A stretch of 64,000 nucleotides of DNA from Acidovorax sp. SRB_14 (GTDB lineage Bacteria > Pseudomonadota > Gammaproteobacteria > Burkholderiales > Burkholderiaceae_C): positions 62,001 to 126,000 of the forward strand of contig NZ_MWOK01000001.1 in NCBI RefSeq assembly GCF_012932145.1. Direction: 5' to 3'. The notes beneath the pieces are model-generated. The model did not search any database. It saw only the letters and a program-made list of their open reading frames with translations, and was not told where the DNA came from. The stretch's first letter is position 1; the number at the start of each line of letters is the position of its first letter. Shown piece after piece: positions 1 through 64,000 of the stretch. The position numbers were made by a program, and so were the translations under genes.

Positions 1-214
1 CGTCGATCGGCAGGTAGCCCCGTGCGGCGGGCTTGTCCATCATGGCCTTTTCGGCGGCCTGGACGCACTGCAGCAGCGGCAGCTTGCCGTTGTCGTCGAA
101 ATACACGCCCACGCCGAGGTTGACCTTGTGGGGGTTGGTGTCGGCGTTGAATTGTTCGTTGAGACCCAGGATGGGGTCGCGGGGGGCCATTTCGACGGCG
201 GAGAACAGAGACAT
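1..214 (-). CDS. Aspartate/aromatic aminotransferase, N-terminal part (runs off window)
   Basis: The first 71 codons of a fold-type I PLP aminotransferase are present; the rest lies beyond base 1. The N-terminus carries the family pattern DPILGLNEQF followed by KVNLGVGVYFDDNGKLPLL, as in AspC/TyrB, which transfer amino groups between aspartate, tyrosine or phenylalanine and 2-oxoglutarate in the cytosol. The ATG at 214 is preceded by an AAGGA Shine-Dalgarno. The gene is divergent from uvrB. The PLP lysine and the specificity residues are outside the window, so AspC-type and TyrB-type cannot be separated. Confidence 0.85.
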   Translation of the reverse strand, partial: MSLFSAVEMAPRDPILGLNEQFNADTNPHKVNLGVGVYFDDNGKLPLLQCVQAAEKAMMDKPAARGYLPID

Positions 215-328
215 GAAAAGTCCTTGGGAGGTGGAAATTGGTCTGCTAGCCCCAAGCTACGGTAGGCTTTCGGGTTAACCCATGAATTTTAGCGGCGCCG
301 CGCAGGCTGCGCAGCCACACCACACGCC

Positions 329-2422
329 ATGCACGAAGTCTCTGCCGCGCCCGCCACCGGGCAGTTCGTCAGCTTTCCGGATTCGCCGTTCGAGCTGTAC
401 CAGCCCTATCCGCCGGCGGGCGACCAGCCCGAGGCGATTGACAAGCTGGTCGAGGGTGTCCGCGACGGCGAGGTGTTCCAGACGCTGCTGGGCGTGACCG
501 GCTCGGGCAAGACCTTCACCATGGCCAACGTGATCGCGCGCATGGGCCGTCCGGCCATCGTCTTCGCGCCCAACAAGACGCTGGCGGCGCAGCTGTACTC
601 CGAGTTTCGCGAGTTCTTTCCGAAGAATGCCGTCGAGTACTTCGTGAGCTACTACGACTACTACCAGCCCGAGGCCTACGTGCCGCAGCGCGACCTGTTC
701 ATCGAGAAGGACAGCGCCATCAACGAGCACATCGAGCAGATGCGCCTCTCGTGCACCAAGAGCATCCTCGAGCGGCGCGACGTGGTCATCGTGGCCACGG
801 TCTCGGCCATCTACGGCATCGGCAACCCCGAGAGCTACCACCGCATGGTGATGACGCTGCGCGTGGGCGACAAGCTGGGGCAGCGCGAGGTGATCGGGCA
901 GCTGGTGCGCATGCAGTACCAGCGCAACGACACCGACTTCGCGCGTGGCAATTTTCGCGTGCGCGGCGACACCATCGATGTGTTTCCGGCCGAGCATTCG
1001 GAGCTGGCGGTGCGCATCGAGCTGTTCGACGACGAGGTCGAGAGCCTGCAGCTGTTCGACCCGCTCACGGGGCGCGTGCGCCAGAGCATTCCGCGCTTTA
1101 CCGTCTATCCCAGCAGCCACTATGTGACGCCGCGCGACCAGGTGCTGATGGCGGTCGAGGCCATCAAGACCGAACTGGCCGAGCGGCTGCAGCAGCTGGT
1201 GGGCGACGGCAAGCTCGTCGAGGCCCAGCGGCTGGAGCAGCGCACGCGCTTTGATCTGGAAATGCTCAGCGAAGTGGGGCACTGCAAGGGCATCGAGAAC
1301 TACTCGCGCCACCTGTCGGGCAGCGCGCCGGGCGATCCGCCCAGCACACTGACCGACTACATGCCCAAGGATGCGCTGATGTTCCTCGACGAGAGCCACC
1401 AGATGATCGGGCAGCTCAACGCCATGTACAACGGCGACCGCGCACGCAAGACGACGCTGGTCGAATATGGCTTCCGGCTGCCCAGCGCGCTGGACAACCG
1501 GCCGCTCAAGTTCGAGGAGTTCGAGCGGCGCATGCGCCAGGTCGTGTTCGTCTCGGCCACGCCGGCCGACTATGAGAAGGTCCATTCGAGCCAGGTGGTG
1601 GAGCAATTGGTGCGGCCGACCGGCTTGGTCGATCCCCTCGTGGAGGTGCGGCCGGCCGCGACCCAGGTGGACGATGTGCTGCAGGAAATCCGCATCCGCG
1701 CCGACCTGGGCGAACGCGTGCTGATCACCACGCTGACCAAGCGCATGGCCGAGCAGCTGACCGACTACCTGAGTGACAACGGCGTCAAGGTGCGCTACCT
1801 GCACTCGGACGTGGACACGGTCGAGCGCGTGGAGATCATCCGTGACCTGCGGCTGGGCGCATTCGATGTGCTGGTCGGCATCAACCTGCTGCGCGAAGGC
1901 CTGGACATTCCCGAGGTGTCGCTGGTGGCGATCCTCGACGCCGACAAGGAAGGCTTCCTGCGCGCCGAACGCAGCCTGATCCAGACCATCGGCCGTGCGG
2001 CGCGCAACGTGAGCGGCAAGGCCATCCTTTACGCCGACCGCATCACCGACTCGATGAAAAAAGCCATGGGCGAGACGGAACGCCGGCGCGCCAAGCAGAT
2101 CGCACACAACGAAGCCCAGGGAATCACGCCGCGCAGCATTGTCAAGCGGGTGCGAGACCTGATTGACGGGGTCTACAGCGAGAAGGCAGGCAAGGATGCC
2201 GAGCGCCTGGAGCAGGAGACACTGCAGCGCGCCAGGGTCGAGGACATGTCCGAAAAGGACATCGCGCGCGAGATCAAGCGCCTCGAAAAGCAGATGCTGG
2301 ACCATGCGCGCAACCTTGAGTTCGAGCAGGCGGCCCGCGTGCGTGACCAGTTGAGCCGGCTCAAGGACCAGGCCTTTGGCGCCCACGGTGGCGACAACGT
2401 GATTGCTTTGCCCCAGAAGTGA
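329..2422 (+). CDS. uvrB: Excinuclease ABC subunit B (UvrB)
   Basis: This is the DNA-damage-verifying helicase subunit of nucleotide excision repair, loaded by UvrA2 and then recruiting UvrC. The 697-residue length is slightly above the E. coli size (673). Walker A GVTGSGKT lies at residues 55-62 and the beta-hairpin that clamps DNA ([12 protein letters not shown]) at 108-119. Helicase motifs include DESHQM, and a C-terminal UVR coiled coil ([13 protein letters not shown]) contacts UvrC. The ATG at 329 is the first in-frame start; its ribosome-binding site is weak. I see no LexA-type CTGT-N8-ACAG box in the 114 bp before the gene, so SOS control is not evident here. Confidence 0.98.
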
Positions 2423-2469
2423 AAGGGGTTTTGCGACCAGAATGAAAACATCGTGACCGATCGGTATTC

Positions 2470-2505
2470 TTATCCGACCAATTAAGTGGGGATTTGTGGT
2501 ATACT
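2470..2505 (+). promoter_or_regulatory. isc promoter with IscR type-1-like operator
   Basis: An extended -10 (TGG-TATACT; hexamer at 2500-2505) has only a weak -35 upstream. Bases 2474-2490 (CCGACCAATTAAGTGGG) match 14 of 17 core positions of the E. coli type 1 IscR site (YYGACTRWWWYAGTCRR), and some flanking positions also fit. The site covers the -35 region, the arrangement by which [2Fe-2S]-IscR represses its own operon. The predicted transcript starts near 2512, leaving a leader of about 140 nt before iscR. The matches are read directly; IscR binding is inferred. Confidence 0.75.
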
Positions 2506-2542
2506 TGCCTCAAACACTCAACAAATACCCCGCGATGAAGAG

Positions 2543-2566
2543 CCCTGAGCGACAAGACCCTCAGGG
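2543..2566 (+). other. Hairpin in the iscR leader
   Basis: CCCTGAG (2543-2549) pairs perfectly with CTCAGGG (2560-2566) across a 10-nt loop in the predicted untranslated leader of iscR. No T-run follows, so it is not an intrinsic terminator. Its role is unknown; it could affect leader stability or act as a small-RNA target. Confidence 0.4.
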
Positions 2567-2651
2567 TACTGGGTGGAGACGGCGCCCCCGCAGCCGATCA
2601 GCTAGCGAAACAGGGGTTTCTTGAACCAACAAGCCTACGAAGGAGCTTGCG

Positions 2652-3188
2652 ATGCGTCTCACTACCAAAGGCCGTTTTGCGGTCACCGCCATGATTGATC
2701 TGGCCCTGCGCCAGAACAACGGCCCCGTCACCCTGGCTGCCATCAGTCAGCGCCAGCGCATTTCGCTGTCGTACCTGGAGCAGCTGTTTGGCAAGCTGCG
2801 CCGCCACGAGCTGGTGGAATCCACCCGCGGACCTGGCGGCGGCTACACCCTGGCGCGCAAAGCCGCTGACATCACCGTGGCCGACATCATCGTGTCCGTG
2901 GACGAGCCCATCGACGCCACCCAGTGCGGCGGCAAGGAAAACTGCCTGGGCGAAGCCGGCCGCTGCATGACCCACGAACTGTGGGCCGCGCTCAACCAGC
3001 GCATGGTCGAATTCCTGGATTCGGTCACGCTGCAAAAGCTGGTGGACGAGCAACTGGCCAAGGGCGTGCAGATCGAAGACAAGCCCGCCGTGCGCCGTGC
3101 CATTTCCACCACCCCGGTGGTCAAGCCGATCCGCGTGAACGCACCGAATTCGGTTTTTGCCCTGGGCAACGTTTTCGCCAAGTCTTGA
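2652..3188 (+). CDS. iscR: Fe-S cluster-sensing Rrf2 regulator IscR
   Basis: Rrf2-family winged-helix regulator of 178 residues that senses [2Fe-2S] supply and controls the isc operon. The DNA-binding helix region (about residues 25-65, RGPGGGYTL wing) is intact. The cluster ligands Cys92, Cys98, Cys105 and His108 sit in CGGKENCLGEAGRCMTH, one residue longer than the E. coli spacing in the last loop. A good AGGAG site precedes the ATG. It is the first gene of iscRSUA-hscBA-fdx and lies behind an IscR-like operator, so negative autoregulation is likely. The C-terminal tail is longer than in E. coli (162 aa) and has no recognisable motif. Confidence 0.97.
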   Translation: MRLTTKGRFAVTAMIDLALRQNNGPVTLAAISQRQRISLSYLEQLFGKLRRHELVESTRGPGGGYTLARKAADITVADIIVSVDEPIDATQCGGKENCLGEAGRCMTHELWAALNQRMVEFLDSVTLQKLVDEQLAKGVQIEDKPAVRRAISTTPVVKPIRVNAPNSVFALGNVFAKS

Positions 3189-3287
3189 GCCGCATTTTTG
3201 TTCTGGACCGGGCTGCAAGGCCCGTCCCAGCATCGCAAGCCCCGAATTTTCCTGTTTTGCCAACCGGAACCGTTTACTGAGCCAGCC

Positions 3288-4508
3288 ATGGACATGACCC
3301 CGCACTTTCCCATCTACCTTGATTACGGCGCCACCACACCGGTCGATCCGCGCGTGGTCGACGCGATGATTCCGTGGTTGCGCGAACATTTCGGCAACCC
3401 TGCCTCCCGCAGCCATGCCTGGGGCTGGGAGGCCGAGGAGGCCGTCGAGAAGGCGCGCGCCCAGGTGGCCGGTCTGATCCATGCCGACCCGCGCGAAATC
3501 GTCTGGACCAGCGGCGCCACCGAATCGAACAACCTCGCCATCAAAGGCGCGGCCCAGTTCTACAAGGGCAAGGGCAAGCACCTGATCACGGTCAAGACGG
3601 AGCACAAGGCCGTGCTCGACGTGATGCGTGAACTCGAGCGCCAGGGCTTCGAGGTGACCTACCTGAACGTCCAGGAAAACGGTCTGCTCGACTTCGAGTC
3701 GCTCAAGGCGGCCATCCGCCCCGACACCATCCTGATCAGCGTGATGTTCGTGAACAACGAGATCGGCGTGATCCAGGACATTCCGGCCATTGGCGCACTG
3801 TGCCGTGAAAAGGGCATTCTCCTTCACGTCGATGCTGCGCAGGCCACGGGCAAGATCGAGATCGACCTGCAAACCCTGCCGGTGGACCTGATGAGCCTGG
3901 CGTCGCACAAGACCTATGGACCCAAGGGCATTGGTGCGCTGTATGTGCGCCGCAAGCCGCGCGTGCGCCTCGAGGCGCAGATGCACGGCGGTGGCCACGA
4001 GCGCGGCATGCGCTCGGGCACGCTGCCCACGCACCAAATCGTTGGCATGGGCGAGGCCTTTCGCCTGGCCGGCGAAGAGATGGCGCAGGACCAGGCCAAG
4101 GCGCGCGCACTGCAGAAGCGCCTGCTCGACGGGCTCAAGGACATTGAGCAGGTGTTCGTCAACGGCGACCTGGAGCACCGGGTACCGCACAACCTGAACA
4201 TCAGTTTCAACTATGTCGAAGGCGAGTCGCTGATCATGGGCATCAAGGGCCTGGCGGTGTCGTCGGGTTCGGCCTGCACTTCGGCCAGCCTGGAGCCCAG
4301 CTATGTGCTGCGCGCGCTCGGACGCAGCGATGAGCTGGCCCACAGCAGCCTGCGCATGACCATCGGCCGTTTCACGACCGAAGAAGAAATTGACTACGCC
4401 ATCGCCACCATCCGCGAAAACGTCGCCAAGTTGCGCGAGCTGAGTCCTTTGTGGGAAATGTTCCAGGACGGCGTGGATCTGAGCACCATCCAGTGGGCGG
4501 CGCATTGA
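3288..4508 (+). CDS. iscS: Cysteine desulfurase IscS
   Basis: PLP enzyme that removes sulfur from L-cysteine as a persulfide and passes it to IscU and other acceptors. It has 406 residues, close to E. coli IscS (404). The PLP lysine is Lys208 in [10 protein letters not shown] and the catalytic loop cysteine is Cys330 in [10 protein letters not shown]; both match the group I (IscS-type) loop. The chosen ATG at 3288 gives an N-terminus ([20 protein letters not shown]) that lines up with the family; an upstream in-frame start at 3198 would add 30 residues with no family match. It lies 99 bp after iscR. Confidence 0.97.
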
Positions 4509-4550
4509 GCGTCCCGGCCGCATTGCACACGAATTGAAGAGGAGAACACC

Positions 4551-4955
4551 ATGGCTTACTCAGAAAAAGTGATTGACCATTACGAGAACCCGCGCAACGT
4601 GGGCTCGTTCGACAAGGGCGACGACTCGGTTGGCACCGGCATGGTCGGTGCGCCTGCCTGCGGCGACGTCATGAAGCTGCAGATCAAGGTCAACCCTGAA
4701 ACCGGCGTGATCGAAGATGCGCGCTTCAAGACCTACGGCTGCGGATCGGCCATTGCATCGTCATCGCTCGTGACCGAATGGGTCAAGGGCAAGACGCTCG
4801 ATGAGGCGGCGGCGCTGAAGAACAGCGAGATCGCCGAAGAATTGGCTTTGCCGCCGGTCAAGATCCACTGCTCCATCCTGGCCGAAGACGCCATCAAGGC
4901 CGCAGTGAACGATTACAAGACCCGGCACGGCGCAGCAGCGGCCGCCACGGTCTGA
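4551..4955 (+). CDS. iscU: Fe-S cluster scaffold IscU
   Basis: Scaffold on which [2Fe-2S] clusters are assembled before HscA/HscB-driven transfer. All functional residues are present: Cys37, Asp39, Cys64, His106 and Cys107, and the HscA-recognition motif LPPVK at residues 100-104. The 134-residue length is normal; the alanine-rich C-terminal tail is slightly longer than in E. coli. A good Shine-Dalgarno (GAGGAG) precedes the ATG, 42 bp after iscS. Confidence 0.98.
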
Positions 4956-4962
4956 GGACGCC

Positions 4963-5286
4963 ATGGCCATTACGCTGACCGAAGCGGCAGCCCGGCATGT
5001 CAGCCGCTACCTGTCACGGCGCGGCAAGGGCCTGGGGGTGCGGCTGGGCGTGAAGACCAGCGGCTGCTCGGGCCTGGCCTACAAGCTCGAATACGTGGAC
5101 GAGGCCGCCCCGGAAGACGTTGTGTTCGAGAACCACGGCGTCAAGGTGCTGATCGATCCCAAGAGCCTGGCCTACATCGATGGCACCGAGCTCGATTTTG
5201 TGCGCGAAGGCCTCAACGAGGGCTTCCGCTTCAGCAACCCCAACGAGCGCGACCGGTGCGGTTGTGGAGAGAGCTTCCGGGTTTGA
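4963..5286 (+). CDS. iscA: A-type Fe-S carrier IscA
   Basis: A-type carrier of 107 residues that accepts clusters or iron and hands them to apo-targets. The three conserved cysteines are Cys35 (SGCSG), Cys99 and Cys101 (CGCGESF), the spacing of E. coli IscA. It starts 7 bp after the iscU stop, so translation is probably coupled. A terminator-like hairpin follows directly, which may make iscRSUA the more abundant part of the operon transcript. Confidence 0.97.
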
Positions 5287-5311
5287 TGCTCGCGTTTTTC
5301 GGCCCTGTGTG

Positions 5312-5345
5312 AAACCGCCACCGCACACCGTGCTGGCGGTTTTTT
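5312..5345 (+). terminator. Terminator/attenuator hairpin between iscA and hscB
   Basis: AAACCGCCA (5312-5320) pairs with TGGCGGTTT (5334-5342). An inner GCAC/GTGC stem with loop ACC adds stability, and T5340-T5345 form a T-run. The shape is that of an intrinsic terminator, but it lies inside the operon, and the hscB ATG at 5352 begins seven bases after the T-run with no visible Shine-Dalgarno. Partial read-through is the simplest reading. Confidence 0.75.
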
Positions 5346-5351
5346 GTTGAT

Positions 5352-5870
5352 ATGAACCTGCAATCCGACGACTTTGAACTGTTTGGCGTGCCCCGGCGCT
5401 TTGCCCAGGAGCGCAGCGTGCTCGACGCGCGCTGGAAGGAACTGCAGCGCGAGGCGCACCCCGACCGTTTCGCCGCCCAGGGTGCGGCCGCGCAGCGCGT
5501 GGCCATGCAGTGGTCTGTGCGCATCAACGAGGCCTACCAGCGCATCAAGGACCCGCTGCGCCGTGCCGCCTACCTGTGCGAACTGCAGGGCGCGCCGATC
5601 CGCGCGGAGGACAACACGGCCATGCCGGCCGATTTCCTGATGCAGCAGATGGAGTGGCGCGAGGCGCTGGACGACGCGCACAGCATGGCGCAAATCGATG
5701 CGCTCGACGGCGAAGTGCAGCAGGCGCGGCGTGCCGCGCTGGCGCGCTGCGCAGACTTGATCGACGCGCGCGGCGACTTCGCGGCCGCCGCCGAGCAGGT
5801 CAGAGCCCTCATGTTCATTGCGCGTTTTGCCGGGGACATCGGGCGCCGCCAGGACCAACTGGGACAATAA
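5352..5870 (+). CDS. hscB: Co-chaperone HscB (Fe-S assembly J protein)
   Basis: J-domain protein that brings IscU to HscA and stimulates its ATPase. HPD is at residues 36-38 (REAHPDRF) in the N-terminal J-domain, and the C-terminal three-helix IscU-binding domain begins around residue 95. Length 172 aa, E. coli 171. No clear ribosome-binding site precedes the ATG, which lies just after a terminator-like hairpin, so expression probably depends on read-through and may be low. Confidence 0.95.
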
Positions 5871-5937
5871 GGCCCCACCCGATATCCCGAGGGCTTGCCG
5901 CGCAGGCAGGCTCCTCCCACGCAGAAGACAGGAATCC

Positions 5938-7821
5938 ATGGCGCTGTTGCAGATCTCCGAACCCGGCCAATCTCCCGATCCCCACCAGCGGCGCATTGCC
6001 GTCGGCATCGACCTCGGCACCACGCACTCCCTGGTGGCCGCCGTGCGCAACGGCGTGGCCGAATGCCTTCCCGACGGGCAGGGCAGGGTGCTGCTGCCGT
6101 CCATCGTGCGCTACCTCGAAGGAGGCAAACGCCAGATTGGCCACGAAGCCGCAGCGCAGCAGCAGCAGGATGCGCGCAACACCATCGCCTCCGTCAAGCG
6201 CTTCATGGGGCGGGGTCTGCACGACATTGCGAACGCCGAGAAGTTGCCCTACGACCTGCTGGGCGCGGCCGAGGCAGGCGCGGGTGCGGCCTCCACCGGC
6301 ATGCTCAGCGTGGCCACGGCGGGCGGGGTCAAGTCGCCGGTCGAGATCAGTGCCGACATCCTGGCCACGCTGCGCTACCGCGCAGAAGACACGTTCAACG
6401 ACGACCTGTATGGCGCCGTCATCACCGTGCCGGCCTACTTTGACGATGCGCAGCGCCAGGCCACCAAGGATGCGGCCAAGCTCGCAGGCATCCATCTGCT
6501 GCGCCTCATCAACGAGCCCACGGCGGCGGCCATCGCCTATGGACTGGACAACGCCAGCGAAGGCGTCTATGCCGTGTACGACCTGGGCGGGGGCACCTTC
6601 GACATCTCCATCCTGCGCCTGACGCAGGGCGTGTTCGAGGTGATAGCAACCGGTGGCGACTCCACCCTGGGCGGTGACGACTACGACGCGGCGCTGGCCG
6701 AATGGGTGCTGCAGCAGCTGGACCTGCAGGTGCACAGCCCCGCGGACAAGACCGCTGCACGCCTGGCTGCGCGGGCCTGCAAAGAGGCATTGACTGCTAC
6801 TGAAAATATAGCTTTCAGCGCAGAACTGGCGGGCGCTGGAGTGCAATTTGACGTAAAACGCTCCGACCTGGATGCGGCCACCGCGCATCTGACTGCGCGC
6901 TCGCTCGCGGCCGTGCGCCGCGCGTTGCGCGACGCCCAGCTGGCGGCTGACGAGGTGCAGGGCGTGGTCATGGTCGGGGGCTCGACGCGCATGCCCCAGG
7001 TGCAGCGCGCGGTGGGCGATTTCTTTGGCCGCACGCCGCTGACCAACCTGAACCCCGACGAAGTCGTGGCGCTGGGCGCGGCGATCCAGGCCAACCAACT
7101 GGCCGGCAACAACACGGCGGGCAACCTGCTGCTGCTCGACGTGATTCCGCTGTCGCTGGGCATCGAAACCATGGGTGGCCTGGTCGAGCGCATCGTCTCG
7201 CGCAACGAGACCATCCCCACCGCCAAAGCGCAGGACTTCACCACCTACCAGGACGGCCAGACGGCGCTTGCCGTCCATGTGCTGCAGGGTGAGCGTGACC
7301 TGGTGCAGGACTGCCGGAGCCTTGCGCGGTTTGAGCTGCGCGGCATCCCGCCCATGGCGGCCGGCGCCGCACGCATCCGCGTGACCTTCACGGTGGACGC
7401 GGACGGCCTGCTCAGCGTCAGCGCGCGCGAGCAGCTCAGCGGTGTCGAGGCGCACATCGACGTCAAGCCCAGCTACGGCCTGAGCGACGAGCAGATTGCG
7501 CAGATGCTGCAAGAGAGCTTCTCCACGGCCGAGCAGGACATCCAGGCGCGCGCGCTGGCCGAAGCGCGCGTGGATGCCGACCGCATGCTGATCGCCACGC
7601 AAAGCGCGCTGGATGCCGACGGCGACCTGCTGGCGCAATCCGAGCGCGCCACCGTGGATGCGCTGATGGTCCGTCTGCACAGCCTGCGCGACGGCGGCGA
7701 CGCCGCCACGCTGGAAGCCGCAACGCAGGCCCTGGCCAAAGGCACGGAAGCCTTTGCCGCGCAGCGCATGGACCGGGGCATCCGCCAGGCGCTGGCCGGC
7801 AAAAACGTGCAAACCCTTTAA
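5938..7821 (+). CDS. hscA: Fe-S assembly chaperone HscA (Hsp70 family)
   Basis: Specialised Hsp70 that binds the LPPVK motif of IscU and promotes cluster transfer. It has 627 residues (E. coli 616). The nucleotide-binding domain shows [12 protein letters not shown] (about 23-34) and [10 protein letters not shown]; the substrate-binding domain covers roughly the last 240 residues. The ATG at 5938, after an AGGAA site, gives the expected short N-terminal extension; a start at 5818 would overlap hscB. Around residues 285-307 the coding sequence resembles a dispersed intergenic repeat of this genome, in a part of the nucleotide-binding domain that is usually variable. Confidence 0.96.
6790..6857 (+). 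repeat. Degenerate copy of the dispersed palindromic repeat inside hscA
   Basis: The segment contains ATAGCTTTCAGCGC, then GGGCGCTGGAG and CAATTTGAC. These are the successive parts of the intergenic repeat (ATAGCT, AGCGCTT...AAGCGCT, GAG, ATTTGA) in the right order and spacing. The second arm is partly decayed and the reading frame is open throughout, which suggests a repeat copy absorbed into the gene long ago. Confidence 0.45.
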
Positions 7822-7842
7822 AACAGTTCCCAAGAGCGCTTT

Positions 7843-8181
7843 ATGCCTGTCATCAAGATACTGCCCCACCCTGAATACTGTCCCGCCGGTGCCGAGATCA
7901 CCGCCCCCGCGGGCACCTCGATCTGCGAAGCCCTGTTGGAGCACCGCATCAACATCGAGCATGCCTGCGACATGAGCTGCGCCTGCACCACCTGCCATGT
8001 CATCGTGCGCGAGGGCTACCACTCGCTCAACGAGGCAGAGGAAGAGGAGGAAGACCTGCTCGACCGCGCCTGGGGGCTGGAGCCGCAGTCGCGCCTGAGT
8101 TGTCAGGCCATTCTGGCGGCCCAGGATGTGACGGTGGAAATTCCCAAGTACTCGATCAACCACGCCAAGGAAAACCACTGA
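7843..8181 (+). CDS. fdx: [2Fe-2S] ferredoxin Fdx, isc type
   Basis: Adrenodoxin-type ferredoxin of 112 residues that supplies electrons for cluster assembly on IscU. Cluster ligands Cys42, Cys48, Cys51 and Cys87 have exactly the E. coli Fdx spacing; Cys46 is an additional non-ligand cysteine. It is 21 bp downstream of hscA and ends the isc-hsc cluster. An iscX gene, which follows fdx in E. coli, is not found here: dnaQ starts one base after the fdx stop. Confidence 0.97.
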   Translation: MPVIKILPHPEYCPAGAEITAPAGTSICEALLEHRINIEHACDMSCACTTCHVIVREGYHSLNEAEEEEEDLLDRAWGLEPQSRLSCQAILAAQDVTVEIPKYSINHAKENH

Positions 8182-8182
8182 G

Positions 8183-8911
8183 ATGAGCCGGCAGATCGTT
8201 CTCGACACCGAAACCACCGGCCTGTCCGCCGAGGGCGGAGACCGCATCATCGAAATTGGCTGCGTCGAACTGTTTGCGCGCAAGCTGACCGGAAACAACA
8301 AGCATTTCTACCTGAGCCCTGGGCGCGACAGCCACCCCGACGCGCTGAAGGTGCACGGCATCAGCAACGAGTTTCTCAAGGACAAACCCAAGTTCGCCGC
8401 CGTGGCCGATGAGCTGCTGGAGTACCTGCAGGACGCCGAGGTCATCATCCACAATGCCGCGTTCGACGTGGGCTTTCTCAACAAGGAACTCGAGCTCATC
8501 GGCCGCCCGGGACTGCGCAGCTTTGTGGGCGAAGTCACCGACACCCTGGCCATGGCCAAGGAGATGTACCCCGGCAAGCGCAACTCGCTCGATGCGCTGT
8601 GCGATCGGCTGGGCGTGGACAACTCGGGGCGCACCCTGCACGGCGCTCTGCTGGACGCCGAGCTGCTGGCGGACGTGTACATCAACCTCACGCGCGGCCA
8701 GGATGCGCTGCTCATCGCCGACGAGGGCGATGACGGTGGTGCTGCCATCAACGTGGCCGCCGTGGACCTGCGCAGCATCGCGCTGCAGGTCCTGCAGGCC
8801 AGCGATGCCGAGATCGCCGCCCACGAACAGATGCTGGTGCAGCTGGACAAGGCCAGCGGCGGCAAAACAATTTGGAAGACTTCAGAGAGCGCTCCAAAAG
8901 CTGTGCCATAA
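8183..8911 (+). CDS. dnaQ: DNA polymerase III epsilon subunit (3'-5' proofreading exonuclease)
   Basis: DEDDh exonuclease that proofreads within the Pol III core. ExoI DTETTG (Asp8, Glu10), ExoII (NAAFDVGFLNKE) and ExoIII-epsilon (HGALLDAELLADVY) are intact. The 242-residue chain includes a C-terminal segment ending in a Lys/Ala-rich tail that would bind the alpha subunit. The ATG is one base after the fdx stop, so it may be cotranscribed with the isc operon, an unusual pairing that could simply reflect gene packing. Its stop codon overlaps a probable promoter for the tRNA genes. Confidence 0.95.
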   Translation: MSRQIVLDTETTGLSAEGGDRIIEIGCVELFARKLTGNNKHFYLSPGRDSHPDALKVHGISNEFLKDKPKFAAVADELLEYLQDAEVIIHNAAFDVGFLNKELELIGRPGLRSFVGEVTDTLAMAKEMYPGKRNSLDALCDRLGVDNSGRTLHGALLDAELLADVYINLTRGQDALLIADEGDDGGAAINVAAVDLRSIALQVLQASDAEIAAHEQMLVQLDKASGGKTIWKTSESAPKAVP

Positions 8912-8912
8912 T
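8904..8912 (+). promoter_or_regulatory. Probable extended -10 promoter for the tRNA-Val pair
   Basis: TGC-CATAAT (hexamer at 8907-8912) resembles an extended -10 and overlaps the dnaQ stop codon. It is followed by a GC-rich stretch of the kind found at stringently controlled stable-RNA promoters, and the first tRNA begins about 18 nt after the expected start. No good -35 is visible. Confidence 0.4.
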
Positions 8913-8936
8913 TGCGGGCTGTCACAGAGACAGCAC

Positions 8937-9011
8937 GGGTGATTAGCTCAGCGGTAGAGCACTGCCTTCACACGGCAGGGGTCACATGTTCGATCCATGT
9001 ATCACCCACCA
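8937..9011 (+). tRNA. tRNA-Val (anticodon CAC), copy 1
   Basis: The 75-nt sequence folds as a full cloverleaf: acceptor GGGTGAT/ATCACCC, D-arm with AGCTCAGCGGTAGAGC, anticodon stem CTGCC/GGCAG around loop TTCACAC, T-arm with GTTCGATCC, and encoded ACCA. Anticodon CAC reads GUG valine codons. It is identical to the second copy except for one compensated acceptor-stem pair. Confidence 0.97.
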
Positions 9012-9046
9012 GTGTTTATGAGTGTGCCGATGTCGGCAGTCTCATC

Positions 9047-9121
9047 GGGCGATTAGCTCAGCGGTAGAGCACTGCCTTCACACGGCAGGGGTCACATGTT
9101 CGATCCATGTATCGCCCACCA
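9047..9121 (+). tRNA. tRNA-Val (anticodon CAC), copy 2
   Basis: Tandem second copy, 35 bp downstream of the first, with the same anticodon loop TTCACAC and encoded CCA. The acceptor stem is GGGCGAT/ATCGCCC, so the fourth pair is C:G where copy 1 has T:A. A strong terminator follows seven bases after the CCA end, so the two copies probably form one transcript. Confidence 0.97.
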
Positions 9122-9127
9122 AAAACG

Positions 9128-9162
9128 AAAGACCGGCCATCAGTGGCTGGTCTTTTTTTTTT
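9128..9162 (+). terminator. Intrinsic terminator of the tRNA-Val operon
   Basis: AAAGACCGGCCA (9128-9139) pairs with TGGCTGGTCTTT (9144-9155), a 12-bp stem with one G:T pair and a TCAG loop. An unbroken T-run (9153-9162) follows. This is one of the strongest terminators in the window. Confidence 0.93.
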
Positions 9163-9298
9163 GCCTTTTGCACGTCGGGTCCGTGGGGTGCCGTGCATTG
9201 GTACAGACAATGCACTGCGGGACGGCGGCGACGACCCGCACCTTGCGCGGTGCGGGCGCACCAGGGCCGGCGCCCTGGTCTCTTGCAGGAGCTTACTA

Positions 9299-10396
9299 AT
9301 GACAGATTCCGTGGATTGCGCCGTCATCGGCGCAGGGGTGGTGGGCCTGGCGGTTGCGCGCGCCCTGGCGCTGCGTGGCCGCGAGGTCATCGTGCTGGAG
9401 GCCGCGCCGGCCATCGGCACAGGCACCAGTTCGCGCAACAGCGAGGTCATCCATGCGGGCATCTACTATCCCGAGGGGTCGCTCAAGTCGCGCCTGTGCG
9501 TGCAGGGCCGCGAGATGCTGTACGGCTACTGCGCTGCGCGCGGCATTCCTTACCGCCGCTGCGGCAAGCTGATCGTGGCCACCCGCGCCGAGCAGCTGGC
9601 GCAGCTGCACGGCATCGTCGCGCGCGCGGCCGCCAATGGTGTGGTGGATTTGCAATGGCTCGACCGCGATGCCGCGCGGGCGCTGGAGCCTGCCCTGGAG
9701 TGCGTGGCGGCGCTGCATTCGCCCAGCACCGGCATCGTCGACAGCCACGCCCTGATGCTGGCGCTGCAGGCCGACCTGGAGCATGCGGGCGGGCTTGTGG
9801 CATTGAATTCACCTCTGGCCCATGCCCGGTGCGCGCAAGATGCTATTTTGTTGATAGCGGAGGATGGCACGCAGCTGCAGGCACGCACCGTTGTCAATGC
9901 CACCGGGTTGGCGGCGCCGCTGCTGGCGCGGCGCTTCGAGGGGCTGGATCCACGGCATGTCCCCACGCCCTATTACGCCAAGGGCAGCTACTTCACCCTC
10001 AGCGGCACGGCGCCTTTCAGCCGCCTTGTTTACCCGGTGCCCGAAGCCGCTGGCCTGGGCGTGCACCTGACGCTGGACTTGGGCGGCCAGGCCAAGTTCG
10101 GCCCCGATGTGCAGTGGGTCGAGGCGCCCGACGACCTGACCGTGGACCCGGCCCGGGGCGATGCCTTCTACAGCGAAGTGCGCCGGTACTGGCCCGGCCT
10201 GCGCGCAGGCAGCTTGGTGCCGGGCTATGCCGGCATGCGGCCCAAGCTCAGTGGCCCTGGTGCACCGGCCGCCGATTTCGTGATCCAGGGGGAGCGCGAC
10301 CATGGCGTGCGCGGGCTCGTCAACCTGTTTGGCATCGAGTCGCCAGGCCTGACCAGCGCGCTGGCCATCGCGGAGCAGGTAGCGAAGATGCCGTGA
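9299..10396 (+). CDS. FAD-dependent oxidoreductase, L-2-hydroxyglutarate dehydrogenase-like (DAO fold)
   Basis: Flavoprotein of 365 residues. The N-terminal dinucleotide-binding motif [13 protein letters not shown] is followed by [18 protein letters not shown], a signature shared with LhgO/L2HGDH enzymes that oxidise L-2-hydroxyglutarate and feed electrons to quinones. The C-terminal part ends with [20 protein letters not shown], the FAD-binding tail of the family. The ATG at 9299 follows a GGAG site and fits the family start; longer in-frame extensions run into the tRNA. The exact substrate is not proven; another 2-hydroxyacid is possible. Codons about 169-187 coincide with a degenerate dispersed repeat. 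Confidence 0.85.
9805..9860 (-). repeat. Degenerate copy of the dispersed palindromic repeat inside the FAD oxidoreductase
   Basis: Read on the plus strand, CCTCTGGCCC, then GTGCGCGCAAGATGCTATTT and TTGATAG follow the order of the reverse-complemented intergenic repeat (CCTCTAGCGCTTA, TAAGCGC, GCTATT, GATAG). The frame is open across it. The similarity is partial, hence the low confidence. Confidence 0.35.
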
Positions 10397-10539
10397 ATTT
10401 GTCGGACAGGGGCTCAAAAAGCACCGCCATGCGCTCTTTGGGTACCTGGCGCCCGAACAGCTCGCTAAGATGGGTTCTGCAGCACCGCCACGAGGCTGCG
10501 CGCTATCGATTCCTGTTTTTCACACAACGAAAGGCTGAT

Positions 10540-10851
10540 ATGACGACCTCTGCTTCCGACACCATTTCTTCCACCCAAAGCGAACTTGAGAAACTGGTTT
10601 CCGATTTGCGTGGGTTGCTGTCCAGCCGAGATCTCGACAGCATCCCCCAGATCAAGCTCCTGCGCCAGCGCATGGACGATGGCATGCACAACGTGCGCGA
10701 TGCCGCGGTGGAAGCTGCGCAAGAGGCCGCGCGCCAAGCCAAGGAGGCCGCCCGTGCGGCAGACCGCTATGCACACGACGAGCCGTGGCGCGTGGCCGGG
10801 GCCGCTCTCGCCGTTGGCGCGCTGGTCGGCTTCCTGCTGTCGCGCCGTTGA
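10540..10851 (+). CDS. DUF883/ElaB-YqjD family inner-membrane stress protein
   Basis: Small protein of 103 residues: an N-terminal amphipathic, Ala/Glu/Arg-rich helix (about residues 10-78) and a C-terminal glycine-zipper membrane segment (VAGAALAVGALVGFLLSRR). This is the layout of E. coli YqjD/ElaB, C-tail-anchored proteins that associate with ribosomes in stationary phase. It is followed by YqjE-like and YqjK-like genes in the same order as the E. coli yqjDEK group. The ATG is placed after an AAAGG site; the longer reading frame upstream overlaps the oxidoreductase and is not credible. Confidence 0.85.
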   Translation: MTTSASDTISSTQSELEKLVSDLRGLLSSRDLDSIPQIKLLRQRMDDGMHNVRDAAVEAAQEAARQAKEAARAADRYAHDEPWRVAGAALAVGALVGFLLSRR

Positions 10852-10902
10852 ACTTGTGTGGGCGGCTGCGCAGGCCGCCCGGTCTCTGACAGGAGGACGT
10901 GC

Positions 10903-11298
10903 ATGAACTGGATTTCCCTGCTTGGTCTGGAGGCCATGGTCGCACGCTGGCGTGCCGCTGTCATGGAGGGCGCCCTGGCTGCAGAAGACCGCCTGGAGCT
11001 GGCGCAGTTGGAGTGGCGAGAACACAAGCGCCGACTGCGCAACACCGTGCTGCTGGCGCTGGCGATCGCAGGCTTGACGGTGGTGGCCTTGGTGCTGCTG
11101 TCGCTCGCGCTCGTGGTTCAGTTCTGGGACACACCGCACCGCACCGTGGCGACATGGAGCGTCGCGGGCGTGTGGCTTGCGCTGTGGCTTGGTGCGCTGG
11201 TGGCGCTGTGGGCCACGGTGCACGCGGCCGGGGGCGCGTTTGCGCTCACGCGCCGCGAACTGGCCCAGGATTGGCACGACATCAAGGAGCAGCTGTGA
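10903..11298 (+). CDS. YqjE-like membrane protein (phage holin family/DUF1469)
   Basis: A 131-residue membrane protein with a basic amphipathic N-terminal helix (WREHKRRLRN) and two hydrophobic segments at about residues 46-69 and 80-105. It starts with an ideal AGGAGG site seven bases before the ATG. Its stop overlaps the GTG start of the next gene by four bases, so the two are translationally coupled. No enzymatic function is expected. Confidence 0.85.
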   Translation: MNWISLLGLEAMVARWRAAVMEGALAAEDRLELAQLEWREHKRRLRNTVLLALAIAGLTVVALVLLSLALVVQFWDTPHRTVATWSVAGVWLALWLGALVALWATVHAAGGAFALTRRELAQDWHDIKEQL

Positions 11299-11609
11299 GC
11301 AAGTCTGAATCTTTCTCTGACAAGAATCTGCCTGTTCCCACGCCCGCGCAGCAACGCATCATCGAGCGCATGGCCGCGCAACGCGAACGCCTGCGCGCAC
11401 GGCGTGCGCGGCGCGAGCAGTTCTTGGCGATGCGCAAGGCCGAGGGAGGGCTGGGCGCGGATGCGCCTTTGCCTTTGCGCGTTGCGGTGTTTGCCAAGCA
11501 GCATCCGGCCGCACTGGCCGCCTTGGCCGGTCTGGCCTTGGTGCTCGGACCCAAGCGGCTCGTGGCATGGGCCGGTGTCGTGCTGCCGTTGCTAACGCGC
11601 TTGCGCTAG
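11295..11609 (+). CDS. YqjK-like small membrane protein
   Basis: A 104-residue protein starting with GTG, overlapping the previous stop (GTGA). It has a strongly basic coiled region (RERLRARRARREQFL, about residues 31-45) followed by a hydrophobic segment (PAALAALAGLALVLG). Position and layout match YqjK of the enterobacterial yqjDEK group, although sequence conservation in this family is low. Confidence 0.7.
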   Translation: MSKSESFSDKNLPVPTPAQQRIIERMAAQRERLRARRARREQFLAMRKAEGGLGADAPLPLRVAVFAKQHPAALAALAGLALVLGPKRLVAWAGVVLPLLTRLR

Positions 11610-11696
11610 CCTGGAAGGCAGGAAAAAAGTGCTTCAGGAGCGCCGCGGATCGAAGGCAAACCGCGTTGCGCGGCAGTCCGCAGGCCCGGGCGGACG

Positions 11697-12767
11697 TCAG
11701 GCCATGGTCTTGAGAGCGCGTGCGACGCGGCTGGGGAGTGCAGGGCCTTCGTAGATCAACCCCGTATAAATCTGCACCACGTCTGCGCCCGCCCGCACCT
11801 TGGCCACGGCATCTTCCGCGCTCATGATGCCGCCCACACCGATGATGGGGTAGCGGCTGCCCAGGGCCGCGCGCAGCTGGCGTATGACCTGGTTGCTGGC
11901 CTCCAGGACCGGGGCGCCGCTCAGTCCTCCCGCCTCTTGCGCATGGCGCAGGCCTTGCACGGCGTCGCGGCGTATGGTGGTGTTGGTGGCGATGACGCCG
12001 TCCATGCCGTGGCGCTCGAGCGCGCTGGCAATGACGGCGACCTGGGCCTCCTCGAGGTCCGGGGCGATCTTCACAAAGATGGGCACGCGCTTTTCCTTGC
12101 CGCCGGTGCCCGCATGCTGGCGTGCCAGCACTTCGCGCCGCTCGGCAATCGCGCCCAGCAGCGCGTCGAGGGCGGCGTCGCTTTGCAGCGTGCGCAGGTT
12201 CTGCGTGTTGGGCGAACTGATGTTGACGGTCACATAGTCGGCGTGCGGGTAGACACCGTCCAGGCAACTCAGGTAGTCGTTCGTGGCTTCTTCCATCGGC
12301 GTGCTGGCGTTCTTGCCGATATTCAGACCCAGCAGCATGGGGTGGGCCCGTTGTTGCGAGCGAAATCGGGCGCGCTGGACGTTGTGCACGAACGCTTCGA
12401 GCCCATCGTTGTTGAAGCCCAGCCGATTGACCAGCGCCCGTGCCTCGGGCAGGCGGAACATGCGCGGCTTGGGATTGCCGGGCTGTGGCTGGGGCGTCAC
12501 GGTACCGACCTCGACAAAACCGAATCCCATGGCGCTGAGTGCGTCAATGCAGCGTGCGTTCTTGTCCAGCCCGGCGGCCATGCCGACGCGGTTGGGAAAT
12601 GTCAGGCCCGCCAGTTCGACGGGGTCGTCCACGGTGTCATGGCACCAGGCCCACTGCAGGGGCGTGCCCTGACCGCGGGCCAGCATGTCCATGGTGAGAT
12701 CGTGGGCCGCTTCGGCATCCATGCCAAACAAAAACGGGCGGGTGAGGGCGTAGGGAATCAGGGACAT
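11697..12767 (-). CDS. pyrD: Dihydroorotate dehydrogenase, class 2 (quinone)
   Basis: FMN enzyme that oxidises dihydroorotate to orotate with ubiquinone in pyrimidine synthesis; membrane-associated through its N-terminal helices. The 356-residue length and N-terminal extension ([24 protein letters not shown]) mark class 2. Conserved stretches include [20 protein letters not shown] with the catalytic serine, and the FMN site [11 protein letters not shown]. It is divergent from rpiA with only 36 bp between the starts, so the two promoters must overlap. Confidence 0.97.
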
Positions 12768-12803
12768 GGGGATAATTCAGGGCTAACCTTCTTATTCTCG
12801 CCC

Positions 12804-13493
12804 ATGACGACCTCCTCCCCCCTGACCCAAGACGAACTCAAGGCCCAAGTCGGCCAGGCTGCCTTGCGCTATATCGTGCCCGGCGACATCGTGGGCGTCG
12901 GCACCGGCTCCACAGTCAACAAGTTCATCGACGCACTGGCTGGCATCAAGGACCAGGTCCGCGCAGCCGTTTCCAGTTCGGTCGCCAGCACCGATCGCCT
13001 GCGCGCCCTGGGAATCGACGTGGTGGATGCCAACGAAGTGGAGCAACTGGCGGTGTACGTCGATGGTGCCGACGAGATCGATGACCACGGCTTCATGGTC
13101 AAGGGCGGCGGCGCGGCGCTGACGCGCGAAAAAATCGTGGCCGCGCTCGCCCAGCGCTTTGTTTGCATCGCGGACGAGTCCAAGCGCGTTGCCGTGCTTG
13201 GAAAGTTTCCCCTGCCGGTGGAGGTCATTCCAATGGCGGCTCGGCACATCGCCCGCCGGTTTGCCGCGCTCGGCGGCCATGCCACATTGCGCCTGAAGGA
13301 CGGGGCGCCGCTGGTGACCGACAACGGCCAGCACATCCTGGACGTGACAGGGCTGTCGATCACCGATCCCCTGGCCTTGGAGTCCGAGGTGAACCAGTGG
13401 CCCGGCGTGGTTTGCGTAGGAATCTTTGCGCACCAGAAGGCGTCGGTGTGCCTTTTGGGCACGGCGCACGGGGTGCAAACGCTGGCCTATTGA
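12804..13493 (+). CDS. rpiA: Ribose-5-phosphate isomerase A
   Basis: Interconverts ribose-5-phosphate and ribulose-5-phosphate in the non-oxidative pentose phosphate pathway. The 229-residue protein has GTGSTV (phosphate loop), DGADEID (catalytic aspartates) and [11 protein letters not shown], all typical of RpiA. The ATG at 12804 is preferred because the earlier part of the open frame is antisense to pyrD. It converges on the glutaredoxin-like gene 55 bp downstream; no terminator was recognised between them. Confidence 0.97.
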
Positions 13494-13548
13494 GCGTTTG
13501 CGCGGCGAGAATTGCCGGCTTGGGGACGTAGCGTGGAGCGCCGGTGCC

Positions 13549-14208
13549 TCAGAAGCGGATGCCCGCAGGGTTGGGCGGCGTCGGCCCGCGCGGCACTGCC
13601 GGTTCCTGGCGGACGGCAGGCGGCGCATTGCCAGGGGCTGCCGCCGTTGCGGGAGCAGGGGATGGCGTGCGTTGGATGGCCACCAGAGGGGTGGGCGCGG
13701 CTCGGCGGTACTGGGGGGGCAGCTGCGACTGCTTGGGGTAGCCGGCCGCATCCAGGTACTGCGTCCATTCACTGTCCGAAAAACCCGTCAGCTGCTGGCC
13801 CCCGATGGTGCCAAAGGGCAGGCTGGAGCCGCCACTGAGGCGCTGCAGGGCGTCGATGTCTTCGTTGCTGGCCACGGTGCGCTCGGTGAAGGGCACGCCG
13901 CGCTGGACTAGCAGATTGCGCGCGCTGGCGCACGGCGTGCAGTCGGCGCCCGTGTACAGCGTGACCGGAAAGCGCGTGGCGATCTGGCGCAGCTCGTAGG
14001 GCAGGGCAGTGGCCTGACCGGCCTCTGGTGCGGCGCCGGCCCGCCCGGCCCGGGCGGGCTCCGCGTCGTTGCCCGGCGCGCGGTCGGAAAAGGTCACCTT
14101 GCCGTCCGGCCCGACGATGCGGTAGACCGGCTGGGCCTGTCCCGGGCCGGCCCAGGCCAGAGTGCACAGCAGGGTGGCCAGGGCAAGGAAGGGGCGGGGC
14201 AGGGGCAT
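13549..14208 (-). CDS. Secreted DUF4124/glutaredoxin-like protein
   Basis: A 219-residue exported protein: signal peptide (residues 1-22, ending GPGQAQ), a DUF4124-type segment (VYRIVGPDGKVTFSDRAP), then a glutaredoxin-like domain (about 75-150) with active site CTPC and cis-proline region SSLPFG. The C-terminal 70 residues are Pro/Ala-rich. A periplasmic thiol-disulfide role is inferred. The ATG at 14208 is chosen over a TTG two codons earlier. Confidence 0.82.
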   Translation of the reverse strand: MPLPRPFLALATLLCTLAWAGPGQAQPVYRIVGPDGKVTFSDRAPGNDAEPARAGRAGAAPEAGQATALPYELRQIATRFPVTLYTGADCTPCASARNLLVQRGVPFTERTVASNEDIDALQRLSGGSSLPFGTIGGQQLTGFSDSEWTQYLDAAGYPKQSQLPPQYRRAAPTPLVAIQRTPSPAPATAAAPGNAPPAVRQEPAVPRGPTPPNPAGIRF

Positions 14209-14257
14209 GCTCAATCTCCAGAACGTTCAGCGCAGTGGGTGAAGGTGCAAGGCGTGC

Positions 14258-16288
14258 TCAGGCCATGCCCTGGTGGCGCAACAGCGCCTCCAGGTTGGGC
14301 TCGCGGCCGCGGAAGGCCTTGAACGATTCCATGGCCGGGCGGCTGCCGCCGGCCTCCAGGATGGCCTGGCGGTAGCGCCGCCCCGTCTCCTGGCAGGGCG
14401 ATCCGTCGGGGCCGACGGTTTCCTCGAACGCGGCATAGGCATCGGCGCTCAGCACCTCGGCCCATTTGTAGCTGTAGTAGCCGGCCGCATAACCGCCCGC
14501 AAAAATGTGGCTGAAGGTGTGCGCTGTGCGGCTGAAGGCCGGGGGCTGCAGCACGGACACCTCCTGGCGCACCTGCGCCAGCAGCGGCATGAAGTCGTGC
14601 GCCGGATCGTGCGAAGTGTGCAGCAGCATGTCGAACAGCGCGAATTCGATCTGGCGCAGCGTGCCCATGCCGCTCTGGAAGTTCTTGGCCGCCATCATCT
14701 TGTCGAACAGGGTGCGCGGCAGCGGCTCGCCCGTGTCCACGTGCGCGCTCATGTGCTTGAGCACGTCCCATTCCCAGCAGAAATTTTCCATGAACTGGCT
14801 GGGCAGTTCAACCGCGTCCCATTCGACGCCGCCAATGCCCGACACGTCGCGCTCGTTCACTTGCGTGAGCATGTGGTGCAGCCCGTGGCCGAACTCATGG
14901 AACAGGGTGATGACGTCGTCGTGCGTGAGCAGCGCCGGCTTGCCATCGACGCCGCCGGCAAAGTTGCAGACCAGGTGCGCGACCGGCGTCTGCAGCTCGC
15001 CGGTGTCGGGTCGCAGCCAGCGCGTGCGCATGTCGTCCATCCACGCGCCGCCGCGTTTGCCGGTGCGTGCAGGCTGGTCGAGGTAGAACTGGCCCACCAG
15101 CTGCCCGGCCCGCTCAATGCGGTAGAACGCCACGGCGGGATTCCAGACCGCCGCGTCATCCGGGCGAATGGCCACCTCGAACAGTGTCTCGACGATCTTG
15201 AACAGCCCCGCCAGCACCTTGGGGGCGGTGAAGTACTGTTTGACCTCCTGCTCGCTGAAGGCGTAACGCGCTTCCTTGAGCTTCTCGGCAACGTAGGGCC
15301 AGTCCCAGGCCTGCGGGTCGCCCAGGCCCAGGCTCTCCGCGGCAAAGGCGCGCAGGTCGGCCACGTCCTTTTCGGCGTAGGGCCGGGCGCGGTGCGCCAG
15401 GTCGCGCAGGAAGGCGATCACCTCGTCGGCCGACTCGGCCATCTTGGGCACGACGGACACCTCGCCGAAATTGGCGTAGCCCAGCAGGTGCGCCTCTTCC
15501 TGGCGCAGCGCCAAAATTTCCTGGATCAGGGCCGTGTTGTCGTATTTCACGGCCTCGCCCGCGGCCTGGTCGGAGGCGCGCGTGACGTAGGCGCGGTACA
15601 GCGTCTCGCGCAGCGCGCTGCTGCGGGCAAACTGCATCACCGGCAGATAGCAAGGCATCTTGAGCGTGAGCTTGAAGCCGTCCTTGCCCTCGGCGCGCGC
15701 GGCGGCCTGCGCGGTCTGCTGGACGTCGGAGGGTACGCCGTCGAGCTCGTCGGCACGGGCGTAGTAGGCGTATGCGTCGGTCGCATCGAGCGCGTTTTCG
15801 CTGAACTTCTGCTGCAGCTCAGCCTGGCGCTCCTGGATCTGCGCGAAGCGCTCCTTGGTCGCGCCTTGCAGCTCGGCGCCGGAGAGCACGAAGTTGCGCA
15901 CCGCGTTCTTGAGTGCCTGGCGCTGTTCGGTGTTGAGCCCGGCCGGGTCGATGGCCTTGTACTTGGCGTAGAGCCGCTCGTCGGCGCCCAGGCGCGTCCA
16001 GAACTCGGTCACGCGCGGCAGCGCTTCGTTGTAGGCCGCGCGCAGCTCGGGCGTGTCGGCCACGCTGTTGAGGTGGCTGACCACGCCCCACGAGCGGCCC
16101 AGCTGTTCGGTGGCCACGTCCAGCACGCGCGCGATGTCGTCCCAGCGCGCGGGAAACGCGGGCGCCGTGACGGTTTCGAGCGCCTGGCTGGCGCGCGCCA
16201 GCAGCGCGTCCATGGCGGGCGCCACGTCACTGGGGGCAATGCGGTCGAATGCGGGCAGGGCGGAGAAGTCGAGGAGGGGATTGCTCAT
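14258..16288 (-). CDS. prlC: Oligopeptidase A (M3 family zinc metallopeptidase)
   Basis: Cytosolic zinc peptidase of 676 residues (E. coli PrlC/OpdA 680) that degrades oligopeptides and cleaved signal peptides. The metal site HEFGH (FHEFGHGLHHML) lies in the C-terminal catalytic domain, followed downstream by the third-ligand region around EWDVL. The N-terminus (NPLLDFSALPAFDRI) matches the family. It sits in a minus-strand run with folD upstream and the glutaredoxin-like gene downstream. Confidence 0.94.
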   Translation of the reverse strand: MSNPLLDFSALPAFDRIAPSDVAPAMDALLARASQALETVTAPAFPARWDDIARVLDVATEQLGRSWGVVSHLNSVADTPELRAAYNEALPRVTEFWTRLGADERLYAKYKAIDPAGLNTEQRQALKNAVRNFVLSGAELQGATKERFAQIQERQAELQQKFSENALDATDAYAYYARADELDGVPSDVQQTAQAAARAEGKDGFKLTLKMPCYLPVMQFARSSALRETLYRAYVTRASDQAAGEAVKYDNTALIQEILALRQEEAHLLGYANFGEVSVVPKMAESADEVIAFLRDLAHRARPYAEKDVADLRAFAAESLGLGDPQAWDWPYVAEKLKEARYAFSEQEVKQYFTAPKVLAGLFKIVETLFEVAIRPDDAAVWNPAVAFYRIERAGQLVGQFYLDQPARTGKRGGAWMDDMRTRWLRPDTGELQTPVAHLVCNFAGGVDGKPALLTHDDVITLFHEFGHGLHHMLTQVNERDVSGIGGVEWDAVELPSQFMENFCWEWDVLKHMSAHVDTGEPLPRTLFDKMMAAKNFQSGMGTLRQIEFALFDMLLHTSHDPAHDFMPLLAQVRQEVSVLQPPAFSRTAHTFSHIFAGGYAAGYYSYKWAEVLSADAYAAFEETVGPDGSPCQETGRRYRQAILEAGGSRPAMESFKAFRGREPNLEALLRHQGMA

Positions 16289-16347
16289 GCGGGCTTAGAT
16301 GGCGTCGCCTGGGGGCGGTTCAAGGTGGTAGGGGCGCGGGAGGTGTG

Positions 16348-17202
16348 TCAGGCGCCGGCGGCGCGCTCTGCCGCTTCGAGGGTATTGACCAGCAGCATGG
16401 TGATGGTCATGGGGCCGACGCCGCCGGGCACGGGGGTGATGTGGCCCGCCACGTTCTTGACGCCGTCAAAGTCCACGTCGCCGCAGAGTTTGCCTTCGTC
16501 GTTGCGGTTCATGCCGACGTCGATGACGACGGCGCCGGACTTGACCATGTCGGCCGTGAGCACGTTGCGCTTGCCCACCGCGGCGACGATCACGTCGGCC
16601 TGCAGGGTCTGCGCCTTGAGGTCCTGCGTGGCGCTGTGGCAGATGGTGACGGTGGCGTTTTGGGCCAGCAGCATGAGCGCCATCGGCTTGCCCACGATGT
16701 TGCTGCGTCCGATGACGACCGCGTGCTTGCCGCGCAGGTCGTAGCCAATGGATTCGAGCATCTTCATGCAGCCGTATGGGGTGCAGGGCCAAAAACCTGG
16801 CATGCCGGTCATCAGCGCTCCGGCGCTGGCGATGTGGAAGCCGTCCACGTCCTTGGCGGGCGAGATGGCTTCAATCACCTTTTGCGCATCGATGTGCTTG
16901 GGCAGGGGCAGTTGCACCAGGATGCCGTGGATGGACGGGTCGTTGTTGAGCGCTTCGACGCGTGCCAGCAGCGCAGCCTCGGTCATGTCGGCGCCGTACT
17001 TCTCGAGCACCGAGTGCAGGCCGCTGTCCTCGCACGCCTTGACCTTATTGCGCACATAGACCTGCGAGGCCGGGTTGTCGCCGACCAGCACCACGGCCAG
17101 GCCAGGCGTGACGCCGCGGGCCTTCAGGGTGGCGGCGCGTTGGGCGACGTCGGTGCGCAGTTGGCGGGAAAGGGCGTTGCCGTCTATCGTTTGGGCTGTC
17201 AT
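16348..17202 (-). CDS. folD: Methylenetetrahydrofolate dehydrogenase/cyclohydrolase
   Basis: Bifunctional enzyme interconverting 5,10-methylene-, 5,10-methenyl- and 10-formyl-THF using NADP. The 284 residues include [13 protein letters not shown] (catalytic lysine), GRSNIVGKP (NADP site) and the C-terminal [10 protein letters not shown]. The ATG at 17202 is preferred to a TTG two codons upstream. A copy of the dispersed palindromic repeat begins four bases before the start codon, so the ribosome-binding site would lie within the repeat. Confidence 0.97.
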
Positions 17203-17205
17203 GGT

Positions 17206-17267
17206 CAAATATCAATGAAAAAAGCCTCTAGCGCTTATGGAGTAAGCGCTAGAAGCTATTGAAAGTG
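17206..17267 (-). repeat. Dispersed palindromic repeat, folD-regulator spacer (best copy)
   Basis: TCTAGCGCTTA (17227-17237) and TAAGCGCTAGA (17243-17253) form a perfect 11-bp stem with a 5-nt loop, flanked by AATGAAAAAAG on one side and AGCTATTGAAAG on the other. It fills almost the whole gap between the response regulator stop and the folD start, and is the least degenerate member of the family in the window. Confidence 0.85.
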
Positions 17268-17273
17268 TAGCGG

Positions 17274-17900
17274 TCAGGCTTTGGCGGTGGTTTGGCCGAG
17301 CGCAATCTTGAGCAGGTCGGCGACGGTGTTGGCGCCGAGTTTTTCCATGATGTTGGCGCGGTGCGCCTCCACGGTCTTGATGCTGATGCCCAGGTCGTCG
17401 GCGATCTGCTTGTTCAGGCGGCCGGCGACGATGCGTTCCAAGACCTGCGCTTCGCGGCTCGTCAGCTTGGACAGCAGCGCATCGCGGCTGGCCGCCTGCT
17501 GGTGGCCGGTGAAGGCTTCGCGCGCATGGTCGAGCATGCGCTCCACCAGGGCAATCAGCTCTTCTTCGTTGAACGGTTTCTGGATGAAGTCGAGTGCGCC
17601 CTTCTTCATGGTGTTCACGGCCATGGGCACGTCGCCGTGGCCCGTGATGAAGACGATGGGCAGAGGGGACTTGCGTTCGATCAGGCGGTCTTGCAGCTCC
17701 AGACCCGTCATGCCACCCATGCGGATGTCGACGATCAGGCAGGCAACTTCGCGCGGGTCGTAGCGTGAGAGAAAGGATTCCGCCGAATCAAAACAGCGCA
17801 CCCGGTAATCCTTGCCTTCGAGCAGCCACTGCAACGAATCGCGCACGGCTTCGTCGTCGTCGACCACATACACAGTGCCTTTTTTCGGAATCAAGCTCAT
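17274..17900 (-). CDS. FixJ/NarL-family response regulator
   Basis: Two-domain regulator of 208 residues. The receiver domain has acidic cluster D14-D16, phospho-acceptor Asp58 (LIVDIRMGG), Thr86 (ITGHGD) and Lys108 (QKPF). The LuxR-type helix-turn-helix spans about residues 145-205 (LTSREAQVLERIVAG ... SIKTVEAHR). Its ATG overlaps the stop of the kinase gene (ATGA), so it is coupled to its cognate sensor. The pair is divergent from the pyruvate dehydrogenase operon, which makes that operon a likely target; this is inference from position. Confidence 0.93.
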   Translation of the reverse strand: MSLIPKKGTVYVVDDDEAVRDSLQWLLEGKDYRVRCFDSAESFLSRYDPREVACLIVDIRMGGMTGLELQDRLIERKSPLPIVFITGHGDVPMAVNTMKKGALDFIQKPFNEEELIALVERMLDHAREAFTGHQQAASRDALLSKLTSREAQVLERIVAGRLNKQIADDLGISIKTVEAHRANIMEKLGANTVADLLKIALGQTTAKA

Positions 17901-20452
17901 GCAATTGTCCTCGGGGGATGTACATTAGCTACAGAATTCGTAGCATCGTTGTCAGGCGCAGCAAGCGGAAGCCAAAAAGAGAACCTGCAGCCCGTGACTT
18001 CGGAACCATTGTAGATGTTCTCCGCCTGCATTCTCCCCTGGTGGGATTCGACAATGCTGCGGCACAAATTGAGGCCCATGCCCATGCCTTCCTGCTTGGT
18101 CGAGAAAAAGGCTTCGAACAGGCGCTCGAGCACTTCCTGCGCCAGTCCCTGGCCGGTGTCCTGCACCGAAAACTCGACCACCTGCTGGCCCTCGATCTGC
18201 TTGGGCACGACACGCAGTTCCACGCTGCGCCTTGCCGGCGTGCGGCGTGCCTGGGCAATCGATTCGGCGCCGTTCTTCATGAGGTTGATCAGCACCTGTT
18301 CGATCAGGATGGAGTCGGCCATGACCTGCGGCAGCCGTGCCGCGACATAGTGCGTCAGGCGCACGTTGTGGCGACGCAGTTCGATGTCCGCCAGCTCCAG
18401 CGCTTCGCCGACCATGCTGGAGACATCGGCCAGCGTGCGGTTGGGCTCGCTCTTCTTCACGAAGTCCCGGATGCGCTGGATGATCTGCCCGGCGCGCTGC
18501 GCCTGGTGCGAGGTTTTCTCCAGCGCCGCGAGCAGGGCCTCCTGCGTGATCTGGCCGCTGTGGATACGCGAGACGATGCCGTTGCAGTAGTTGTTGATGG
18601 CGGTGAGCGGTTGGTTGAGCTCGTGCGCCACGCTCGATGCCATCTCGCCCATGGTGATCAGGCGGCTGACCGACTGCGCGCGCTCGGTTTGCCGGGCGGT
18701 CTGCTCCTCGGCCTGGCGCCGGGGCGTGATGTCGGTGGCAATCACCATCTGGGCCAGGCGCCCGTCGACCCAGCTGAGGTAGCGCGAGCGCACTTCCAGC
18801 CACTTGCCCAGTTCGGGCAAGAAGATTTCGGCGTTCTCGGTGTGGGCGCTGGTCAGGGTGTCGGTGGGCAGCCCCATGAGCCCGTCTTCGCCGTCTGCGC
18901 TGTCGCTGCCGGCGTTCTTGGCAGGCAGCACGCCGGCCTGGGCCACGAGCTGCAGGTGTCCGTCGGTCTGTGAGCCAAACCACTGGCGGTAGAGTTTGTT
19001 GGCGAACAGCAGCTCTTCGCTGCCCAGGGGGGCCACCGAGACCGAGGCGTCAAGCGCTTCGAGCACGATGGTGAAGCGCTCATGCGATGCCGAGAGTTGC
19101 TCGCGGATGCGGTTGGGCTCGGTGATGTCGGTCATCGAGGTCATCCACCCGGTCTGCTGGCCGCGCGCGTCGATCAGCGGAGAGACGTAGAGCCGGGCAT
19201 CGAAGATGGCGCCGTTCTTGCGCCGCACCCGCACCTGGAAGCCCCCGGACACGGTCTTGCCGTTGAGCTCGTCCTGCAGGCGCGCGTGCAGCGTGTCCAG
19301 GTCGGCGTCGGGCCAGTAGGGGAACGGCGGTGTCTGGCCCACCAGTTCGGCCTCGCTCCAGCCTGTCATCTGGCAGAACGCTGCGTTCACGTAGGTGATG
19401 CGGCCCTGCAGGTCGAGCGCGCGCATGCCGGTGAGCACCGAGTTTTCCATGGCGCGGCGGAAATTGGTTTCTGCCACCAGGGCCATCTGCGCCTGCATGC
19501 GCCGGCGTGTGTGGCGCCAGGTGGCAATCAGCATCCAGGCCGTCATGGTGCTGAGCGTGACCACCAGCCAGAACAAGCCGCTGCCGACCACGCCCAGCGA
19601 GGTGCGGTACGCCTGGGCCCGCAGCACCAAGCCGTTGCCCACGGGCGAGACGGGCACTTCGTATTCGTTGGCGCGCTTGCTCCAGGGCTGCCAGGGCATG
19701 GTGGCGCTGCGAGGCGCCAGCGGCGTGCCGGCGAGCACCTGGTGCTGCGCGTCGAGCAGCGTCACGGCATAGCGCGCCAGTACCTCGGTGGGAGTGCCGT
19801 AGCGCAGCAGGCTGTCGATGGAATACTCGCCCAATACCACGCCGCCAAACTTGCCCTGCACATTGAGTGGCACCTGCAGCTGCAGCAAAGGCGTGGGCTC
19901 GCCACTGCCGGCGGCGGGTTGCACATAGACCGGCTGCTGCAGGTCGCGCGTGAGGTCGAAGGCGTCGGCGGTGTCGCCTTTCTTCAGCACCTCGCCGGGC
20001 ACGCGCATCTGGCCGCCCGAGAGTGTGGGCGCTGCGTGGCTGGCACGGATGTGGCCGCGCGCATCGATCCAGGTTATGGCCTGGAGCTCGGGGTACTGGC
20101 TGATCAGGGCCTCTGCGCGCTGGTCGAACTGGGGGCGCTCCAGCTCCTGGTTCGACAGATCGCGTGCAATGCGCATGATCTGTTCCTGGCGCTCGAGCAG
20201 GCGCAGGCGCACGCGCTGCTGTGCGTACTCCACATCGCGGCGCAGCGCCTCCTGCTCGCGCTCGCCTTCCTCCATGCGCAGATACCAGAAAGCCGCCACG
20301 ATGGCCGCCATGAACAGCAGCACGGCCGCCAGCGGAGCCAGCGCGGCAAAGCGGTCCTGACGCGTGGGCGAGAGACTGCGCCACCATGCGCGCCACGAGC
20401 GCGCGAGCGCGGCAGTGCGCGATGGCGCGGGGGCGAGAGAGGGCGAGTGCAT
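17897..20452 (-). CDS. Membrane PAS sensor histidine kinase
   Basis: An 851-residue kinase with TM1 near residues 40-60, a periplasmic sensor of about 230 residues (Cache-like), and TM2 near 300-325. Two PAS domains follow (NFRRAMENSVLTGMRALD..., then ERFTIVLEALDASVSV...), then HisKA with the phospho-histidine in SSVAHELNQPLTAINNY, and an HATPase domain (VLINLMKNGAESI, DTGQGL, GMGMGL). The overall type is FixL/DctB-like. The ATG at 20452 is preferred; an upstream in-frame start at 20515 adds 21 residues without features. It is the partner of the overlapping response regulator. Confidence 0.92.
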   Translation of the reverse strand: MHSPSLAPAPSRTAALARSWRAWWRSLSPTRQDRFAALAPLAAVLLFMAAIVAAFWYLRMEEGEREQEALRRDVEYAQQRVRLRLLERQEQIMRIARDLSNQELERPQFDQRAEALISQYPELQAITWIDARGHIRASHAAPTLSGGQMRVPGEVLKKGDTADAFDLTRDLQQPVYVQPAAGSGEPTPLLQLQVPLNVQGKFGGVVLGEYSIDSLLRYGTPTEVLARYAVTLLDAQHQVLAGTPLAPRSATMPWQPWSKRANEYEVPVSPVGNGLVLRAQAYRTSLGVVGSGLFWLVVTLSTMTAWMLIATWRHTRRRMQAQMALVAETNFRRAMENSVLTGMRALDLQGRITYVNAAFCQMTGWSEAELVGQTPPFPYWPDADLDTLHARLQDELNGKTVSGGFQVRVRRKNGAIFDARLYVSPLIDARGQQTGWMTSMTDITEPNRIREQLSASHERFTIVLEALDASVSVAPLGSEELLFANKLYRQWFGSQTDGHLQLVAQAGVLPAKNAGSDSADGEDGLMGLPTDTLTSAHTENAEIFLPELGKWLEVRSRYLSWVDGRLAQMVIATDITPRRQAEEQTARQTERAQSVSRLITMGEMASSVAHELNQPLTAINNYCNGIVSRIHSGQITQEALLAALEKTSHQAQRAGQIIQRIRDFVKKSEPNRTLADVSSMVGEALELADIELRRHNVRLTHYVAARLPQVMADSILIEQVLINLMKNGAESIAQARRTPARRSVELRVVPKQIEGQQVVEFSVQDTGQGLAQEVLERLFEAFFSTKQEGMGMGLNLCRSIVESHQGRMQAENIYNGSEVTGCRFSFWLPLAAPDNDATNSVANVHPPRTIA

Positions 20453-20499
20453 GGGCCGAGTGTAGGGGAGCGCAGGGTGCACCGCGATGGTGCGGAAAA

Positions 20500-20620
20500 T
20501 GTGCGTTTGCAGCAATTTATCGTATTATGAAATCTAAAAGCATAATTTGAAATAAGAAAAAAATATGAGAAACTTGGCGGCACGCACTAAATTGCGGTCT
20601 ATATCTCCAGGAGACAAACC
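20500..20620 (+). promoter_or_regulatory. AT-rich divergent regulatory region before aceE
   Basis: This stretch is markedly AT-rich compared with its surroundings. It includes TATTAT (20523-20528), CATAAT (20541-20546) and an A-tract around 20556-20563, but no -35/-10 pair has convincing spacing. A good AGGAG ribosome site lies just before aceE. It is the likely control region for the pyruvate dehydrogenase operon and perhaps the divergent kinase. Confidence 0.45.
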
Positions 20621-23356
20621 ATGTCAGCACAGCCCGATCCTCGCGCCGGCAGCGGCGCATTGCCAGCCCCCGACGCCGACCAGCAAGAGACCCGAGAGTG
20701 GATGGATGCGCTGTCCGCCGTGATCGACAAGGAAGGCGCAGAACGCGCCCATTTCCTGCTCGAACAGCTGCTCGAGCACGCGCGCCAAAGCAGCATCGAC
20801 ATGCCGTTCTCTGCCAACACGGGCTATGTGAACACCATCGAAAAAGACCAGGAAGCGCGCTGCCCTGGCAACCTGGAGCTCGAAGGGCGCCTGCGCGCCT
20901 ATATGCGCTGGAACGCCATGGCGATGGTGGTCAGGGCCAACCGCATCCACCCGCCCGAAGGCGGCGACCTGGGCGGCCACATCGGCTCCTTCGCCTCGCT
21001 GGCCAACATGTTCGCGGCCGGCTTCAACCATTTCTGGCACGCCGAGAGCAACGAACCTGGCAAAGAGCACGGCGGTGACTGTCTCTACATCCAGGGCCAC
21101 GTCTCGCCCGGCATCTATGCCCGCGCCTACATGGAAGGGCGCCTCACCGAAGAGCAGCTGAACAACTTCCGCCAGGAGGTCGATGGCAAGGGCCTGTCGA
21201 GCTACCCGCACCCCAAGCTCATGCCCGAGTTCTGGCAGTTTCCGACGGTGTCCATGGGCCTCGGCCCGCTGATGGCCATCTACCAGGCGCGCTTCCTCAA
21301 GTACCTGCACGCGCGCGGCATTGCCAACACCGAGAACCGCAAGGTCTGGGTGTTCTGCGGCGACGGCGAGATGGACGAGGTCGAATCGCTGGGCGCGATC
21401 AGCCTGGCTTCGCGCGAGAAGCTCGACAACCTGATCTTCGTCATCAACTGCAACCTGCAGCGCCTGGACGGCCCGGTGCGCGGCAACGGCAAGATCATCC
21501 AGGAGCTCGAAGGCGAATTCCGCGGCTCGGGCTGGAACGTGATCAAGCTGATCTGGGGCAGCCGCTGGGACGATCTGCTCGCCAAGGACAAGGACGGTGC
21601 GCTGCGCAAGATCATGATGGAGTGCAACGACGGCGACTACCAGGCGTTCAAGGCCAACGACGGCGCCTACGTCCGCAAGAACTTCTTCGGCCGCGATCCG
21701 CGCACGTTGAAGATGGTCGAGCACATGAGCGACGACGAGATCTGGAACCTGCGCCGCGGTGGCCACGATGCGCAGAAGGTCTATGCCGCCTTCCACGCTG
21801 CCAACGAGACCAAGGGCCAGCCCACCGTGCTGCTGGTCAAGACCGTCAAGGGCTTTGGCATGGGCAAGATCGGTGAAGGCAAGAACACCGTGCACCAGAC
21901 CAAGAAGCTGGGCGACGAGGATATCAAGGCTTTCCGCGACCGCTTCAACATCCCGATCCCCGACAGCCAGATCGCCGACCTGCCGTTCTACAAGCCGGCC
22001 GACGACACGCCCGAGATGCGCTATCTGCATGAGCGCCGCCAGGCCCTGGGTGGCTACCTGCCGCACCGCCGCACCAAGGCCGACGAGCAGTTCAATGTGC
22101 CGCCGCTCGACACTTTCAAGGCCATCCTCGACCCGACCCCCGAGGGCCGCGAGATCTCGACCACGCAGGCCTATGTGCGCTTTCTCACGCAACTACTGCG
22201 CGACAAGGAACTGGGTCCGCGTGTCGTACCGATCCTGGTCGACGAAGCGCGCACCTTTGGCATGGAAGGCTTGTTCCGCCAGATCGGCATCTACAACCCT
22301 GCGGGCCAGCAGTACACCCCGGTCGACAAAGACCAGGTCATGTACTACCGCGAGGACAAGGCCGGCCAGATCCTGCAGGAAGGCATCAACGAAGCCGGCG
22401 GCATGAGCAGCTGGATCGCGGCGGCCACGAGCTACAGCACGAGCAACCGGATCATGATCCCGTTCTACGTGTACTACTCGATGTTCGGCTTCCAGCGCGT
22501 CGGCGACCTGGCCTGGGCGGCGGGCGACATGCAGGCGCGCGGCTTCCTGCTCGGCGGCACCTCGGGCCGCACCACGCTCAATGGCGAAGGGCTGCAGCAC
22601 GAAGACGGCCACAGCCACATCCTGGCCAACACCATCCCCAACTGCGTGACCTACGACCCGACCTTCGCCCACGAAGTGGCGGTGATCATGCACGACGGCA
22701 TGCGCCGCATGGTGCAGGAGCAGGAAAACGTCTTCTACTACATCACGCTGCTCAACGAGAACTACCCGATGCCGGGCCTCGAAGCCGGCACGGAAGAGCA
22801 GATCATCAAGGGCATGTACCTGTGCAAGCCTGGCCAGAAGGTGCCGCAAAGCGGCCTGCGCGTGCAGCTGCTCGGCTCGGGCACCATCCTGCGCGAGTCA
22901 TTCTTCGCGCAAGAACTGCTCGAAAAGGACTGGGGCATTGCCGCCGATGTGTGGAGCTGCCCGTCGTTCAACGAACTGACCCGCGACGGCCAGGAGGTGG
23001 AGCGCTGGAACCTGCTGCACCCGCTGGAAGCCCCGCGCGTGCCGTTCGTGACCGAGCAGCTCGCCAAGAGCACCGGCCCCGTGGTCGCATCGACCGACTA
23101 CATGAAGGCCTATGCAGAGCAGATCCGCCCCTACATGCCCAAGGGCCGCCACTACAAGGTGCTGGGCACGGACGGCTTTGGCCGCTCGGACTTCCGCCGC
23201 AAGCTGCGCGAGCACTTTGAGATCGACCGCCATTACATTGTGCTGGCGGCACTGCGCGCACTGGCCGATGGGGGCCAGGTGCCGGTGACCAAGGTGGCCG
23301 AAGCGATTGCCAAGTACGGTATCGCCACCGACAAGATCAACCCGCTGCACGCCTGA
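20621..23356 (+). CDS. aceE: Pyruvate dehydrogenase E1 component (homodimeric)
   Basis: Thiamine-diphosphate enzyme of 911 residues (E. coli 887) that decarboxylates pyruvate and reductively acetylates the lipoyl groups of E2. The ThDP/Mg motif GDGEMDEVES ... NCNLQRLDG, the homodimeric-type N-terminus (EWMDALSAVIDKEG) and HIGSFASLANMF with the active-site histidine are present. Strong AGGAG site before the ATG. It is first in aceE-aceF-lpdA and divergent from a two-component system. Confidence 0.98.
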   Translation: MSAQPDPRAGSGALPAPDADQQETREWMDALSAVIDKEGAERAHFLLEQLLEHARQSSIDMPFSANTGYVNTIEKDQEARCPGNLELEGRLRAYMRWNAMAMVVRANRIHPPEGGDLGGHIGSFASLANMFAAGFNHFWHAESNEPGKEHGGDCLYIQGHVSPGIYARAYMEGRLTEEQLNNFRQEVDGKGLSSYPHPKLMPEFWQFPTVSMGLGPLMAIYQARFLKYLHARGIANTENRKVWVFCGDGEMDEVESLGAISLASREKLDNLIFVINCNLQRLDGPVRGNGKIIQELEGEFRGSGWNVIKLIWGSRWDDLLAKDKDGALRKIMMECNDGDYQAFKANDGAYVRKNFFGRDPRTLKMVEHMSDDEIWNLRRGGHDAQKVYAAFHAANETKGQPTVLLVKTVKGFGMGKIGEGKNTVHQTKKLGDEDIKAFRDRFNIPIPDSQIADLPFYKPADDTPEMRYLHERRQALGGYLPHRRTKADEQFNVPPLDTFKAILDPTPEGREISTTQAYVRFLTQLLRDKELGPRVVPILVDEARTFGMEGLFRQIGIYNPAGQQYTPVDKDQVMYYREDKAGQILQEGINEAGGMSSWIAAATSYSTSNRIMIPFYVYYSMFGFQRVGDLAWAAGDMQARGFLLGGTSGRTTLNGEGLQHEDGHSHILANTIPNCVTYDPTFAHEVAVIMHDGMRRMVQEQENVFYYITLLNENYPMPGLEAGTEEQIIKGMYLCKPGQKVPQSGLRVQLLGSGTILRESFFAQELLEKDWGIAADVWSCPSFNELTRDGQEVERWNLLHPLEAPRVPFVTEQLAKSTGPVVASTDYMKAYAEQIRPYMPKGRHYKVLGTDGFGRSDFRRKLREHFEIDRHYIVLAALRALADGGQVPVTKVAEAIAKYGIATDKINPLHA

Positions 23357-23375
23357 AGACGAACGGGAGACAACT

Positions 23376-25070
23376 ATGGCAATGGTAGATATTCAAGTTC
23401 CCGACATCGGCGACTTTGACGAAGTGGCCGTGATCGAAGTGCTGGTCCAGCCGGGCGACACGATCAAGGCAGAGCAGTCGCTGGTCACTGTGGAGTCCGA
23501 CAAGGCCTCGATGGAGATTCCGTCCAGCCACGCGGGCGTGGTCAAGGAGCTGCGCGTGGCCCTGGGCGACAAGATCAAGCAGGGCTCGGTCATCGTGGTG
23601 CTGGAAACCGCCGACGCGGCAGCGCCCGCACCGGCGCCCGCAGCGGCTGCACCGGTTGCGGCACCCGCCGTGGCGGCACCTTCGCCTGCGCCCGCTGCAG
23701 CGCCTGCTCCGGCAACGCCGGCCGCCGCGAGCACGGTGGATCTGCGCATCCCCGACATCGGTGATTTCAAGGATGTCACCGTGATCGAGATGCTCGTCAA
23801 GGTCGGCGACACCGTGGCCCTGGAGCAATCGCTGTTCACCGTGGAGTCCGACAAGGCCTCGATGGAAATCCCATCGCCGGCCGCGGGCGTGCTCACGGCG
23901 CTCAGCATCAAAGTGGGCGACAAGGTCAACATCGGCGATATGGTCGGCCAGATCGAAGGCGTGGGCGCTGCCGCGGCACCCGCCGCTGCGCCGGTTCCGG
24001 CGGCCGTGGCTGCTGCCATAGCGCCTGCTGCGGCCCCGGCCGCAGCGCCCCAGTCCGCTGCCACGCCTTCGGCTCCGCAGGCCGCCGTGCCGGCACACAA
24101 CCCCACCGTGGCACCCACGGGCGCGCTGCCACACGCATCGCCCTCGGTGCGCAAGTTTGCCCGTGAACTCGGCGTGCCGCTGGCCGAAGTGCAGGGCAGT
24201 GGCCCCAAGGGCCGCATCACCGAAACCGACGTGCAGGCCTTCACCCAGTCCGTCATGGTCGGCAGCGTGCAGACCCAGGCCCAGGCCGCAGTCGCACCCA
24301 AGGCCGCTGCCGCCAGCGGTGGCGACGCAGGCCTGGACCTGCTGCCCTGGCCCAAGGTGGACTTTGCCAAGTTCGGCGCCATCGAGCGCAAGGAGCTCTC
24401 GCGCATCAAGAAGATCAGCGGCGCCAACCTGCACCGCAACTGGGTGATGATCCCCCACGTCACGAACAACGACGAGGCCGACATCACCGAGCTCGAAGCC
24501 TTCCGCGTCTCCACCAACAAGGAAAACGAGAAGAGCGGCACCAAGGTCACCATGCTGGCCTTCGTCATCAAGGCCGTGGTGGCGGCGCTCAAGAAGTTCC
24601 CCGACTTCAATGCCAGCCTCGACGGCGACGCGCTGGTTTACAAGCAGTACTTCAACATCGGCTTTGCCGCCGACACGCCCAACGGGCTGGTCGTGCCGGT
24701 GCTCAAGGACGCCGACCGGAAGGGCATCCTGCAGATCAGCCAGGAAATGTCGGAACTGGCCAAGAAGGCGCGCGAGGGCAAGCTCGGCGCGGCCGACATG
24801 CAGGGCGGCTGCATGTCGATCTCCTCGCTCGGCGGCATTGGCGGCACGCATTTCACGCCCATCATCAACGCCCCCGAAGTCGCCATCCTGGGCCTCTCGC
24901 GCGGCGCCATGAAGCCTCTGTGGAACGAGGACAAGGAAAAGTTTGTCCCGCGCCTCGTGCTGCCGCTGTCGCTGTCCTACGACCACCGCGTGATCGACGG
25001 GGCCTCGGCCGCGCGCTTCAACGCCTACCTCGGTCAGGTGCTGGCGGACTACCGCCGCATCCTGCTGTAA
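23376..25070 (+). CDS. aceF: Dihydrolipoamide acetyltransferase (PDH E2) with two lipoyl domains
   Basis: Core of the pyruvate dehydrogenase complex, 564 residues. Two N-terminal lipoyl domains (each with the lipoylated lysine in ESDKASMEIP, about residues 45 and 165) are joined by Ala/Pro-rich linkers. A peripheral subunit-binding domain follows (SPSVRKFARELGV, about 255-290), and then the catalytic domain ending with YDHRVIDGA. E. coli has three lipoyl domains; here the third is effectively on E3. The ATG at 23376 follows a GGGAGA site, 19 bp after aceE. Confidence 0.97.
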   Translation: MAMVDIQVPDIGDFDEVAVIEVLVQPGDTIKAEQSLVTVESDKASMEIPSSHAGVVKELRVALGDKIKQGSVIVVLETADAAAPAPAPAAAAPVAAPAVAAPSPAPAAAPAPATPAAASTVDLRIPDIGDFKDVTVIEMLVKVGDTVALEQSLFTVESDKASMEIPSPAAGVLTALSIKVGDKVNIGDMVGQIEGVGAAAAPAAAPVPAAVAAAIAPAAAPAAAPQSAATPSAPQAAVPAHNPTVAPTGALPHASPSVRKFARELGVPLAEVQGSGPKGRITETDVQAFTQSVMVGSVQTQAQAAVAPKAAAASGGDAGLDLLPWPKVDFAKFGAIERKELSRIKKISGANLHRNWVMIPHVTNNDEADITELEAFRVSTNKENEKSGTKVTMLAFVIKAVVAALKKFPDFNASLDGDALVYKQYFNIGFAADTPNGLVVPVLKDADRKGILQISQEMSELAKKAREGKLGAADMQGGCMSISSLGGIGGTHFTPIINAPEVAILGLSRGAMKPLWNEDKEKFVPRLVLPLSLSYDHRVIDGASAARFNAYLGQVLADYRRILL

Positions 25071-25082
25071 AGGAGCCGCACG

Positions 25083-26960
25083 ATGGCAAGCATTGAAATC
25101 AAGGTTCCGAACATTGGCGACTTTGCCGAGGTCACGGTCATTGAACTGATGGTCAAGCCCGGCGACACCGTGGCCGTGGACCAGAGCCTGGTCACGGTGG
25201 AGTCGGACAAGGCCTCGATGGAAATTCCCTCCAGCCACGCCGGTGTGGTGCAGACGGTCCAGGTGCAGCTCGGCGACAAGATCGCCGAAGGCAGCGTGCT
25301 GCTGACGCTCGAGGCGGCGGCCGATGCCGCAGCGCCCGCGCCGGTGGCTGCTCCTGCTCCTGCATCTGTAGCTGCCGGCGCAGGTCCATCCAGCGTTTCA
25401 GTATCAAATCCGGCTGAAACCAAGGTTTCGCCAGCGCCAGCTGCTCCTATTCCAGGAGCGGCCGAGTTTGCCGGCACGGCCGACCTCGAATGCGACGTGC
25501 TCGTGCTCGGCGCCGGCCCCGGTGGCTACAGCGCCGCCTTCCGCGCGGCCGACCTGGGCCTGAAGGTCGTCCTCGTCGAGCGCTATGCCACGCTGGGTGG
25601 CGTGTGCCTGAACGTGGGCTGCATTCCCTCGAAGGCGCTGCTGCACGTGGCCTCCGTCATGGACGAGGTGAGCCACATGGCCGACCTAGGCGTGAGCTTC
25701 GGCGCGCCCAGCCTCGACATCGACAAGCTGCGCGGCCACAAGGAAAAGGTGATTGGCAAGCTCACTGGCGGCCTGACGGCCATGGCCAAGATGCGCAAGG
25801 TCACGACCGTGCGCGGCTACGGCGCCTTCGTCGGCGCGCACCACGTCGAGGTCGAAGAGACCACCGGCACGGGCCAGGACAAGACCGGCACCACGAAGGT
25901 GATCGCCTTCAAGAAAGCCATCATTGCCGCGGGCAGCCAGGCCGTGCGCCTGCCCTTCATGCCCGACGATCCGCGCGTGGTCGATTCGACCGGCGCGCTG
26001 GAACTCACCGAAGTCCCCAAGCGCATGCTGATCCTGGGCGGCGGCATCATCGGCCTCGAAATGGGCACGGTGTACTCCACGCTGGGCGCGCGCCTCGATG
26101 TGGTCGAGATGCTCGACGGCCTGATGCAGGGCGCCGACCGTGACCTCGTCAAGGTCTGGCAGAAGATGAACGCGCCGCGCTTCGACAACATCATGCTCAA
26201 GACCAAGACGGTGGGCGCGCGCGCGCTGCCCGAAGGTATCGAGGTGGCGTTTGAAAGCGCCGAGCCGGGCGGCACCGCCCCCGCGCCGCAGGTCTACGAC
26301 CTGGTGCTGCAGGCCGTGGGCCGCACGCCCAACGGCAAGAAGATCGCCGCCGACAAGGCGGGGGTGGCCGTCACCGACCGGGGCTTCATCGAGGTCGACA
26401 TCCAGATGCGCACCAACGTGGCGCACATCTTCGCCATCGGCGACATCGTGGGCCAGCCCATGCTGGCGCACAAGGCGGTGCACGAGGCGCACGTCGCGGC
26501 CGAAGTGATCGCCGGCGAGCTGCAGGGCAACAAGGAGTTGGCCGCGGCCGCCTTCAACGCCCGCGTGATCCCCAGCGTCGCCTACACCGACCCCGAGGTC
26601 GCCTGGGTCGGCTTGACCGAGGACCAGGCCAAGGCGCAGGGCATCAAAGTCAAGAAGGGCCTGTTCCCCTGGACGGCCTCGGGCCGCGCGATCGCCAATG
26701 GCCGCGACGAAGGCTTCACCAAGCTGCTGTTCGACGACAGCGACGAGGCCCATGGACACGGCAAGATCCTCGGCGGCGGCATGGTCGGCACGCACGCGGG
26801 CGACATGATTGGCGAGATTGCCCTGGCGATCGAGATGGGCGCCGATGCGGTGGACATCGGCAAAACGATCCATCCGCACCCGACGCTCGGCGAGAGCATT
26901 GGCATGGCGGCCGAGATTGCGCACGGCAGCTGCACTGACGTGCCGCCGGCGCGGAAATAG
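25083..26960 (+). CDS. lpdA: Dihydrolipoamide dehydrogenase (PDH E3) with N-terminal lipoyl domain
   Basis: Flavoenzyme of 625 residues that reoxidises dihydrolipoamide with NAD. An N-terminal lipoyl domain (about 1-80, ESDKASMEIP) and an Ala/Pro linker (about 80-135) precede a full E3. The E3 part has FAD motif GAGPGGYSAAFRAADLG, redox disulfide GGVCLNVGCIPSKAL, NAD motif GGGIIGLEMG and the C-terminal HPHPTLGES base. This layout is known in Neisseria and Ralstonia PDH E3. Part of the linker (about 25400-25455) vaguely resembles the dispersed repeat. It starts 12 bp after aceF. Confidence 0.97.
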   Translation: MASIEIKVPNIGDFAEVTVIELMVKPGDTVAVDQSLVTVESDKASMEIPSSHAGVVQTVQVQLGDKIAEGSVLLTLEAAADAAAPAPVAAPAPASVAAGAGPSSVSVSNPAETKVSPAPAAPIPGAAEFAGTADLECDVLVLGAGPGGYSAAFRAADLGLKVVLVERYATLGGVCLNVGCIPSKALLHVASVMDEVSHMADLGVSFGAPSLDIDKLRGHKEKVIGKLTGGLTAMAKMRKVTTVRGYGAFVGAHHVEVEETTGTGQDKTGTTKVIAFKKAIIAAGSQAVRLPFMPDDPRVVDSTGALELTEVPKRMLILGGGIIGLEMGTVYSTLGARLDVVEMLDGLMQGADRDLVKVWQKMNAPRFDNIMLKTKTVGARALPEGIEVAFESAEPGGTAPAPQVYDLVLQAVGRTPNGKKIAADKAGVAVTDRGFIEVDIQMRTNVAHIFAIGDIVGQPMLAHKAVHEAHVAAEVIAGELQGNKELAAAAFNARVIPSVAYTDPEVAWVGLTEDQAKAQGIKVKKGLFPWTASGRAIANGRDEGFTKLLFDDSDEAHGHGKILGGGMVGTHAGDMIGEIALAIEMGADAVDIGKTIHPHPTLGESIGMAAEIAHGSCTDVPPARK

Positions 26961-26976
26961 GCAGCGCCTTTTTTTT
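26948..26976 (+). terminator. Probable terminator of the aceE-aceF-lpdA operon
   Basis: GGCGC (26948-26952) can pair with GCGCC (26964-26968), followed by a run of eight T (26969-26976). The stem is short and overlaps the lpdA stop codon, so strength is uncertain. Confidence 0.5.
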
Positions 26977-26990
26977 ACTGAAAGCCGGCC

Positions 26991-27212
26991 ATGGCGGCAA
27001 AGAAGTTCCCCAATGCACCCGCGCATCCCGAGCGCGTGTGCTGGGGGTGCGATCTTTATTGTCTGGCCAAGGACATGCGCTGCGGCAACGGCTCGGACCG
27101 CACGCCGCACCCTGTGGAACTGTTTGGCGAAGACTGGGCGCAGTGGGGCGCAGAGGCCCCCGAAGAAGCGGCCGGTGGTGGCCCGACGGCCACCGATCCG
27201 TCCGCCTCTTGA
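26991..27212 (+). CDS. Small DUF3079-type protein
   Basis: A 73-residue protein with the family core HPERVCWGCDLYCLAKDMRCGNG (written in parts: HPERVCWGCD, then YCLAKDMRCGNG) and HPVELFGEDW. The four cysteines in the pattern C-x2-C-x3-C...C suggest a metal or redox site, but no function is established. Its C-terminal 20 residues are low complexity. It is just after the PDH operon and may be cotranscribed by read-through. Confidence 0.75.
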   Translation: MAAKKFPNAPAHPERVCWGCDLYCLAKDMRCGNGSDRTPHPVELFGEDWAQWGAEAPEEAAGGGPTATDPSAS

Positions 27213-27257
27213 TGCACGCACCCGGTGTGCGCAGCGCGGGCCAGCCAAGCGCCTGGC

Positions 27258-27509
27258 TTAAGCCTTTTTCTTGATGAAGCCGTAGATCACCAGCAGCACG
27301 ATCGCACCGAGGACCGAGGCAATCCAGCCCGCCGGGGTGCCCGGTGCATACCAGCCCATCGCAGTGCCCGCATAACCGGCCACGAGCGAACCCGCAATGC
27401 CGAGCACGATGGTCATGATCCAGCCCAGCTTGTCGTCGCCCGGTTTCACGGCGCGCGCAATCAGTCCGACGATGAGGCCCACAACAATGGTTCCAATGAT
27501 GGACAGCAT
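27258..27509 (-). CDS. GlsB/YeaQ/YmgE family membrane protein
   Basis: An 83-residue hydrophobic protein with three membrane segments and the glycine-rich pattern typical of the family (GLIVGLIARAVKPG, GIAGSLVAGYAG, LGAIVLLVIYGF). Members are called transglycosylase-associated proteins and are often stress-induced, but their function is unproven. A second paralogue is at 30208-30459. Confidence 0.9.
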   Translation of the reverse strand: MLSIIGTIVVGLIVGLIARAVKPGDDKLGWIMTIVLGIAGSLVAGYAGTAMGWYAPGTPAGWIASVLGAIVLLVIYGFIKKKA

Positions 27510-27671
27510 GGGATGCCTTCCTCAGTAAAAATAACGATCGTACAGAGATTCCCGGCAAACGGTGTGGCATTAATTGCGCGGCAGACGCAGCACATTCAGA
27601 ACGGCAGCGCCTGGGCCTCCATGAGGCCGAAAAATCATCCTTGAACGGCTCTCGCCAAAACTTCTCGCCCT

Positions 27672-28628
27672 ATGCAAGCCTTGCTCACCGCCATCGCCCA
27701 GATGCCCCTGCCGACCGACGCGTGCCGAATTTTCCACGGCCGCGGCGGCCTGTACCCCGGTTGTGAGCAGTGGGTGCTCGACGCCTTTCCGCCCGTCTTC
27801 GTGCTCACCAGTTTTGCGCCCGCGCACGAGTCGACTGAACGCGAGCTCTCCACGGTCGGCGCGGCGCTGGCCGCGCGGTGGCAGGAAGTGGCGCCAGGGC
27901 AACCGCTCAACTGGGTGTTCCAGTGCCGCAACGGGCAGCTGCGCACGCAGGGCTTGACCGAAACGCGGCTGATGGCCGGCAGCGTGCCCGACCCGCACGT
28001 GGTCACCGAGCAGGGCGCGCAATTCCGCGTGCATGTGCTCAAGGGCCAGAACCACGGCCTCTTTCTCGACATGGCCGAGGGCCGCCGCTGGGTGCGCGAA
28101 TATGCCGCCGCACGCAGCGGCGGCCGTTACGGCCTCAAGGTGCTCAACCTGTTTGCCTACACCTGCGCGTTCTCGGTGGTGGCGCTGCAGGCGGGCGCGA
28201 AACACGTGGTCAACGTAGACATGGGCCGCGGCGCCATTGCCATCGGCCAGCAGAACCACCAGCTCAATGGCCTGACGGGCCGTGCCAGCTTCCTCGCGCA
28301 CGACATCTTCAGCACCTGGGGCAAGATCACCCGCGGCGGGCCGTATGGCCTGGTCATTGTCGATCCGCCCAGCTACCAGAAGGGCAGCTTTGTTGCCACC
28401 AAGGACTACGCCCGCCTGATGCGCCGGCTTCCCGACCTGCTGGCGCCGGGCGGCCATGCGCTGCTGTGCCTGAATGCGCCTGAACTGGGCGTGGATTTTC
28501 TGCAGGACCAGATGCAGGAATTGGTGCCGGAACTGGCGCTGTTGGAACGGGTGCCGAATCCGGCGGTGTTTGCGGACGTCTCGCCACAAAAGGCTTTGAA
28601 GGTGCTGGTTTACCAAGCGCCCCTTTGA
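27672..28628 (+). CDS. Class I SAM-dependent rRNA methyltransferase (RlmI/PF10672-like)
   Basis: A 318-residue methyltransferase. The SAM-binding motif LNLFAYTCAFSVVALQAGA and the catalytic loop VIVDPPSYQKGSF resemble RlmI-type 23S rRNA cytosine-C5 methyltransferases. The N-terminal PUA domain of RlmI is absent; instead there are about 90 residues without a clear match (GRGGLYPGCEQWVLDAFPP). The exact target is unknown. It is monocistronic, divergent from the GlsB-like gene. Confidence 0.8.
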   Translation: MQALLTAIAQMPLPTDACRIFHGRGGLYPGCEQWVLDAFPPVFVLTSFAPAHESTERELSTVGAALAARWQEVAPGQPLNWVFQCRNGQLRTQGLTETRLMAGSVPDPHVVTEQGAQFRVHVLKGQNHGLFLDMAEGRRWVREYAAARSGGRYGLKVLNLFAYTCAFSVVALQAGAKHVVNVDMGRGAIAIGQQNHQLNGLTGRASFLAHDIFSTWGKITRGGPYGLVIVDPPSYQKGSFVATKDYARLMRRLPDLLAPGGHALLCLNAPELGVDFLQDQMQELVPELALLERVPNPAVFADVSPQKALKVLVYQAPL

Positions 28629-28792
28629 CGGGCGGAGACAGCGATTGGGCTGCTCGGCAGGGATGTTGGATTTTGCTGCATCTGTTTCCAGTGCGCGGGG
28701 TGCGGTAAGCGGTGTGAGTTTTGGCGGGTAAAAGCGTCGAGATTTCTTACAAAGTTCCCACGCTATTCGCGTAAGTGGTTGATTTTATGGTG

Positions 28793-28807
28793 TGGCACGG
28801 TGTTTGC
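28793..28807 (+). promoter_or_regulatory. Sigma-54 promoter of the PEP-CTERM gene
   Basis: TGGCAC-N5-TTGC at 28793-28807 is an exact match to the -24/-12 consensus, with GG (28794-28795) and GC (28806-28807) separated by the required 10 bp. Transcription should start near 28819, 41 nt before the ATG. An inverted repeat CTTAC...GTAAG around 28746-28775 may be an activator site. Sigma-54 control by PrsK/PrsR is known for PEP-CTERM genes in other bacteria. Confidence 0.85.
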
Positions 28808-28810
28808 CTA

Positions 28811-28847
28811 TGTAAGTTGAATCCAGAAATTTCAGCATCTACTTACA
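28811..28847 (+). other. Inverted repeat across the PEP-CTERM gene leader
   Basis: TGTAAGT (28811-28817) and ACTTACA (28841-28847) are perfect inverted repeats separated by 23 bp. The right arm abuts the AGGGAG ribosome-binding site. It could be an RNA hairpin or a DNA operator overlapping the transcription start. The same GTAAG word occurs just upstream of the sigma-54 site. Confidence 0.45.
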
Positions 28848-28859
28848 GGGAGACAGACC

Positions 28860-29633
28860 ATGAAATTCAGACCCCTTGCAGCCGCCATTGCAGGAGCGCT
28901 TGTTTCGGCAGCTATCCACGCGGCGCCGATCGTGAATACCAATGTGCGCCCGGTGGCTATCAATGGCTCGTCTCCAGGCGAGCAGCCGCTCCAGACGGTG
29001 TTGGACAGTGTGTTTGGTGCGGGTGCCGTGAGCGCGGCCAACCACCAAAGCAGCGCCGGCATGTGGGGGTCTGCCACCGGTGTCGCCACCACCATCCCCA
29101 CGCTGGTCATGGAGCAAACCAGCGGCGCTGCGAGCCAAAAGTTTGGCATGTGGTTTGGCACCGACTCGTCCAATATCTATCGCGTCGATCTGTTCTTTGG
29201 CGGTGCGGTCGGGGGTGCGTCCACGTCCCAAATGAGCACCGCGGGCATCGGTATCGACAATGGTGTGATGTACATCGGCGGCGGCATTTCCGCCCAGAGC
29301 GCGTGCGGAACGCAGATCAATTGCGGCGTCTTCACCAACGCACTGATCAACCCGTCCAGCTTTGGGTTTTATTTTCAGACCGGGGATGGAAGGATCGCCT
29401 ATTCCATTGACAGTCTGAACAGCGACGGCGCCACCCGTGTTCTGGCCTTCCAAGGCGGCGCTTCCACCAACTGGGTCTTCGCGTTTGAAGATGGCACCGA
29501 CAACGACTTCCAGGACATGGTGGTGAAAATCGAATCGATCCAGGTACCTGAGCCCGGTTCTCTGGCGTTGTTGGGCCTGGCCCTCGCAGGCCTGGCAGGT
29601 GCGTCACGCCGCAAGCCAAAGAACGCGGGTTGA
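28860..29633 (+). CDS. PEP-CTERM sorting-domain secreted protein
   Basis: A 257-residue exported protein: signal peptide (1-22, ending AAIHAA), a Gly/Ser/Thr-rich, probably beta-rich body without known domain, and a C-terminal sorting signal VPEPGSLALLGLALAGLAG followed by ASRRK. Such proteins are processed by exosortase (EpsH/XrtA) and linked to exopolysaccharide matrix. The coding sequence is visibly less GC-biased than neighbours, common in this family. It stands alone with its own sigma-54 promoter and terminator; no exosortase gene is in the window. Confidence 0.9.
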   Translation: MKFRPLAAAIAGALVSAAIHAAPIVNTNVRPVAINGSSPGEQPLQTVLDSVFGAGAVSAANHQSSAGMWGSATGVATTIPTLVMEQTSGAASQKFGMWFGTDSSNIYRVDLFFGGAVGGASTSQMSTAGIGIDNGVMYIGGGISAQSACGTQINCGVFTNALINPSSFGFYFQTGDGRIAYSIDSLNSDGATRVLAFQGGASTNWVFAFEDGTDNDFQDMVVKIESIQVPEPGSLALLGLALAGLAGASRRKPKNAG

Positions 29634-29658
29634 CCTCGGGGCACCGTGGCTAGTGCGC

Positions 29659-29684
29659 AAGGGTGGCTTTGGCCACCCTTTTTC
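29659..29684 (+). terminator. Terminator after the PEP-CTERM gene
   Basis: AAGGGTGGC (29659-29667) and GCCACCCTT (29672-29680) form a 9-bp perfect stem with loop TTTG, followed by a T-rich tail. It separates the gene from the convergent EcsC-like gene. Confidence 0.88.
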
Positions 29685-29689
29685 TTTTG

Positions 29690-30187
29690 TCAACGGGCGG
29701 GGGCGGGCAGGGCCAGCTGTGCCGCTTGCACCACCCGCACACAATCCTGGATGTGCTGCTCGCCCAGGTAGCGCAGCGTCGCGTAGCCCAACGCCGCAGA
29801 CACAGCCTGGCCGGCCAGGGGCACGTATTTGGCCAACTGCCTGCCGGTCATGCGCATGCCCAGCGCTTGGGTGGCCTTGAGCACCAGGTCTTTGGTCACA
29901 AACTTGCCAATCAGCACCGAGCCGACCATGGCCACCGCTTTTTGCACTTGCTCGCGCTTGTGCGGATCGAGCTGGTCGAGCTGCTGCGGCGACAGGCCGA
30001 ATTCAGCGTTGATGCGTGGCAGCAGGCGCGACAGCAGCGCTGCGTCCACGGCCCAGTCCAGGCCGGGCACCGGCACGGTGCTGGCGACGGCGGCCATCAG
30101 CGCGCGGCGGTGCAGCAGGCGGTGGGCGCGCTGCACGGCGGCTTGCACGGCGCCGTCGGCGGCTGGATTGGCAGTAGAGCGGCCCAT
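29690..30187 (-). CDS. EcsC-family-like protein
   Basis: A 165-residue protein with hydrophobic helices (ALMAAVASTVPVPGLDWAVDAALL and YVPLAGQAVSAALGYATLRYL, each read in parts) and the motif VPVPGLDWAVD, which recalls EcsC/DUF697-type membrane-associated proteins. No enzymatic residues are recognised. It lies 20 bp downstream of a GlsB-like gene and is probably cotranscribed with it. The ATG at 30187 is the first fit to the family; longer frames are antisense noise. Confidence 0.65.
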   Translation of the reverse strand: MGRSTANPAADGAVQAAVQRAHRLLHRRALMAAVASTVPVPGLDWAVDAALLSRLLPRINAEFGLSPQQLDQLDPHKREQVQKAVAMVGSVLIGKFVTKDLVLKATQALGMRMTGRQLAKYVPLAGQAVSAALGYATLRYLGEQHIQDCVRVVQAAQLALPAPAR

Positions 30188-30207
30188 GAGCGACACCGTG
30201 TGAGCAG

Positions 30208-30459
30208 TCAGAGCTTGCGCTGCAGAAACCGGTAAACGGCCAGCAGCGCCATTGCGCCCAGCAGCGATGCGACCGAGCCCCCCAGGGTTCCGGGACGGTA
30301 CCAGTCGACCGCTACACCGAGGTAGCCGGCCAGCAAGGCACCGATCACGCCCACGAGCGCGGCCGCGGGCCAGCCCCACTGGGATCTGGTGCGGCTCGCC
30401 GTCCATGCCAGCAGCCCGGTGGCGCAACCAATGACGATGGACGTGAGCAGGGAGAGCAT
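30208..30459 (-). CDS. GlsB/YeaQ/YmgE family membrane protein, second paralogue
   Basis: An 83-residue three-segment membrane protein. It shares the family frame with the gene at 27258-27509 (VGVIGALLAGYLGVAV, then DWYRPGTLGGSVASLLGAM) but is more diverged, with a basic SRTRSQ loop. The ATG at 30459 is preferred to a TTG two codons upstream. It is likely in one transcript with the EcsC-like gene. Confidence 0.85.
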   Translation of the reverse strand: MLSLLTSIVIGCATGLLAWTASRTRSQWGWPAAALVGVIGALLAGYLGVAVDWYRPGTLGGSVASLLGAMALLAVYRFLQRKL

Positions 30460-30712
30460 GGGCAATCGGGGGGGAAACGAGGACTGACTCTAAGCCGCAC
30501 AACCCCCCGGGTCTGTCGGACAGCAGCGCCTCTGTTCCTGTCCAGGGATGTTGCGCCGCTGTGCGTTCCGTCCCACAGGGGGGTGTGCCGCCGTCCTGCA
30601 ACGCGCCGATGCGGCCCTTGCTATGGTGTGTTTCTGGCTTAGAGGCAAGGAACACCAAGCCCACGGGCCACAGCGCAGGCACACTGCCGGCGCCAGCAAC
30701 ACGGGAGTGACG

Positions 30713-31087
30713 ATGATAATGAAGAAGAAACACTGGATGGCCTTGGTGGCTGCCTCCGCACTTGGCGGGGCATGGGGCATTTCGACCACCGCGCTGGCGC
30801 AAGACAACACGGCAGAGCTGATGCGCGGTGAGCGGCCTGACACGACGCCGCAGCAGCGCTACCAGTCTGCCATCCGGGAAGCCGGCGGCGGGCTGAAGGT
30901 CGCGCTGCAAGAGTGCCGTGGCGAGCCGACCGCCCAGCGCAAGAGTTGCGAGGCAGATGCCCGCGCCAACTACAAGCAGGACATGGCACAGGCCCAGGAA
31001 ATGCTGCGCAACCCGCAGGCGCGCCCGGTCAATGAAGTCGGCCAGCCCGTGCAGGCGACCGAGACGACCACGGTGATCGGTCCTTAA
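30713..31087 (+). CDS. Small exported protein, unknown function
   Basis: A 124-residue protein with a signal peptide (MIMKKKHWMALVAASALGG..., cleavage near ALA-QD at about residue 30). The mature part is helical and charged, with two cysteines (QECRGEP and KSCEAD) that could form a disulfide. GGAG lies upstream of the ATG. No family was recognised; it is probably periplasmic. A reading frame starting at 30548 lacks a signal peptide and was not used. Confidence 0.7.
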   Translation: MIMKKKHWMALVAASALGGAWGISTTALAQDNTAELMRGERPDTTPQQRYQSAIREAGGGLKVALQECRGEPTAQRKSCEADARANYKQDMAQAQEMLRNPQARPVNEVGQPVQATETTTVIGP

Positions 31088-31137
31088 GTTCCACTGGTCG
31101 GCGGGCCATCGCGCCCTTGGTGTTTCCCCCGCTGGAG

Positions 31138-31689
31138 TCAATCCAGGGGTTGGGTCTGCAGTTCGGCCGTGGTGACGCGGCGTGCGCCATCGAAGCGGCG
31201 CTGCCAGTAGCTGGTGCGCATGTCTTCCACGCGCACCTGTGCGCCACTGCGTGGCGAGTGGATGAACTTGCCGTCGCCGACGTAAATTCCCACGTGGCTG
31301 AAGGCGCGGCGCATGGTATTGAAGAACACCAGGTCGCCGGGCTGCAGTTCCTTCTTGTCAATCGATTCGGTGGCCGCTGCCTGCTGGTCGGCGCGGCGCG
31401 GCAATATCAAGCCGACGGTCTGCCCGTAGATCGCGCGCACGAAGCCGCTGCAATCGAAACCCGTTTCGGCGCTGTTGCCGCCGCGGCGGTAGGGCACTCC
31501 CAGAAAGCCCATGGCGGTGACGACCAGGTCCGAGGTGCGGTCTACGACGTTGTGGCGCACGGCGTCGAGCTGGGTCAGGAGGGTCTTTTCGGCGATCTGG
31601 CTGTCGCGCTCATCGCCCGTTGCGTGGGGCGGGGCGGCATGGGCGGCGGTTGCCCCTGCGAGCAAAAGAATGCATAACCATCTGGACAT
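31138..31689 (-). CDS. NlpC/P60 cell-wall endopeptidase
   Basis: Exported 183-residue peptidoglycan hydrolase of the Spr/MepS type, cleaving D-Glu-mDAP-type bonds. The signal peptide covers residues 1-19. The catalytic cysteine is Cys80 (GFDCSGFV) and the histidines are His132 (SHVGIYVGDG) and His144 (FIHS). The chosen ATG at 31689 gives a normal signal peptide; the longer antisense frame does not. It is convergent with the small exported protein and divergent from the isochorismatase gene. Confidence 0.92.
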   Translation of the reverse strand: MSRWLCILLLAGATAAHAAPPHATGDERDSQIAEKTLLTQLDAVRHNVVDRTSDLVVTAMGFLGVPYRRGGNSAETGFDCSGFVRAIYGQTVGLILPRRADQQAAATESIDKKELQPGDLVFFNTMRRAFSHVGIYVGDGKFIHSPRSGAQVRVEDMRTSYWQRRFDGARRVTTAELQTQPLD

Positions 31690-31848
31690 GGGGCGCAAGG
31701 GTACCACGCCCACGGCGCCGGTCCGGGTTCCGACAGCGGTGCCTGGGGCGCTTGAGGGCAGGGTGCTGCCCCGTTTTGCCAGGTTGGATGCGCTAGGCGC
31801 TGCGACAATGGCAGCCAGATTTTGTTTCCCGACACCGAAAGTTTTGCC

Positions 31849-32454
31849 ATGCTGCTTGACGCCACCGAATCCCAACTCGTCCTGGTGGACTACCAGGAGC
31901 GCCTGATGCCGGCGATCTTCGAAGGCCCGGCCGTGCTGGCCAATGCCCGCCGCCTGGCCGAGATCGCCCGCATGCTCGATGTGCCGGTCTGGGGCACCGA
32001 GCAAAACCCCTCGCGCCTGGGCCCGAACGATGCGCAGTTGCGCGCCCTGTGCCACAAGACCCTGTCCAAGATGCATTTCAGCGCCGCCGAAGAAGGCCTG
32101 GGCGAATGGCTGCGCCCGCCGGCCAAACCCCAGGGCGGCAACGCCCGCAGCCTGCCCAAACACCTGCAAAAACCCGCCGCTCCGCTCGCTACCGAGCGCG
32201 GTGCCATCGTCATCGCCGGTTGCGAGGCGCATGTGTGCCTGCTGCAGACCGCGCTCGACCTGATCGAGGACGAGTTTGAGGTGTGGGTCGTGACCGATGC
32301 CTGCAGCTCGCGCACCGAGCGCAGCCGCGATGCCGCATTCGACCGCCTCGCGGGAGCCGGCGTCGAGCTGGTGACGACCGAGATGGTGGCGTTCGAATGG
32401 CTGGGCAGCTGCGAGCACCCCGCGTTCAAGGACGTGCTGGGGCTGATCAAGTGA
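31849..32454 (+). CDS. Isochorismatase-family cysteine hydrolase
   Basis: A 201-residue hydrolase with the family triad Asp14 (VLVDYQERL), Lys74 (LSKMHFSA) and Cys125 (IAGCEAHVC). The cis-peptide region AGCEAHVCLLQTA is typical of YcaC/nicotinamidase-like members; the substrate is unknown. The ATG at 31849 fits the family; an ATG nine codons earlier (31822) is possible. A dispersed repeat copy follows 11 bases after the stop. Confidence 0.9.
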   Translation: MLLDATESQLVLVDYQERLMPAIFEGPAVLANARRLAEIARMLDVPVWGTEQNPSRLGPNDAQLRALCHKTLSKMHFSAAEEGLGEWLRPPAKPQGGNARSLPKHLQKPAAPLATERGAIVIAGCEAHVCLLQTALDLIEDEFEVWVVTDACSSRTERSRDAAFDRLAGAGVELVTTEMVAFEWLGSCEHPAFKDVLGLIK

Positions 32455-32465
32455 AGATCAGCCTG

Positions 32466-32516
32466 TTTTAGGGCTCTGGCGCTTGTGCATCAAGCGCTGG
32501 ATGCTATCGAATGAAG
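32466..32516 (+). repeat. Dispersed palindromic repeat between isochorismatase and chrA
   Basis: GCGCTTG (32479-32485) and CAAGCGC (32491-32497) flank a 5-nt loop, with TTTTAGGGCTCT before and GATGCTATCGA after, the same blocks as in the other copies. It lies between convergent gene ends; the chrA stop codon is at its edge. Confidence 0.75.
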
Positions 32517-32518
32517 AG

Positions 32519-33883
32519 CTAAAAAAGGGCCAGCAGTGACCGCGCTGCCAGCCCTGCGGCGCCGCAGGTCGCCAGCAGCGGCAGCACGCCGATGCGCCAG
32601 CGAAACAGCGCCCACGCCGCCCCCAGCGCAATCAGCGCCGACAGGGCATCGAACGGCCCGTCCCAGCCGCGCGGCCAGAGCAGGTGGTAGGCAAAGAACA
32701 GCGCCAGGTTCAGGATCACGCCGACCACGGCGGCCGTGATGGCGCTCAACGGGGCCGTGAACCCGAGTTTGCCGTGGGTGGCCTCCACGGCCGGGCCACC
32801 GGCCAGGATGAAGACGAAGGACGGCAGGAAGGTGAAGAACGTCACCACCGTCGCCGCCGCCGCGGCGCCCGCAAACAGTGCGTCTGCTCCCCACACCTGC
32901 TGCAGCCAGCCGCCCACAAAGCCCACGAAGGCCACGACCATGATGAGCGGACCGGGCGTCGTCTCGCCCAGCGCCAGGCCATCGATCATTTGCGGCCCGC
33001 TGAGCCAGTGGTAGTGCTCGACCGCGCCCTGGTAGAGGTAGGGCAGCACGGCATAGGCGCCGCCAAACGTGAGCAGCGCCGCCTTGGTGAAAAACCAGCC
33101 CATCTGCGTGAGCGCGCCCTCCCAGCCCTGCGTGGCCAGCAGCAGCGCCATGGCCGCGAGCCACAGCGCCAAGCCTGCCCCGAGCACGCGGGCCAGATGG
33201 CGGCGCGAGAAGCGGGCGTGCGCCGGCGTGGGCGTGTCGTCGTCGATCAGGGCCGGACCATAGCCTGCCTGGCCCCCCTGCGGACCACCCCCCAGCGCGA
33301 AGACGGCGGGCCAGCGCCGCGCCCCGAAGAAGCCGATGAGCCCTGCGGCCAGCACGATGGCGGGAAACGGCGCATGCAGCACAAAGATGGCCACAAACGA
33401 TGCGGCCGCGATGCCCCACATCCAGCCGTTTTGGAGCGCGCGCGTGCCGATGCGGTGCGCCGCATGCAGCACGAGGGCCGTCACGGCGGGCTTGATGCCA
33501 TAGAAGATGCCGGACACGACGGGCACGTCGCCAAAGCGCACATACACCCACGACAGCGCGATCAGGATGAACAGCGACGGCAGCACGAACAGCGCCCCGG
33601 CCACGATGCCGCCCCAGGTGCGGTGCATCAGCCAGCCGATGTAGGTGGCCAGTTGCTGGGCCTCGGGGCCGGGCAGCAGCATGCAGTAGTTGAGCGCATG
33701 CAGGAAGCGCCGTTCGCTGATCCAGCGGCGCCGTTCCACGAGTTCGGCGTGCATGATGGCAATCTGCCCCGCCGGCCCGCCAAAGCTGATGAAGCCGAGC
33801 TTGAACCAGAACAGCAGCGCTTGCGCAAAAGGCACGGGTGCGGTGGGTGGGGGCTGGGCGTGGCGGGTGGCGAGGGGCGTCAT
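32519..33883 (-). CDS. chrA: Chromate transporter ChrA (two-domain)
   Basis: CHR-superfamily membrane protein of 454 residues with two homologous halves, each beginning with the family motif (FISFGGPAGQIAIMHAEL at about 24-41, and LLTFGGAYAVLPYL near 250). Long-chain ChrA proteins export chromate and lower its uptake. About 10-12 membrane segments are visible. The ATG at 33883 is chosen; the frame extends 32 codons upstream without family match. It is divergent from prpE. Confidence 0.92.
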   Translation of the reverse strand: MTPLATRHAQPPPTAPVPFAQALLFWFKLGFISFGGPAGQIAIMHAELVERRRWISERRFLHALNYCMLLPGPEAQQLATYIGWLMHRTWGGIVAGALFVLPSLFILIALSWVYVRFGDVPVVSGIFYGIKPAVTALVLHAAHRIGTRALQNGWMWGIAAASFVAIFVLHAPFPAIVLAAGLIGFFGARRWPAVFALGGGPQGGQAGYGPALIDDDTPTPAHARFSRRHLARVLGAGLALWLAAMALLLATQGWEGALTQMGWFFTKAALLTFGGAYAVLPYLYQGAVEHYHWLSGPQMIDGLALGETTPGPLIMVVAFVGFVGGWLQQVWGADALFAGAAAAATVVTFFTFLPSFVFILAGGPAVEATHGKLGFTAPLSAITAAVVGVILNLALFFAYHLLWPRGWDGPFDALSALIALGAAWALFRWRIGVLPLLATCGAAGLAARSLLALF

Positions 33884-34030
33884 GGAGCGGTACAAGCAGC
33901 GAAGAAGGAGGGGCCGCGGCGTGTGGGCGAAGGCCGCAGCCCGGCAGGCCCCATTGTCGTCGGCCTGCACGCGGCCCACCGGTTCCGCCGGTGGTCGCTG
34001 CGTCAGTTTGCCGCAAGGCCGTGCTGAATA

Positions 34031-34046
34031 ATTATGAATTCATAAT
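34031..34046. promoter_or_regulatory. Perfect 16-bp palindrome between chrA and prpE
   Basis: ATTATGAATTCATAAT is a perfect palindrome in an AT-rich patch 43 bp before the prpE ATG. Its position suits an operator for prpE or for both divergent genes, and its edges resemble -10 hexamers on both strands. The binding protein is unknown. Confidence 0.55.
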
Positions 34047-34088
34047 CCGCCTGCCAGCAGGCACAGACACCGGCCCCAAGGAGCACCC

Positions 34089-35984
34089 ATGCGCAAATTC
34101 GCCGACTTTTACCGCCGCTCCATCGACGAGCGCGATGCCTTCTGGGCCGAGCAGGCGGCGTTGATCGAGTGGCGCACGCCGGCCGAGCAGGTGTGCGACT
34201 ACAGCCGGCCCCCGTTTGCGCGCTGGTTCGTGGGCGGCACCACCAACCTGTGCCACAACGCGGTGGACCGGCATCTAACCACGCGCGCCGACCAGGCAGC
34301 GCTGATCGCCATTTCCACCGAAACGAACACCGAGCGCAGCTACAGCTTTGCCGAGCTGCACGCCGAGGTGCAGCGCATGGCCGCGGCGCTGCAGGCCCTG
34401 GGCGTGAAAAAGGGCGACCGGGTGCTCATCTACATGCCCATGGTCGCCGAGGCCGCCTTTGCCATGCTGGCCTGCGTGCGCATCGGCGCGCTCCATTCGG
34501 TAGTGTTCGGGGGCTTTGCCGCGGGCGCGCTGGCATCGCGCATCGAGGATGCCGAACCCATGGCGGTGGTCAGTGCCGATGCCGGCTCGCGCGGCGGCAA
34601 GGTCGTGCCCTACAAGCCCTTGCTGGACGAGGCGATCGCGCTGTCGCGCTACAAGCCCACCGCCGTACTCATGGTCGATCGGGGGCTCGCGCCCATGGCC
34701 ATGCGCGCCGGCCGCGACCACGACTGGGCGGCGCTGCGCGCGCGCCACCTGGACGCCGCCGTGCCCTGCGAATGGGTCGAGTCCGCGCACCCGAGCTACA
34801 CGCTCTACACCAGTGGCACCACGGGCAAGCCCAAGGGCGTGCAGCGCGACACTGGCGGCTACGCTGTGGCGCTGGCGGCCAGCATGAAGCACATCTTTGA
34901 TGCGAAGGCGGGCGATGTGTTCTTTGCCACCAGCGACATCGGCTGGGTCGTCGGGCACAGCTACATCATCTACGGCCCGCTGCTCGCCGGCATGGCCACC
35001 GTCCTGTACGAGGGGCTGCCGACGCGGCCCGACGCGGGCGTGTGGTGGAGTATCGTCGAGAAATACCAGGTCACGCACATGTTCTCGGCGCCCACGGCGG
35101 TGCGCGTGCTGAAAAAACAGGACCCGTCCTGGCTCAAGAAGCACGACGTCAGCAGCCTCAAGGCCCTGTGGCTGGCCGGCGAGCCGCTCGACGAGCCCAC
35201 GGCGCAGTGGATCAGCGACGCTTTAGGCGTGCCCATCATCGACAACTACTGGCAGACCGAAACCGGCTGGCCCATCCTCACGCTGGCCAACGGCGTCGAG
35301 CCGCAGACCGCGCGCTTTGGCAGCCCCGGCAAGGCCATGTACGGCTACAACGTCAAACTGATCGACGAGGTGAGCGGCGAGGAACTGACGGGCGCCGACC
35401 AGAAAGGCGTGGTCGCCATCGAGGGGCCGCTGCCGCCGGGCTGCATGCAGACCGTGTGGCGCGACGACGCGCGCTTTGTCAGCACCTACTGGAAGAGCAT
35501 TCCCGGCCGCATGGTCTACAGCACCTTCGACTGGGGCATCCGCGACGCCGATGGCTATTACTTCATCCTCGGCCGCACCGACGACGTGATCAATGTGGCC
35601 GGCCACCGCCTGGGCACGCGCGAGATCGAGGAGTCGATCTCGTCCCACCCCAACATTGCCGAGGTGGCCGTGGTGGGCGTGGCCGACAGCCTCAAGGGCC
35701 AGGTGGCGATGGCGTTCGCCGTGCCGCGCGATGCCTCGGGCCTGCAGGACCCGGCCGCGCGCCTGAAGCTGGAGGGCGAGGTGATGCAGCGGGTGGATGC
35801 GCAACTGGGCGCCGTGGCACGGCCGGCGCGCGTGCATTTCTTGAACACCCTGCCCAAGACGCGCAGCGGCAAGCTGCTGCGCCGCGCCCTGCAGGCCGTG
35901 GCCGAGCGCCGCGACCCGGGCGACCTGACCACCATGGAAGACCCGGCCGCGCTGCAGCAGGTGCGCGAGCTGATCGGCGACTGA
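34089..35984 (+). CDS. prpE: Propionate--CoA ligase
   Basis: Acyl-CoA synthetase of 631 residues that activates propionate to propionyl-CoA for the 2-methylcitrate cycle. It follows E. coli PrpE closely along its length: N-terminal FYRRSIDERDAFWAEQA and PPFARWFVGGTTNLCHNAVD, AMP-binding TSGTTGKPKGVQRD, NYWQTETGWP, and the C-terminal lysine motif PKTRSGKLLRR. No other prp genes adjoin it, so it may be a scavenging enzyme regulated separately. Confidence 0.96.
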   Translation: MRKFADFYRRSIDERDAFWAEQAALIEWRTPAEQVCDYSRPPFARWFVGGTTNLCHNAVDRHLTTRADQAALIAISTETNTERSYSFAELHAEVQRMAAALQALGVKKGDRVLIYMPMVAEAAFAMLACVRIGALHSVVFGGFAAGALASRIEDAEPMAVVSADAGSRGGKVVPYKPLLDEAIALSRYKPTAVLMVDRGLAPMAMRAGRDHDWAALRARHLDAAVPCEWVESAHPSYTLYTSGTTGKPKGVQRDTGGYAVALAASMKHIFDAKAGDVFFATSDIGWVVGHSYIIYGPLLAGMATVLYEGLPTRPDAGVWWSIVEKYQVTHMFSAPTAVRVLKKQDPSWLKKHDVSSLKALWLAGEPLDEPTAQWISDALGVPIIDNYWQTETGWPILTLANGVEPQTARFGSPGKAMYGYNVKLIDEVSGEELTGADQKGVVAIEGPLPPGCMQTVWRDDARFVSTYWKSIPGRMVYSTFDWGIRDADGYYFILGRTDDVINVAGHRLGTREIEESISSHPNIAEVAVVGVADSLKGQVAMAFAVPRDASGLQDPAARLKLEGEVMQRVDAQLGAVARPARVHFLNTLPKTRSGKLLRRALQAVAERRDPGDLTTMEDPAALQQVRELIGD

Positions 35985-36010
35985 GGAAGTGCGCCCGTCG
36001 GGCGCGAAAA

Positions 36011-36063
36011 TTCAAAATCAATAGCTGCTAACGCTTGCTGGATAGGCGTTAGCGGCCTTTTTA
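36011..36063 (+). repeat. Dispersed palindromic repeat at the prpE/GGDEF-EAL junction
   Basis: GCTAACGC (36027-36034) and GCGTTAGC (36046-36053) form an 8-bp stem with an 11-nt loop, flanked by TTCAAAATCAATAGCT and GGCCTTTTT. The stop codon of the convergent GGDEF-EAL gene (36061-36063) is the last part of the copy. Stem followed by T-run could also act as a terminator for prpE. Confidence 0.8.
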
Positions 36064-39000
36064 TGCTTTTTCTGGCAGGCCGTGGTACTGCCATTCGGGC
36101 GGTGACTGCCACTGCGCGGCCCAGGCGATGAAGTCGGCCAGCGGCATCGGACGGGCGACGGCATAGCCCTGCGCCAGCGGGCAGCCCATGTCCAGCAGCA
36201 TCTGGCCCTGGCCGACGGTCTCGACCCCTTCGGCAATGACGCGGTAGCCAAACGAGCGCGCCAGGCCCACCACGCCCTGCACGATGGCCAGGTCGCCGGC
36301 GTCGCCCACCATGCCGTGCACAAAACTCTGGTCGATCTTGAGCATGCTCAGCGGCAGGCGGCGCAGGTAGGTCAGGGACGAGTAGCCCGTGCCGAAGTCG
36401 TCCAGCGAGGTGAGGATGCCCAGTTCGCGCAGCGCCCGCAGCGTGGTGGCCACGGAGTCGATGTGGTAGAGCGCGGCGGTCTCGGTGATCTCTATCTCGA
36501 GCAGCCGGGCCGGCACCCCGGGATGGCGGTCGAGCTGCTGTGCCATCCAGTCGGCAAAGCCGCTCTGCTGCAGGTGGGGCGCCGCGATGTTGATGCTCAC
36601 CGGAAGCTGCAGGCCGGCCTGGCCCAGGGCTCGGATCAGGGCCAGTGCAGCGTCCACCACCCAGGCGCCGAAGGCGAATTCCAGTTCGGAGTCGTGCAGC
36701 AGCGGCAGGAAGGCCGCCGGCGAGAGCAGGCCGCGCTCGGGGTGTTGCCAGCGCGCCAGCGCCTCCGCCCCCACCACCGTGCCCAGTCGCATGTCCACCT
36801 TGGGCTGCAGGAACAGCGTGAACTCGCCGTCGGCCAGGGCCGCGCGCAGCTGCACCAGCTGCTCCTGCACCTGCTGCGTGGCGCGCTCATGGGCGGCGTC
36901 GAACTGGTGGTAGCGGTTGCGCCCGGCCTGCTTGGCCGCGTACATGGCGTGGTCGGCGTGGCGCAGCAGGGCGTCGGCATCGGCGTCGTCCTGCGGGTAG
37001 AGGGTGTAGCCGATGCTTGCGGTGACGGTGACGCGCTCGGTGTCCAGCGTGTAGGGCGCGGCAATGCTCTGCATGACGGTGCGCAGCGCGCGCTCGCAGG
37101 CGGCCCCGTCGGCCAGATCGGGCAGAAGGATGACGAATTCGTCGCCGCCCAGGCGCGCGACGCAGTCGAGCGAGCGCAGCGCACGCGTCAGGCGCGCGGC
37201 GGCCACGACCAGCAGGCGGTCGCCGGCCTCGTGGCCAAAGCGGTCGTTCACGGGCTTGAAGCTGTCCAGGTCCAGGTAGGCCACACCCAGCAGCGTGCCG
37301 CGGCTGCGCGCGTGGACCATGGCCTCTTCGAGGCGGCGCGCCAGCAGCACGCGGTTGGGCAGACCGGTCAGCGCGTCGTAGTGGGCCAGCCTTTGGAGCC
37401 GCTCCTCCTGTTCGCGCTGCGAGGTCACGTCAATGCCCACGCCCACCATGCGCAGCGGCTGGCCCGCGGCGTCCGTGTTCACGATCTTGCCCAGGGCACG
37501 CACCCAGCGCCCGCCCTCGCGCGGGTGCGTGATGTGCACGGTGGCATCGAACGGCGTGGCCGGGTGGGCCGTGTGCCGCGCCAGTTCGGCGGTGATTTTC
37601 TGGATGTCGGAGGAGCCCATTGCGGCAGTCCATGACACCGGCGGTGTGCCGGCTTCGCTGTCCGCTTTCATGCCGCGCATGGCACGCCAACGGCTGTCGC
37701 CCGTGACCAGGCCGGTCTGCAGGTTCCAGTCCCACAGGCCCAGCGAGGCCGCCGAGATGGTGAGCGAGAGCAGTTCCTCGCGCTCGCGCACCTGCTCTTC
37801 GCTGCGCTTGCGTTCCGTGATGTCGTGCAGCGCGAACAGCCAGCAGGGCTCGCCATCGAATTCTGTGGCGCGCATCGACTGCAACACCGTGCGCTGCTCG
37901 CCGCTGCGCAGGGTCATGACTGCTTCGTAGCTCTCGAGCCGGCCGTTCGCCTGCACCGCATCGATCAGGGCCGAGCGCCCCTCGGGCGTGTAGATGCCCA
38001 GCGAGATGGCCGACTGGCCGATGGCTTCGGCGCGGGTGTAGCCCAGGGCCTGCTCCCATGCGGCATTGACATCGACGTAGCGGCCGTCGCCGCGCCGGGT
38101 CAGGCCCATGGGGTAGGGCAGCAGCTGGAAGATGCGCACAAAGCGCTCCTCGGACTGGCGCAGGAGCTGTTCGGCACGCTTGGATTCGTCGATATCCAGG
38201 ATCACGCCGCGGATGCGCACCACGCGGCCGGCTTCGACCACGGGCTCGCCGCGCAAGCGCACCCAGACCGGGCGGCCGTCGGCGCGCACGATCTCGATTT
38301 CCATGCTCCAGTCGGAGCTCTGCCGGATGCTGGCGCGGACCGTGTCGCGCAGGGCGTCGCGCCAGGCCGGCGCCACGTACTCGGCGATGTAGTCGCGCGG
38401 CAGGGGGGCGCCCGAGGGCAGGCCGTGGATGTCGTAGCAGACGTCCGACCAGTAGGCGATGCCCTGGCCGCGCACGTCGTCCCAGGCGCCCAGCCGCGCC
38501 AGGCGCCCGGCCTGCTGCAGCAGGCTGTTGCGCGACAGCAGGGTGTCGTGGATGCGGGTTTCCTCGGTCATGTCGCGAAACGCGAACGCCACGCAGTCCT
38601 CGTCGTTGAGGTGCACCGACTGCGCCGACATGAGGCCCGGAATGCGCACGCCGCGGCGTTGCGCGACCAGGGGCAGGCGCTCGACCTTGCCATCGCGCTG
38701 CAGCGCCTGCAGCAGCTTCGGGCCCTCTTGCTCGGTGGCCCAGATGCCCAGCTGCTGTGCGGTGCGGCCCACCACCTGCTCGCGCGGGTGGCCGAGCAGC
38801 TGGCAGAACGCGGGGTTGACTTCCAGGTAATGGCCGTCGGCAACGCGCATGATGCCGGCCGCGTCGGGCATGGTCTCGTACACGGCCGTGTACTTGGCCT
38901 GCGAGGTGTGCAGCGCGCTCTCGAGGTCGCGGTAGTCCGTCACGTCGATGGCCATGCCGATGAGCCGCAGGGCGCGGCCTTGCGCATCGCGCTCGGCGAC

Positions 39001-39897
39001 GGCGCCGCGCGAGACCAGCCAACGCCAGCGGCCGTGGGTGTCGCGCAAACGGAATTCCGCACTGAAAGCGTCTTCCAGTCCCGCCCGGCTGCGCTGCAGG
39101 TCACCGGCCATGCGCCCGGCATCCTCGGGGTGGCGCAGCGCATCCCAGCGCGCGGCCTGGCCGCTGGCGCCGCCGCGGTGCACGTCGAACGCGTCATAAA
39201 AGCGGCCGTGGCAGGTGAGCGTCTGCGCTTCGACGTTCCATTCCCAGCGGCCGCCGCGGGCGGCTTCGAGAGTGAGCAGCGTCTCCTGTTCGCTGCGCTG
39301 CAGCGCGTGGTGCGCACGCTGCAGTGCCTGCACCGTCTGGGCGCGGCTGAGCACGAGTTCCACGCCGCCGCCCAGCACCAGCACGGCAGCGGCAAAGCGC
39401 CAGGGTACGCCCTCGAGCCAGGACAGCGCGCCGGCCATGGTCGTGGTGCCAGCGCCGATCTCGATGCCGGCCTGCAACGCCAGGGGCAGCGCGGCAGCCA
39501 GCGCCCCCAGGGCCAGCAGGGGGCCGTGGCGCGCGCGCAACCGGTGCGACCCGAAGGCCACCAGTGCGGTGGTCGCCAGGATCGCAAAGCCTGTCGTCCA
39601 AGTAGCGGGGTACAGCGCGCAGTGGAACAGCAGCACCGTGGCCGCGCTCGCCAGGCCCGCCACCGGACCGAACACCAGCATGGCGATGGCGGAGCCCACC
39701 GGAGGCGCAGTCACCGGGCCCATCACGCCGTGCAGCGCGGGCAGCACCATGTTGGCGGTGGTGACCAGCCCCGTCGTCAGGCCGATGGCCAGGCGGGTGC
39801 GCACGGACGCGTGCAGCAGCGCAGGGACGGGCAGCGCGCTGAGCGCCAGTGCCAACAGCGCCAGCAGCCCGATGGCCAGGGCAACGCTAAGCGCCAC
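36061..39897 (-). CDS. Membrane PAS-GGDEF-EAL cyclic-di-GMP protein
   Basis: A 1,278-residue hybrid. About 180 N-terminal residues form several membrane helices resembling the sensory integral-membrane domains of MASE/5TMR type. Four to five PAS/PAC modules follow (about 200-850), then GGDEF (RLGGDEF near residue 917, inhibitory-site RSLD five residues before) and EAL (AEALARW near 1046, with DDFGTGYSSL and EGVET). Both catalytic domains appear intact, so synthesis and hydrolysis of c-di-GMP are both possible. The start is GTG at 39897 after GGAG. The end lies in a dispersed repeat. Confidence 0.93.
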   Translation of the reverse strand: MALSVALAIGLLALLALALSALPVPALLHASVRTRLAIGLTTGLVTTANMVLPALHGVMGPVTAPPVGSAIAMLVFGPVAGLASAATVLLFHCALYPATWTTGFAILATTALVAFGSHRLRARHGPLLALGALAAALPLALQAGIEIGAGTTTMAGALSWLEGVPWRFAAAVLVLGGGVELVLSRAQTVQALQRAHHALQRSEQETLLTLEAARGGRWEWNVEAQTLTCHGRFYDAFDVHRGGASGQAARWDALRHPEDAGRMAGDLQRSRAGLEDAFSAEFRLRDTHGRWRWLVSRGAVAERDAQGRALRLIGMAIDVTDYRDLESALHTSQAKYTAVYETMPDAAGIMRVADGHYLEVNPAFCQLLGHPREQVVGRTAQQLGIWATEQEGPKLLQALQRDGKVERLPLVAQRRGVRIPGLMSAQSVHLNDEDCVAFAFRDMTEETRIHDTLLSRNSLLQQAGRLARLGAWDDVRGQGIAYWSDVCYDIHGLPSGAPLPRDYIAEYVAPAWRDALRDTVRASIRQSSDWSMEIEIVRADGRPVWVRLRGEPVVEAGRVVRIRGVILDIDESKRAEQLLRQSEERFVRIFQLLPYPMGLTRRGDGRYVDVNAAWEQALGYTRAEAIGQSAISLGIYTPEGRSALIDAVQANGRLESYEAVMTLRSGEQRTVLQSMRATEFDGEPCWLFALHDITERKRSEEQVREREELLSLTISAASLGLWDWNLQTGLVTGDSRWRAMRGMKADSEAGTPPVSWTAAMGSSDIQKITAELARHTAHPATPFDATVHITHPREGGRWVRALGKIVNTDAAGQPLRMVGVGIDVTSQREQEERLQRLAHYDALTGLPNRVLLARRLEEAMVHARSRGTLLGVAYLDLDSFKPVNDRFGHEAGDRLLVVAAARLTRALRSLDCVARLGGDEFVILLPDLADGAACERALRTVMQSIAAPYTLDTERVTVTASIGYTLYPQDDADADALLRHADHAMYAAKQAGRNRYHQFDAAHERATQQVQEQLVQLRAALADGEFTLFLQPKVDMRLGTVVGAEALARWQHPERGLLSPAAFLPLLHDSELEFAFGAWVVDAALALIRALGQAGLQLPVSINIAAPHLQQSGFADWMAQQLDRHPGVPARLLEIEITETAALYHIDSVATTLRALRELGILTSLDDFGTGYSSLTYLRRLPLSMLKIDQSFVHGMVGDAGDLAIVQGVVGLARSFGYRVIAEGVETVGQGQMLLDMGCPLAQGYAVARPMPLADFIAWAAQWQSPPEWQYHGLPEKA

Positions 39898-39971
39898 GGA
39901 CAGCGCTCCGGCCGGTGTCCCGAAAGGCGTTGCTGCCGGGTGCAGGGGGGATGGTGGGGTGGTCCAAAAGC

Positions 39972-39998
39972 AAAAAACCGCAGGCGCGCGGCCTGCGG
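39972..39998 (-). terminator. Minus-strand terminator downstream of the alkylation-repair cluster
   Basis: On the minus strand CCGCAGGC (39998-39991) and GCCTGCGG (39985-39978) form an 8-bp stem with a 5-nt loop, followed by TTTTTT and more T-rich sequence. The nearest upstream minus-strand gene is eamA, 306 bp away; the MITE-like element lies between gene and terminator. Confidence 0.82.
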
Positions 39999-40038
39999 AG
40001 AAAAATGGTAAACGGCGTAAAAACCATCGGGCGAGTGT
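39999..40038. other. Short AT-rich spacer with small hairpin
   Basis: Between terminator and mobile-like element lies ATGGT...ACCAT with A-rich flanks (40005-40028). Together with the terminator and the element it fills the 406-bp gap between the GGDEF-EAL gene and eamA, the only gene-free stretch above 300 bp in the window. Confidence 0.4.
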
Positions 40039-40304
40039 AGAACGTGTTTACGGTTTATCCGAGGCCGCGTTGGGGCGCAATCGGGATGAGTTCGCAGGCA
40101 CGTTGCGCCGCATGGGCCCATACCCATGCCAGCAGCGGGCCAAAGAAATCGCCTGATTGCGCCCCAACCCGCAGGGCAAATGCCTTTTCGGGTCTGCGGC
40201 GTTGCAGCACTTGCCCTTAGCCGGGCGATGGACTGCGCACTGCGCCTTGCATCCCCTCCCGAAAAGGCGTTTGTGCGGCCTTGGATAAACCGTAAACACG
40301 TTCT
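40039..40304. mobile_element. MITE-like element with 30-bp terminal inverted repeats
   Basis: Ends 40039-40068 and 40275-40304 are inverted repeats of 30 bp with one mismatch; the central 20 bp are perfect (core GTGTTTACGGTTTATCC). Inside are a perfect 13-bp inverted repeat (40070-40082 with 40155-40167) enclosing a 7-bp hairpin (40110-40116 with 40123-40129), plus GCCTTTTCGGG (40182-40192) with its complement (40258-40268), and AGGGCAA/TTGCCCT (40173-40179, 40211-40217). No credible reading frame is present. The outermost base forms part of the eamA stop. No target-site duplication is obvious. Confidence 0.8.
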
Positions 40305-41230
40305 TAAGGCCGTTCCAGCACCGGCTTCGCCACGGCGCGTGTCCTGATAAGTCCGGTTGACAACATGGTTCCGCAGACGATCACCAGGCCACAGCCCAGC
40401 ATCCAGGGCGTAATGGTCTCGCCCAGGAAGACCGCGCCATAGAACACTGCGAACACCGGCGCCAGGAAGGTCACGGCCAGCGCGCGGCTGGGGCCGGCGT
40501 TGGCGATCAGGCGAAAGTACAGGATGTAGGCAATGCCGGTGCACAGCACGGCGATCGCCACGATCGCGCCCCAGGCGCGGAGTCCCGGCGTCGTGGCGGG
40601 CCAGAGCCACAGCGTGGGCAGCGCCAGGCCCAGCGCGGCGCCGAGCTGGCTGCCGGTGGCCGTGGCCAGCGGGGGAATGCCGGTGAGGTAGCGCCGGGCG
40701 TAGCTCGCTGCCACGGCGTAGCAGGCCGCCGCCAGCAGGCAGGCCGCCATGGCCCACAGCGCGCTGTCCGACTTGAAGCCCGCGCCCCCGGGAGCGCGCC
40801 AGGCCAGCAGGGCCACGCCGAGGAAACCCAGGGCCAGGCCCAGCCAGCGCAGGCGGTTGATGCGGTCGCCCAGCCACACCCAGGCCACGAGCGCGCCGAA
40901 CAGCGGCACCGTGGCGTTCAGGATGGAGGTGAGCCCGGTGGTAATGTGCAACACGGCCCAGGCAAACAGCGCGAACGGAATCGCCGAGTTGATCAGCCCG
41001 GCCAGCAGGATGGCCTTCCAGTGCGCGCGCAACGCCGGCCATTGGCCCTGGTGCACCAGGATGGGCCACAGGAACACCGTGGCCAGGGCCACGCGCAGGC
41101 CGGCCGTGGGCAGCGCGCCGAACTCCGCCGCACCCAGGCGCATGAACAGAAAGGACGCGCCCCACAGAGACGAGAGCAAGACGAACTCGCCCAGCCAGGC
41201 CGACGCCGGCTTGGTGGCCGGCACGTTCAT
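40304..41230 (-). CDS. EamA/DMT-family transporter (10 TM)
   Basis: Drug/metabolite-transporter superfamily protein of 308 residues with two EamA repeats, about ten membrane helices (SSLWGASFLFMRLGA at the start of repeat 1, ACYAVAASYARRY near repeat 2). The substrate is unknown. Its ATG overlaps the ogt stop (ATGA), so it is the third gene of an ada-alkA/ogt/eamA transcript. Its stop codon TAA begins at the edge of the MITE-like element, which may have replaced the original 3' end. Confidence 0.9.
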   Translation of the reverse strand: MNVPATKPASAWLGEFVLLSSLWGASFLFMRLGAAEFGALPTAGLRVALATVFLWPILVHQGQWPALRAHWKAILLAGLINSAIPFALFAWAVLHITTGLTSILNATVPLFGALVAWVWLGDRINRLRWLGLALGFLGVALLAWRAPGGAGFKSDSALWAMAACLLAAACYAVAASYARRYLTGIPPLATATGSQLGAALGLALPTLWLWPATTPGLRAWGAIVAIAVLCTGIAYILYFRLIANAGPSRALAVTFLAPVFAVFYGAVFLGETITPWMLGCGLVIVCGTMLSTGLIRTRAVAKPVLERP

Positions 41231-41757
41231 GCTGGCACCTCGGGGGCCGAAAGGAGAGCGCCTTCGAGCCGCAGCAGGGCGCTCTTGCGCTCCAGACCCC
41301 CGGCGTAGCCGGTCAGGCTGCCGTCCTTGCCCAGCACGCGGTGGCAGGGCACGACCACGCTCAGCGGGTTGCGTCCCACGGCCGTGCCCACGGCGCGCAC
41401 GGCCGTGGGGCAACCGATCTGCGCGCCCAGCGCGGCGTAGCTGAGGGTCTGGCCGCGCGCAATGCCGAGCAGCGCGCGCCACACCGTTTGCTGGAACGGC
41501 GTGCCGCCGGCGATGTCGAGCGGCAGGTCGAACTGCGTGCGCTCGCCGCGCAAGTAGGCGTGGATTTGCTGCACCGCCGCCTGCAGCACCGGGTGCTGGT
41601 CATCCTGCGGCCAGGCCTGCGGGCCGTCGAGCTGGGCGGGAAGGTGGCGCTGGCCGTCAAACCACAGGCCGACCAGGCCCAGCGGCGAGGCAGCCAGGCG
41701 GATGTCGCCCAGCGGCGAGGGTGTGCGCGTCTGCACGGTGGATGGATGGAATTGCAT
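41227..41757 (-). CDS. ogt: Methylated-DNA--[protein]-cysteine S-methyltransferase
   Basis: Suicide repair protein of 176 residues that takes alkyl groups from O6-alkylguanine. The acceptor is Cys138 in PCHRVLGKDG; the helix-turn-helix TLSYAALGAQIG and RAVGTAVGRNP precede it. It is downstream of an Ada-AlkA fusion and supplies the O6-methylguanine activity that the fusion lacks. The end overlaps eamA by four bases. Confidence 0.96.
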   Translation of the reverse strand: MQFHPSTVQTRTPSPLGDIRLAASPLGLVGLWFDGQRHLPAQLDGPQAWPQDDQHPVLQAAVQQIHAYLRGERTQFDLPLDIAGGTPFQQTVWRALLGIARGQTLSYAALGAQIGCPTAVRAVGTAVGRNPLSVVVPCHRVLGKDGSLTGYAGGLERKSALLRLEGALLSAPEVPA

Positions 41758-41772
41758 GGTGGTCTCGATTAA

Positions 41773-41830
41773 ATGACAAATCGTGCTCTGGCGCTTATGG
41801 GGTAAGCGCTGATAGCTATTGATTTGATAG
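41773..41830 (-). repeat. Dispersed palindromic repeat between ada-alkA and ogt
   Basis: GCGCTTA (41791-41797) and TAAGCGC (41803-41809) enclose TGGGG; ATGACAAATCG and GATAGCTATTGATTT flank it. The TAG stop of the Ada-AlkA gene (41816-41818) is inside the copy, so its last residues derive from repeat sequence. Confidence 0.82.
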
Positions 41831-43369
41831 TTTCACGGTTCCCTGCGCGGGCCCTTGGCTGCCCGCCCAGGCGCGGATGACGGCGTAGCTGCGCCACGGT
41901 TGCCAGGCCAGCGATGCTTCGGCGGCAGCGCGCGCCGGGCTTTTTTCCCCCTGCACCGCGAGCGCCTTGTGCAGCGCCACGTCGCCGCTCGGGAAGGCGT
42001 CGGGCCAGCGCAGTGCGCGCATCGCGATGTACTGCGCGGTCCAGTCGCCAATGCCGGGAAGCTGGCAGAGCTGCGCCGTGGTGGCGCCCACGTCGGCGCT
42101 GCTGTGCAGCTGAAGCTGGCCGCTGCCGACGGCGCGGGCCAGCGCCACGATGGCCGCCTGGCGCTGGCGCACGATGCCCAATTGCCCAAGCGCATCGCCA
42201 TCGGCTTCTGCCAGCACGGCGGGGGCCGGGAACAGCCGGGTGAGCTGCGCCCACGGCGTGGCGAGTGGCGCGCCAAACCGCTCGACCAGGCGCTGCGCCA
42301 GCGTGCGCGCCGCCGCCACGGTGATCTGCTGGCCCAGCACGGCGCGCACCGCCAGTTCGAAGCCATCGAACGCGCCCGGCACGCGCAGGCCATCGCCGTG
42401 CGGAAAGTGCGCATGCAGCGTGGCGTTGATGGCCTCGGGGTCGGCGTCCAGGTCGAGCAAGGCGCGCACGCGCGCAATCACCAGCGGCAGCACCGGGTGC
42501 AGGCTGTCGCTGGTCTGCAGCACCAGGCGGTGGCGCGCCGGTTCGAACTGTGCGTTCAGCCACCCGGTGGCCACCGTGCCCGCATGCGCGATCCGCACCG
42601 TGCGGCGCAGCACCAGGGCCTCGCCGGGTTCGACCCATTCCATGCCCGCGATCTGCCGCTGCGCGAAGAAGGCCAGCAGCGCCGCGGCATCCAAGGGCGG
42701 GCGATAGCCCAGGCGCACCAGGGCGCCCTCGTCGCCCGCGCGCGCGGTGCCGGCGCGGCGCACGGCGGTGGGGCTAATGCCGTAGTGCGTGGCAAAGGCG
42801 GCATTGAAGCGCCGCACGCTCGCAAAGCCGCTGGCCAGCGCCACCTGCGTGATCGGCAGGGCCGTGTCGGCCAGCAGCTGCTTGGCCGCCAGCAGGCGCT
42901 GGGTCTGCAGGTACTGCAGCGGCGAGACGCCCAGCGTGGCCTCGAAAATGCGGCGCAGGTGGCGGTCGCTGACCCCCAGGCGCGCGGCCAGCCGCGCCAC
43001 CGCGCCTTCGCTCGGCGCCGCGCCGCCCCAGAAGTCGGGGCTGGCCAGCAGGCGCACGGCCTGGCGCACCAGAATGCCCGAGGCGTCCTGCACCGACCAC
43101 ACCAGCGCCTGCGGCGCCAGCTCGGGCCGGCAGCGCAGGCAGGGGCGAAAGCCCGCGCTCTCGGCCTGGGCCGCGAGCGTGAAGAAACGGCAGTTCTCGC
43201 GCCGGGGCGTGCGCACGGCGCAGACCGGGCGGCAATAGATGCCGGTGGACGTGACACCGGTGAAAAAGCGCCCGTCAAAGCGCGCGTCGCGGGCTTTCAG
43301 GGCCAGGTAGCGGCCCTCGTCCGCCGTGGCGTCGGGCTGTGGGGAGGAGGTGGGGACAGAAGTGCGCAT
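41816..43369 (-). CDS. Ada-AlkA fusion: alkylation-response regulator and 3-methyladenine glycosylase
   Basis: A 517-residue fusion. The N-terminal Ada zinc domain has Cys46, Cys50, Cys77 and Cys80, Cys46 being the methylphosphotriester acceptor. An AraC-type DNA-binding domain (about 105-205, VALASGFASVRRFNAAF) follows, then the AlkA N-terminal domain and an HhH-GPD glycosylase domain with LPGIGDWTAQYIAMR and its catalytic aspartate. It probably senses methyl damage, activates the cluster and excises alkylated bases. A TATGAT -10 (43378-43383) stands about nine bases before the ATG, without a -35, so the transcript could be nearly leaderless and activator-dependent. Its stop lies in a dispersed repeat. 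Confidence 0.93.
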   Translation of the reverse strand: MRTSVPTSSPQPDATADEGRYLALKARDARFDGRFFTGVTSTGIYCRPVCAVRTPRRENCRFFTLAAQAESAGFRPCLRCRPELAPQALVWSVQDASGILVRQAVRLLASPDFWGGAAPSEGAVARLAARLGVSDRHLRRIFEATLGVSPLQYLQTQRLLAAKQLLADTALPITQVALASGFASVRRFNAAFATHYGISPTAVRRAGTARAGDEGALVRLGYRPPLDAAALLAFFAQRQIAGMEWVEPGEALVLRRTVRIAHAGTVATGWLNAQFEPARHRLVLQTSDSLHPVLPLVIARVRALLDLDADPEAINATLHAHFPHGDGLRVPGAFDGFELAVRAVLGQQITVAAARTLAQRLVERFGAPLATPWAQLTRLFPAPAVLAEADGDALGQLGIVRQRQAAIVALARAVGSGQLQLHSSADVGATTAQLCQLPGIGDWTAQYIAMRALRWPDAFPSGDVALHKALAVQGEKSPARAAAEASLAWQPWRSYAVIRAWAGSQGPAQGTVKLSNQ

Positions 43370-43516
43370 GGCAGTCCATCATAGGGCGGCGCCGTGCCAC
43401 CGCTGGCCGTTTTCGGACATGCGCCAGGGCCCGCGCCGCCAGGGTGGCGCGGGCGCAGCCGGCGGTGGCGACGCCTACAATGCAGCCCATTTTTCACCTC
43501 CTGCGAAGGCCCGCCC

Positions 43517-44905
43517 GTGCAACCCTCTTCCTCCGTCTTCAAGGCCTATGACATCCGTGGCATCGTGCCCACCACGGTGGACGAAGCCCTCGCGCGCGGG
43601 CTGGGCCGGGCCTTTGGCACGGCAGCGCGCGCCGAGGGCCAGACCACGGTCGCCGTGGGGCGCGATGGCCGGTTGTCCGGCCCGGCCCTGGCGCGGGCGC
43701 TGATGCTCGGGCTGGCAGAAACCGGGCTGGACGTGATCGACATCGGCCGCTGCACCACGCCCATGCTGTACTTCGCCGCCAGCACGCTGTGCGCCAGCGG
43801 CATCCAGGTCACGGGCAGCCACAACCCCAAGGACTACAACGGCTTCAAGATGGTGCTCAACGGCCGCGCCATCTTTGGCGACGAGATCCAGGCGCTGCGC
43901 CGCACCATGGAGAACGAGACTTGGCAGCTGGCCGCCGGCGGCTGCCTGCGCGAGGCCGACGTGCTGCCCGCCTACCGTGCGCGCATCGTCGGTGACATTG
44001 CGCTGGCCCGCCCGATGAAGATCGTCGTCGACAGCGGCAATGGCATTGCCGGCGCCTCGGCGCCGGACATCTTCCGCGCGCTCGGCTGCGAGGTGGTCGA
44101 GCTGTTTTCCGAGGTCGACGGCAACTTCCCCAACCACCACCCCGACCCGAGCAAGCCCGAGAACCTGCGCGACCTGATCCAGGCCCTGCACAGCAGCGAC
44201 GCCGAACTGGGCTTGGCCTTCGATGGCGACGGCGACCGCCTCGGCATCGTCACCAAGGACGGCAGCAACATCTTCCCCGACCGGCAGATGATGCTGTTCG
44301 CGCAGGACGTGCTCGCGCGCGTGCCCGGCGGCCAGATCCTGTTCGACGTCAAGTGCACCCAGCGTCTGGCGCCTGCGATTGTGGCGGCCGGCGGCGTGCC
44401 CGTGATGTACAAGACCGGGCATTCGCTGATCAAGGCGCGCATGAAGGAGCTCGACTCGCCCCTGGGCGGCGAGATGAGCGGCCACATCTTCTTCAAGGAG
44501 CGCTGGTACGGGTTTGACGACGGCACCTATGCCGGCGCCCGCCTGCTCGAAATCCTGAGCCGCTCGGCCGACCCCAGCGCCGTGCTCAACGGCTTGCCGA
44601 CGAGCTTTTCGACGCCCGAACTCAACGTCGCCTGCGCCGAGGGCGAGCCGCACCGCCTGAGCGACGCGCTGCAGGCGCTGGCCCCCGCCGCCTTGGCCGC
44701 GCCCGCGCAGATCAGCACCATCGACGGCCTGCGCGTGGACTGGCCCGACGGCTTTGGCCTGATCCGCGCCAGCAACACCACGCCCGTGCTGGTGCTGCGC
44801 TTCGAGGGCCACACGCCCGAGGCGCTGGAGCGCATCCGTGCCGACATGCTCGCGCTGCTGCACCGCGTCAAGCCCGGCGCCGAGGTCGGCGGCGCGGCGC
44901 ACTGA
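43517..44905 (+). CDS. Phosphomannomutase/phosphoglucomutase
   Basis: A 462-residue alpha-D-phosphohexomutase of the AlgC/ManB type, making mannose-1-P or glucose-1-P for polysaccharide and LPS synthesis. The phosphoserine is Ser101 in VTGSHNPKDYNG; the metal loop DGDGDRLG and sugar-binding GGEMSGH are intact. The start is GTG at 43517 (after AAGG), giving a family-like N-terminus (FKAYDIRG at residue 8); an ATG at 43394 would add 41 unlikely residues. It is 12 bp upstream of waaA. Confidence 0.93.
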   Translation: MQPSSSVFKAYDIRGIVPTTVDEALARGLGRAFGTAARAEGQTTVAVGRDGRLSGPALARALMLGLAETGLDVIDIGRCTTPMLYFAASTLCASGIQVTGSHNPKDYNGFKMVLNGRAIFGDEIQALRRTMENETWQLAAGGCLREADVLPAYRARIVGDIALARPMKIVVDSGNGIAGASAPDIFRALGCEVVELFSEVDGNFPNHHPDPSKPENLRDLIQALHSSDAELGLAFDGDGDRLGIVTKDGSNIFPDRQMMLFAQDVLARVPGGQILFDVKCTQRLAPAIVAAGGVPVMYKTGHSLIKARMKELDSPLGGEMSGHIFFKERWYGFDDGTYAGARLLEILSRSADPSAVLNGLPTSFSTPELNVACAEGEPHRLSDALQALAPAALAAPAQISTIDGLRVDWPDGFGLIRASNTTPVLVLRFEGHTPEALERIRADMLALLHRVKPGAEVGGAAH

Positions 44906-44917
44906 GCACGCATTTCC

Positions 44918-46285
44918 ATGGCCCACGCCGCACGCTGGCTGTATTCGGCCCTTGCCTGGGCCGCCCAGCCGCTGCTGCGGCGCAAGCTGCGCCGCCGCGC
45001 CGTGGCCGAGCCCGGCTACGCCCGCCATGTCGGGGAGCGCTTTGGCCGCTACCCGCCGCAGCTCGACAGCCTGGCGCCCGGGGGCAGCAGCGACCCGGAC
45101 GCCCGCCTGGTCTGGATCCACGCCGTCTCGCTGGGCGAGACGCGCGCTGCCGCGATCCTGCTGGCCGAGTTGCGCCGGCAGCGGCCCGGCATGCGCTTGC
45201 TGCTCACGCACGGCACCGCCACCGGCCGCGCCGAGGGCGAAAAGCTGCTGCATCCCGGCGACCTGCAGGTCTGGCAGCCCTGGGATACGCCCGCGGCCGT
45301 GGCACGCTTTCTGCGCCAGTTCCGCCCGGCCATCGGCATCCTGATGGAAACCGAGGTCTGGCCCAACCTGGTGGCAGGCTGCCGGCGGCGTGGCATCCCG
45401 CTGGTGCTGGCCAATGCGCGGCTCAGCGACAAATCGCTGCGCCAGGCCCGGCGCATGGCCTGGCTGGCGCGCCCCGCCTATGCCGCGCTGGCCGCCGTCT
45501 GGGCGCAGACCGAGGCCGATGCCGCGCGCCTGCGCAGCCTCGGCGCGTCGGTGCAGGGCGTGTTCGGCAACCTTAAGTTCGACGTCGTGCCCGATGCCGC
45601 CCAGCTGGCCCAGGGCCGGCAGTGGCGCGCGCAGTCGCCACGCCCCGTCGTGCTGCTGGCCAGCAGCCGCGAGGGCGAAGAAGCGATGTGGCTGGAAGAA
45701 ATTCAGCCAAAACGGGCTCTGGCCCAGTCTGCACCAGCGTGTGCAGCTATCGATAGCGAAGCACGGCTGTCCTCTGCCGCCGTGCAGTGGCTGATCGTGC
45801 CGCGCCACCCGCAGCGCTTTGACACCGTGGCCCAGCTGCTGCGCGACGCGGGCCTGGTCGTCTCGCGCCGCAGCCACTGGGCTACGCAGCCCGAGGGCGC
45901 CGATGTCTGGCTGGGCGACTCGCTGGGCGAGATGGCGCTCTACTACGGCCTGGCCGATGTGGCGCTGCTGGGCGGCAGCTTTGCGCCGCTGGGCGGGCAA
46001 AACCTGATCGAGGCCGCCGCCTGCGCCTGTCCCGTGGTGCTGGGGCCGCACACCTTCAACTTTGCCGAGGCGGCCGAGCTGGCCTGCGCGGCCGGCGCCG
46101 CCGAACGCGTGGCCGACCTGGGGCAGGGCGTGGAAGCGGCCTGCGCGCTGGCGCTCGATGCGCCGCGCCTGGACCGTGCCCGTGCCCAGGCCGCAGGCTT
46201 TGCGCGCACCCACCGCGGCGCCGCCCAGGCCACGGCGGCGGCCGTGGCAGCCCTGCTGGCCGCTGCAGCCACCGATAAATCGTAA
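44918..46285 (+). CDS. waaA: 3-deoxy-D-manno-octulosonic acid transferase (WaaA/KdtA)
   Basis: Inner-membrane Kdo transferase of 455 residues that adds Kdo to lipid IVA in LPS synthesis. N-terminal membrane anchor, HAVSLGETRAA, the catalytic-region ETEVWPNL, IVPRHPQRF and the C-terminal GGSFAPLGGQNLIEAAACA are typical. Between residues about 258 and 285 an insertion (PKRALAQSAPACAAIDSEAR) interrupts a region usually shorter; it coincides with a degenerate dispersed repeat. The final codons and stop lie within a sequence matching the MITE terminal repeat. Confidence 0.95.
   Translation: MAHAARWLYSALAWAAQPLLRRKLRRRAVAEPGYARHVGERFGRYPPQLDSLAPGGSSDPDARLVWIHAVSLGETRAAAILLAELRRQRPGMRLLLTHGTATGRAEGEKLLHPGDLQVWQPWDTPAAVARFLRQFRPAIGILMETEVWPNLVAGCRRRGIPLVLANARLSDKSLRQARRMAWLARPAYAALAAVWAQTEADAARLRSLGASVQGVFGNLKFDVVPDAAQLAQGRQWRAQSPRPVVLLASSREGEEAMWLEEIQPKRALAQSAPACAAIDSEARLSSAAVQWLIVPRHPQRFDTVAQLLRDAGLVVSRRSHWATQPEGADVWLGDSLGEMALYYGLADVALLGGSFAPLGGQNLIEAAACACPVVLGPHTFNFAEAAELACAAGAAERVADLGQGVEAACALALDAPRLDRARAQAAGFARTHRGAAQATAAAVAALLAAAATDKS
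45697..45760 (-). repeat. Degenerate copy of the dispersed palindromic repeat inside waaA
   Basis: On the plus strand CAAAACGGGCTCTGGCCC, then CACCAGCGTGTGCAGCTAT and CGATAG keep the block order of the reverse-complemented repeat (caaaa, GGGCTCTGGCGCTT, AGCG, CAGCTAT, GATAG). It encodes about 20 in-frame residues that are extra relative to usual KdtA. Confidence 0.5.
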
Positions 46286-46294
46286 ACACGTTCC
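46273..46294 (+). repeat. Solo end of the MITE-like element across the waaA stop
   Basis: This 22-bp stretch is identical at 19 of 22 positions to the outer end of the element at 40283-40304 and shares CGTAAACACGTTC exactly. The waaA TAA stop (46283-46285) is inside it. No second end is found nearby, so it is either a solo remnant or an excision scar. Confidence 0.65.
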
Positions 46295-46373
46295 AAAGTG
46301 CCCGCCCGCCACGTCCGGGCGAGAATGAACGCCTTTGCCTGACTGCGGCCGCTCCCGCGCGGCCACGCCATCC

Positions 46374-47966
46374 ATGACCCGTGCCCCCCTGTTCCGCATC
46401 CACCTGCGCAGCCTGATCCTGCTGCTGGCCACCGTCAGCGCGGCCCTGACCCTGGCCAACGGCCTGTATGCGAGCTACACCGTGCAGCGCCAGCAGCTGA
46501 TCGACAACGCGCTCGAGAGCAACCGCGTCTATGCGCGCAAGCTGGCGGACTCGGTCGAGGGCTTTCTGCAGTCTGCCCAGCAGCAGCTGGCCTACAGCGC
46601 CGGCGTGGTGGCCGAGCGGTTTGGCGACGAGGGCCTGTTGGCGGACGAGGCCGAGCGCCTGCGCCTGCAGACGAACAGCTTCAATTCGGTGCTGTTCGCG
46701 GACGACGGCGGCTGGGTGCGCGCGACCTCTCCCGAAACGCTGCAGCTCAAGGGCCGCCAGCTGCACTCCCCCGGCATCGAGGAAGCGCTGCGCGTGCGCA
46801 GCCCCACTGTCAGCCTGCCCTACCTGGCGCAGACCGGCAACCTGCTGGTGTTCATCTCCCACCCGGTCATCGACCGCGCCGGGCGCTACCACGGCTTGGT
46901 GGGCGGCAGCATCTACCTCAAGCAAACCAGCATCCTGCACAGCCTGCTGGGCGAGCATTACTACCGCGACGGCTCCTACCTGTACGTCGTCGACCACAGC
47001 CGGCGCCTGATCTACCACCCCGACGCGGCGCGCCTGGGGCAACAGGTGGCCGGCAACGCGGTCATCGACGCCGTTCTGCGCAGCGAGCCCGGAGAGCAGC
47101 GTGTGGTCAACAGCCTGGGGGTCGACATGCTGGCCGGCTATGCCCCCGTTGCGACGGCCGGCTGGGGCGTGGTGGCGCAGCGCCCCGTCGCGTCCGCGCT
47201 GTCGGCGCTCGATGGGCTGATGCAGGGCGTGCTCTACAAGACGCTGCCGCTGGCGGCCGTGCTGATGGGCCTGATCTGGTGGTCGGCCTGGCTGATCGCC
47301 CGGCCGCTGTGGCAGCTGGCGGACGGGGCGCGCCACATGGACCGTGCAGGCACGGCAGACAGTCTGCGCCACGTGCGCTCGTGGTATTTCGAGACCTCGG
47401 AACTGCGGCGGGCCATGCTGGTGGGGGTCAACCTGCTGCACCAGAAGATCGGCAAGCTGCACCGCGACGTGCGCACCGACCCGCTGACCGGCCTGGACAA
47501 CCGCCGGGGCCTGGACCTGTCGCTGGCGCTGTGGCAGGCCGAGCAACGGCCGTTTGCCGCTGTGGCCCTCGATGTCGACCATTTCAAGCAGGTCAACGAC
47601 ATCCATGGGCACGATGCCGGCGACCTGGTGCTGCAGCGCCTGGCCGAGCTGATGCGCAGCTGCTCGCGCGAGCAGGACGTGCTGTGCCGGCTGGGCGGCG
47701 AAGAGTTCGTGATGCTGCTGCCCGACGTGGCGCCCGCGGCGGCCGAGCAGGTGGCGCAGCGGCTGCGCCAGCTGGTGGAGCGCACGTCCATCCTGCCCGT
47801 GGGCCAGATCACCATCTCGCTAGGCGTGGCGCAGTGGCCGCTGCACGTGGGCGAGGCGGCGCAGGTGCTCAAGGCGGCAGACCAGGCGCTGTACCGGGCC
47901 AAGCACACCGGCCGCAACCGCGTGGTGCTGGCGGGCCAGGAAGAAGAGACCGCTGGCGTGCGATAG
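46374..47966 (+). CDS. Diguanylate cyclase with periplasmic Cache sensor
   Basis: A 530-residue membrane protein: TM1 near residues 12-32, a double-Cache-like periplasmic region (about 35-285, FISHPVIDRAGRYHGLVGG), TM2 near 290-312, a linker, and a GGDEF domain with active site GGEEF at about 439-443. Inhibitory-site REQD lies five residues before it, so product inhibition by c-di-GMP is expected. The ATG at 46374 was chosen for a normal N-terminus; a start 13 codons earlier is possible. It is followed directly by a dispersed repeat. Confidence 0.93.
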   Translation: MTRAPLFRIHLRSLILLLATVSAALTLANGLYASYTVQRQQLIDNALESNRVYARKLADSVEGFLQSAQQQLAYSAGVVAERFGDEGLLADEAERLRLQTNSFNSVLFADDGGWVRATSPETLQLKGRQLHSPGIEEALRVRSPTVSLPYLAQTGNLLVFISHPVIDRAGRYHGLVGGSIYLKQTSILHSLLGEHYYRDGSYLYVVDHSRRLIYHPDAARLGQQVAGNAVIDAVLRSEPGEQRVVNSLGVDMLAGYAPVATAGWGVVAQRPVASALSALDGLMQGVLYKTLPLAAVLMGLIWWSAWLIARPLWQLADGARHMDRAGTADSLRHVRSWYFETSELRRAMLVGVNLLHQKIGKLHRDVRTDPLTGLDNRRGLDLSLALWQAEQRPFAAVALDVDHFKQVNDIHGHDAGDLVLQRLAELMRSCSREQDVLCRLGGEEFVMLLPDVAPAAAEQVAQRLRQLVERTSILPVGQITISLGVAQWPLHVGEAAQVLKAADQALYRAKHTGRNRVVLAGQEEETAGVR

Positions 47967-47970
47967 AGGA

Positions 47971-48022
47971 AAATAGGCTATAAACGCTCGCCAGTAAAGC
48001 GTTGGGTGCTATCAATTAAGTA
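47971..48022 (+). repeat. Dispersed palindromic repeat after the diguanylate cyclase
   Basis: AACGCT (47983-47988) and AGCGTT (47998-48003) with AATAGGCTAT before and GGGTGCTATCAATT after. It occupies the spacer five bases after the cyclase stop. Confidence 0.7.
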
Positions 48023-48063
48023 GTTATGGCGCCCGCAGCCAGCGCCCCACCAGGAGTTCTGCC

Positions 48064-49236
48064 ATGACCCACCTGCGCACGCGCGCCGTCCACGCCGGCC
48101 AGCACCCCGACCCCCACAGCGGGGCCATCACCACGCCCATCACGCAAAGCACGGCGTTCGACTACGGCACGTTGGCGCAGGGCGCCGCGCTGTTTGCGGG
48201 GACGGCCGAGGGCTACCGCTACAGCCGCTTCGGCAACCCCACGGTGGCGGCGCTGGAGGCCAAGGTGGCCGACCTCGAAGGGGCGCCCGCGGCAGTGGCG
48301 TTCGCCAGCGGCACGGCGGCCACGTCGGCGGTGGTGCTGGGCCTGTTGAGCCCGGGCGACGAGATCGCTTTTCTCGGGCCGCTGTATGGCGGCACCGAGG
48401 CGCTCTTTCGGTCGATGGGCGAGCGCTGGGGCCTCCGCGCGGTCGATGCCACCCAGCAGGGCCTGGCCGCCAGCCTCACCCCGGCCACGCGCCTGGTGTG
48501 GGTCGAAACGCTGACCAACCCCGACCTGCGCCTGCACGACCTGGCCGAGGTGGTTGCCTTGGCGCGCGCACGCGGCCTGACCACGGTGGCCGACAACACC
48601 TTTTGCACGCCCTGCCTGCTGCGCCCGCTCGAACTCGGCATCGACCTGGTGCTGCACTCCATGACCAAGTACCTGGGCGGCCACGGCGACGCCACGGGCG
48701 GCGTGGTCGCGGGGGCCGCGCCGCTGGTTGCCGCCGTGCGCAAGACCGGCCTGGCGCATGTGGGCGGCAACCTCGCGCCACAGGAGGCTTTCCTGTTCCT
48801 GCGCGGCATCAAGACGCTGCCGCTGCGCATGGCGGCGCACTGCGCGGGGGCGGCCGCAGTGGCCGATTTTCTGGCGGCGCACCCGACCGTGCGCGCCGTG
48901 CACTACCCCGGCCTGCCCACCCACCCGCAGCATGCGCTGGCGCAGCGCCTGCTGCAGGGCGGGTTTGGCGGCATGGTGGGCTTCGAGCTGGCGCGCAACG
49001 AGCGCGCGGCGGCCGCCGCCGTGCTCGACGCGCTGCAGCTGTTTGCGCAGGCCGTGTCCTTGGGCGATGTTGACAGCCTGGCCTGCCACCCCGCGTCGAC
49101 CACGCACAGCGCGCTCGGTGCCGAGCTGCGCGCGGCCCATGGCATCAGCGAGGGCTTCATCCGCCTGAGCGTGGGCATCGAGCACCCCGACGATCTGATC
49201 GCCGACCTGGCGCGCGCGCTGCAGCATGCCGTTTGA
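48064..49236 (+). CDS. Trans-sulfuration family PLP enzyme (Cys/Met metabolism)
   Basis: A 390-residue fold-type I PLP enzyme. YRYSRFGNPT, AFASGTAA, the PLP lysine in SMTKYLGGHGD and SLACHPASTTH place it in the cystathionine gamma-synthase/beta-lyase/methionine gamma-lyase group. The GGHGD context recalls methionine gamma-lyase and O-acetylhomoserine enzymes, but the cysteine that marks methionine gamma-lyase is a glycine here (PLYGGTEALF). Substrate is left open. No partner genes of methionine synthesis adjoin it. Confidence 0.88.
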   Translation: MTHLRTRAVHAGQHPDPHSGAITTPITQSTAFDYGTLAQGAALFAGTAEGYRYSRFGNPTVAALEAKVADLEGAPAAVAFASGTAATSAVVLGLLSPGDEIAFLGPLYGGTEALFRSMGERWGLRAVDATQQGLAASLTPATRLVWVETLTNPDLRLHDLAEVVALARARGLTTVADNTFCTPCLLRPLELGIDLVLHSMTKYLGGHGDATGGVVAGAAPLVAAVRKTGLAHVGGNLAPQEAFLFLRGIKTLPLRMAAHCAGAAAVADFLAAHPTVRAVHYPGLPTHPQHALAQRLLQGGFGGMVGFELARNERAAAAAVLDALQLFAQAVSLGDVDSLACHPASTTHSALGAELRAAHGISEGFIRLSVGIEHPDDLIADLARALQHAV

Positions 49237-49402
49237 GACCTGCGGTAAATGTTCCTGTTGCGTGACACTTTGGCGCGGCCGGCGTAGGCTGTAGCCCTGT
49301 GCGGGTGGTGCATGCGGTGCCGGCGCCCCCCTTTGCGCGTGGAGTGCTGTGCGGCAGGACCGCCGGCAGGGTGCGGCGCCGCGTCTCTCACAGGAGCGTG
49401 CC

Positions 49403-50968
49403 ATGAGTGATACCGACCCCCCCTTGCCGGGCGACGACTTCGCCCAGGGCGTAGCCCTGGAGCGCATTCCGCCCAACGACAGGCTGCTGGGCCATGCCCA
49501 CGGCGAGGCCGTGCTCCTGGTGCGCCGGGGTGATGAAGTGTTTGCCGTGGGCGCCACGTGCACGCACTATGGCGGGCCTTTGGCCGAGGGCCTGCTGGTG
49601 GGCGAGACGGTGCGCTGCCCGTGGCACCACGCGGCCTTCAGCCTGCGCACAGGCGAGGCGCTGCGCGCGCCAGCGCTGGACGGCATCGCGTGCTGGCCGG
49701 TGGAGCTGCGCGAGGGCAAGGCCTATGTGACCGGCAAGCGCCTGCCCGCGCCCACGCGCCAGCTGCCCGCCCATCGGGGTCTGCCCCCGTCCATCGTGAT
49801 CGTCGGCGGTGGCGCGGCCGGCCACGCGGCCGCCGAAACGCTGCGCAGCGAAGGCTATGCCGGCCCTGTCACGCTGCTCAGCGCCGACGCGGCGCTGCCC
49901 TGCGATCGGCCCAATCTGTCCAAGAATTACCTTGCCGGCACGGCGCCGGCCGAGTGGCTGCCACTGCGCTCGGCCGGCTTCTACCGGGAGCACGACATCG
50001 ACCTGCGCCTGGGCACGCGCGTGGCGCGCATCGACGTGGCGCAGCGCCATTTGCTGCTCGGCGATGGCAGCCGGGTGGCGTATGGCGCGCTGCTGCTGGC
50101 GACCGGTGCCGAGCCGGTGCGGCTGTCCATTCCCGGCGCCGAGCTGCCGCATGTCCACTGCCTGCGCACGCAGGCCGACGGCGAGACGCTGGCCACTGCG
50201 GCCCAGAACGCGCAGCGCGCCGTGGTGATTGGTGCCAGCTTCATCGGCCTGGAGGTGGCCGCGTCGCTGCGCGCGCGCAACATAGAAGTGCACGTAGTGG
50301 GGCGCGAAACCTGTTTGATGGAGAAGGTGCTGGGGCCGCAGGTGGGCCGCTACCTGCAGGCCCTGCACGAGCAGCACGGTGTGGTGTTCCATCTGGGCTC
50401 CGAGCCGGCGCGCATCGGTGCGAATGAAGTGCTCTTGGGCAACGGCGATAAGCTGGCCGCCGACCTGGTGGTGGTCGGCATTGGCGTACGCCCGGCACTG
50501 GATCTGGCCGAGCAGGCGGGCCTTGCCGTCGACCACGGTGTGCTGGTCGATGACTATTTGCAGACCAGCGTGCGGGGCATTTTTGCCGCGGGCGACATCG
50601 TGCGCTGGCCCGACGCCCTGAGCGGCGAGCGCATCCGCGTCGAGCACTGGGTGGTGGCCGGGCGCCAGGGCCAGACCGCCGCGCGCAACCTGCTGGGGCG
50701 GCGCGAGCGCTACGACGCCGTGCCGTTTTTCTGGACCGAGCAATACGACTTTGGCCTGGCCTATGTGGGCCACGCCGAGCGTTTTGACGAAGCCGCCATC
50801 GACGGCGACCTGGACGCGCAGGACTGCACCGTCACCTACCGGCGCGGCGGTCGGACCCTGGCGGTGGCCACGGTCCACCGGGATCTGGCGGGCCTGCGCG
50901 CCGAGGTGGAGCTCGAACGCACCCTGGCGGCCCACCGTGCGGCGGCGGCCGAAAAGGCGCTGCCATGA
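49403..50968 (+). CDS. Rieske-domain FAD-dependent NAD(P)H oxidoreductase
   Basis: A 521-residue fusion: an N-terminal Rieske [2Fe-2S] domain with ligands Cys53, His55, Cys72 and His75 (CTHYGG ... CPWHH), then a two-dinucleotide-fold reductase (GGGAAGHAAAETL near 133, GASFIGLEVAASL near 275, and FAD-binding GIFAAGDIV). The layout is that of AIF-like ferredoxin reductases (AIFL). It probably moves electrons from NAD(P)H to a ferredoxin or quinone. Good AGGAG site. The DUF488 gene starts within its stop (ATGA). Confidence 0.92.
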   Translation: MSDTDPPLPGDDFAQGVALERIPPNDRLLGHAHGEAVLLVRRGDEVFAVGATCTHYGGPLAEGLLVGETVRCPWHHAAFSLRTGEALRAPALDGIACWPVELREGKAYVTGKRLPAPTRQLPAHRGLPPSIVIVGGGAAGHAAAETLRSEGYAGPVTLLSADAALPCDRPNLSKNYLAGTAPAEWLPLRSAGFYREHDIDLRLGTRVARIDVAQRHLLLGDGSRVAYGALLLATGAEPVRLSIPGAELPHVHCLRTQADGETLATAAQNAQRAVVIGASFIGLEVAASLRARNIEVHVVGRETCLMEKVLGPQVGRYLQALHEQHGVVFHLGSEPARIGANEVLLGNGDKLAADLVVVGIGVRPALDLAEQAGLAVDHGVLVDDYLQTSVRGIFAAGDIVRWPDALSGERIRVEHWVVAGRQGQTAARNLLGRRERYDAVPFFWTEQYDFGLAYVGHAERFDEAAIDGDLDAQDCTVTYRRGGRTLAVATVHRDLAGLRAEVELERTLAAHRAAAAEKALP

Positions 50969-51363
50969 GTGCCCGCATTCCCGCCAGCCATGTACGGATC
51001 AAGCGCGCCTACGAGCCGCCGGCGCCCGAAGACGGCATGCGCATTCTGATCGACGGGCTGTGGCCGCGCGGCGTCAAGAAAGAGGCCCTGGCGCTGGACC
51101 AGTGGAACAGGGAGCTGGCCCCGAGCACCGAACTGCGCCAGTGGTTTGGCCACGACCCGGCGCGCTGGGCGGAATTCCAGCGGCGCTACACCGCCGAGTT
51201 GCAGCCCCACGCCGGGCAGGTCGACGCCCTGCGCACGCTGGCGCGCAAAGGGCCGCTGACGCTGGTGTACGGCGCGCACGACGAGGCGCACAACAACGCT
51301 GTGGTGGTGCGGGCGCTGCTGCTGGCGCCGTCCATTGGCCCATCGCGCGCACGGCCGCCCTGA
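50965..51363 (+). CDS. DUF488 (YeaO-like) protein
   Basis: A 132-residue DUF488 protein with the family motifs RIKRAYEPP, ILIDGLWPRGVKKE, WNRELAPSTELRQWFGHDP and LTLVYGAHDEAHNNAVV. Biochemical function is unknown. It overlaps the Rieske-FAD reductase by four bases and precedes two AhpD-like genes, which suggests a role in redox or stress chemistry. Confidence 0.88.
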   Translation: MSARIPASHVRIKRAYEPPAPEDGMRILIDGLWPRGVKKEALALDQWNRELAPSTELRQWFGHDPARWAEFQRRYTAELQPHAGQVDALRTLARKGPLTLVYGAHDEAHNNAVVVRALLLAPSIGPSRARPP

Positions 51364-51406
51364 GCGGGAAGGGCGCCACGCCGCAGGCAGTTTTCAGGAG
51401 ATCCCG

Positions 51407-51886
51407 ATGAAACAACGAATCAACTACCAAAAAGCCGCGCCCGGTGCCTTCCAGGCCATGCAGGGATTGGAAAAATATGTGCGCCAGTCGGGGCTGGAGC
51501 CGGCACTGCTGGAGCTGGTGAAGACGCGCGTCTCGCAGATCAACGGCTGTGCGTATTGCCTGGATATGCACACCCAGGACGCGCGCGCCGCCGGCGAGAC
51601 GGAGCAGCGCCTGTACCTGCTGGCGGCATGGCGCGAAACGGGCTTGTATTCGGAATGCGAGCGCGCTGCGCTGGCCTGGGCCGAGGCCGTGACGCAGCTG
51701 GCCGGACACGGCGTTCCGGATGCCGTATACGACGAAGTGCGCAGCCAGTTTGAGGAAAAAGCCCTGGTGGACCTGACGCTCGCCATCGTTGCCATCAACG
51801 GTTGGAACCGGCTGGCCGTGTCGTTTGGCGTGCAGGCCGGAAGCTACCGGCCGCCTGGCGAGCACGCCAGCGGTGCACAGCATTGA
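51407..51886 (+). CDS. AhpD-like carboxymuconolactone decarboxylase-family protein (1)
   Basis: A 159-residue all-alpha protein with the AhpD active site Cys48-x2-Cys51-x3-His55 (GCAYCLDMH), used as a thiol-dependent peroxidase or peroxiredoxin reductase. The typical start TRVSQING precedes it. AGGAG site eight bases before the ATG. It lies 43 bp after DUF488 and 50 bp before a second family member. Confidence 0.9.
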   Translation: MKQRINYQKAAPGAFQAMQGLEKYVRQSGLEPALLELVKTRVSQINGCAYCLDMHTQDARAAGETEQRLYLLAAWRETGLYSECERAALAWAEAVTQLAGHGVPDAVYDEVRSQFEEKALVDLTLAIVAINGWNRLAVSFGVQAGSYRPPGEHASGAQH

Positions 51887-51936
51887 GCCGCTGGGTGCGT
51901 GCCCGTTCCGTTTTTTCCCCTGCAAGGAGTCTTCCA

Positions 51937-52290
51937 ATGGACGAACCTCTCTATCCCCATGCCGGCGCGGAAGTGGCGCGCAAGCGCCGCGAATTGGCGC
52001 CCCAGCCGCTCGCCGCCTTCCAGGCCTTCAGCGCCAGCGTGTTCGCCGACGGCGCGCTGCCGGGCAAGGCCAAGCAGTTGATTGCCGTGGCGGTGGCCCA
52101 TGTCACCCAGTGCCCGTACTGCATTCGCGGCCACACGCAGGCGGCGCTGAAGGCGGGCGCCACCGAGCAGGAAATCATGGAAGCGATCTGGGTGGCCGCC
52201 GAAATGCGCGCCGGCGCGGCCTATGCCCACTCGGCGCTGGCCATCGACACCCTGCTGCATGCCCACCCGCAGCCGGCGCCCGCCGGCTGA
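51937..52290 (+). CDS. AhpD-like carboxymuconolactone decarboxylase-family protein (2)
   Basis: A 117-residue paralogue with active site Cys59-x2-Cys62-x3-His66 (QCPYCIRGH) and the downstream EQEIMEAIWVAAEMRAGAAY (read in parts EQEIMEAIW, AAEMRAG). It is shorter than its neighbour and of a different subfamily (YurZ/TdsD-like), so this is not a simple recent duplication. AAGGAG precedes the ATG. Confidence 0.9.
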   Translation: MDEPLYPHAGAEVARKRRELAPQPLAAFQAFSASVFADGALPGKAKQLIAVAVAHVTQCPYCIRGHTQAALKAGATEQEIMEAIWVAAEMRAGAAYAHSALAIDTLLHAHPQPAPAG

Positions 52291-52329
52291 GCGGCACCAC
52301 GGGCAGTGCACAGCAAAAGGGCCGCGCGC

Positions 52330-52385
52330 TATTGATTCAATAGCTTTTGGGGCATGCTGGGTAAGCGTTACGGCGTGTTTTTGAC
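52330..52385 (-). repeat. Dispersed palindromic repeat overlapping the tolC stop (degenerate)
   Basis: AATAGCTTTTGG, GCTGGGTAAGCGTTA and TTTTTGACC retain the outer blocks of the family, but the first stem arm is decayed. The tolC stop codon (52368-52370) is within the copy. Confidence 0.6.
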
Positions 52386-53702
52386 CAAAAGTGCCTCGAT
52401 GGCCTGCAGGTCGCCTTCCTGCAAGATGCCGGCCGACTGGCGCAGCTTGAGCGTGCCCAGCAGCACGTTGTAGCGCGCCTGCGCCAGGTCGCGCTTGGTC
52501 TGGTAGAGCTGGCTTTGCGCGTTGAGCACGTCGATGTTGATGCGCACGCCGACCTGGTAGCCCAGCTTGTTGGCGTCCAGCGCGCTTTGGCTGGACTGTT
52601 CGGCCGCTTCCAGCGCTTTGACCTGGCTCTCGCCCGACTGCACACCGAAGAACGCGGCGCGGGTGTTCTGCGCGACGGTGCGGCGCAGGTCTTCCAGATC
52701 GGCGCGGGCCTTTTCTTCGAGCGCCAGCGTTTCCTTGACGCGGTTTTGCACTGCAAAGCCGGCAAACAGCGGAAGGTTCAGCGCAACGCCAACGCTGGTG
52801 CTGTTGGTTCGGCTGTTGACGCCGGGCAGGGTGAGCGTGCCATTGGGCGTGCGCTGCACGTTGTAGCCGGCCTGCAGGTCCACGGTGGGCAGGTGGCCGG
52901 TTTCGGCTTTCTTCGTTTCGAGGCGCGCGACGTCGAGCGCAATGGCGGCCTGGCGCACCAGCGGCTGGGCGTCCACTGCCTGCTGCACCCAGGTGCCCAC
53001 GTCGCTGGGCTGCAGAGCAGGCAGGGGCAGCGGCTGTGCCAGGGGCAGCGGCGCGGTGCCGCTCTGGCCCACCAGTTGGTCAAGGGCGAGTTTCTTCACG
53101 CGCAGATCGTTCTCGGCCGCGATTTCCTGGGCGATGACGAGGTCATAGCGCGCCTGGGCCTCGCGCGTGTCGGTGATGGTCGACGTGCCCACCTCGAAGT
53201 TGCGCTTGGCGGCGGCCAACTGTTCGGACACGGCGGCCTTTTGCGCCTGCACGAACGTGAGCGTGTCTTGCGCCGCCAGCACATCGAAGTAGCCCTGGCT
53301 CACGCGCACCAGCAGGTCTTGCGTGACGGCGTCGAGCTGCGCCTGCGCCACGTCGATGCCGCGCAGGCCCTGCTGCAGTGTGATGCGGTTGGCGGGCCGG
53401 TACAGCGGCTGCGTGGCGTTGATGCCGGCATTCTGCGTGGTCATCCCCAAGCTCATGGCGCGCGGATTGATCTCGGTCTGGGCGCGCGTCACACCGGCGG
53501 ACAGTGCGGCACTGGGCAGCAGGCCGGCGCGCGCCTGCGCGGCGCGGCTCACCGACGCATCGAGCTGCGCCTTGGCCGACTGCCACGGCGCGTCGTAGCC
53601 GCGCGCCGACTCCAGCAGCTGCAGGAGGCTTTGGGCCTGGGCGGGGGCAGCAAGAGCAGCGCCCAGCGCCAGGGTCAGTGGAAGGTGCCGGAGCAGGTGC
53701 AT
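52368..53702 (-). CDS. tolC: TolC-family outer-membrane channel
   Basis: Outer-membrane exit duct of 444 residues, trimeric with beta-barrel and long coiled coils. Signal peptide 1-23 (ending APAQAQ), two structural repeats of the OEP family, INATQPLYR and GYQVGVRINIDVLNAQSQLY near the second half. It ends a minus-strand series containing a TetR regulator, MFP and RND pump, so it is the likely third component of that pump. The ATG at 53702 gives a proper signal peptide. The stop is inside a dispersed repeat. Confidence 0.93.
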   Translation of the reverse strand: MHLLRHLPLTLALGAALAAPAQAQSLLQLLESARGYDAPWQSAKAQLDASVSRAAQARAGLLPSAALSAGVTRAQTEINPRAMSLGMTTQNAGINATQPLYRPANRITLQQGLRGIDVAQAQLDAVTQDLLVRVSQGYFDVLAAQDTLTFVQAQKAAVSEQLAAAKRNFEVGTSTITDTREAQARYDLVIAQEIAAENDLRVKKLALDQLVGQSGTAPLPLAQPLPLPALQPSDVGTWVQQAVDAQPLVRQAAIALDVARLETKKAETGHLPTVDLQAGYNVQRTPNGTLTLPGVNSRTNSTSVGVALNLPLFAGFAVQNRVKETLALEEKARADLEDLRRTVAQNTRAAFFGVQSGESQVKALEAAEQSSQSALDANKLGYQVGVRINIDVLNAQSQLYQTKRDLAQARYNVLLGTLKLRQSAGILQEGDLQAIEALLVKNTP

Positions 53703-53757
53703 GGAGGTGTCCTTGGGGGGAAAGCTGCGCAAAGGGAAGGCAAGAAAAGGATGCGGC

Positions 53758-54099
53758 TCAGTACAGCGGAACCGAGGGATCGAGCTCGCGCGACCACGCG
53801 TCGATGCCGCCGGTGATGTTGGCCACCCGGTCAAAACCGTTGTGTTCCAGAAACGCCGCCACGCGCAGGCTGCGCGCGCCGTGGTGGCACAGACAGGCGA
53901 CCGGGCGCTGCGGGTCGAGCGTGGCGAGCTGCTGGGCAATGCTGCCCATGGGAATGGCGAGGACCTCCAGGCCGGCGCAGCGCACGCTGGCGGTTTGCAG
54001 CTCCCAGGGCTCGCGCACATCGAGCAGCAGGGGCAGCGTGTCGGGCTCGGCATCGGCCAGCCAGTCTTGCAGCTGGGTCGGGCGGATATGGGCAATCAT
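53758..54099 (-). CDS. Single-domain rhodanese
   Basis: A 113-residue sulfurtransferase-type domain; catalytic Cys71 in the loop CHHGARS, with LLLDVREPWE at the front and NITGGIDAWS at the end. It resembles GlpE-like rhodaneses. It lies between pcm and tolC with short gaps, so it is likely cotranscribed. Confidence 0.93.
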   Translation of the reverse strand: MIAHIRPTQLQDWLADAEPDTLPLLLDVREPWELQTASVRCAGLEVLAIPMGSIAQQLATLDPQRPVACLCHHGARSLRVAAFLEHNGFDRVANITGGIDAWSRELDPSVPLY

Positions 54100-54113
54100 G
54101 GGTGCTGCCTGTC

Positions 54114-54827
54114 TCAGAACTTGAAGCTCGAGGGCTCGGGGAAATGCACCAGGCGCGCTGCGTTGGTGTCCCAGGGCCGCGTGGTTTCAAAGCGCTCGCC
54201 GCTGCGGCGCACGAAGGTGGCGCGCATCACGGGCTCTTGCCCGACGATCGCGGCCAGGCGGCCGCCGTCGCGCAGCAGCGCCAGCAGTTCGGGCGGCACG
54301 GCAGCCACCGAGCCGCTGAGCACGATCACGTCGAAGGGACCGTCAGGCACGGCGTCGCGCGCACCGTCGCCCAGGCGCACAGCGGCATTGGCGATGCCGG
54401 CGCGCTGCAGGTTCTCGCGTGCCATGTCGGCCAGCTCGGGCACGATTTCGAGCGATACGACCTGGTCGGCGCAGTGCGCCAGCAGCGCGGCCATGAAGCC
54501 CGAGCCAGCGCCGATCTCGAGCACGCGCTCATGTTTTTGCACCTTCAGGTCGTTCAGCAGGCGCGCCTCGACCTTGGGCGAGAGCATGCATTGGCCGCCG
54601 CGCAGCGCCTCTTCGGGTTCGCCACGCAGCGGGATTTCCATGTCCATGAAGGCCAAGCTGCGGTAGGCCGCGGGCACGAAGTCTTCGCGGCGCACATGGG
54701 CCAGCAGCGAAAGCACGTCGGCGTCGTACACATTCCAGGGCCGGATCTGCTGCTCGATCATGTTGTAGCGGGCCTGCGAGATGGGATCGTGGGGGTACAA
54801 AAACGACGAGTTCAGGGGCAAGGTCAT
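54114..54827 (-). CDS. pcm: Protein-L-isoaspartate O-methyltransferase family protein
   Basis: A 237-residue SAM methyltransferase of the PCMT family, which repairs isoaspartyl residues. RYNMIEQQIRPWNV near the N-terminus, VLEIGAGSGFMAALLA as SAM motif I, and the downstream VSLEIVPELA fit. The substrate-binding region (GGQCMLSPKVEARLL) departs from the classic SQP pattern, so activity on isoaspartate is not certain. The gene is 25 bp downstream of the RND pump and 14 bp upstream of the rhodanese. Confidence 0.85.
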   Translation of the reverse strand: MTLPLNSSFLYPHDPISQARYNMIEQQIRPWNVYDADVLSLLAHVRREDFVPAAYRSLAFMDMEIPLRGEPEEALRGGQCMLSPKVEARLLNDLKVQKHERVLEIGAGSGFMAALLAHCADQVVSLEIVPELADMARENLQRAGIANAAVRLGDGARDAVPDGPFDVIVLSGSVAAVPPELLALLRDGGRLAAIVGQEPVMRATFVRRSGERFETTRPWDTNAARLVHFPEPSSFKF

Positions 54828-54852
54828 GGGAAATCTCCGGAAAGCGGGCGGG

Positions 54853-57800
54853 TCAGGACAAACCCTTGATTCTAGGATGGGCCGCGCCGCCCAGGCGGCG
54901 GCGCGCCCAGCGCGCCAGGTCGTCCATGTAGCAGTACACGACGGGCACGACCACGAGCGTGAGCAGCGACGACGTAATGACGCCGCCAATCACGGCCTGG
55001 CCCATGGGAGCGCGCTGCTCCGAACCTTCGCTGAGTGCAAAGGCCAGCGGCACCATGCCAAAGATCATTGCCAGCGTGGTCATGAGGATGGGCCGCAGGC
55101 GCACGCGCGCGGCCAGCAGCAGGGCTTCGTTGCGCGCCAGGCCCGCCACCGGCTGCCCATCGTCGCCCACGTGGTCCGCGCGCGCGCGGATGGCAAAGTC
55201 GACCAGCAAGATGGCGTTCTTGGTGACCAAGCCCATGAGCATGACCACGCCGATGACCGAGAACATGGACAGCGCCGAGCCGAACATCAGGAGTGCCAGC
55301 ACCACGCCAATCAGCGTCAGCGGCAGCGCCGTCATCAGCGCCAGGGGCTGTAGGAAGCTCTTGAACTGGCTCGCCAGGATCATGTAGATGAACACGATGG
55401 CCAGCACCAGGGCCGAGAGGGCGTAGCCGAAGGCCTCGGCCATGTTCTTGGTCGAGCCGCCGAACTGGTAGCGGTAGCCGGGCGGGAAGGCCACGGTGTC
55501 GAGCGCTTTTTTGATGTCGTTCGAGATGTCGCCCGTGGACCGGTGGTAGGCATTGGCGTTGATGGCCACCTCGCGCGTGAGGTCGCGCCGGTTGATCTGG
55601 TTGGGGCCCGTGGTCTCGCGCACGCTGGCCACCTGGCTCAGCCGCACGATGCGGCTGGCGCCATCGGCCATGGTGAGGGCAAAGGGCAGGCGCTCAAGGT
55701 CTTGCGGCGTGCTGCGCACCTCGGGCGCCAGGCGCACGCTCACGTCGTAGGTCTGGTCGTCGGGCGCGCGCCAGTTGCCCACGGTCTGCCCGGCCACGAG
55801 GATGCGCAGCGCGTTGGCCATCTGCGCCACCGACAGGCCCAGGTCGGACGCGGCGTCGCGGCGCACCTCGACGGCGACGACGGGCTTGTCGTCCTTGAGG
55901 CTCGAGTCGAGGTCGACCAGGCCGGGAATCGCCTGGAGCTTGGCGGTGACCGTGCGGGTCAGGCGCGCGAGCTCCTGCAGGTCGGGGCCCTGCAGCGAGA
56001 ACTCGATCTGCTTTTGCCCGCCCACGGGGTCGAGCAGGCCGACGTGTGTGACGGTGATGCCCGGGATCTGGCGCAGGCGCTCGCGCAGCACGCCAGACAT
56101 CTCGTCCACGCTGCGGCTGCGCGCACGGCGGTCGACCAGGCGCACGTAGATGCTGGCGGAGATCTTGCCCTGCGCGCTGCCGGTGTTGAGGGTCGCGAGC
56201 GTGTAGCGCACCTCGGGCAGGGCGCGCACCAACGCCTCGACCTGCCGCGCCTTGGCCTCGGTGGCTTCGATCGACGAGCCCACCGGGGTGTAGAAATTGA
56301 TCGTGGTTTCGGAAAAATCGGCCTTGGGCACGAATTCGGTGCCCAGCAGCGGCACCATGAAGACGCTGCCCACGAAGATCGCCAGCGCCACGGCCAGCGT
56401 GGTGAGCTTGTGCGCCAGCGCCCAGCGCAGGATGCGCTGGTAGCCCTCGGCCAGCGATTCGGTGGTGCGGTCGAACCAGCCCGTGACGCGGCCAATGGTC
56501 TTGTCGTAGAACGTGGCGGGCCGCGCCGCCTGCCCGTGCTGGTGGATGCTCGGGTCGTGCCAGATGCTCGAGAGCATGGGGTCGAGCGTGAAGCTGACGA
56601 ACATCGAGATCAGCACCGCAGCGACGATGGTGATGCCGAACTCGTGGAAGAACTTGCCGATGATGCCGCCCATGAAACCGATGGGCAGGAACACCGCCAC
56701 GATGGACAGCGTGGTCGCCAGCACCGCCAGGCCGATTTCTTGCGTGCCCTCCATGGCCGCCTGGTAGTTGCCTTTGCCCATCTGCACATGGCGCACGATG
56801 TTCTCGCGCACCACGATGGCGTCGTCGATCAACAGGCCCACGCAGAGCGACAGCGCCATCAGCGTGATCATGTTGATCGTGAAGCCGAACAGGTTCATGA
56901 ACAGGAACGTGCCGATGATGGAGATCGGTAGCGTCAGCCCCGTGATGACCGTGGAGCGCCACGAGTTCAGGAACAGGAACACAATCAGCACCGTGAGCAG
57001 CGCGCCTTCGATCAACGTCTGGCGCACGTTGTCCACCGCCACGCGGATCGGGCGGGCGCTGTCGCCGATGGCCTCCAGACGCACGCCCGAGGGCAGTTCG
57101 GCGCGCAGCGCGGCCACGGCTTGGTTCAGGCCATCGACCACCTCGATGGTGTTCTCGCCCTGCGCCTTCTGCACCGACAGCAGCAGCGTGCGCTGGCCGT
57201 TGTAAAGCGCCAGGCTCTCGACCTCTTGCGCGCCGTCCTGCACGCGCGCCAGTTGCTCGACGCGCACGGGCGCGCCGTTCTTGCGCGCCACGATGATGCG
57301 GCCGAAGTCGTCCGGGCGCCGCAGGCGCGCGTCGATCTGCACCACGCGTTCCTGCGCCAGCGAGCGGATGGCGCCCAGAGGCAGGTCCTGGTTTTCGTTG
57401 CGCACCGCCTGCGCCACCTGGTCGGGCGTGATGCCGAACGCTTCCAGCGCCTGCGGGTCGAGGTAGATGTTGATCTCTCGCGCGGTGGCCCCCACCAGGT
57501 TCACGGCGCCCACGCCGCGCACGTTCTCGAGACGTTTCTTGAGCGTCTGCTCGGCCCAGCTGCTGAGCTCGACCGCGCTGCGCTGCGTGCCCGCCGTCCC
57601 ATCGGGCAGCACGGCCAGCGACCAGACGGCGCGGCTGGCCGGGTCGAAACGCAGCACCCGCGGCTCCTTGACCTCGGTGCGCAGGTTGGGGCGCACGCTG
57701 GCCACTTTCTCGCGCACGTCCTCGGCGGCTTTTCGCCCGTCGATGTGCAGCTGGAACTCGATGATGACCAGGGCGCTGCCCTCGTAGCTGCGCGAGGTCA

Positions 57801-58038
57801 GGGCGTTGATGCCGGCGATCGAGTTGACGGCTTCTTCGATCTTCTTGGTGACCTCGCTCTCTACGATCTCGGGCGAGGCGCCCGGGTAGTCGGCGGCAAC
57901 GACGACGATGGGGAAATCAATGTCGGGGAACTGGTCGACCTTGAGCCGCTGGTACGAAAACACGCCCAGCACCACGAAGGCGAGCATGACCATGGTGGCG
58001 AACACTGGGTTTTTCAGGCTGACTTGGGTAAACCACAT
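54853..58038 (-). CDS. RND multidrug efflux pump, inner-membrane subunit
   Basis: HAE-1/MdtB-like RND transporter of 1,061 residues with twelve membrane helices and two large periplasmic loops. [13 protein letters not shown] in TM4 contains the proton-relay aspartates; [21 protein letters not shown] (in parts) is typical of the N-terminal porter region. It follows the MFP gene by 15 bp. Substrates cannot be read from sequence. Confidence 0.95.
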
Positions 58039-58053
58039 GGCGGGGGCGGGCGC

Positions 58054-59220
58054 TCAGGGGTTGGCGGGCGGTGCGGAACTGGCGGGCGGCAGCCGCAGCG
58101 CCGTGCCTTCGGGCAGCGGCCCGACCCGGCCGGCCAGCACCTGGGCACCCTCGGGCAGTCCCTCAACGGCTACGAGGGCTTGGCCATCGGCCTGGCTGCG
58201 CGCCCCGGTGCGCACGTTGCGGTGCGCCACGCGGCCGTTGTCGGCCACCTGCACGTAGGGCGCCGGCTTGTCGGTGCGCACGGCGTCCAGCGGCACGGCG
58301 AGCAGGTCGGCGGCGCCGGTGTCGAGCGTGCCCTGCACAAACAGGCCCTGGCGCAGCACGGCGTCGACCTGAACGCCTTCCACCGCCAGGTACACCGGCA
58401 CCGTGCGGCTGCCGGCCTGGGCGCTGGGGTTGATGCGCGCAACCGTGGCGCTGACGGGGCCGCCATGCCCTTCGATCTGCAGGCGGGCCGCCTGGCCCAC
58501 GCGCACGGCCAGCGCGTCGGCCGGCGCCAGCAGCGCTTCGACCTCCATGGCCGAGAGGTCGACCACCTCTAGGATGCGGGCCTCGACCGCGACGCGTTCG
58601 CCGTTCTGCGCCAGACGCTGCGCCACCTGGCCGCTGATGGGGCTGCGCAGCACCGTGTCGGTCAGCGACTTGCGTGCCACCTCGGCCGCGGCCAGCGCCG
58701 CCTGGTACGAGGACTGCGCCGCCTGCAGGCTGGCCTGCGATGTGTCGAGCGCGGTGCGGGAAATGAAGCCCTGGTCCACCAGGGCGCGGTTGTTGTCGAA
58801 CTGGCGCTGGCCGATGTCCACCTGCGCGCGCGCGGCATCGGCCTGCTGCTGCGCCTGGCGCAGGCGCGCTTGCATCTCGACCGCTTCGATGCGCGCCACC
58901 TCCTGGCCCGCACGCACGCTGTCGCCCTCGCGCAGCGTCAGGCCCTGCAACTCGCCTGCCACGCGCGCCTTGATGGTGGCCGACTGCACGGCGCGCAGCG
59001 TGCCCGACACGGGCACGCCCAGCACCAGGTTTTGCCGGCGCACGGTCCAGATTTCGCCCGGCGCAATCTCCATCGCGACGGCGGCTGCGGGCGCGGATGC
59101 CACCGCCAAGGACCTTTGCTGCGCCTGGCGCGCCAGCACCGCGCGCAGCACGCCTGCGCCGACGAGGCACACCACAAGGGCTGCGACAAGCCACGGAATC
59201 CAACGTTTCTTGGAGGTCAT
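58054..59220 (-). CDS. RND efflux membrane-fusion protein
   Basis: Periplasmic adaptor of 388 residues with an N-terminal membrane anchor (9-31), a biotinyl-lipoyl-like hybrid motif (IKARVAGELQGL ... EGDSVRAGQEVARIE), an alpha-hairpin rich in Gln/Ala (about 105-165), a beta-barrel domain and a Pro/Ala-rich end. It links the RND pump to TolC. It is between tetR and the pump, 31 bp after tetR. Confidence 0.94.
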   Translation of the reverse strand: MTSKKRWIPWLVAALVVCLVGAGVLRAVLARQAQQRSLAVASAPAAAVAMEIAPGEIWTVRRQNLVLGVPVSGTLRAVQSATIKARVAGELQGLTLREGDSVRAGQEVARIEAVEMQARLRQAQQQADAARAQVDIGQRQFDNNRALVDQGFISRTALDTSQASLQAAQSSYQAALAAAEVARKSLTDTVLRSPISGQVAQRLAQNGERVAVEARILEVVDLSAMEVEALLAPADALAVRVGQAARLQIEGHGGPVSATVARINPSAQAGSRTVPVYLAVEGVQVDAVLRQGLFVQGTLDTGAADLLAVPLDAVRTDKPAPYVQVADNGRVAHRNVRTGARSQADGQALVAVEGLPEGAQVLAGRVGPLPEGTALRLPPASSAPPANP

Positions 59221-59251
59221 AGACGGCGAAAGGACGAGAGCGATGGAGGGG

Positions 59252-59935
59252 TCAGCGCGTAGCGATAGGCGTGCCGGCAGGGGCGCAAAGCCCCTGGAGC
59301 AGGATGTCGAGCTGGATGTCGAGGAAGCCCTGCGGCGCCGTGCGGAATGCTTCGGGCACGCACGTGGCCATCGTGTGTTTGCACAGCGTGAGGAAAATCA
59401 GCGGGGCAAGCACCGCATAGACCGCGCAATCGATATCGCAGGCGCGGAACTCGCCGCACTCCACGCCGCGCTGCAGCATGCGGCGGATCAGTTGCTGGCC
59501 GGGGTCGGCCACTTCCTGCTGGTAGAACTGTGCGATCTCGGGAAAGTTGCCCGCCTCGCTGAGCATGAGCTTGGTAATGCCGGAGGCGCGGGTGCTGCCC
59601 ACGTGCTCCCACCATGAGCTGTAGCAGTAGCGCAGCATGTCGGCCGTGCTGCCCTCGAAGCGCTCGAACTCTTCGTTCCAGAGTTGAAACCGCCCGGCTA
59701 TGTTCTCACGCACCACGGCCTTGAACAGCTCTTCCTTGCTCGCGAAGTACAGGAAGAGGGTGCCTTTGGAGACGCCGGCGCGCGCGGCGACCTCGTCGAC
59801 CTTGGTGGCGGCATAGCCCTTTTCGACGAACAGGTCGAGCGCGGCGTCGAGCAGTTCGCCGGGGCGGGCTTCTTTGCGGCGCTCCCGCTTGGGAAGTTCT
59901 GCCGCGCAGGGGTGGGGAAGGGAGGGCGAGGACAT
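59252..59935 (-). CDS. TetR/AcrR-family repressor of the efflux operon
   Basis: A 227-residue regulator with an N-terminal helix-turn-helix (KVDEVAARAGVSKGTLFLYF, about 45-64) and a ligand-binding C-terminal domain. It is the first gene of the tetR-MFP-RND-pcm-rhodanese-tolC run and has a palindromic site just before its ATG overlapping the promoter, so autorepression and repression of the pump are likely. The ATG at 59935 is about 16 nt from the predicted transcript start. Confidence 0.93.
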   Translation of the reverse strand: MSSPSLPHPCAAELPKRERRKEARPGELLDAALDLFVEKGYAATKVDEVAARAGVSKGTLFLYFASKEELFKAVVRENIAGRFQLWNEEFERFEGSTADMLRYCYSSWWEHVGSTRASGITKLMLSEAGNFPEIAQFYQQEVADPGQQLIRRMLQRGVECGEFRACDIDCAVYAVLAPLIFLTLCKHTMATCVPEAFRTAPQGFLDIQLDILLQGLCAPAGTPIATR

Positions 59936-59942
59936 GTTAATG

Positions 59943-59986
59943 ACTGACTGGTTAGTAAATATAACAAGCCGTCCCCACGAGGTCAA
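59943..59986 (-). promoter_or_regulatory. Promoter and TetR-like operator of the efflux operon
   Basis: On the minus strand, TTGACC (59986-59981) and TATATT (59963-59958) are spaced by 17 bp, a near-consensus sigma-70 promoter. The imperfect palindrome ACTGACTGGTTAGT (59943-59956 on the plus strand) covers the transcription start. It has the GACTGACnGGTTAGT look of AcrR/TetR operators. Binding is inferred. Confidence 0.8.
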
Positions 59987-59993
59987 TGTGCGG

Positions 59994-60722
59994 TTATGGC
60001 AGGAAAGGCGCGGACAGCAGGCGCAGGCCGATGGAGATCCACTGCGTGTCCGAGCGGCTGCCAAAGCGGTTGCCAAAGGTGGTGTCGACCTGGACATGGC
60101 CCGGCACGATCCAGTGCCGCAGGCCCAGCTGGTAATAGAGCCGGCCCTGGTTCTGGCTGAAGGTTTCGGCGATCAGCCAGGTGCGCTCGCTCAGCTGCGT
60201 CTCCGAGCCCAGGCCCCAGGTCACGTGGTTGCGCTGCGTGGCGTGTTCGCGCATCCAGCCCAGGTTGGCGTGCAGCACGACGCGGTCGTCCTTGAACGAG
60301 AAGCTGGCGGGCACGTAGGCATACCAGTCGCGGCCCTCTGCGGCCAGCGAATGGCGTACCGTGCCCGCGGCCAGGCCAATGCCCCAGCCGTTGGTCTGCA
60401 GCGGCTTGAGGACCGTCTTGCCCTGCAGCACGGTGTCGGTGGTGGACGGATTGCCATCGTCGCGCAGGCGGCCGCCGCCCAGCGTCAGCTCCAGGTTGCC
60501 GGTGAAATTGCACGCCGGTACGGCCCAGAACTCGGTGCCGCCATGGTTCTTGCGGTCCCAGCTCTCGACCTGGCAGGCCTTGGCATCGACGATGCGGGCG
60601 TCGTCGGTGATCATGGGCCGCGCCGCATGCGCGACCGGGGCGCACAGGCCCATCGCCAACCAGGCGGCGGCGGGCGTACAGACCCATGTCCGGCGGCGGG
60701 CCGGAAGGTGAACAGGGCGCAT
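59994..60722 (-). CDS. Exported protein, probable outer-membrane beta-barrel
   Basis: A 242-residue protein with a long basic N-terminus and signal peptide (cleavage near PVAHAA-RP, residue 33). The mature start RPMITDDARIVDAKACQVESW is a pattern I recall in uncharacterised outer-membrane proteins. The rest alternates polar and hydrophobic residues as in beta strands (VQVDTTFGNRFGS, WISIGLRLL). Function unknown. It is just upstream of the tetR promoter and is transcribed in the same direction. Confidence 0.65.
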   Translation of the reverse strand: MRPVHLPARRRTWVCTPAAAWLAMGLCAPVAHAARPMITDDARIVDAKACQVESWDRKNHGGTEFWAVPACNFTGNLELTLGGGRLRDDGNPSTTDTVLQGKTVLKPLQTNGWGIGLAAGTVRHSLAAEGRDWYAYVPASFSFKDDRVVLHANLGWMREHATQRNHVTWGLGSETQLSERTWLIAETFSQNQGRLYYQLGLRHWIVPGHVQVDTTFGNRFGSRSDTQWISIGLRLLSAPFLP

Positions 60723-60848
60723 GGCAATCTTTCTGCAGCACGGCGCTGCGGTCAAAATTGAGCGGCACTCTACCCCAAGTGCGGTGCCTTGCCGCGGGGA
60801 CGGAGGCGATAATGGTGCCCCACGACGCGACGGCAGAGAGACTACCCC

Positions 60849-61388
60849 ATGACCTTGCAAACCATCACCCTGGGCGGCGGCTGCTTCTGGTGCACCGACG
60901 CAGTCTTTACCCGCGTGCGGGGCATCGCCAGCGTGCAAAGCGGCTACAGCAACGGCCATGTGGCGCAGCCGAGCTACGAGCAGGTCTGCAGCGGCACCAC
61001 TGGCCACAACGAGGTGGTGCGCCTGGCGTACGACCCCGCCGTGATCAGCGTGCGGGAGATTCTTGAGATCTTTTTTGCCACACACGACCCGACCACGCTC
61101 AACCGCCAGGGCAACGACGTGGGGACGCAATACCGCAGCGGCATCTACTATTCGACGCCGGAGCAAAAGCAGGTGGCCGACGAACTGGTGCGCCAACTGA
61201 CCGAAGACCGGGTGTTTGGCGCGCCTCTCACCACCGAGGTGCTGCCCGAGACCAACTACTGGCCGGCCGAGGGCTACCACCAAGACTATTACGCCAAGAA
61301 CCCGAGCGCGGGCTATTGCGCCTTCGTGGTCGGCCCCAAGGTCGAGAAATTCCGCAAGACCTTCGCGCGCTTCCTCAAGCCCGACTGA
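60849..61388 (+). CDS. msrA: Peptide methionine sulfoxide reductase A
   Basis: A 179-residue MsrA that reduces the S-form of methionine sulfoxide in proteins. The catalytic Cys12 is in GGGCFWC; GTQYRSGIYY and the EGYHQDYY segment are conserved. Of the possible resolving cysteines, Cys15 lies within the active-site motif and one is in SAGYCAF near the C-terminus. The gene is monocistronic, divergent from the outer-membrane protein. Confidence 0.96.
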   Translation: MTLQTITLGGGCFWCTDAVFTRVRGIASVQSGYSNGHVAQPSYEQVCSGTTGHNEVVRLAYDPAVISVREILEIFFATHDPTTLNRQGNDVGTQYRSGIYYSTPEQKQVADELVRQLTEDRVFGAPLTTEVLPETNYWPAEGYHQDYYAKNPSAGYCAFVVGPKVEKFRKTFARFLKPD

Positions 61389-61409
61389 GCGCTCCTGCAC
61401 CCCGATCTT

Positions 61410-61808
61410 TTGCCCTCGCTGAAATCCCTCCAGACCGCGCCGGCCAGCAGGCGGCACACCCGCTGGCTGTGGTGCCTGCTGCTGGCCCTGTTGCTGGCGC
61501 CCACGCTCGGCCAGATGCACCGCGTGCTGCATGGCGCGCACCTGCCGGGCGCTGTGTCTTCGTCCGCCGCCAGCGCTCTGCAAGCCGCTGGTGGAGATAC
61601 GGCCTCCTTCGTATCGATCCTGTTCGCCGGACACAGCCCGGCTGAATGCCAACTGCTCGACCAGCTCGCGCTGGGCGACGGGCCGCACGGCGCAGCGCCC
61701 GCGCTGCTGCATCCTTTGCCCGAGGCCTGGCCCGGCGCAGGTCCGCAGCCGCACTTGCGCGTGCGGCGCATTGCGGCATTCCAGGCGCGCGCACCCCCGC
61801 GCGCCTAG
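61410..61808 (+). CDS. Small hydrophobic-N-terminus protein before the TonB receptor (TTG start?)
   Basis: An open frame of 132 codons with no early ATG; it would start with TTG at 61410 (or CTG at 61395). A membrane/signal segment (LWCLLLALLLAPTLGQMH) is followed by histidines (HRVLHGAHLPG) and HSPAECQLLDQLALGDG, resembling DUF2946-like small proteins that accompany metal-related TonB receptors. No Shine-Dalgarno is visible, so the start is doubtful, but codon bias supports a real gene. It is 166 bp upstream of the TonB receptor. Confidence 0.6.
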   Translation: MPSLKSLQTAPASRRHTRWLWCLLLALLLAPTLGQMHRVLHGAHLPGAVSSSAASALQAAGGDTASFVSILFAGHSPAECQLLDQLALGDGPHGAAPALLHPLPEAWPGAGPQPHLRVRRIAAFQARAPPRA

Positions 61809-61854
61809 TCGCGCGAAGGCACCGGCCACCTGCCGGTGTCGCCTCACATTCATT

Positions 61855-61907
61855 TTTATAGCTGCCAACGCTTGTCCAGAAAGCGTTTGGGCCGCTTTTT
61901 ATTGATA
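61855..61907 (+). repeat. Dispersed palindromic repeat before the TonB receptor
   Basis: AACGCTT (61867-61873) and AAGCGTT (61881-61887) form the stem, with TTTTATAGCTGCC before and GGGCCGCTTTTTATTGATA after. It sits in the 166-bp spacer between the small protein and the TonB receptor, and with its T-run might terminate the upstream transcript. Confidence 0.8.
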
Positions 61908-61974
61908 TTCCATGCGCTGCATGGAGTGGCTGGCTGCGTGCGCGCGGCCCGCACAACTCTGTTGAATTGACACC

Positions 61975-64000
61975 ATGAGATTGATCCCGCACCGTTTTTC
62001 CCGCCCTGAGCGCCACCTTCCTGTCGCCGCACCGGCGCCGCAGCCGCTGGCATTGGCCGTGGCGCTGATGCTGGCCTCCGCGGGCCACGCCCAGGTGCTC
62101 GCAGAGGCCGCCCCGTTGGCAGAAGTGACCGTCTCGGCCAGCGGACTGCAACTGGGCGCCAGCGAGATGACCACGCCCGTCACCGTGCTCGAAGGCGACG
62201 AACTCGTGCGCCGCCGCGAGGCCACGCTGGGCGAAACGCTGGGCAGCGAGCCCGGCATCACCAGCAGCCACTTCGGCGCGGGCGCGAGCCGCCCCATCAT
62301 CCGCGGCATGGACGGCCCGCGCGTCAAGGTGCTGAGCGATGGCGCCGAGCTGCACGACGCCTCCACCCTCAGCCCCGACCACGCGGTGGTTTCCGAGCCG
62401 CTGCTGGCCACGCAGATCGAGGTGCTGCGCGGCCCCTCGGCCCTGGTCTACGGCAACGGTGCCGTGGGCGGCGTGGTCAACGTGCTCGACGGCAAGGTGC
62501 CCACGGTCATCCCGCAAAAGGGCTATGAGGGCAGTGCCGAGCTGCGCGCCAACAGCGGCGCAGGAGAGGGCGCCGGTGCCTTCTCGCTGACTGGCGGCGC
62601 CGGCCACCTGGCCGTGCACGTGGAAGGCGTGGCGCGCGATGCGGGCGACTACCGCGTGGGCAAGGGCTGGGCAGCCGGGGGCGAGCCGGCCCGCAAGGTG
62701 CCGGGCAGCTTCAACCGCACCGACACCGGCAGCGTGGGCCTGTCCTGGGTGGGCGAGCAGGGCTACCTGGGCGCGGCCTATACGCGCCATACAGCTCGTT
62801 ACGGCCTGCCGGGGCACAACCACAGCTTCGAAGGCTGCCACGCGCATGACGACCACCTGCACTGCGGCACGCATGCCGGGGTAGACGACGGCCATGACCA
62901 TGGCAGCGGAGGCCAGAGCAGCGACCTGCCGGTGGTCGACCTGCGCAGCGAGCGCTTGGACGTCCGCGGCGAGCTGCGCAACCCGTTTGTCGGCTTCTCG
63001 GCGCTGCGCCTGCGCGCCGGCGTGACCGACTATGTGCACGACGAAGTCGAAGGGGGGGCCGTCAGCACCACCTTCAAGAACAAGGCCTATGACACGCGCA
63101 TCGAGCTGCAGCACTCGCCACTGGCCGGTTTCAAGGGCGTGATCGGCCTGCAGGCGTCGCAGCGCAAGTTCAGCGCCGAGGGCGAAGAGGCCTATGTGCA
63201 GCCCACTGTCACGCGCAAGACCGGCCTGTTCGTGCTGGAGGAATACCGCCTGGGCGACTGGCGCTTTGAAGGCGCGCTGCGCCACGACTGGCAAACGGCA
63301 GAGGCCCAGACCATCGGCATCGAACGCAGCCACAACGGCACATCCGCATCGCTGGGCGCGGTGTGGAAGTTCATGCCCGGCTACCAGCTGGGCGCCTCGT
63401 TCACGCGCGCCAGCCGCGCCCCATCGGCCGAAGAGCTGTACGCCCGGGGCCTGCACATGGCCACCAGCACGTACGAACGCGGCAATGCCGACCTGCGCAC
63501 CGAAACTTCGCAGAACATCGACCTGGGCCTGCGCAAAACCGGTGGCGACACCACCTGGGGCGTGAGCGTGTTCCGCAACCGCATCCGCCACTACATCTAC
63601 GGCCGCACGCTCGACGAGCGCGATGGCCTGCAGTTGCTGCAGTATTCCCAGGCCGACGCGACCTTCACCGGCATCGAAGGCCAGGTGCGCCAGCGCCTCA
63701 CGCGCAAGCTGGGCATCACGCTGTTTGGCGACACCGTGCGCGCCAAGCGCGAGGGCGGCGGCCTGCTGCCGCGCATTCCGCCCACGCGCGCCGGTGTGCG
63801 GCTCGACGCCAACTGGAACGCCTGGGAGGGCCAGGTCGAATGGCTGCAGGTCGCCCGCCAGAACCGCGTGGCCGAGTTCGAATCGGCCACGCCCGGCTAC
63901 GGCATGCTCCACCTGGGCGTGAATTACCACGGTCAGTTCAGCACTGGGATGCCATGGCAGATCTACTTGAAAGCCCACAACCTGACAGACCGCTTGGCCT
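61975..64000 (+). CDS. TonB-dependent receptor with His/Cys-rich loop (runs off window)
   Basis: The first 675 residues of an outer-membrane TonB receptor. Signal peptide (about 1-40, ending AGHAQ), TonB-box-like EVTVSASG, plug domain with IIRGMDGPRVKVLSDG and the RGPSALVYGNGAVGGVVNV stretch, then barrel strands. A loop at about residues 279-310 is rich in His and Cys (HNHSFEGCHAHDDHLHC and DDGHDHG), as in the zinc receptor ZnuD. Zinc or copper uptake is therefore likely but not proven. No Zur-like palindrome was recognised upstream. The 3' end lies outside. Confidence 0.9.
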   Translation, partial: MRLIPHRFSRPERHLPVAAPAPQPLALAVALMLASAGHAQVLAEAAPLAEVTVSASGLQLGASEMTTPVTVLEGDELVRRREATLGETLGSEPGITSSHFGAGASRPIIRGMDGPRVKVLSDGAELHDASTLSPDHAVVSEPLLATQIEVLRGPSALVYGNGAVGGVVNVLDGKVPTVIPQKGYEGSAELRANSGAGEGAGAFSLTGGAGHLAVHVEGVARDAGDYRVGKGWAAGGEPARKVPGSFNRTDTGSVGLSWVGEQGYLGAAYTRHTARYGLPGHNHSFEGCHAHDDHLHCGTHAGVDDGHDHGSGGQSSDLPVVDLRSERLDVRGELRNPFVGFSALRLRAGVTDYVHDEVEGGAVSTTFKNKAYDTRIELQHSPLAGFKGVIGLQASQRKFSAEGEEAYVQPTVTRKTGLFVLEEYRLGDWRFEGALRHDWQTAEAQTIGIERSHNGTSASLGAVWKFMPGYQLGASFTRASRAPSAEELYARGLHMATSTYERGNADLRTETSQNIDLGLRKTGGDTTWGVSVFRNRIRHYIYGRTLDERDGLQLLQYSQADATFTGIEGQVRQRLTRKLGITLFGDTVRAKREGGGLLPRIPPTRAGVRLDANWNAWEGQVEWLQVARQNRVAEFESATPGYGMLHLGVNYHGQFSTGMPWQIYLKAHNLTDRLA

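Follow-up and report, generated by a model that had tools for sequence, protein, structure and literature searches.

MITEs are usually read as a pair of ends plus leftover filler. For the IS1031 group, the passage of PMC12016507 that treats it reports a preference for TNA targets with 3-bp repeats, and gives the ends of ISLrh as GAACCTGTCTAGTATCT. Two short, gene-free elements, QMITE2 of Coxiella (PMC10969869) and MITEAba12 (PMC6382973), possess inverted ends, direct repeats and a stable fold according to the excerpts of these papers available to us. Smaller palindromic repeats have been described as well. In the part of PMC3110155 at hand, the beta-proteobacterial repeat element (BRE) of Bordetella is GC-rich, 75-91 bp long and suspected of mobility; it is multicopy in Bordetella, Polaromonas, Delftia, Acidovorax and others, and forms a tandem, variable-number repeat in Bordetella. 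The GTAG and CGTC REPs are short palindromes of 20-40 bp, often arranged as head-to-head pairs, of which the GTAG class is tied to RAYT transposases and the CGTC class is without one, as stated in an excerpt of PMC3733652.

We analysed a palindromic sequence at the 3′ end of an eamA-type transporter gene in Acidovorax sp. SRB_14 (contig NZ_MWOK01000001.1; the whole stretch of 64,000 nucleotides is referred to as the window). Judged by comparison with its relatives, the 264-bp sequence is very probably a MITE, or non-autonomous transposon, belonging to the IS5 family (IS1031 group), that entered at the TTA of the eamA stop codon; a role of its arms at the DNA level would be a less certain part of this reading. 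The family to which it belongs, F1, resembles the IS1031 group and ISLrh, as outlined in that passage of PMC12016507, in its ends (GA(A/G)CNTGT...), its 3-bp TNA duplication and an IS5-type partner of 846 bp in the same genome. Unlike the group, F1 is without a transposase, has a two-armed hairpin interior and has only the outer 13 bases in common with the partner IS. With QMITE2 and MITEAba12 it has in common the small size, the lack of genes, the inverted ends, the direct repeats and the stable fold, but in contrast to these elements as described in the excerpts, F1 has an interior preserved through compensatory change, a part of which also occurs in differently ended elements.

Table 1. Features of the element and of its insertion site, in window coordinates.
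Feature	Position	Strand	Basis
Probable MITE of IS1031 type (family F1), 264 bp	40040..40303	+	end alignment with 109 full-length copies; empty site in relatives
Left terminal inverted repeat (GAACGTGTTTACGG...)	40040..40068	+	repeat listing; ends of 109 copies
Right terminal inverted repeat	40275..40303	-	repeat listing; ends of 109 copies
Left target duplication copy, now GTA (TTA in the empty site of relatives)	40037..40039	.	
Right target duplication copy, TTA = eamA stop codon (TAA on the - strand)	40304..40306	-	
Hairpin arm A (conserved GCAATCGGGATGAG and its partner)	40070..40167	+	covarying helices 2-4; coordinates hand-converted from alignment columns
Hairpin arm B, encloses the shared core	40177..40273	+	covarying helices 6-7; inverted-repeat listing
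71-nt core common to other MITE families	40191..40261	+	model R1 match, 83.5 bits, not independent (the window copy is one of the 25 cores building R1)
eamA-type transporter gene, stop codon = target site	40304..41482	-	ORF-predicted extent; PF00892, E 1.8e-39
Terminator-like hairpin with T run, split from eamA by the element	39978..39998	-	consensus match only

The terminal inverted repeats are as the initial annotation had described them: 40039-40068 and 40275-40304 pair over 30 nt with 97% complementarity and a single mismatch. The inner inverted repeats that it had listed are also present, namely 40066-40085/40152-40171 (20 nt, 90%), 40177-40192/40258-40273 (16 nt, 94%) and a small palindrome at 40112-40121. 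The proposed extent of 266 bp was right as to the element, but its proper limits enclose 264 bp (Table 1). Similarly, the outer base 40304 does lie in the eamA stop codon, but as part of the target duplication and not of the element. Because no interleaved pair is found at 9 nt or more, the arms being nested or side by side, the suggested switch between alternative folds is not supported. The 264-nt plus strand folded as single-stranded DNA reaches z = -11.55 and the minus strand folded as RNA z = -10.13, with none of 200 shuffles equally stable in either case. There is no transposase gene. The description of the element as lacking a reading frame holds loosely: a single ORF of at least 80 aa lies wholly inside (40048-40299, minus strand, 83 aa), but it is mechanical and nothing speaks for it.

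The anatomy of the insertion site was deduced from relatives, a comparison that the initial annotation had proposed. At the eamA 3′ end the sequence AGTTTAG is uninterrupted in 10 of 22 homologous loci, which identifies TTA as the target; read on the opposite strand, it is the stop codon of eamA. One such locus (L175) reads GAGTTTAGGGCCGTTC, compared with GAGTGTA, the 264 bp and then TTAAGGCCGTTC in the window. The left duplication copy later changed from TTA to GTA, so that the duplication in the window differs by one base from the empty site. The left neighbour gene of the window, an ORF with PAS-GGDEF-EAL domains, was matched in all 10 empty-site loci, and among the listed matches most of its alignments end about 1.1 kb before the 5′ side. 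In the remaining 12 loci, mostly more distant, the motif test gave no site at the expected place. The element indeed splits eamA from a terminator-like hairpin, as had been noted, the latter being a match to the consensus. A different event was observed in another eamA homologue (L182:1892-2159, in G003), which holds an inserted element of 268 bp that has a core on each strand and differs in its ends (TAGTGTAGTG...); the sequences on either side of it match window positions 40762-40801 (30/40) and 40807-40846 (33/40).

A BLAST search with the 266 bp found a second F1 copy in the same genome (L002; 78% identity over query 68-266). Matches to the window element occur in 21 of 100 genomes, the own genome and core-only matches counted, all 21 of the same family, and in none of the 40 among the 100 that represent other families. 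The match covers at least 200 bases in 11 of the 100 genomes and is short or core-only in the remaining matching ones, with a maximum of eight matches per genome. A 22-base pattern scan of named genomes yielded at least 119 stretches; all of those listed come from Acidovorax, Paracidovorax, Comamonas, Curvibacter, Polaromonas, Simplicispira, Xenophilus, Rhodoferax and Variovorax, genera that we take to be Comamonadaceae, as well as MAGs labelled Burkholderiales or Burkholderiaceae. The initial annotation had stated beforehand that mobility would be unlikely for a sequence that is single copy and at the same place in all relatives; the element is neither, and mobility stands.

A profile built from the first copies gave 110 full-length copies among the collected loci, of which 109 were used, including the window copy; copies identical in element and left flank were merged, and some rows share an insertion site across genomes (for example L092/L094, L093/L076 and L053/L111). 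The ends in this set are mostly GA(A/G)CNTGT.... An exact 3-bp duplication flanks 59 of the 109 copies and is always TNA (TAA 22, TTA 22, TGA 11, TCA 4); an exact 4-bp duplication was seen once, and 50 copies are without an exact duplication, the window copy (GTA/TTA) among them. A C before and a G after the duplication (CTNAG) were found at 25 of the 59 exact sites versus 385 of 3849 intergenic TNA sites, a preference that is unmentioned in the IS1031 passage of PMC12016507. The position at the eamA stop is largely what this preference predicts. The duplication coincides with a stop codon in 17 of the 59 exact copies (24 of all 109) versus 445 of 3849 intergenic TNA sites, but against the CTNAG background (91/385) the excess is small (10.6 of 59 expected, simulated P = 0.024). 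Because the gene calls are our own codon-usage predictions, we do not claim stop-codon targeting as a special property of F1. Four of the 109 copies flagged as inside a gene are likewise not trusted, and an apparent in-frame capture of copy L002 by a long ORF was rejected, the frame having no Pfam or NCBIfam match and looking spurious.

Which transposase could move such an element? The same genome contains an 846-bp element (G000:C21; L158:1432-2277) with 17 identical bases, GAACGTGTTCACGATCT, at both ends and TAA on both sides. Its two overlapping ORFs match the NCBIfam IS5 transposase model NF033580 at positions 2-71 and 80-258, and PF13340 was also matched; the split of the transposase frames is either the frameshift reported for the group or a broken gene. 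The window end, GAACGTGTTTACGGTTT, agrees with the IS end in 14 of the first 17 positions, and other F1 copies carry the IS end itself. A BLAST comparison of the window element with this IS found nothing in common beyond the outer 13 bases. F1 would be moved by an IS1031-type transposase acting in trans. Of the two alternatives in the initial annotation, that of a non-autonomous mobile element is supported by the TNA duplications, the dispersed copies, the empty sites and the resident IS, whose ends are similar; IS-like terminal repeats and the absence of a transposase gene complete what is expected of a MITE of the IS1031 group.

Some further arrangements of F1 sequences were seen. F1-type ends face each other in four palindromes of 40-56 bp (G007:C13:639994-640044, G003:C17:15329-15384, G017:C55:71716-71755 and G017:C72:1126-1175). 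The right flanks of copies L084, L101, L065 and L088 directly carry the end-like sequence of another element (TGAGATCGTGAA, GAACAGG), as if F1 had inserted into or next to an older copy. Three places on the Comamonas odontotermitis plasmid NZ_CP083452.1 match the window element, the best of them (53954-54221) over its whole length with 71.5% identity, and this plasmid is a possible route of spread. A phage or plasmid origin was considered and set aside: the core-bearing locus L022 was without a match in phages and had partial matches in four plasmid records.

The interior of F1 folds into two arms, and compensatory changes have preserved their pairing over long distances. Of 43 copies differing by at least 10%, 31 were aligned, those left out having mainly larger insertions or deletions. 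Changes on both sides were found in 66 of 104 consensus pairs, amounting to 438 cells compared with a mean of 125.4 in shuffles; this consensus structure was predicted from the same alignment and so favours itself, and terminal repeats must match for the transposase anyway, but compensatory changes are also present in the inner arms (helices 2-4, 6 and 7). Sliding the partner columns by 1-3 positions lowers the paired cells from 96% to 33-43%. The ratio of one-sided to two-sided changed pairs depends on the distance between nearest copies: it is 15:3 at 1-5 differences, 98:8 at 6-12, 183:53 at 13-25, 58:50 at 26-45 and 113:151 above 45. We read the excess of one-sided changes among close copies as decay of single copies, with pairing kept in the source lineages. 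Slow template-directed correction of palindromes could be another source of compensatory changes, one that acts without selection.

Do the arms act as DNA or as RNA? The initial annotation had offered a structured RNA on the eamA transcript as the second alternative. The stems are backed by compensatory changes, as such an RNA would have them, but upkeep at the DNA level may account for these too, and beyond the stems nothing positive speaks for this alternative. Rfam searches of window 39700-40600 and of 11 loci were empty up to E = 1. RNA families are usually richer in wobble pairs. The predictions for the two strands share 93 pairs; of the 2880 cells in these, 2734 are Watson-Crick, and G-U cells number 47 on one strand and 24 on the other. 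Among copies adjoining a gene 3′ end, according to our own gene predictions, 20 have the same direction as the gene and 30 the opposite one (p = 0.20). We take the rarity of wobble pairs and the lack of a significant orientation bias to fit a role as DNA better than one in messages, although an RNA role could still be behind the uneven G-U counts of the two strands and the strand-specific loop bases of the core. At the DNA level, folded single strands or cruciforms may aid the finding or pairing of the ends; alternatively, a host factor might bind the arms. That the arms work in such a way for the element itself, and not as a signal in host messages, seems to us about as probable as not.

Seventy-two bases of arm B matched by themselves at many places, which lie inside other small palindromic elements. 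The core of this arm is a structured motif found again in differently ended small elements from many families of the class (Gammaproteobacteria in the GTDB sense, which we take to include the Betaproteobacteria). A core model, R1, was built from 25 hand-picked cores; it has only 12 pairs, so that its scores are mainly sequence. With the own genome included in every count, R1 matches 21 of 60 genomes of the family at E ≤ 1e-5 (at least 83 matches in one and 60 in another), 23 of 100 genomes drawn from the order at E ≤ 1e-6, at the same threshold 22 of 143 from the class, with nearly one per family among the matches listed, and 9 of 150 of the phylum at E ≤ 1e-7, seven of these nine in one family of another class. 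Three other genomes are rich in the core, with 75, 54 and 38 matches. A reversed decoy profile gave no hits in the collected loci compared with 231 for the real one, which speaks for specificity only, because a match to the core or the element was the reason for collecting most loci.

The flanks of these cores were then compared, skipping 13 loci whose places were already in other loci. Of the 231 cores, 212 have 240 nt on both sides, and removal of eight exact repeats left 204. Inverted repeats with at least 15 of 16 matches enclose 180 of these 204 distinct cores, versus 1 of 212 random off-core positions in the same loci; 6 of 120 random positions lay inside inverted repeats in an earlier control with a wider window. 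No such repeat surrounds the other 24 cores. Among the 180, 96 have ends fitting the F1 pattern, which missed some F1 copies, and 18 have enclosing repeats shorter than 120 bp, mostly the hairpin arm and not the end of the element. In the loci examined at least eight kinds of ends surround the core, according to a grouping by eye in which some kinds may be related to each other; those other than F1 include GGCAACGCTGAACAAGTC, GGAACCTCTGATTAA, AGGGCTCGTTAATGA, GAGCCTATCTCG, GTACTCTTTCAAG, CTAGTGGGCC, TAGTGTCCC and CCCTGCCCTTTACCC. In elements ending in GGCAACGCTGAACAAGTC the duplication differs from the TNA of F1: it is YTAR, exact over 4 bp in 5 of 16 listed copies (by eye), and YTAR duplications mark the IS5 subgroup.

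Many core-bearing elements are near 162 bp or 265-275 bp in size, with exceptions. Two oppositely oriented cores lie within one inverted repeat in 10 of 14 class-level loci and in three order-level loci; F1, in contrast, has one core and a different second arm. Outside the family, head-to-head pairs in elements of 240-276 bp were seen in L256, L259, L261, L265-L267, L270, L271, L273, L274 and L276-L278. Two core-bearing elements (L017:897-1057 and 1452-1613) lie in an array of tRNA genes, 13 of which ARAGORN found in the locus. Read from the flanks, both apparently interrupt a tRNA gene, which for one of them resembles tRNA-Arg(ACG) and is entered close to the anticodon; ARAGORN called neither of the interrupted genes in L017.

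An alignment of 61 cores, from hand-picked loci with up to two cores each, was used to examine the pairs, which were chosen by hand on that alignment. In the main stem (15-20/47-52), 304 of 366 cells are Watson-Crick, and up to four Watson-Crick pair types occur; none of 300 shuffles came up to five of the six pairs, and a single shuffle reached the remaining one. The inner hairpin has eight pairs, of which five likewise surpass every shuffle, whereas shuffles reached the other three 50, 47 and 9 times. At 12-54, 60 of 61 cores have T-G, which may be no pair. The bases GTTGC and GCGCCT next to the stem show an identity of 90% or more. CGTC is the start of some cores but not of others.

The core may be a remnant by descent with exchanged ends, a module moving between MITEs, or a sequence in selected use, and its fixed bases favour a use. 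One possible reading, somewhat less likely than not, is that the core, of about 71 nt, is a folded module which MITEs with unrelated ends carry throughout the class and in at least one further class; it would be selected independently of the transposase, for instance by recruiting a host hairpin-binding factor. We find it rather unlikely that the core is instead an RNA motif which MITEs carry into transcripts, where the folded arm would bind a protein or else protect or cut messages, and for which hosts would keep some copies. The up to four pair types in the stem with nearly invariant adjacent bases in 61 cores, the strong fold as RNA, the strand excess of G-U cells and the 65 of 109 copies that have the 3′ end of a predicted gene no more than 150 bp away (a raw count) would suit such a motif; the empty Rfam search, the orientation counts, the rarity of wobble pairs and the dominance of one-sided changes between close copies would not.

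No more credible, in our estimate, is descent of all core-bearing MITEs from one old element whose ends were changed or exchanged with new transposases, the core being a useless remnant. The recurring sizes and similar layout across families point this way, as do at least two end types with duplications of one IS family (TNA and YTAR), but in a useless leftover neither the loop bases nor the compensating stems would be expected to persist so far. Still less probable is a core that is itself a mobile unit inserting into MITE palindromes. It would explain the same core between so many kinds of ends, its presence once in some elements and twice in opposite orientation in others, and the four short palindromes made of F1-type ends alone; the recurring sizes, however, suggest an inherited layout, and deletion can also yield end-only palindromes. 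As to the palindrome at eamA, its position between the gene and a terminator-like hairpin might recall a local chance structure or an extended terminator. This we regard as practically excluded: the duplications of the family and the empty sites refute it, the copies are dispersed, the fold is far beyond shuffles, and no T run stands beside the stem of the element.

Of the published repeats, BRE is the one most likely related to the core, judging from its description in PMC3110155. The two are alike in length range, GC-richness, multicopy hosts and suspected mobility, compared by description only and from part of that paper. A comparison of copy numbers in Polaromonas sp. JS666 (L044), with 11 core matches at E ≤ 1e-4 and 29 BREs reported, was discarded because the record also carries the name of another strain. 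The core resembles the GTAG and CGTC REPs, as portrayed in the excerpt of PMC3733652, in being palindromic and often in head-to-head pairs, but differs in its length of about 71 nt and its position between long inverted ends. A description of F1 or of the core was not found in the literature searched, in which subscription journals were thinly covered, with BRE as a possible exception.

F1 adds a family to a kind of element already known, and the MITE itself is ordinary; the notable part is the folded core common to differently ended MITEs. Part of what would count as filler is here the conserved part, which keeps its fold and occurs between ends with different target duplications. With R1 as a search model, small elements can be found by the tens in single genomes of some hosts. 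A testable claim follows, namely that hairpin sequence away from the termini should matter for the movement of these elements or for their effect on the host.
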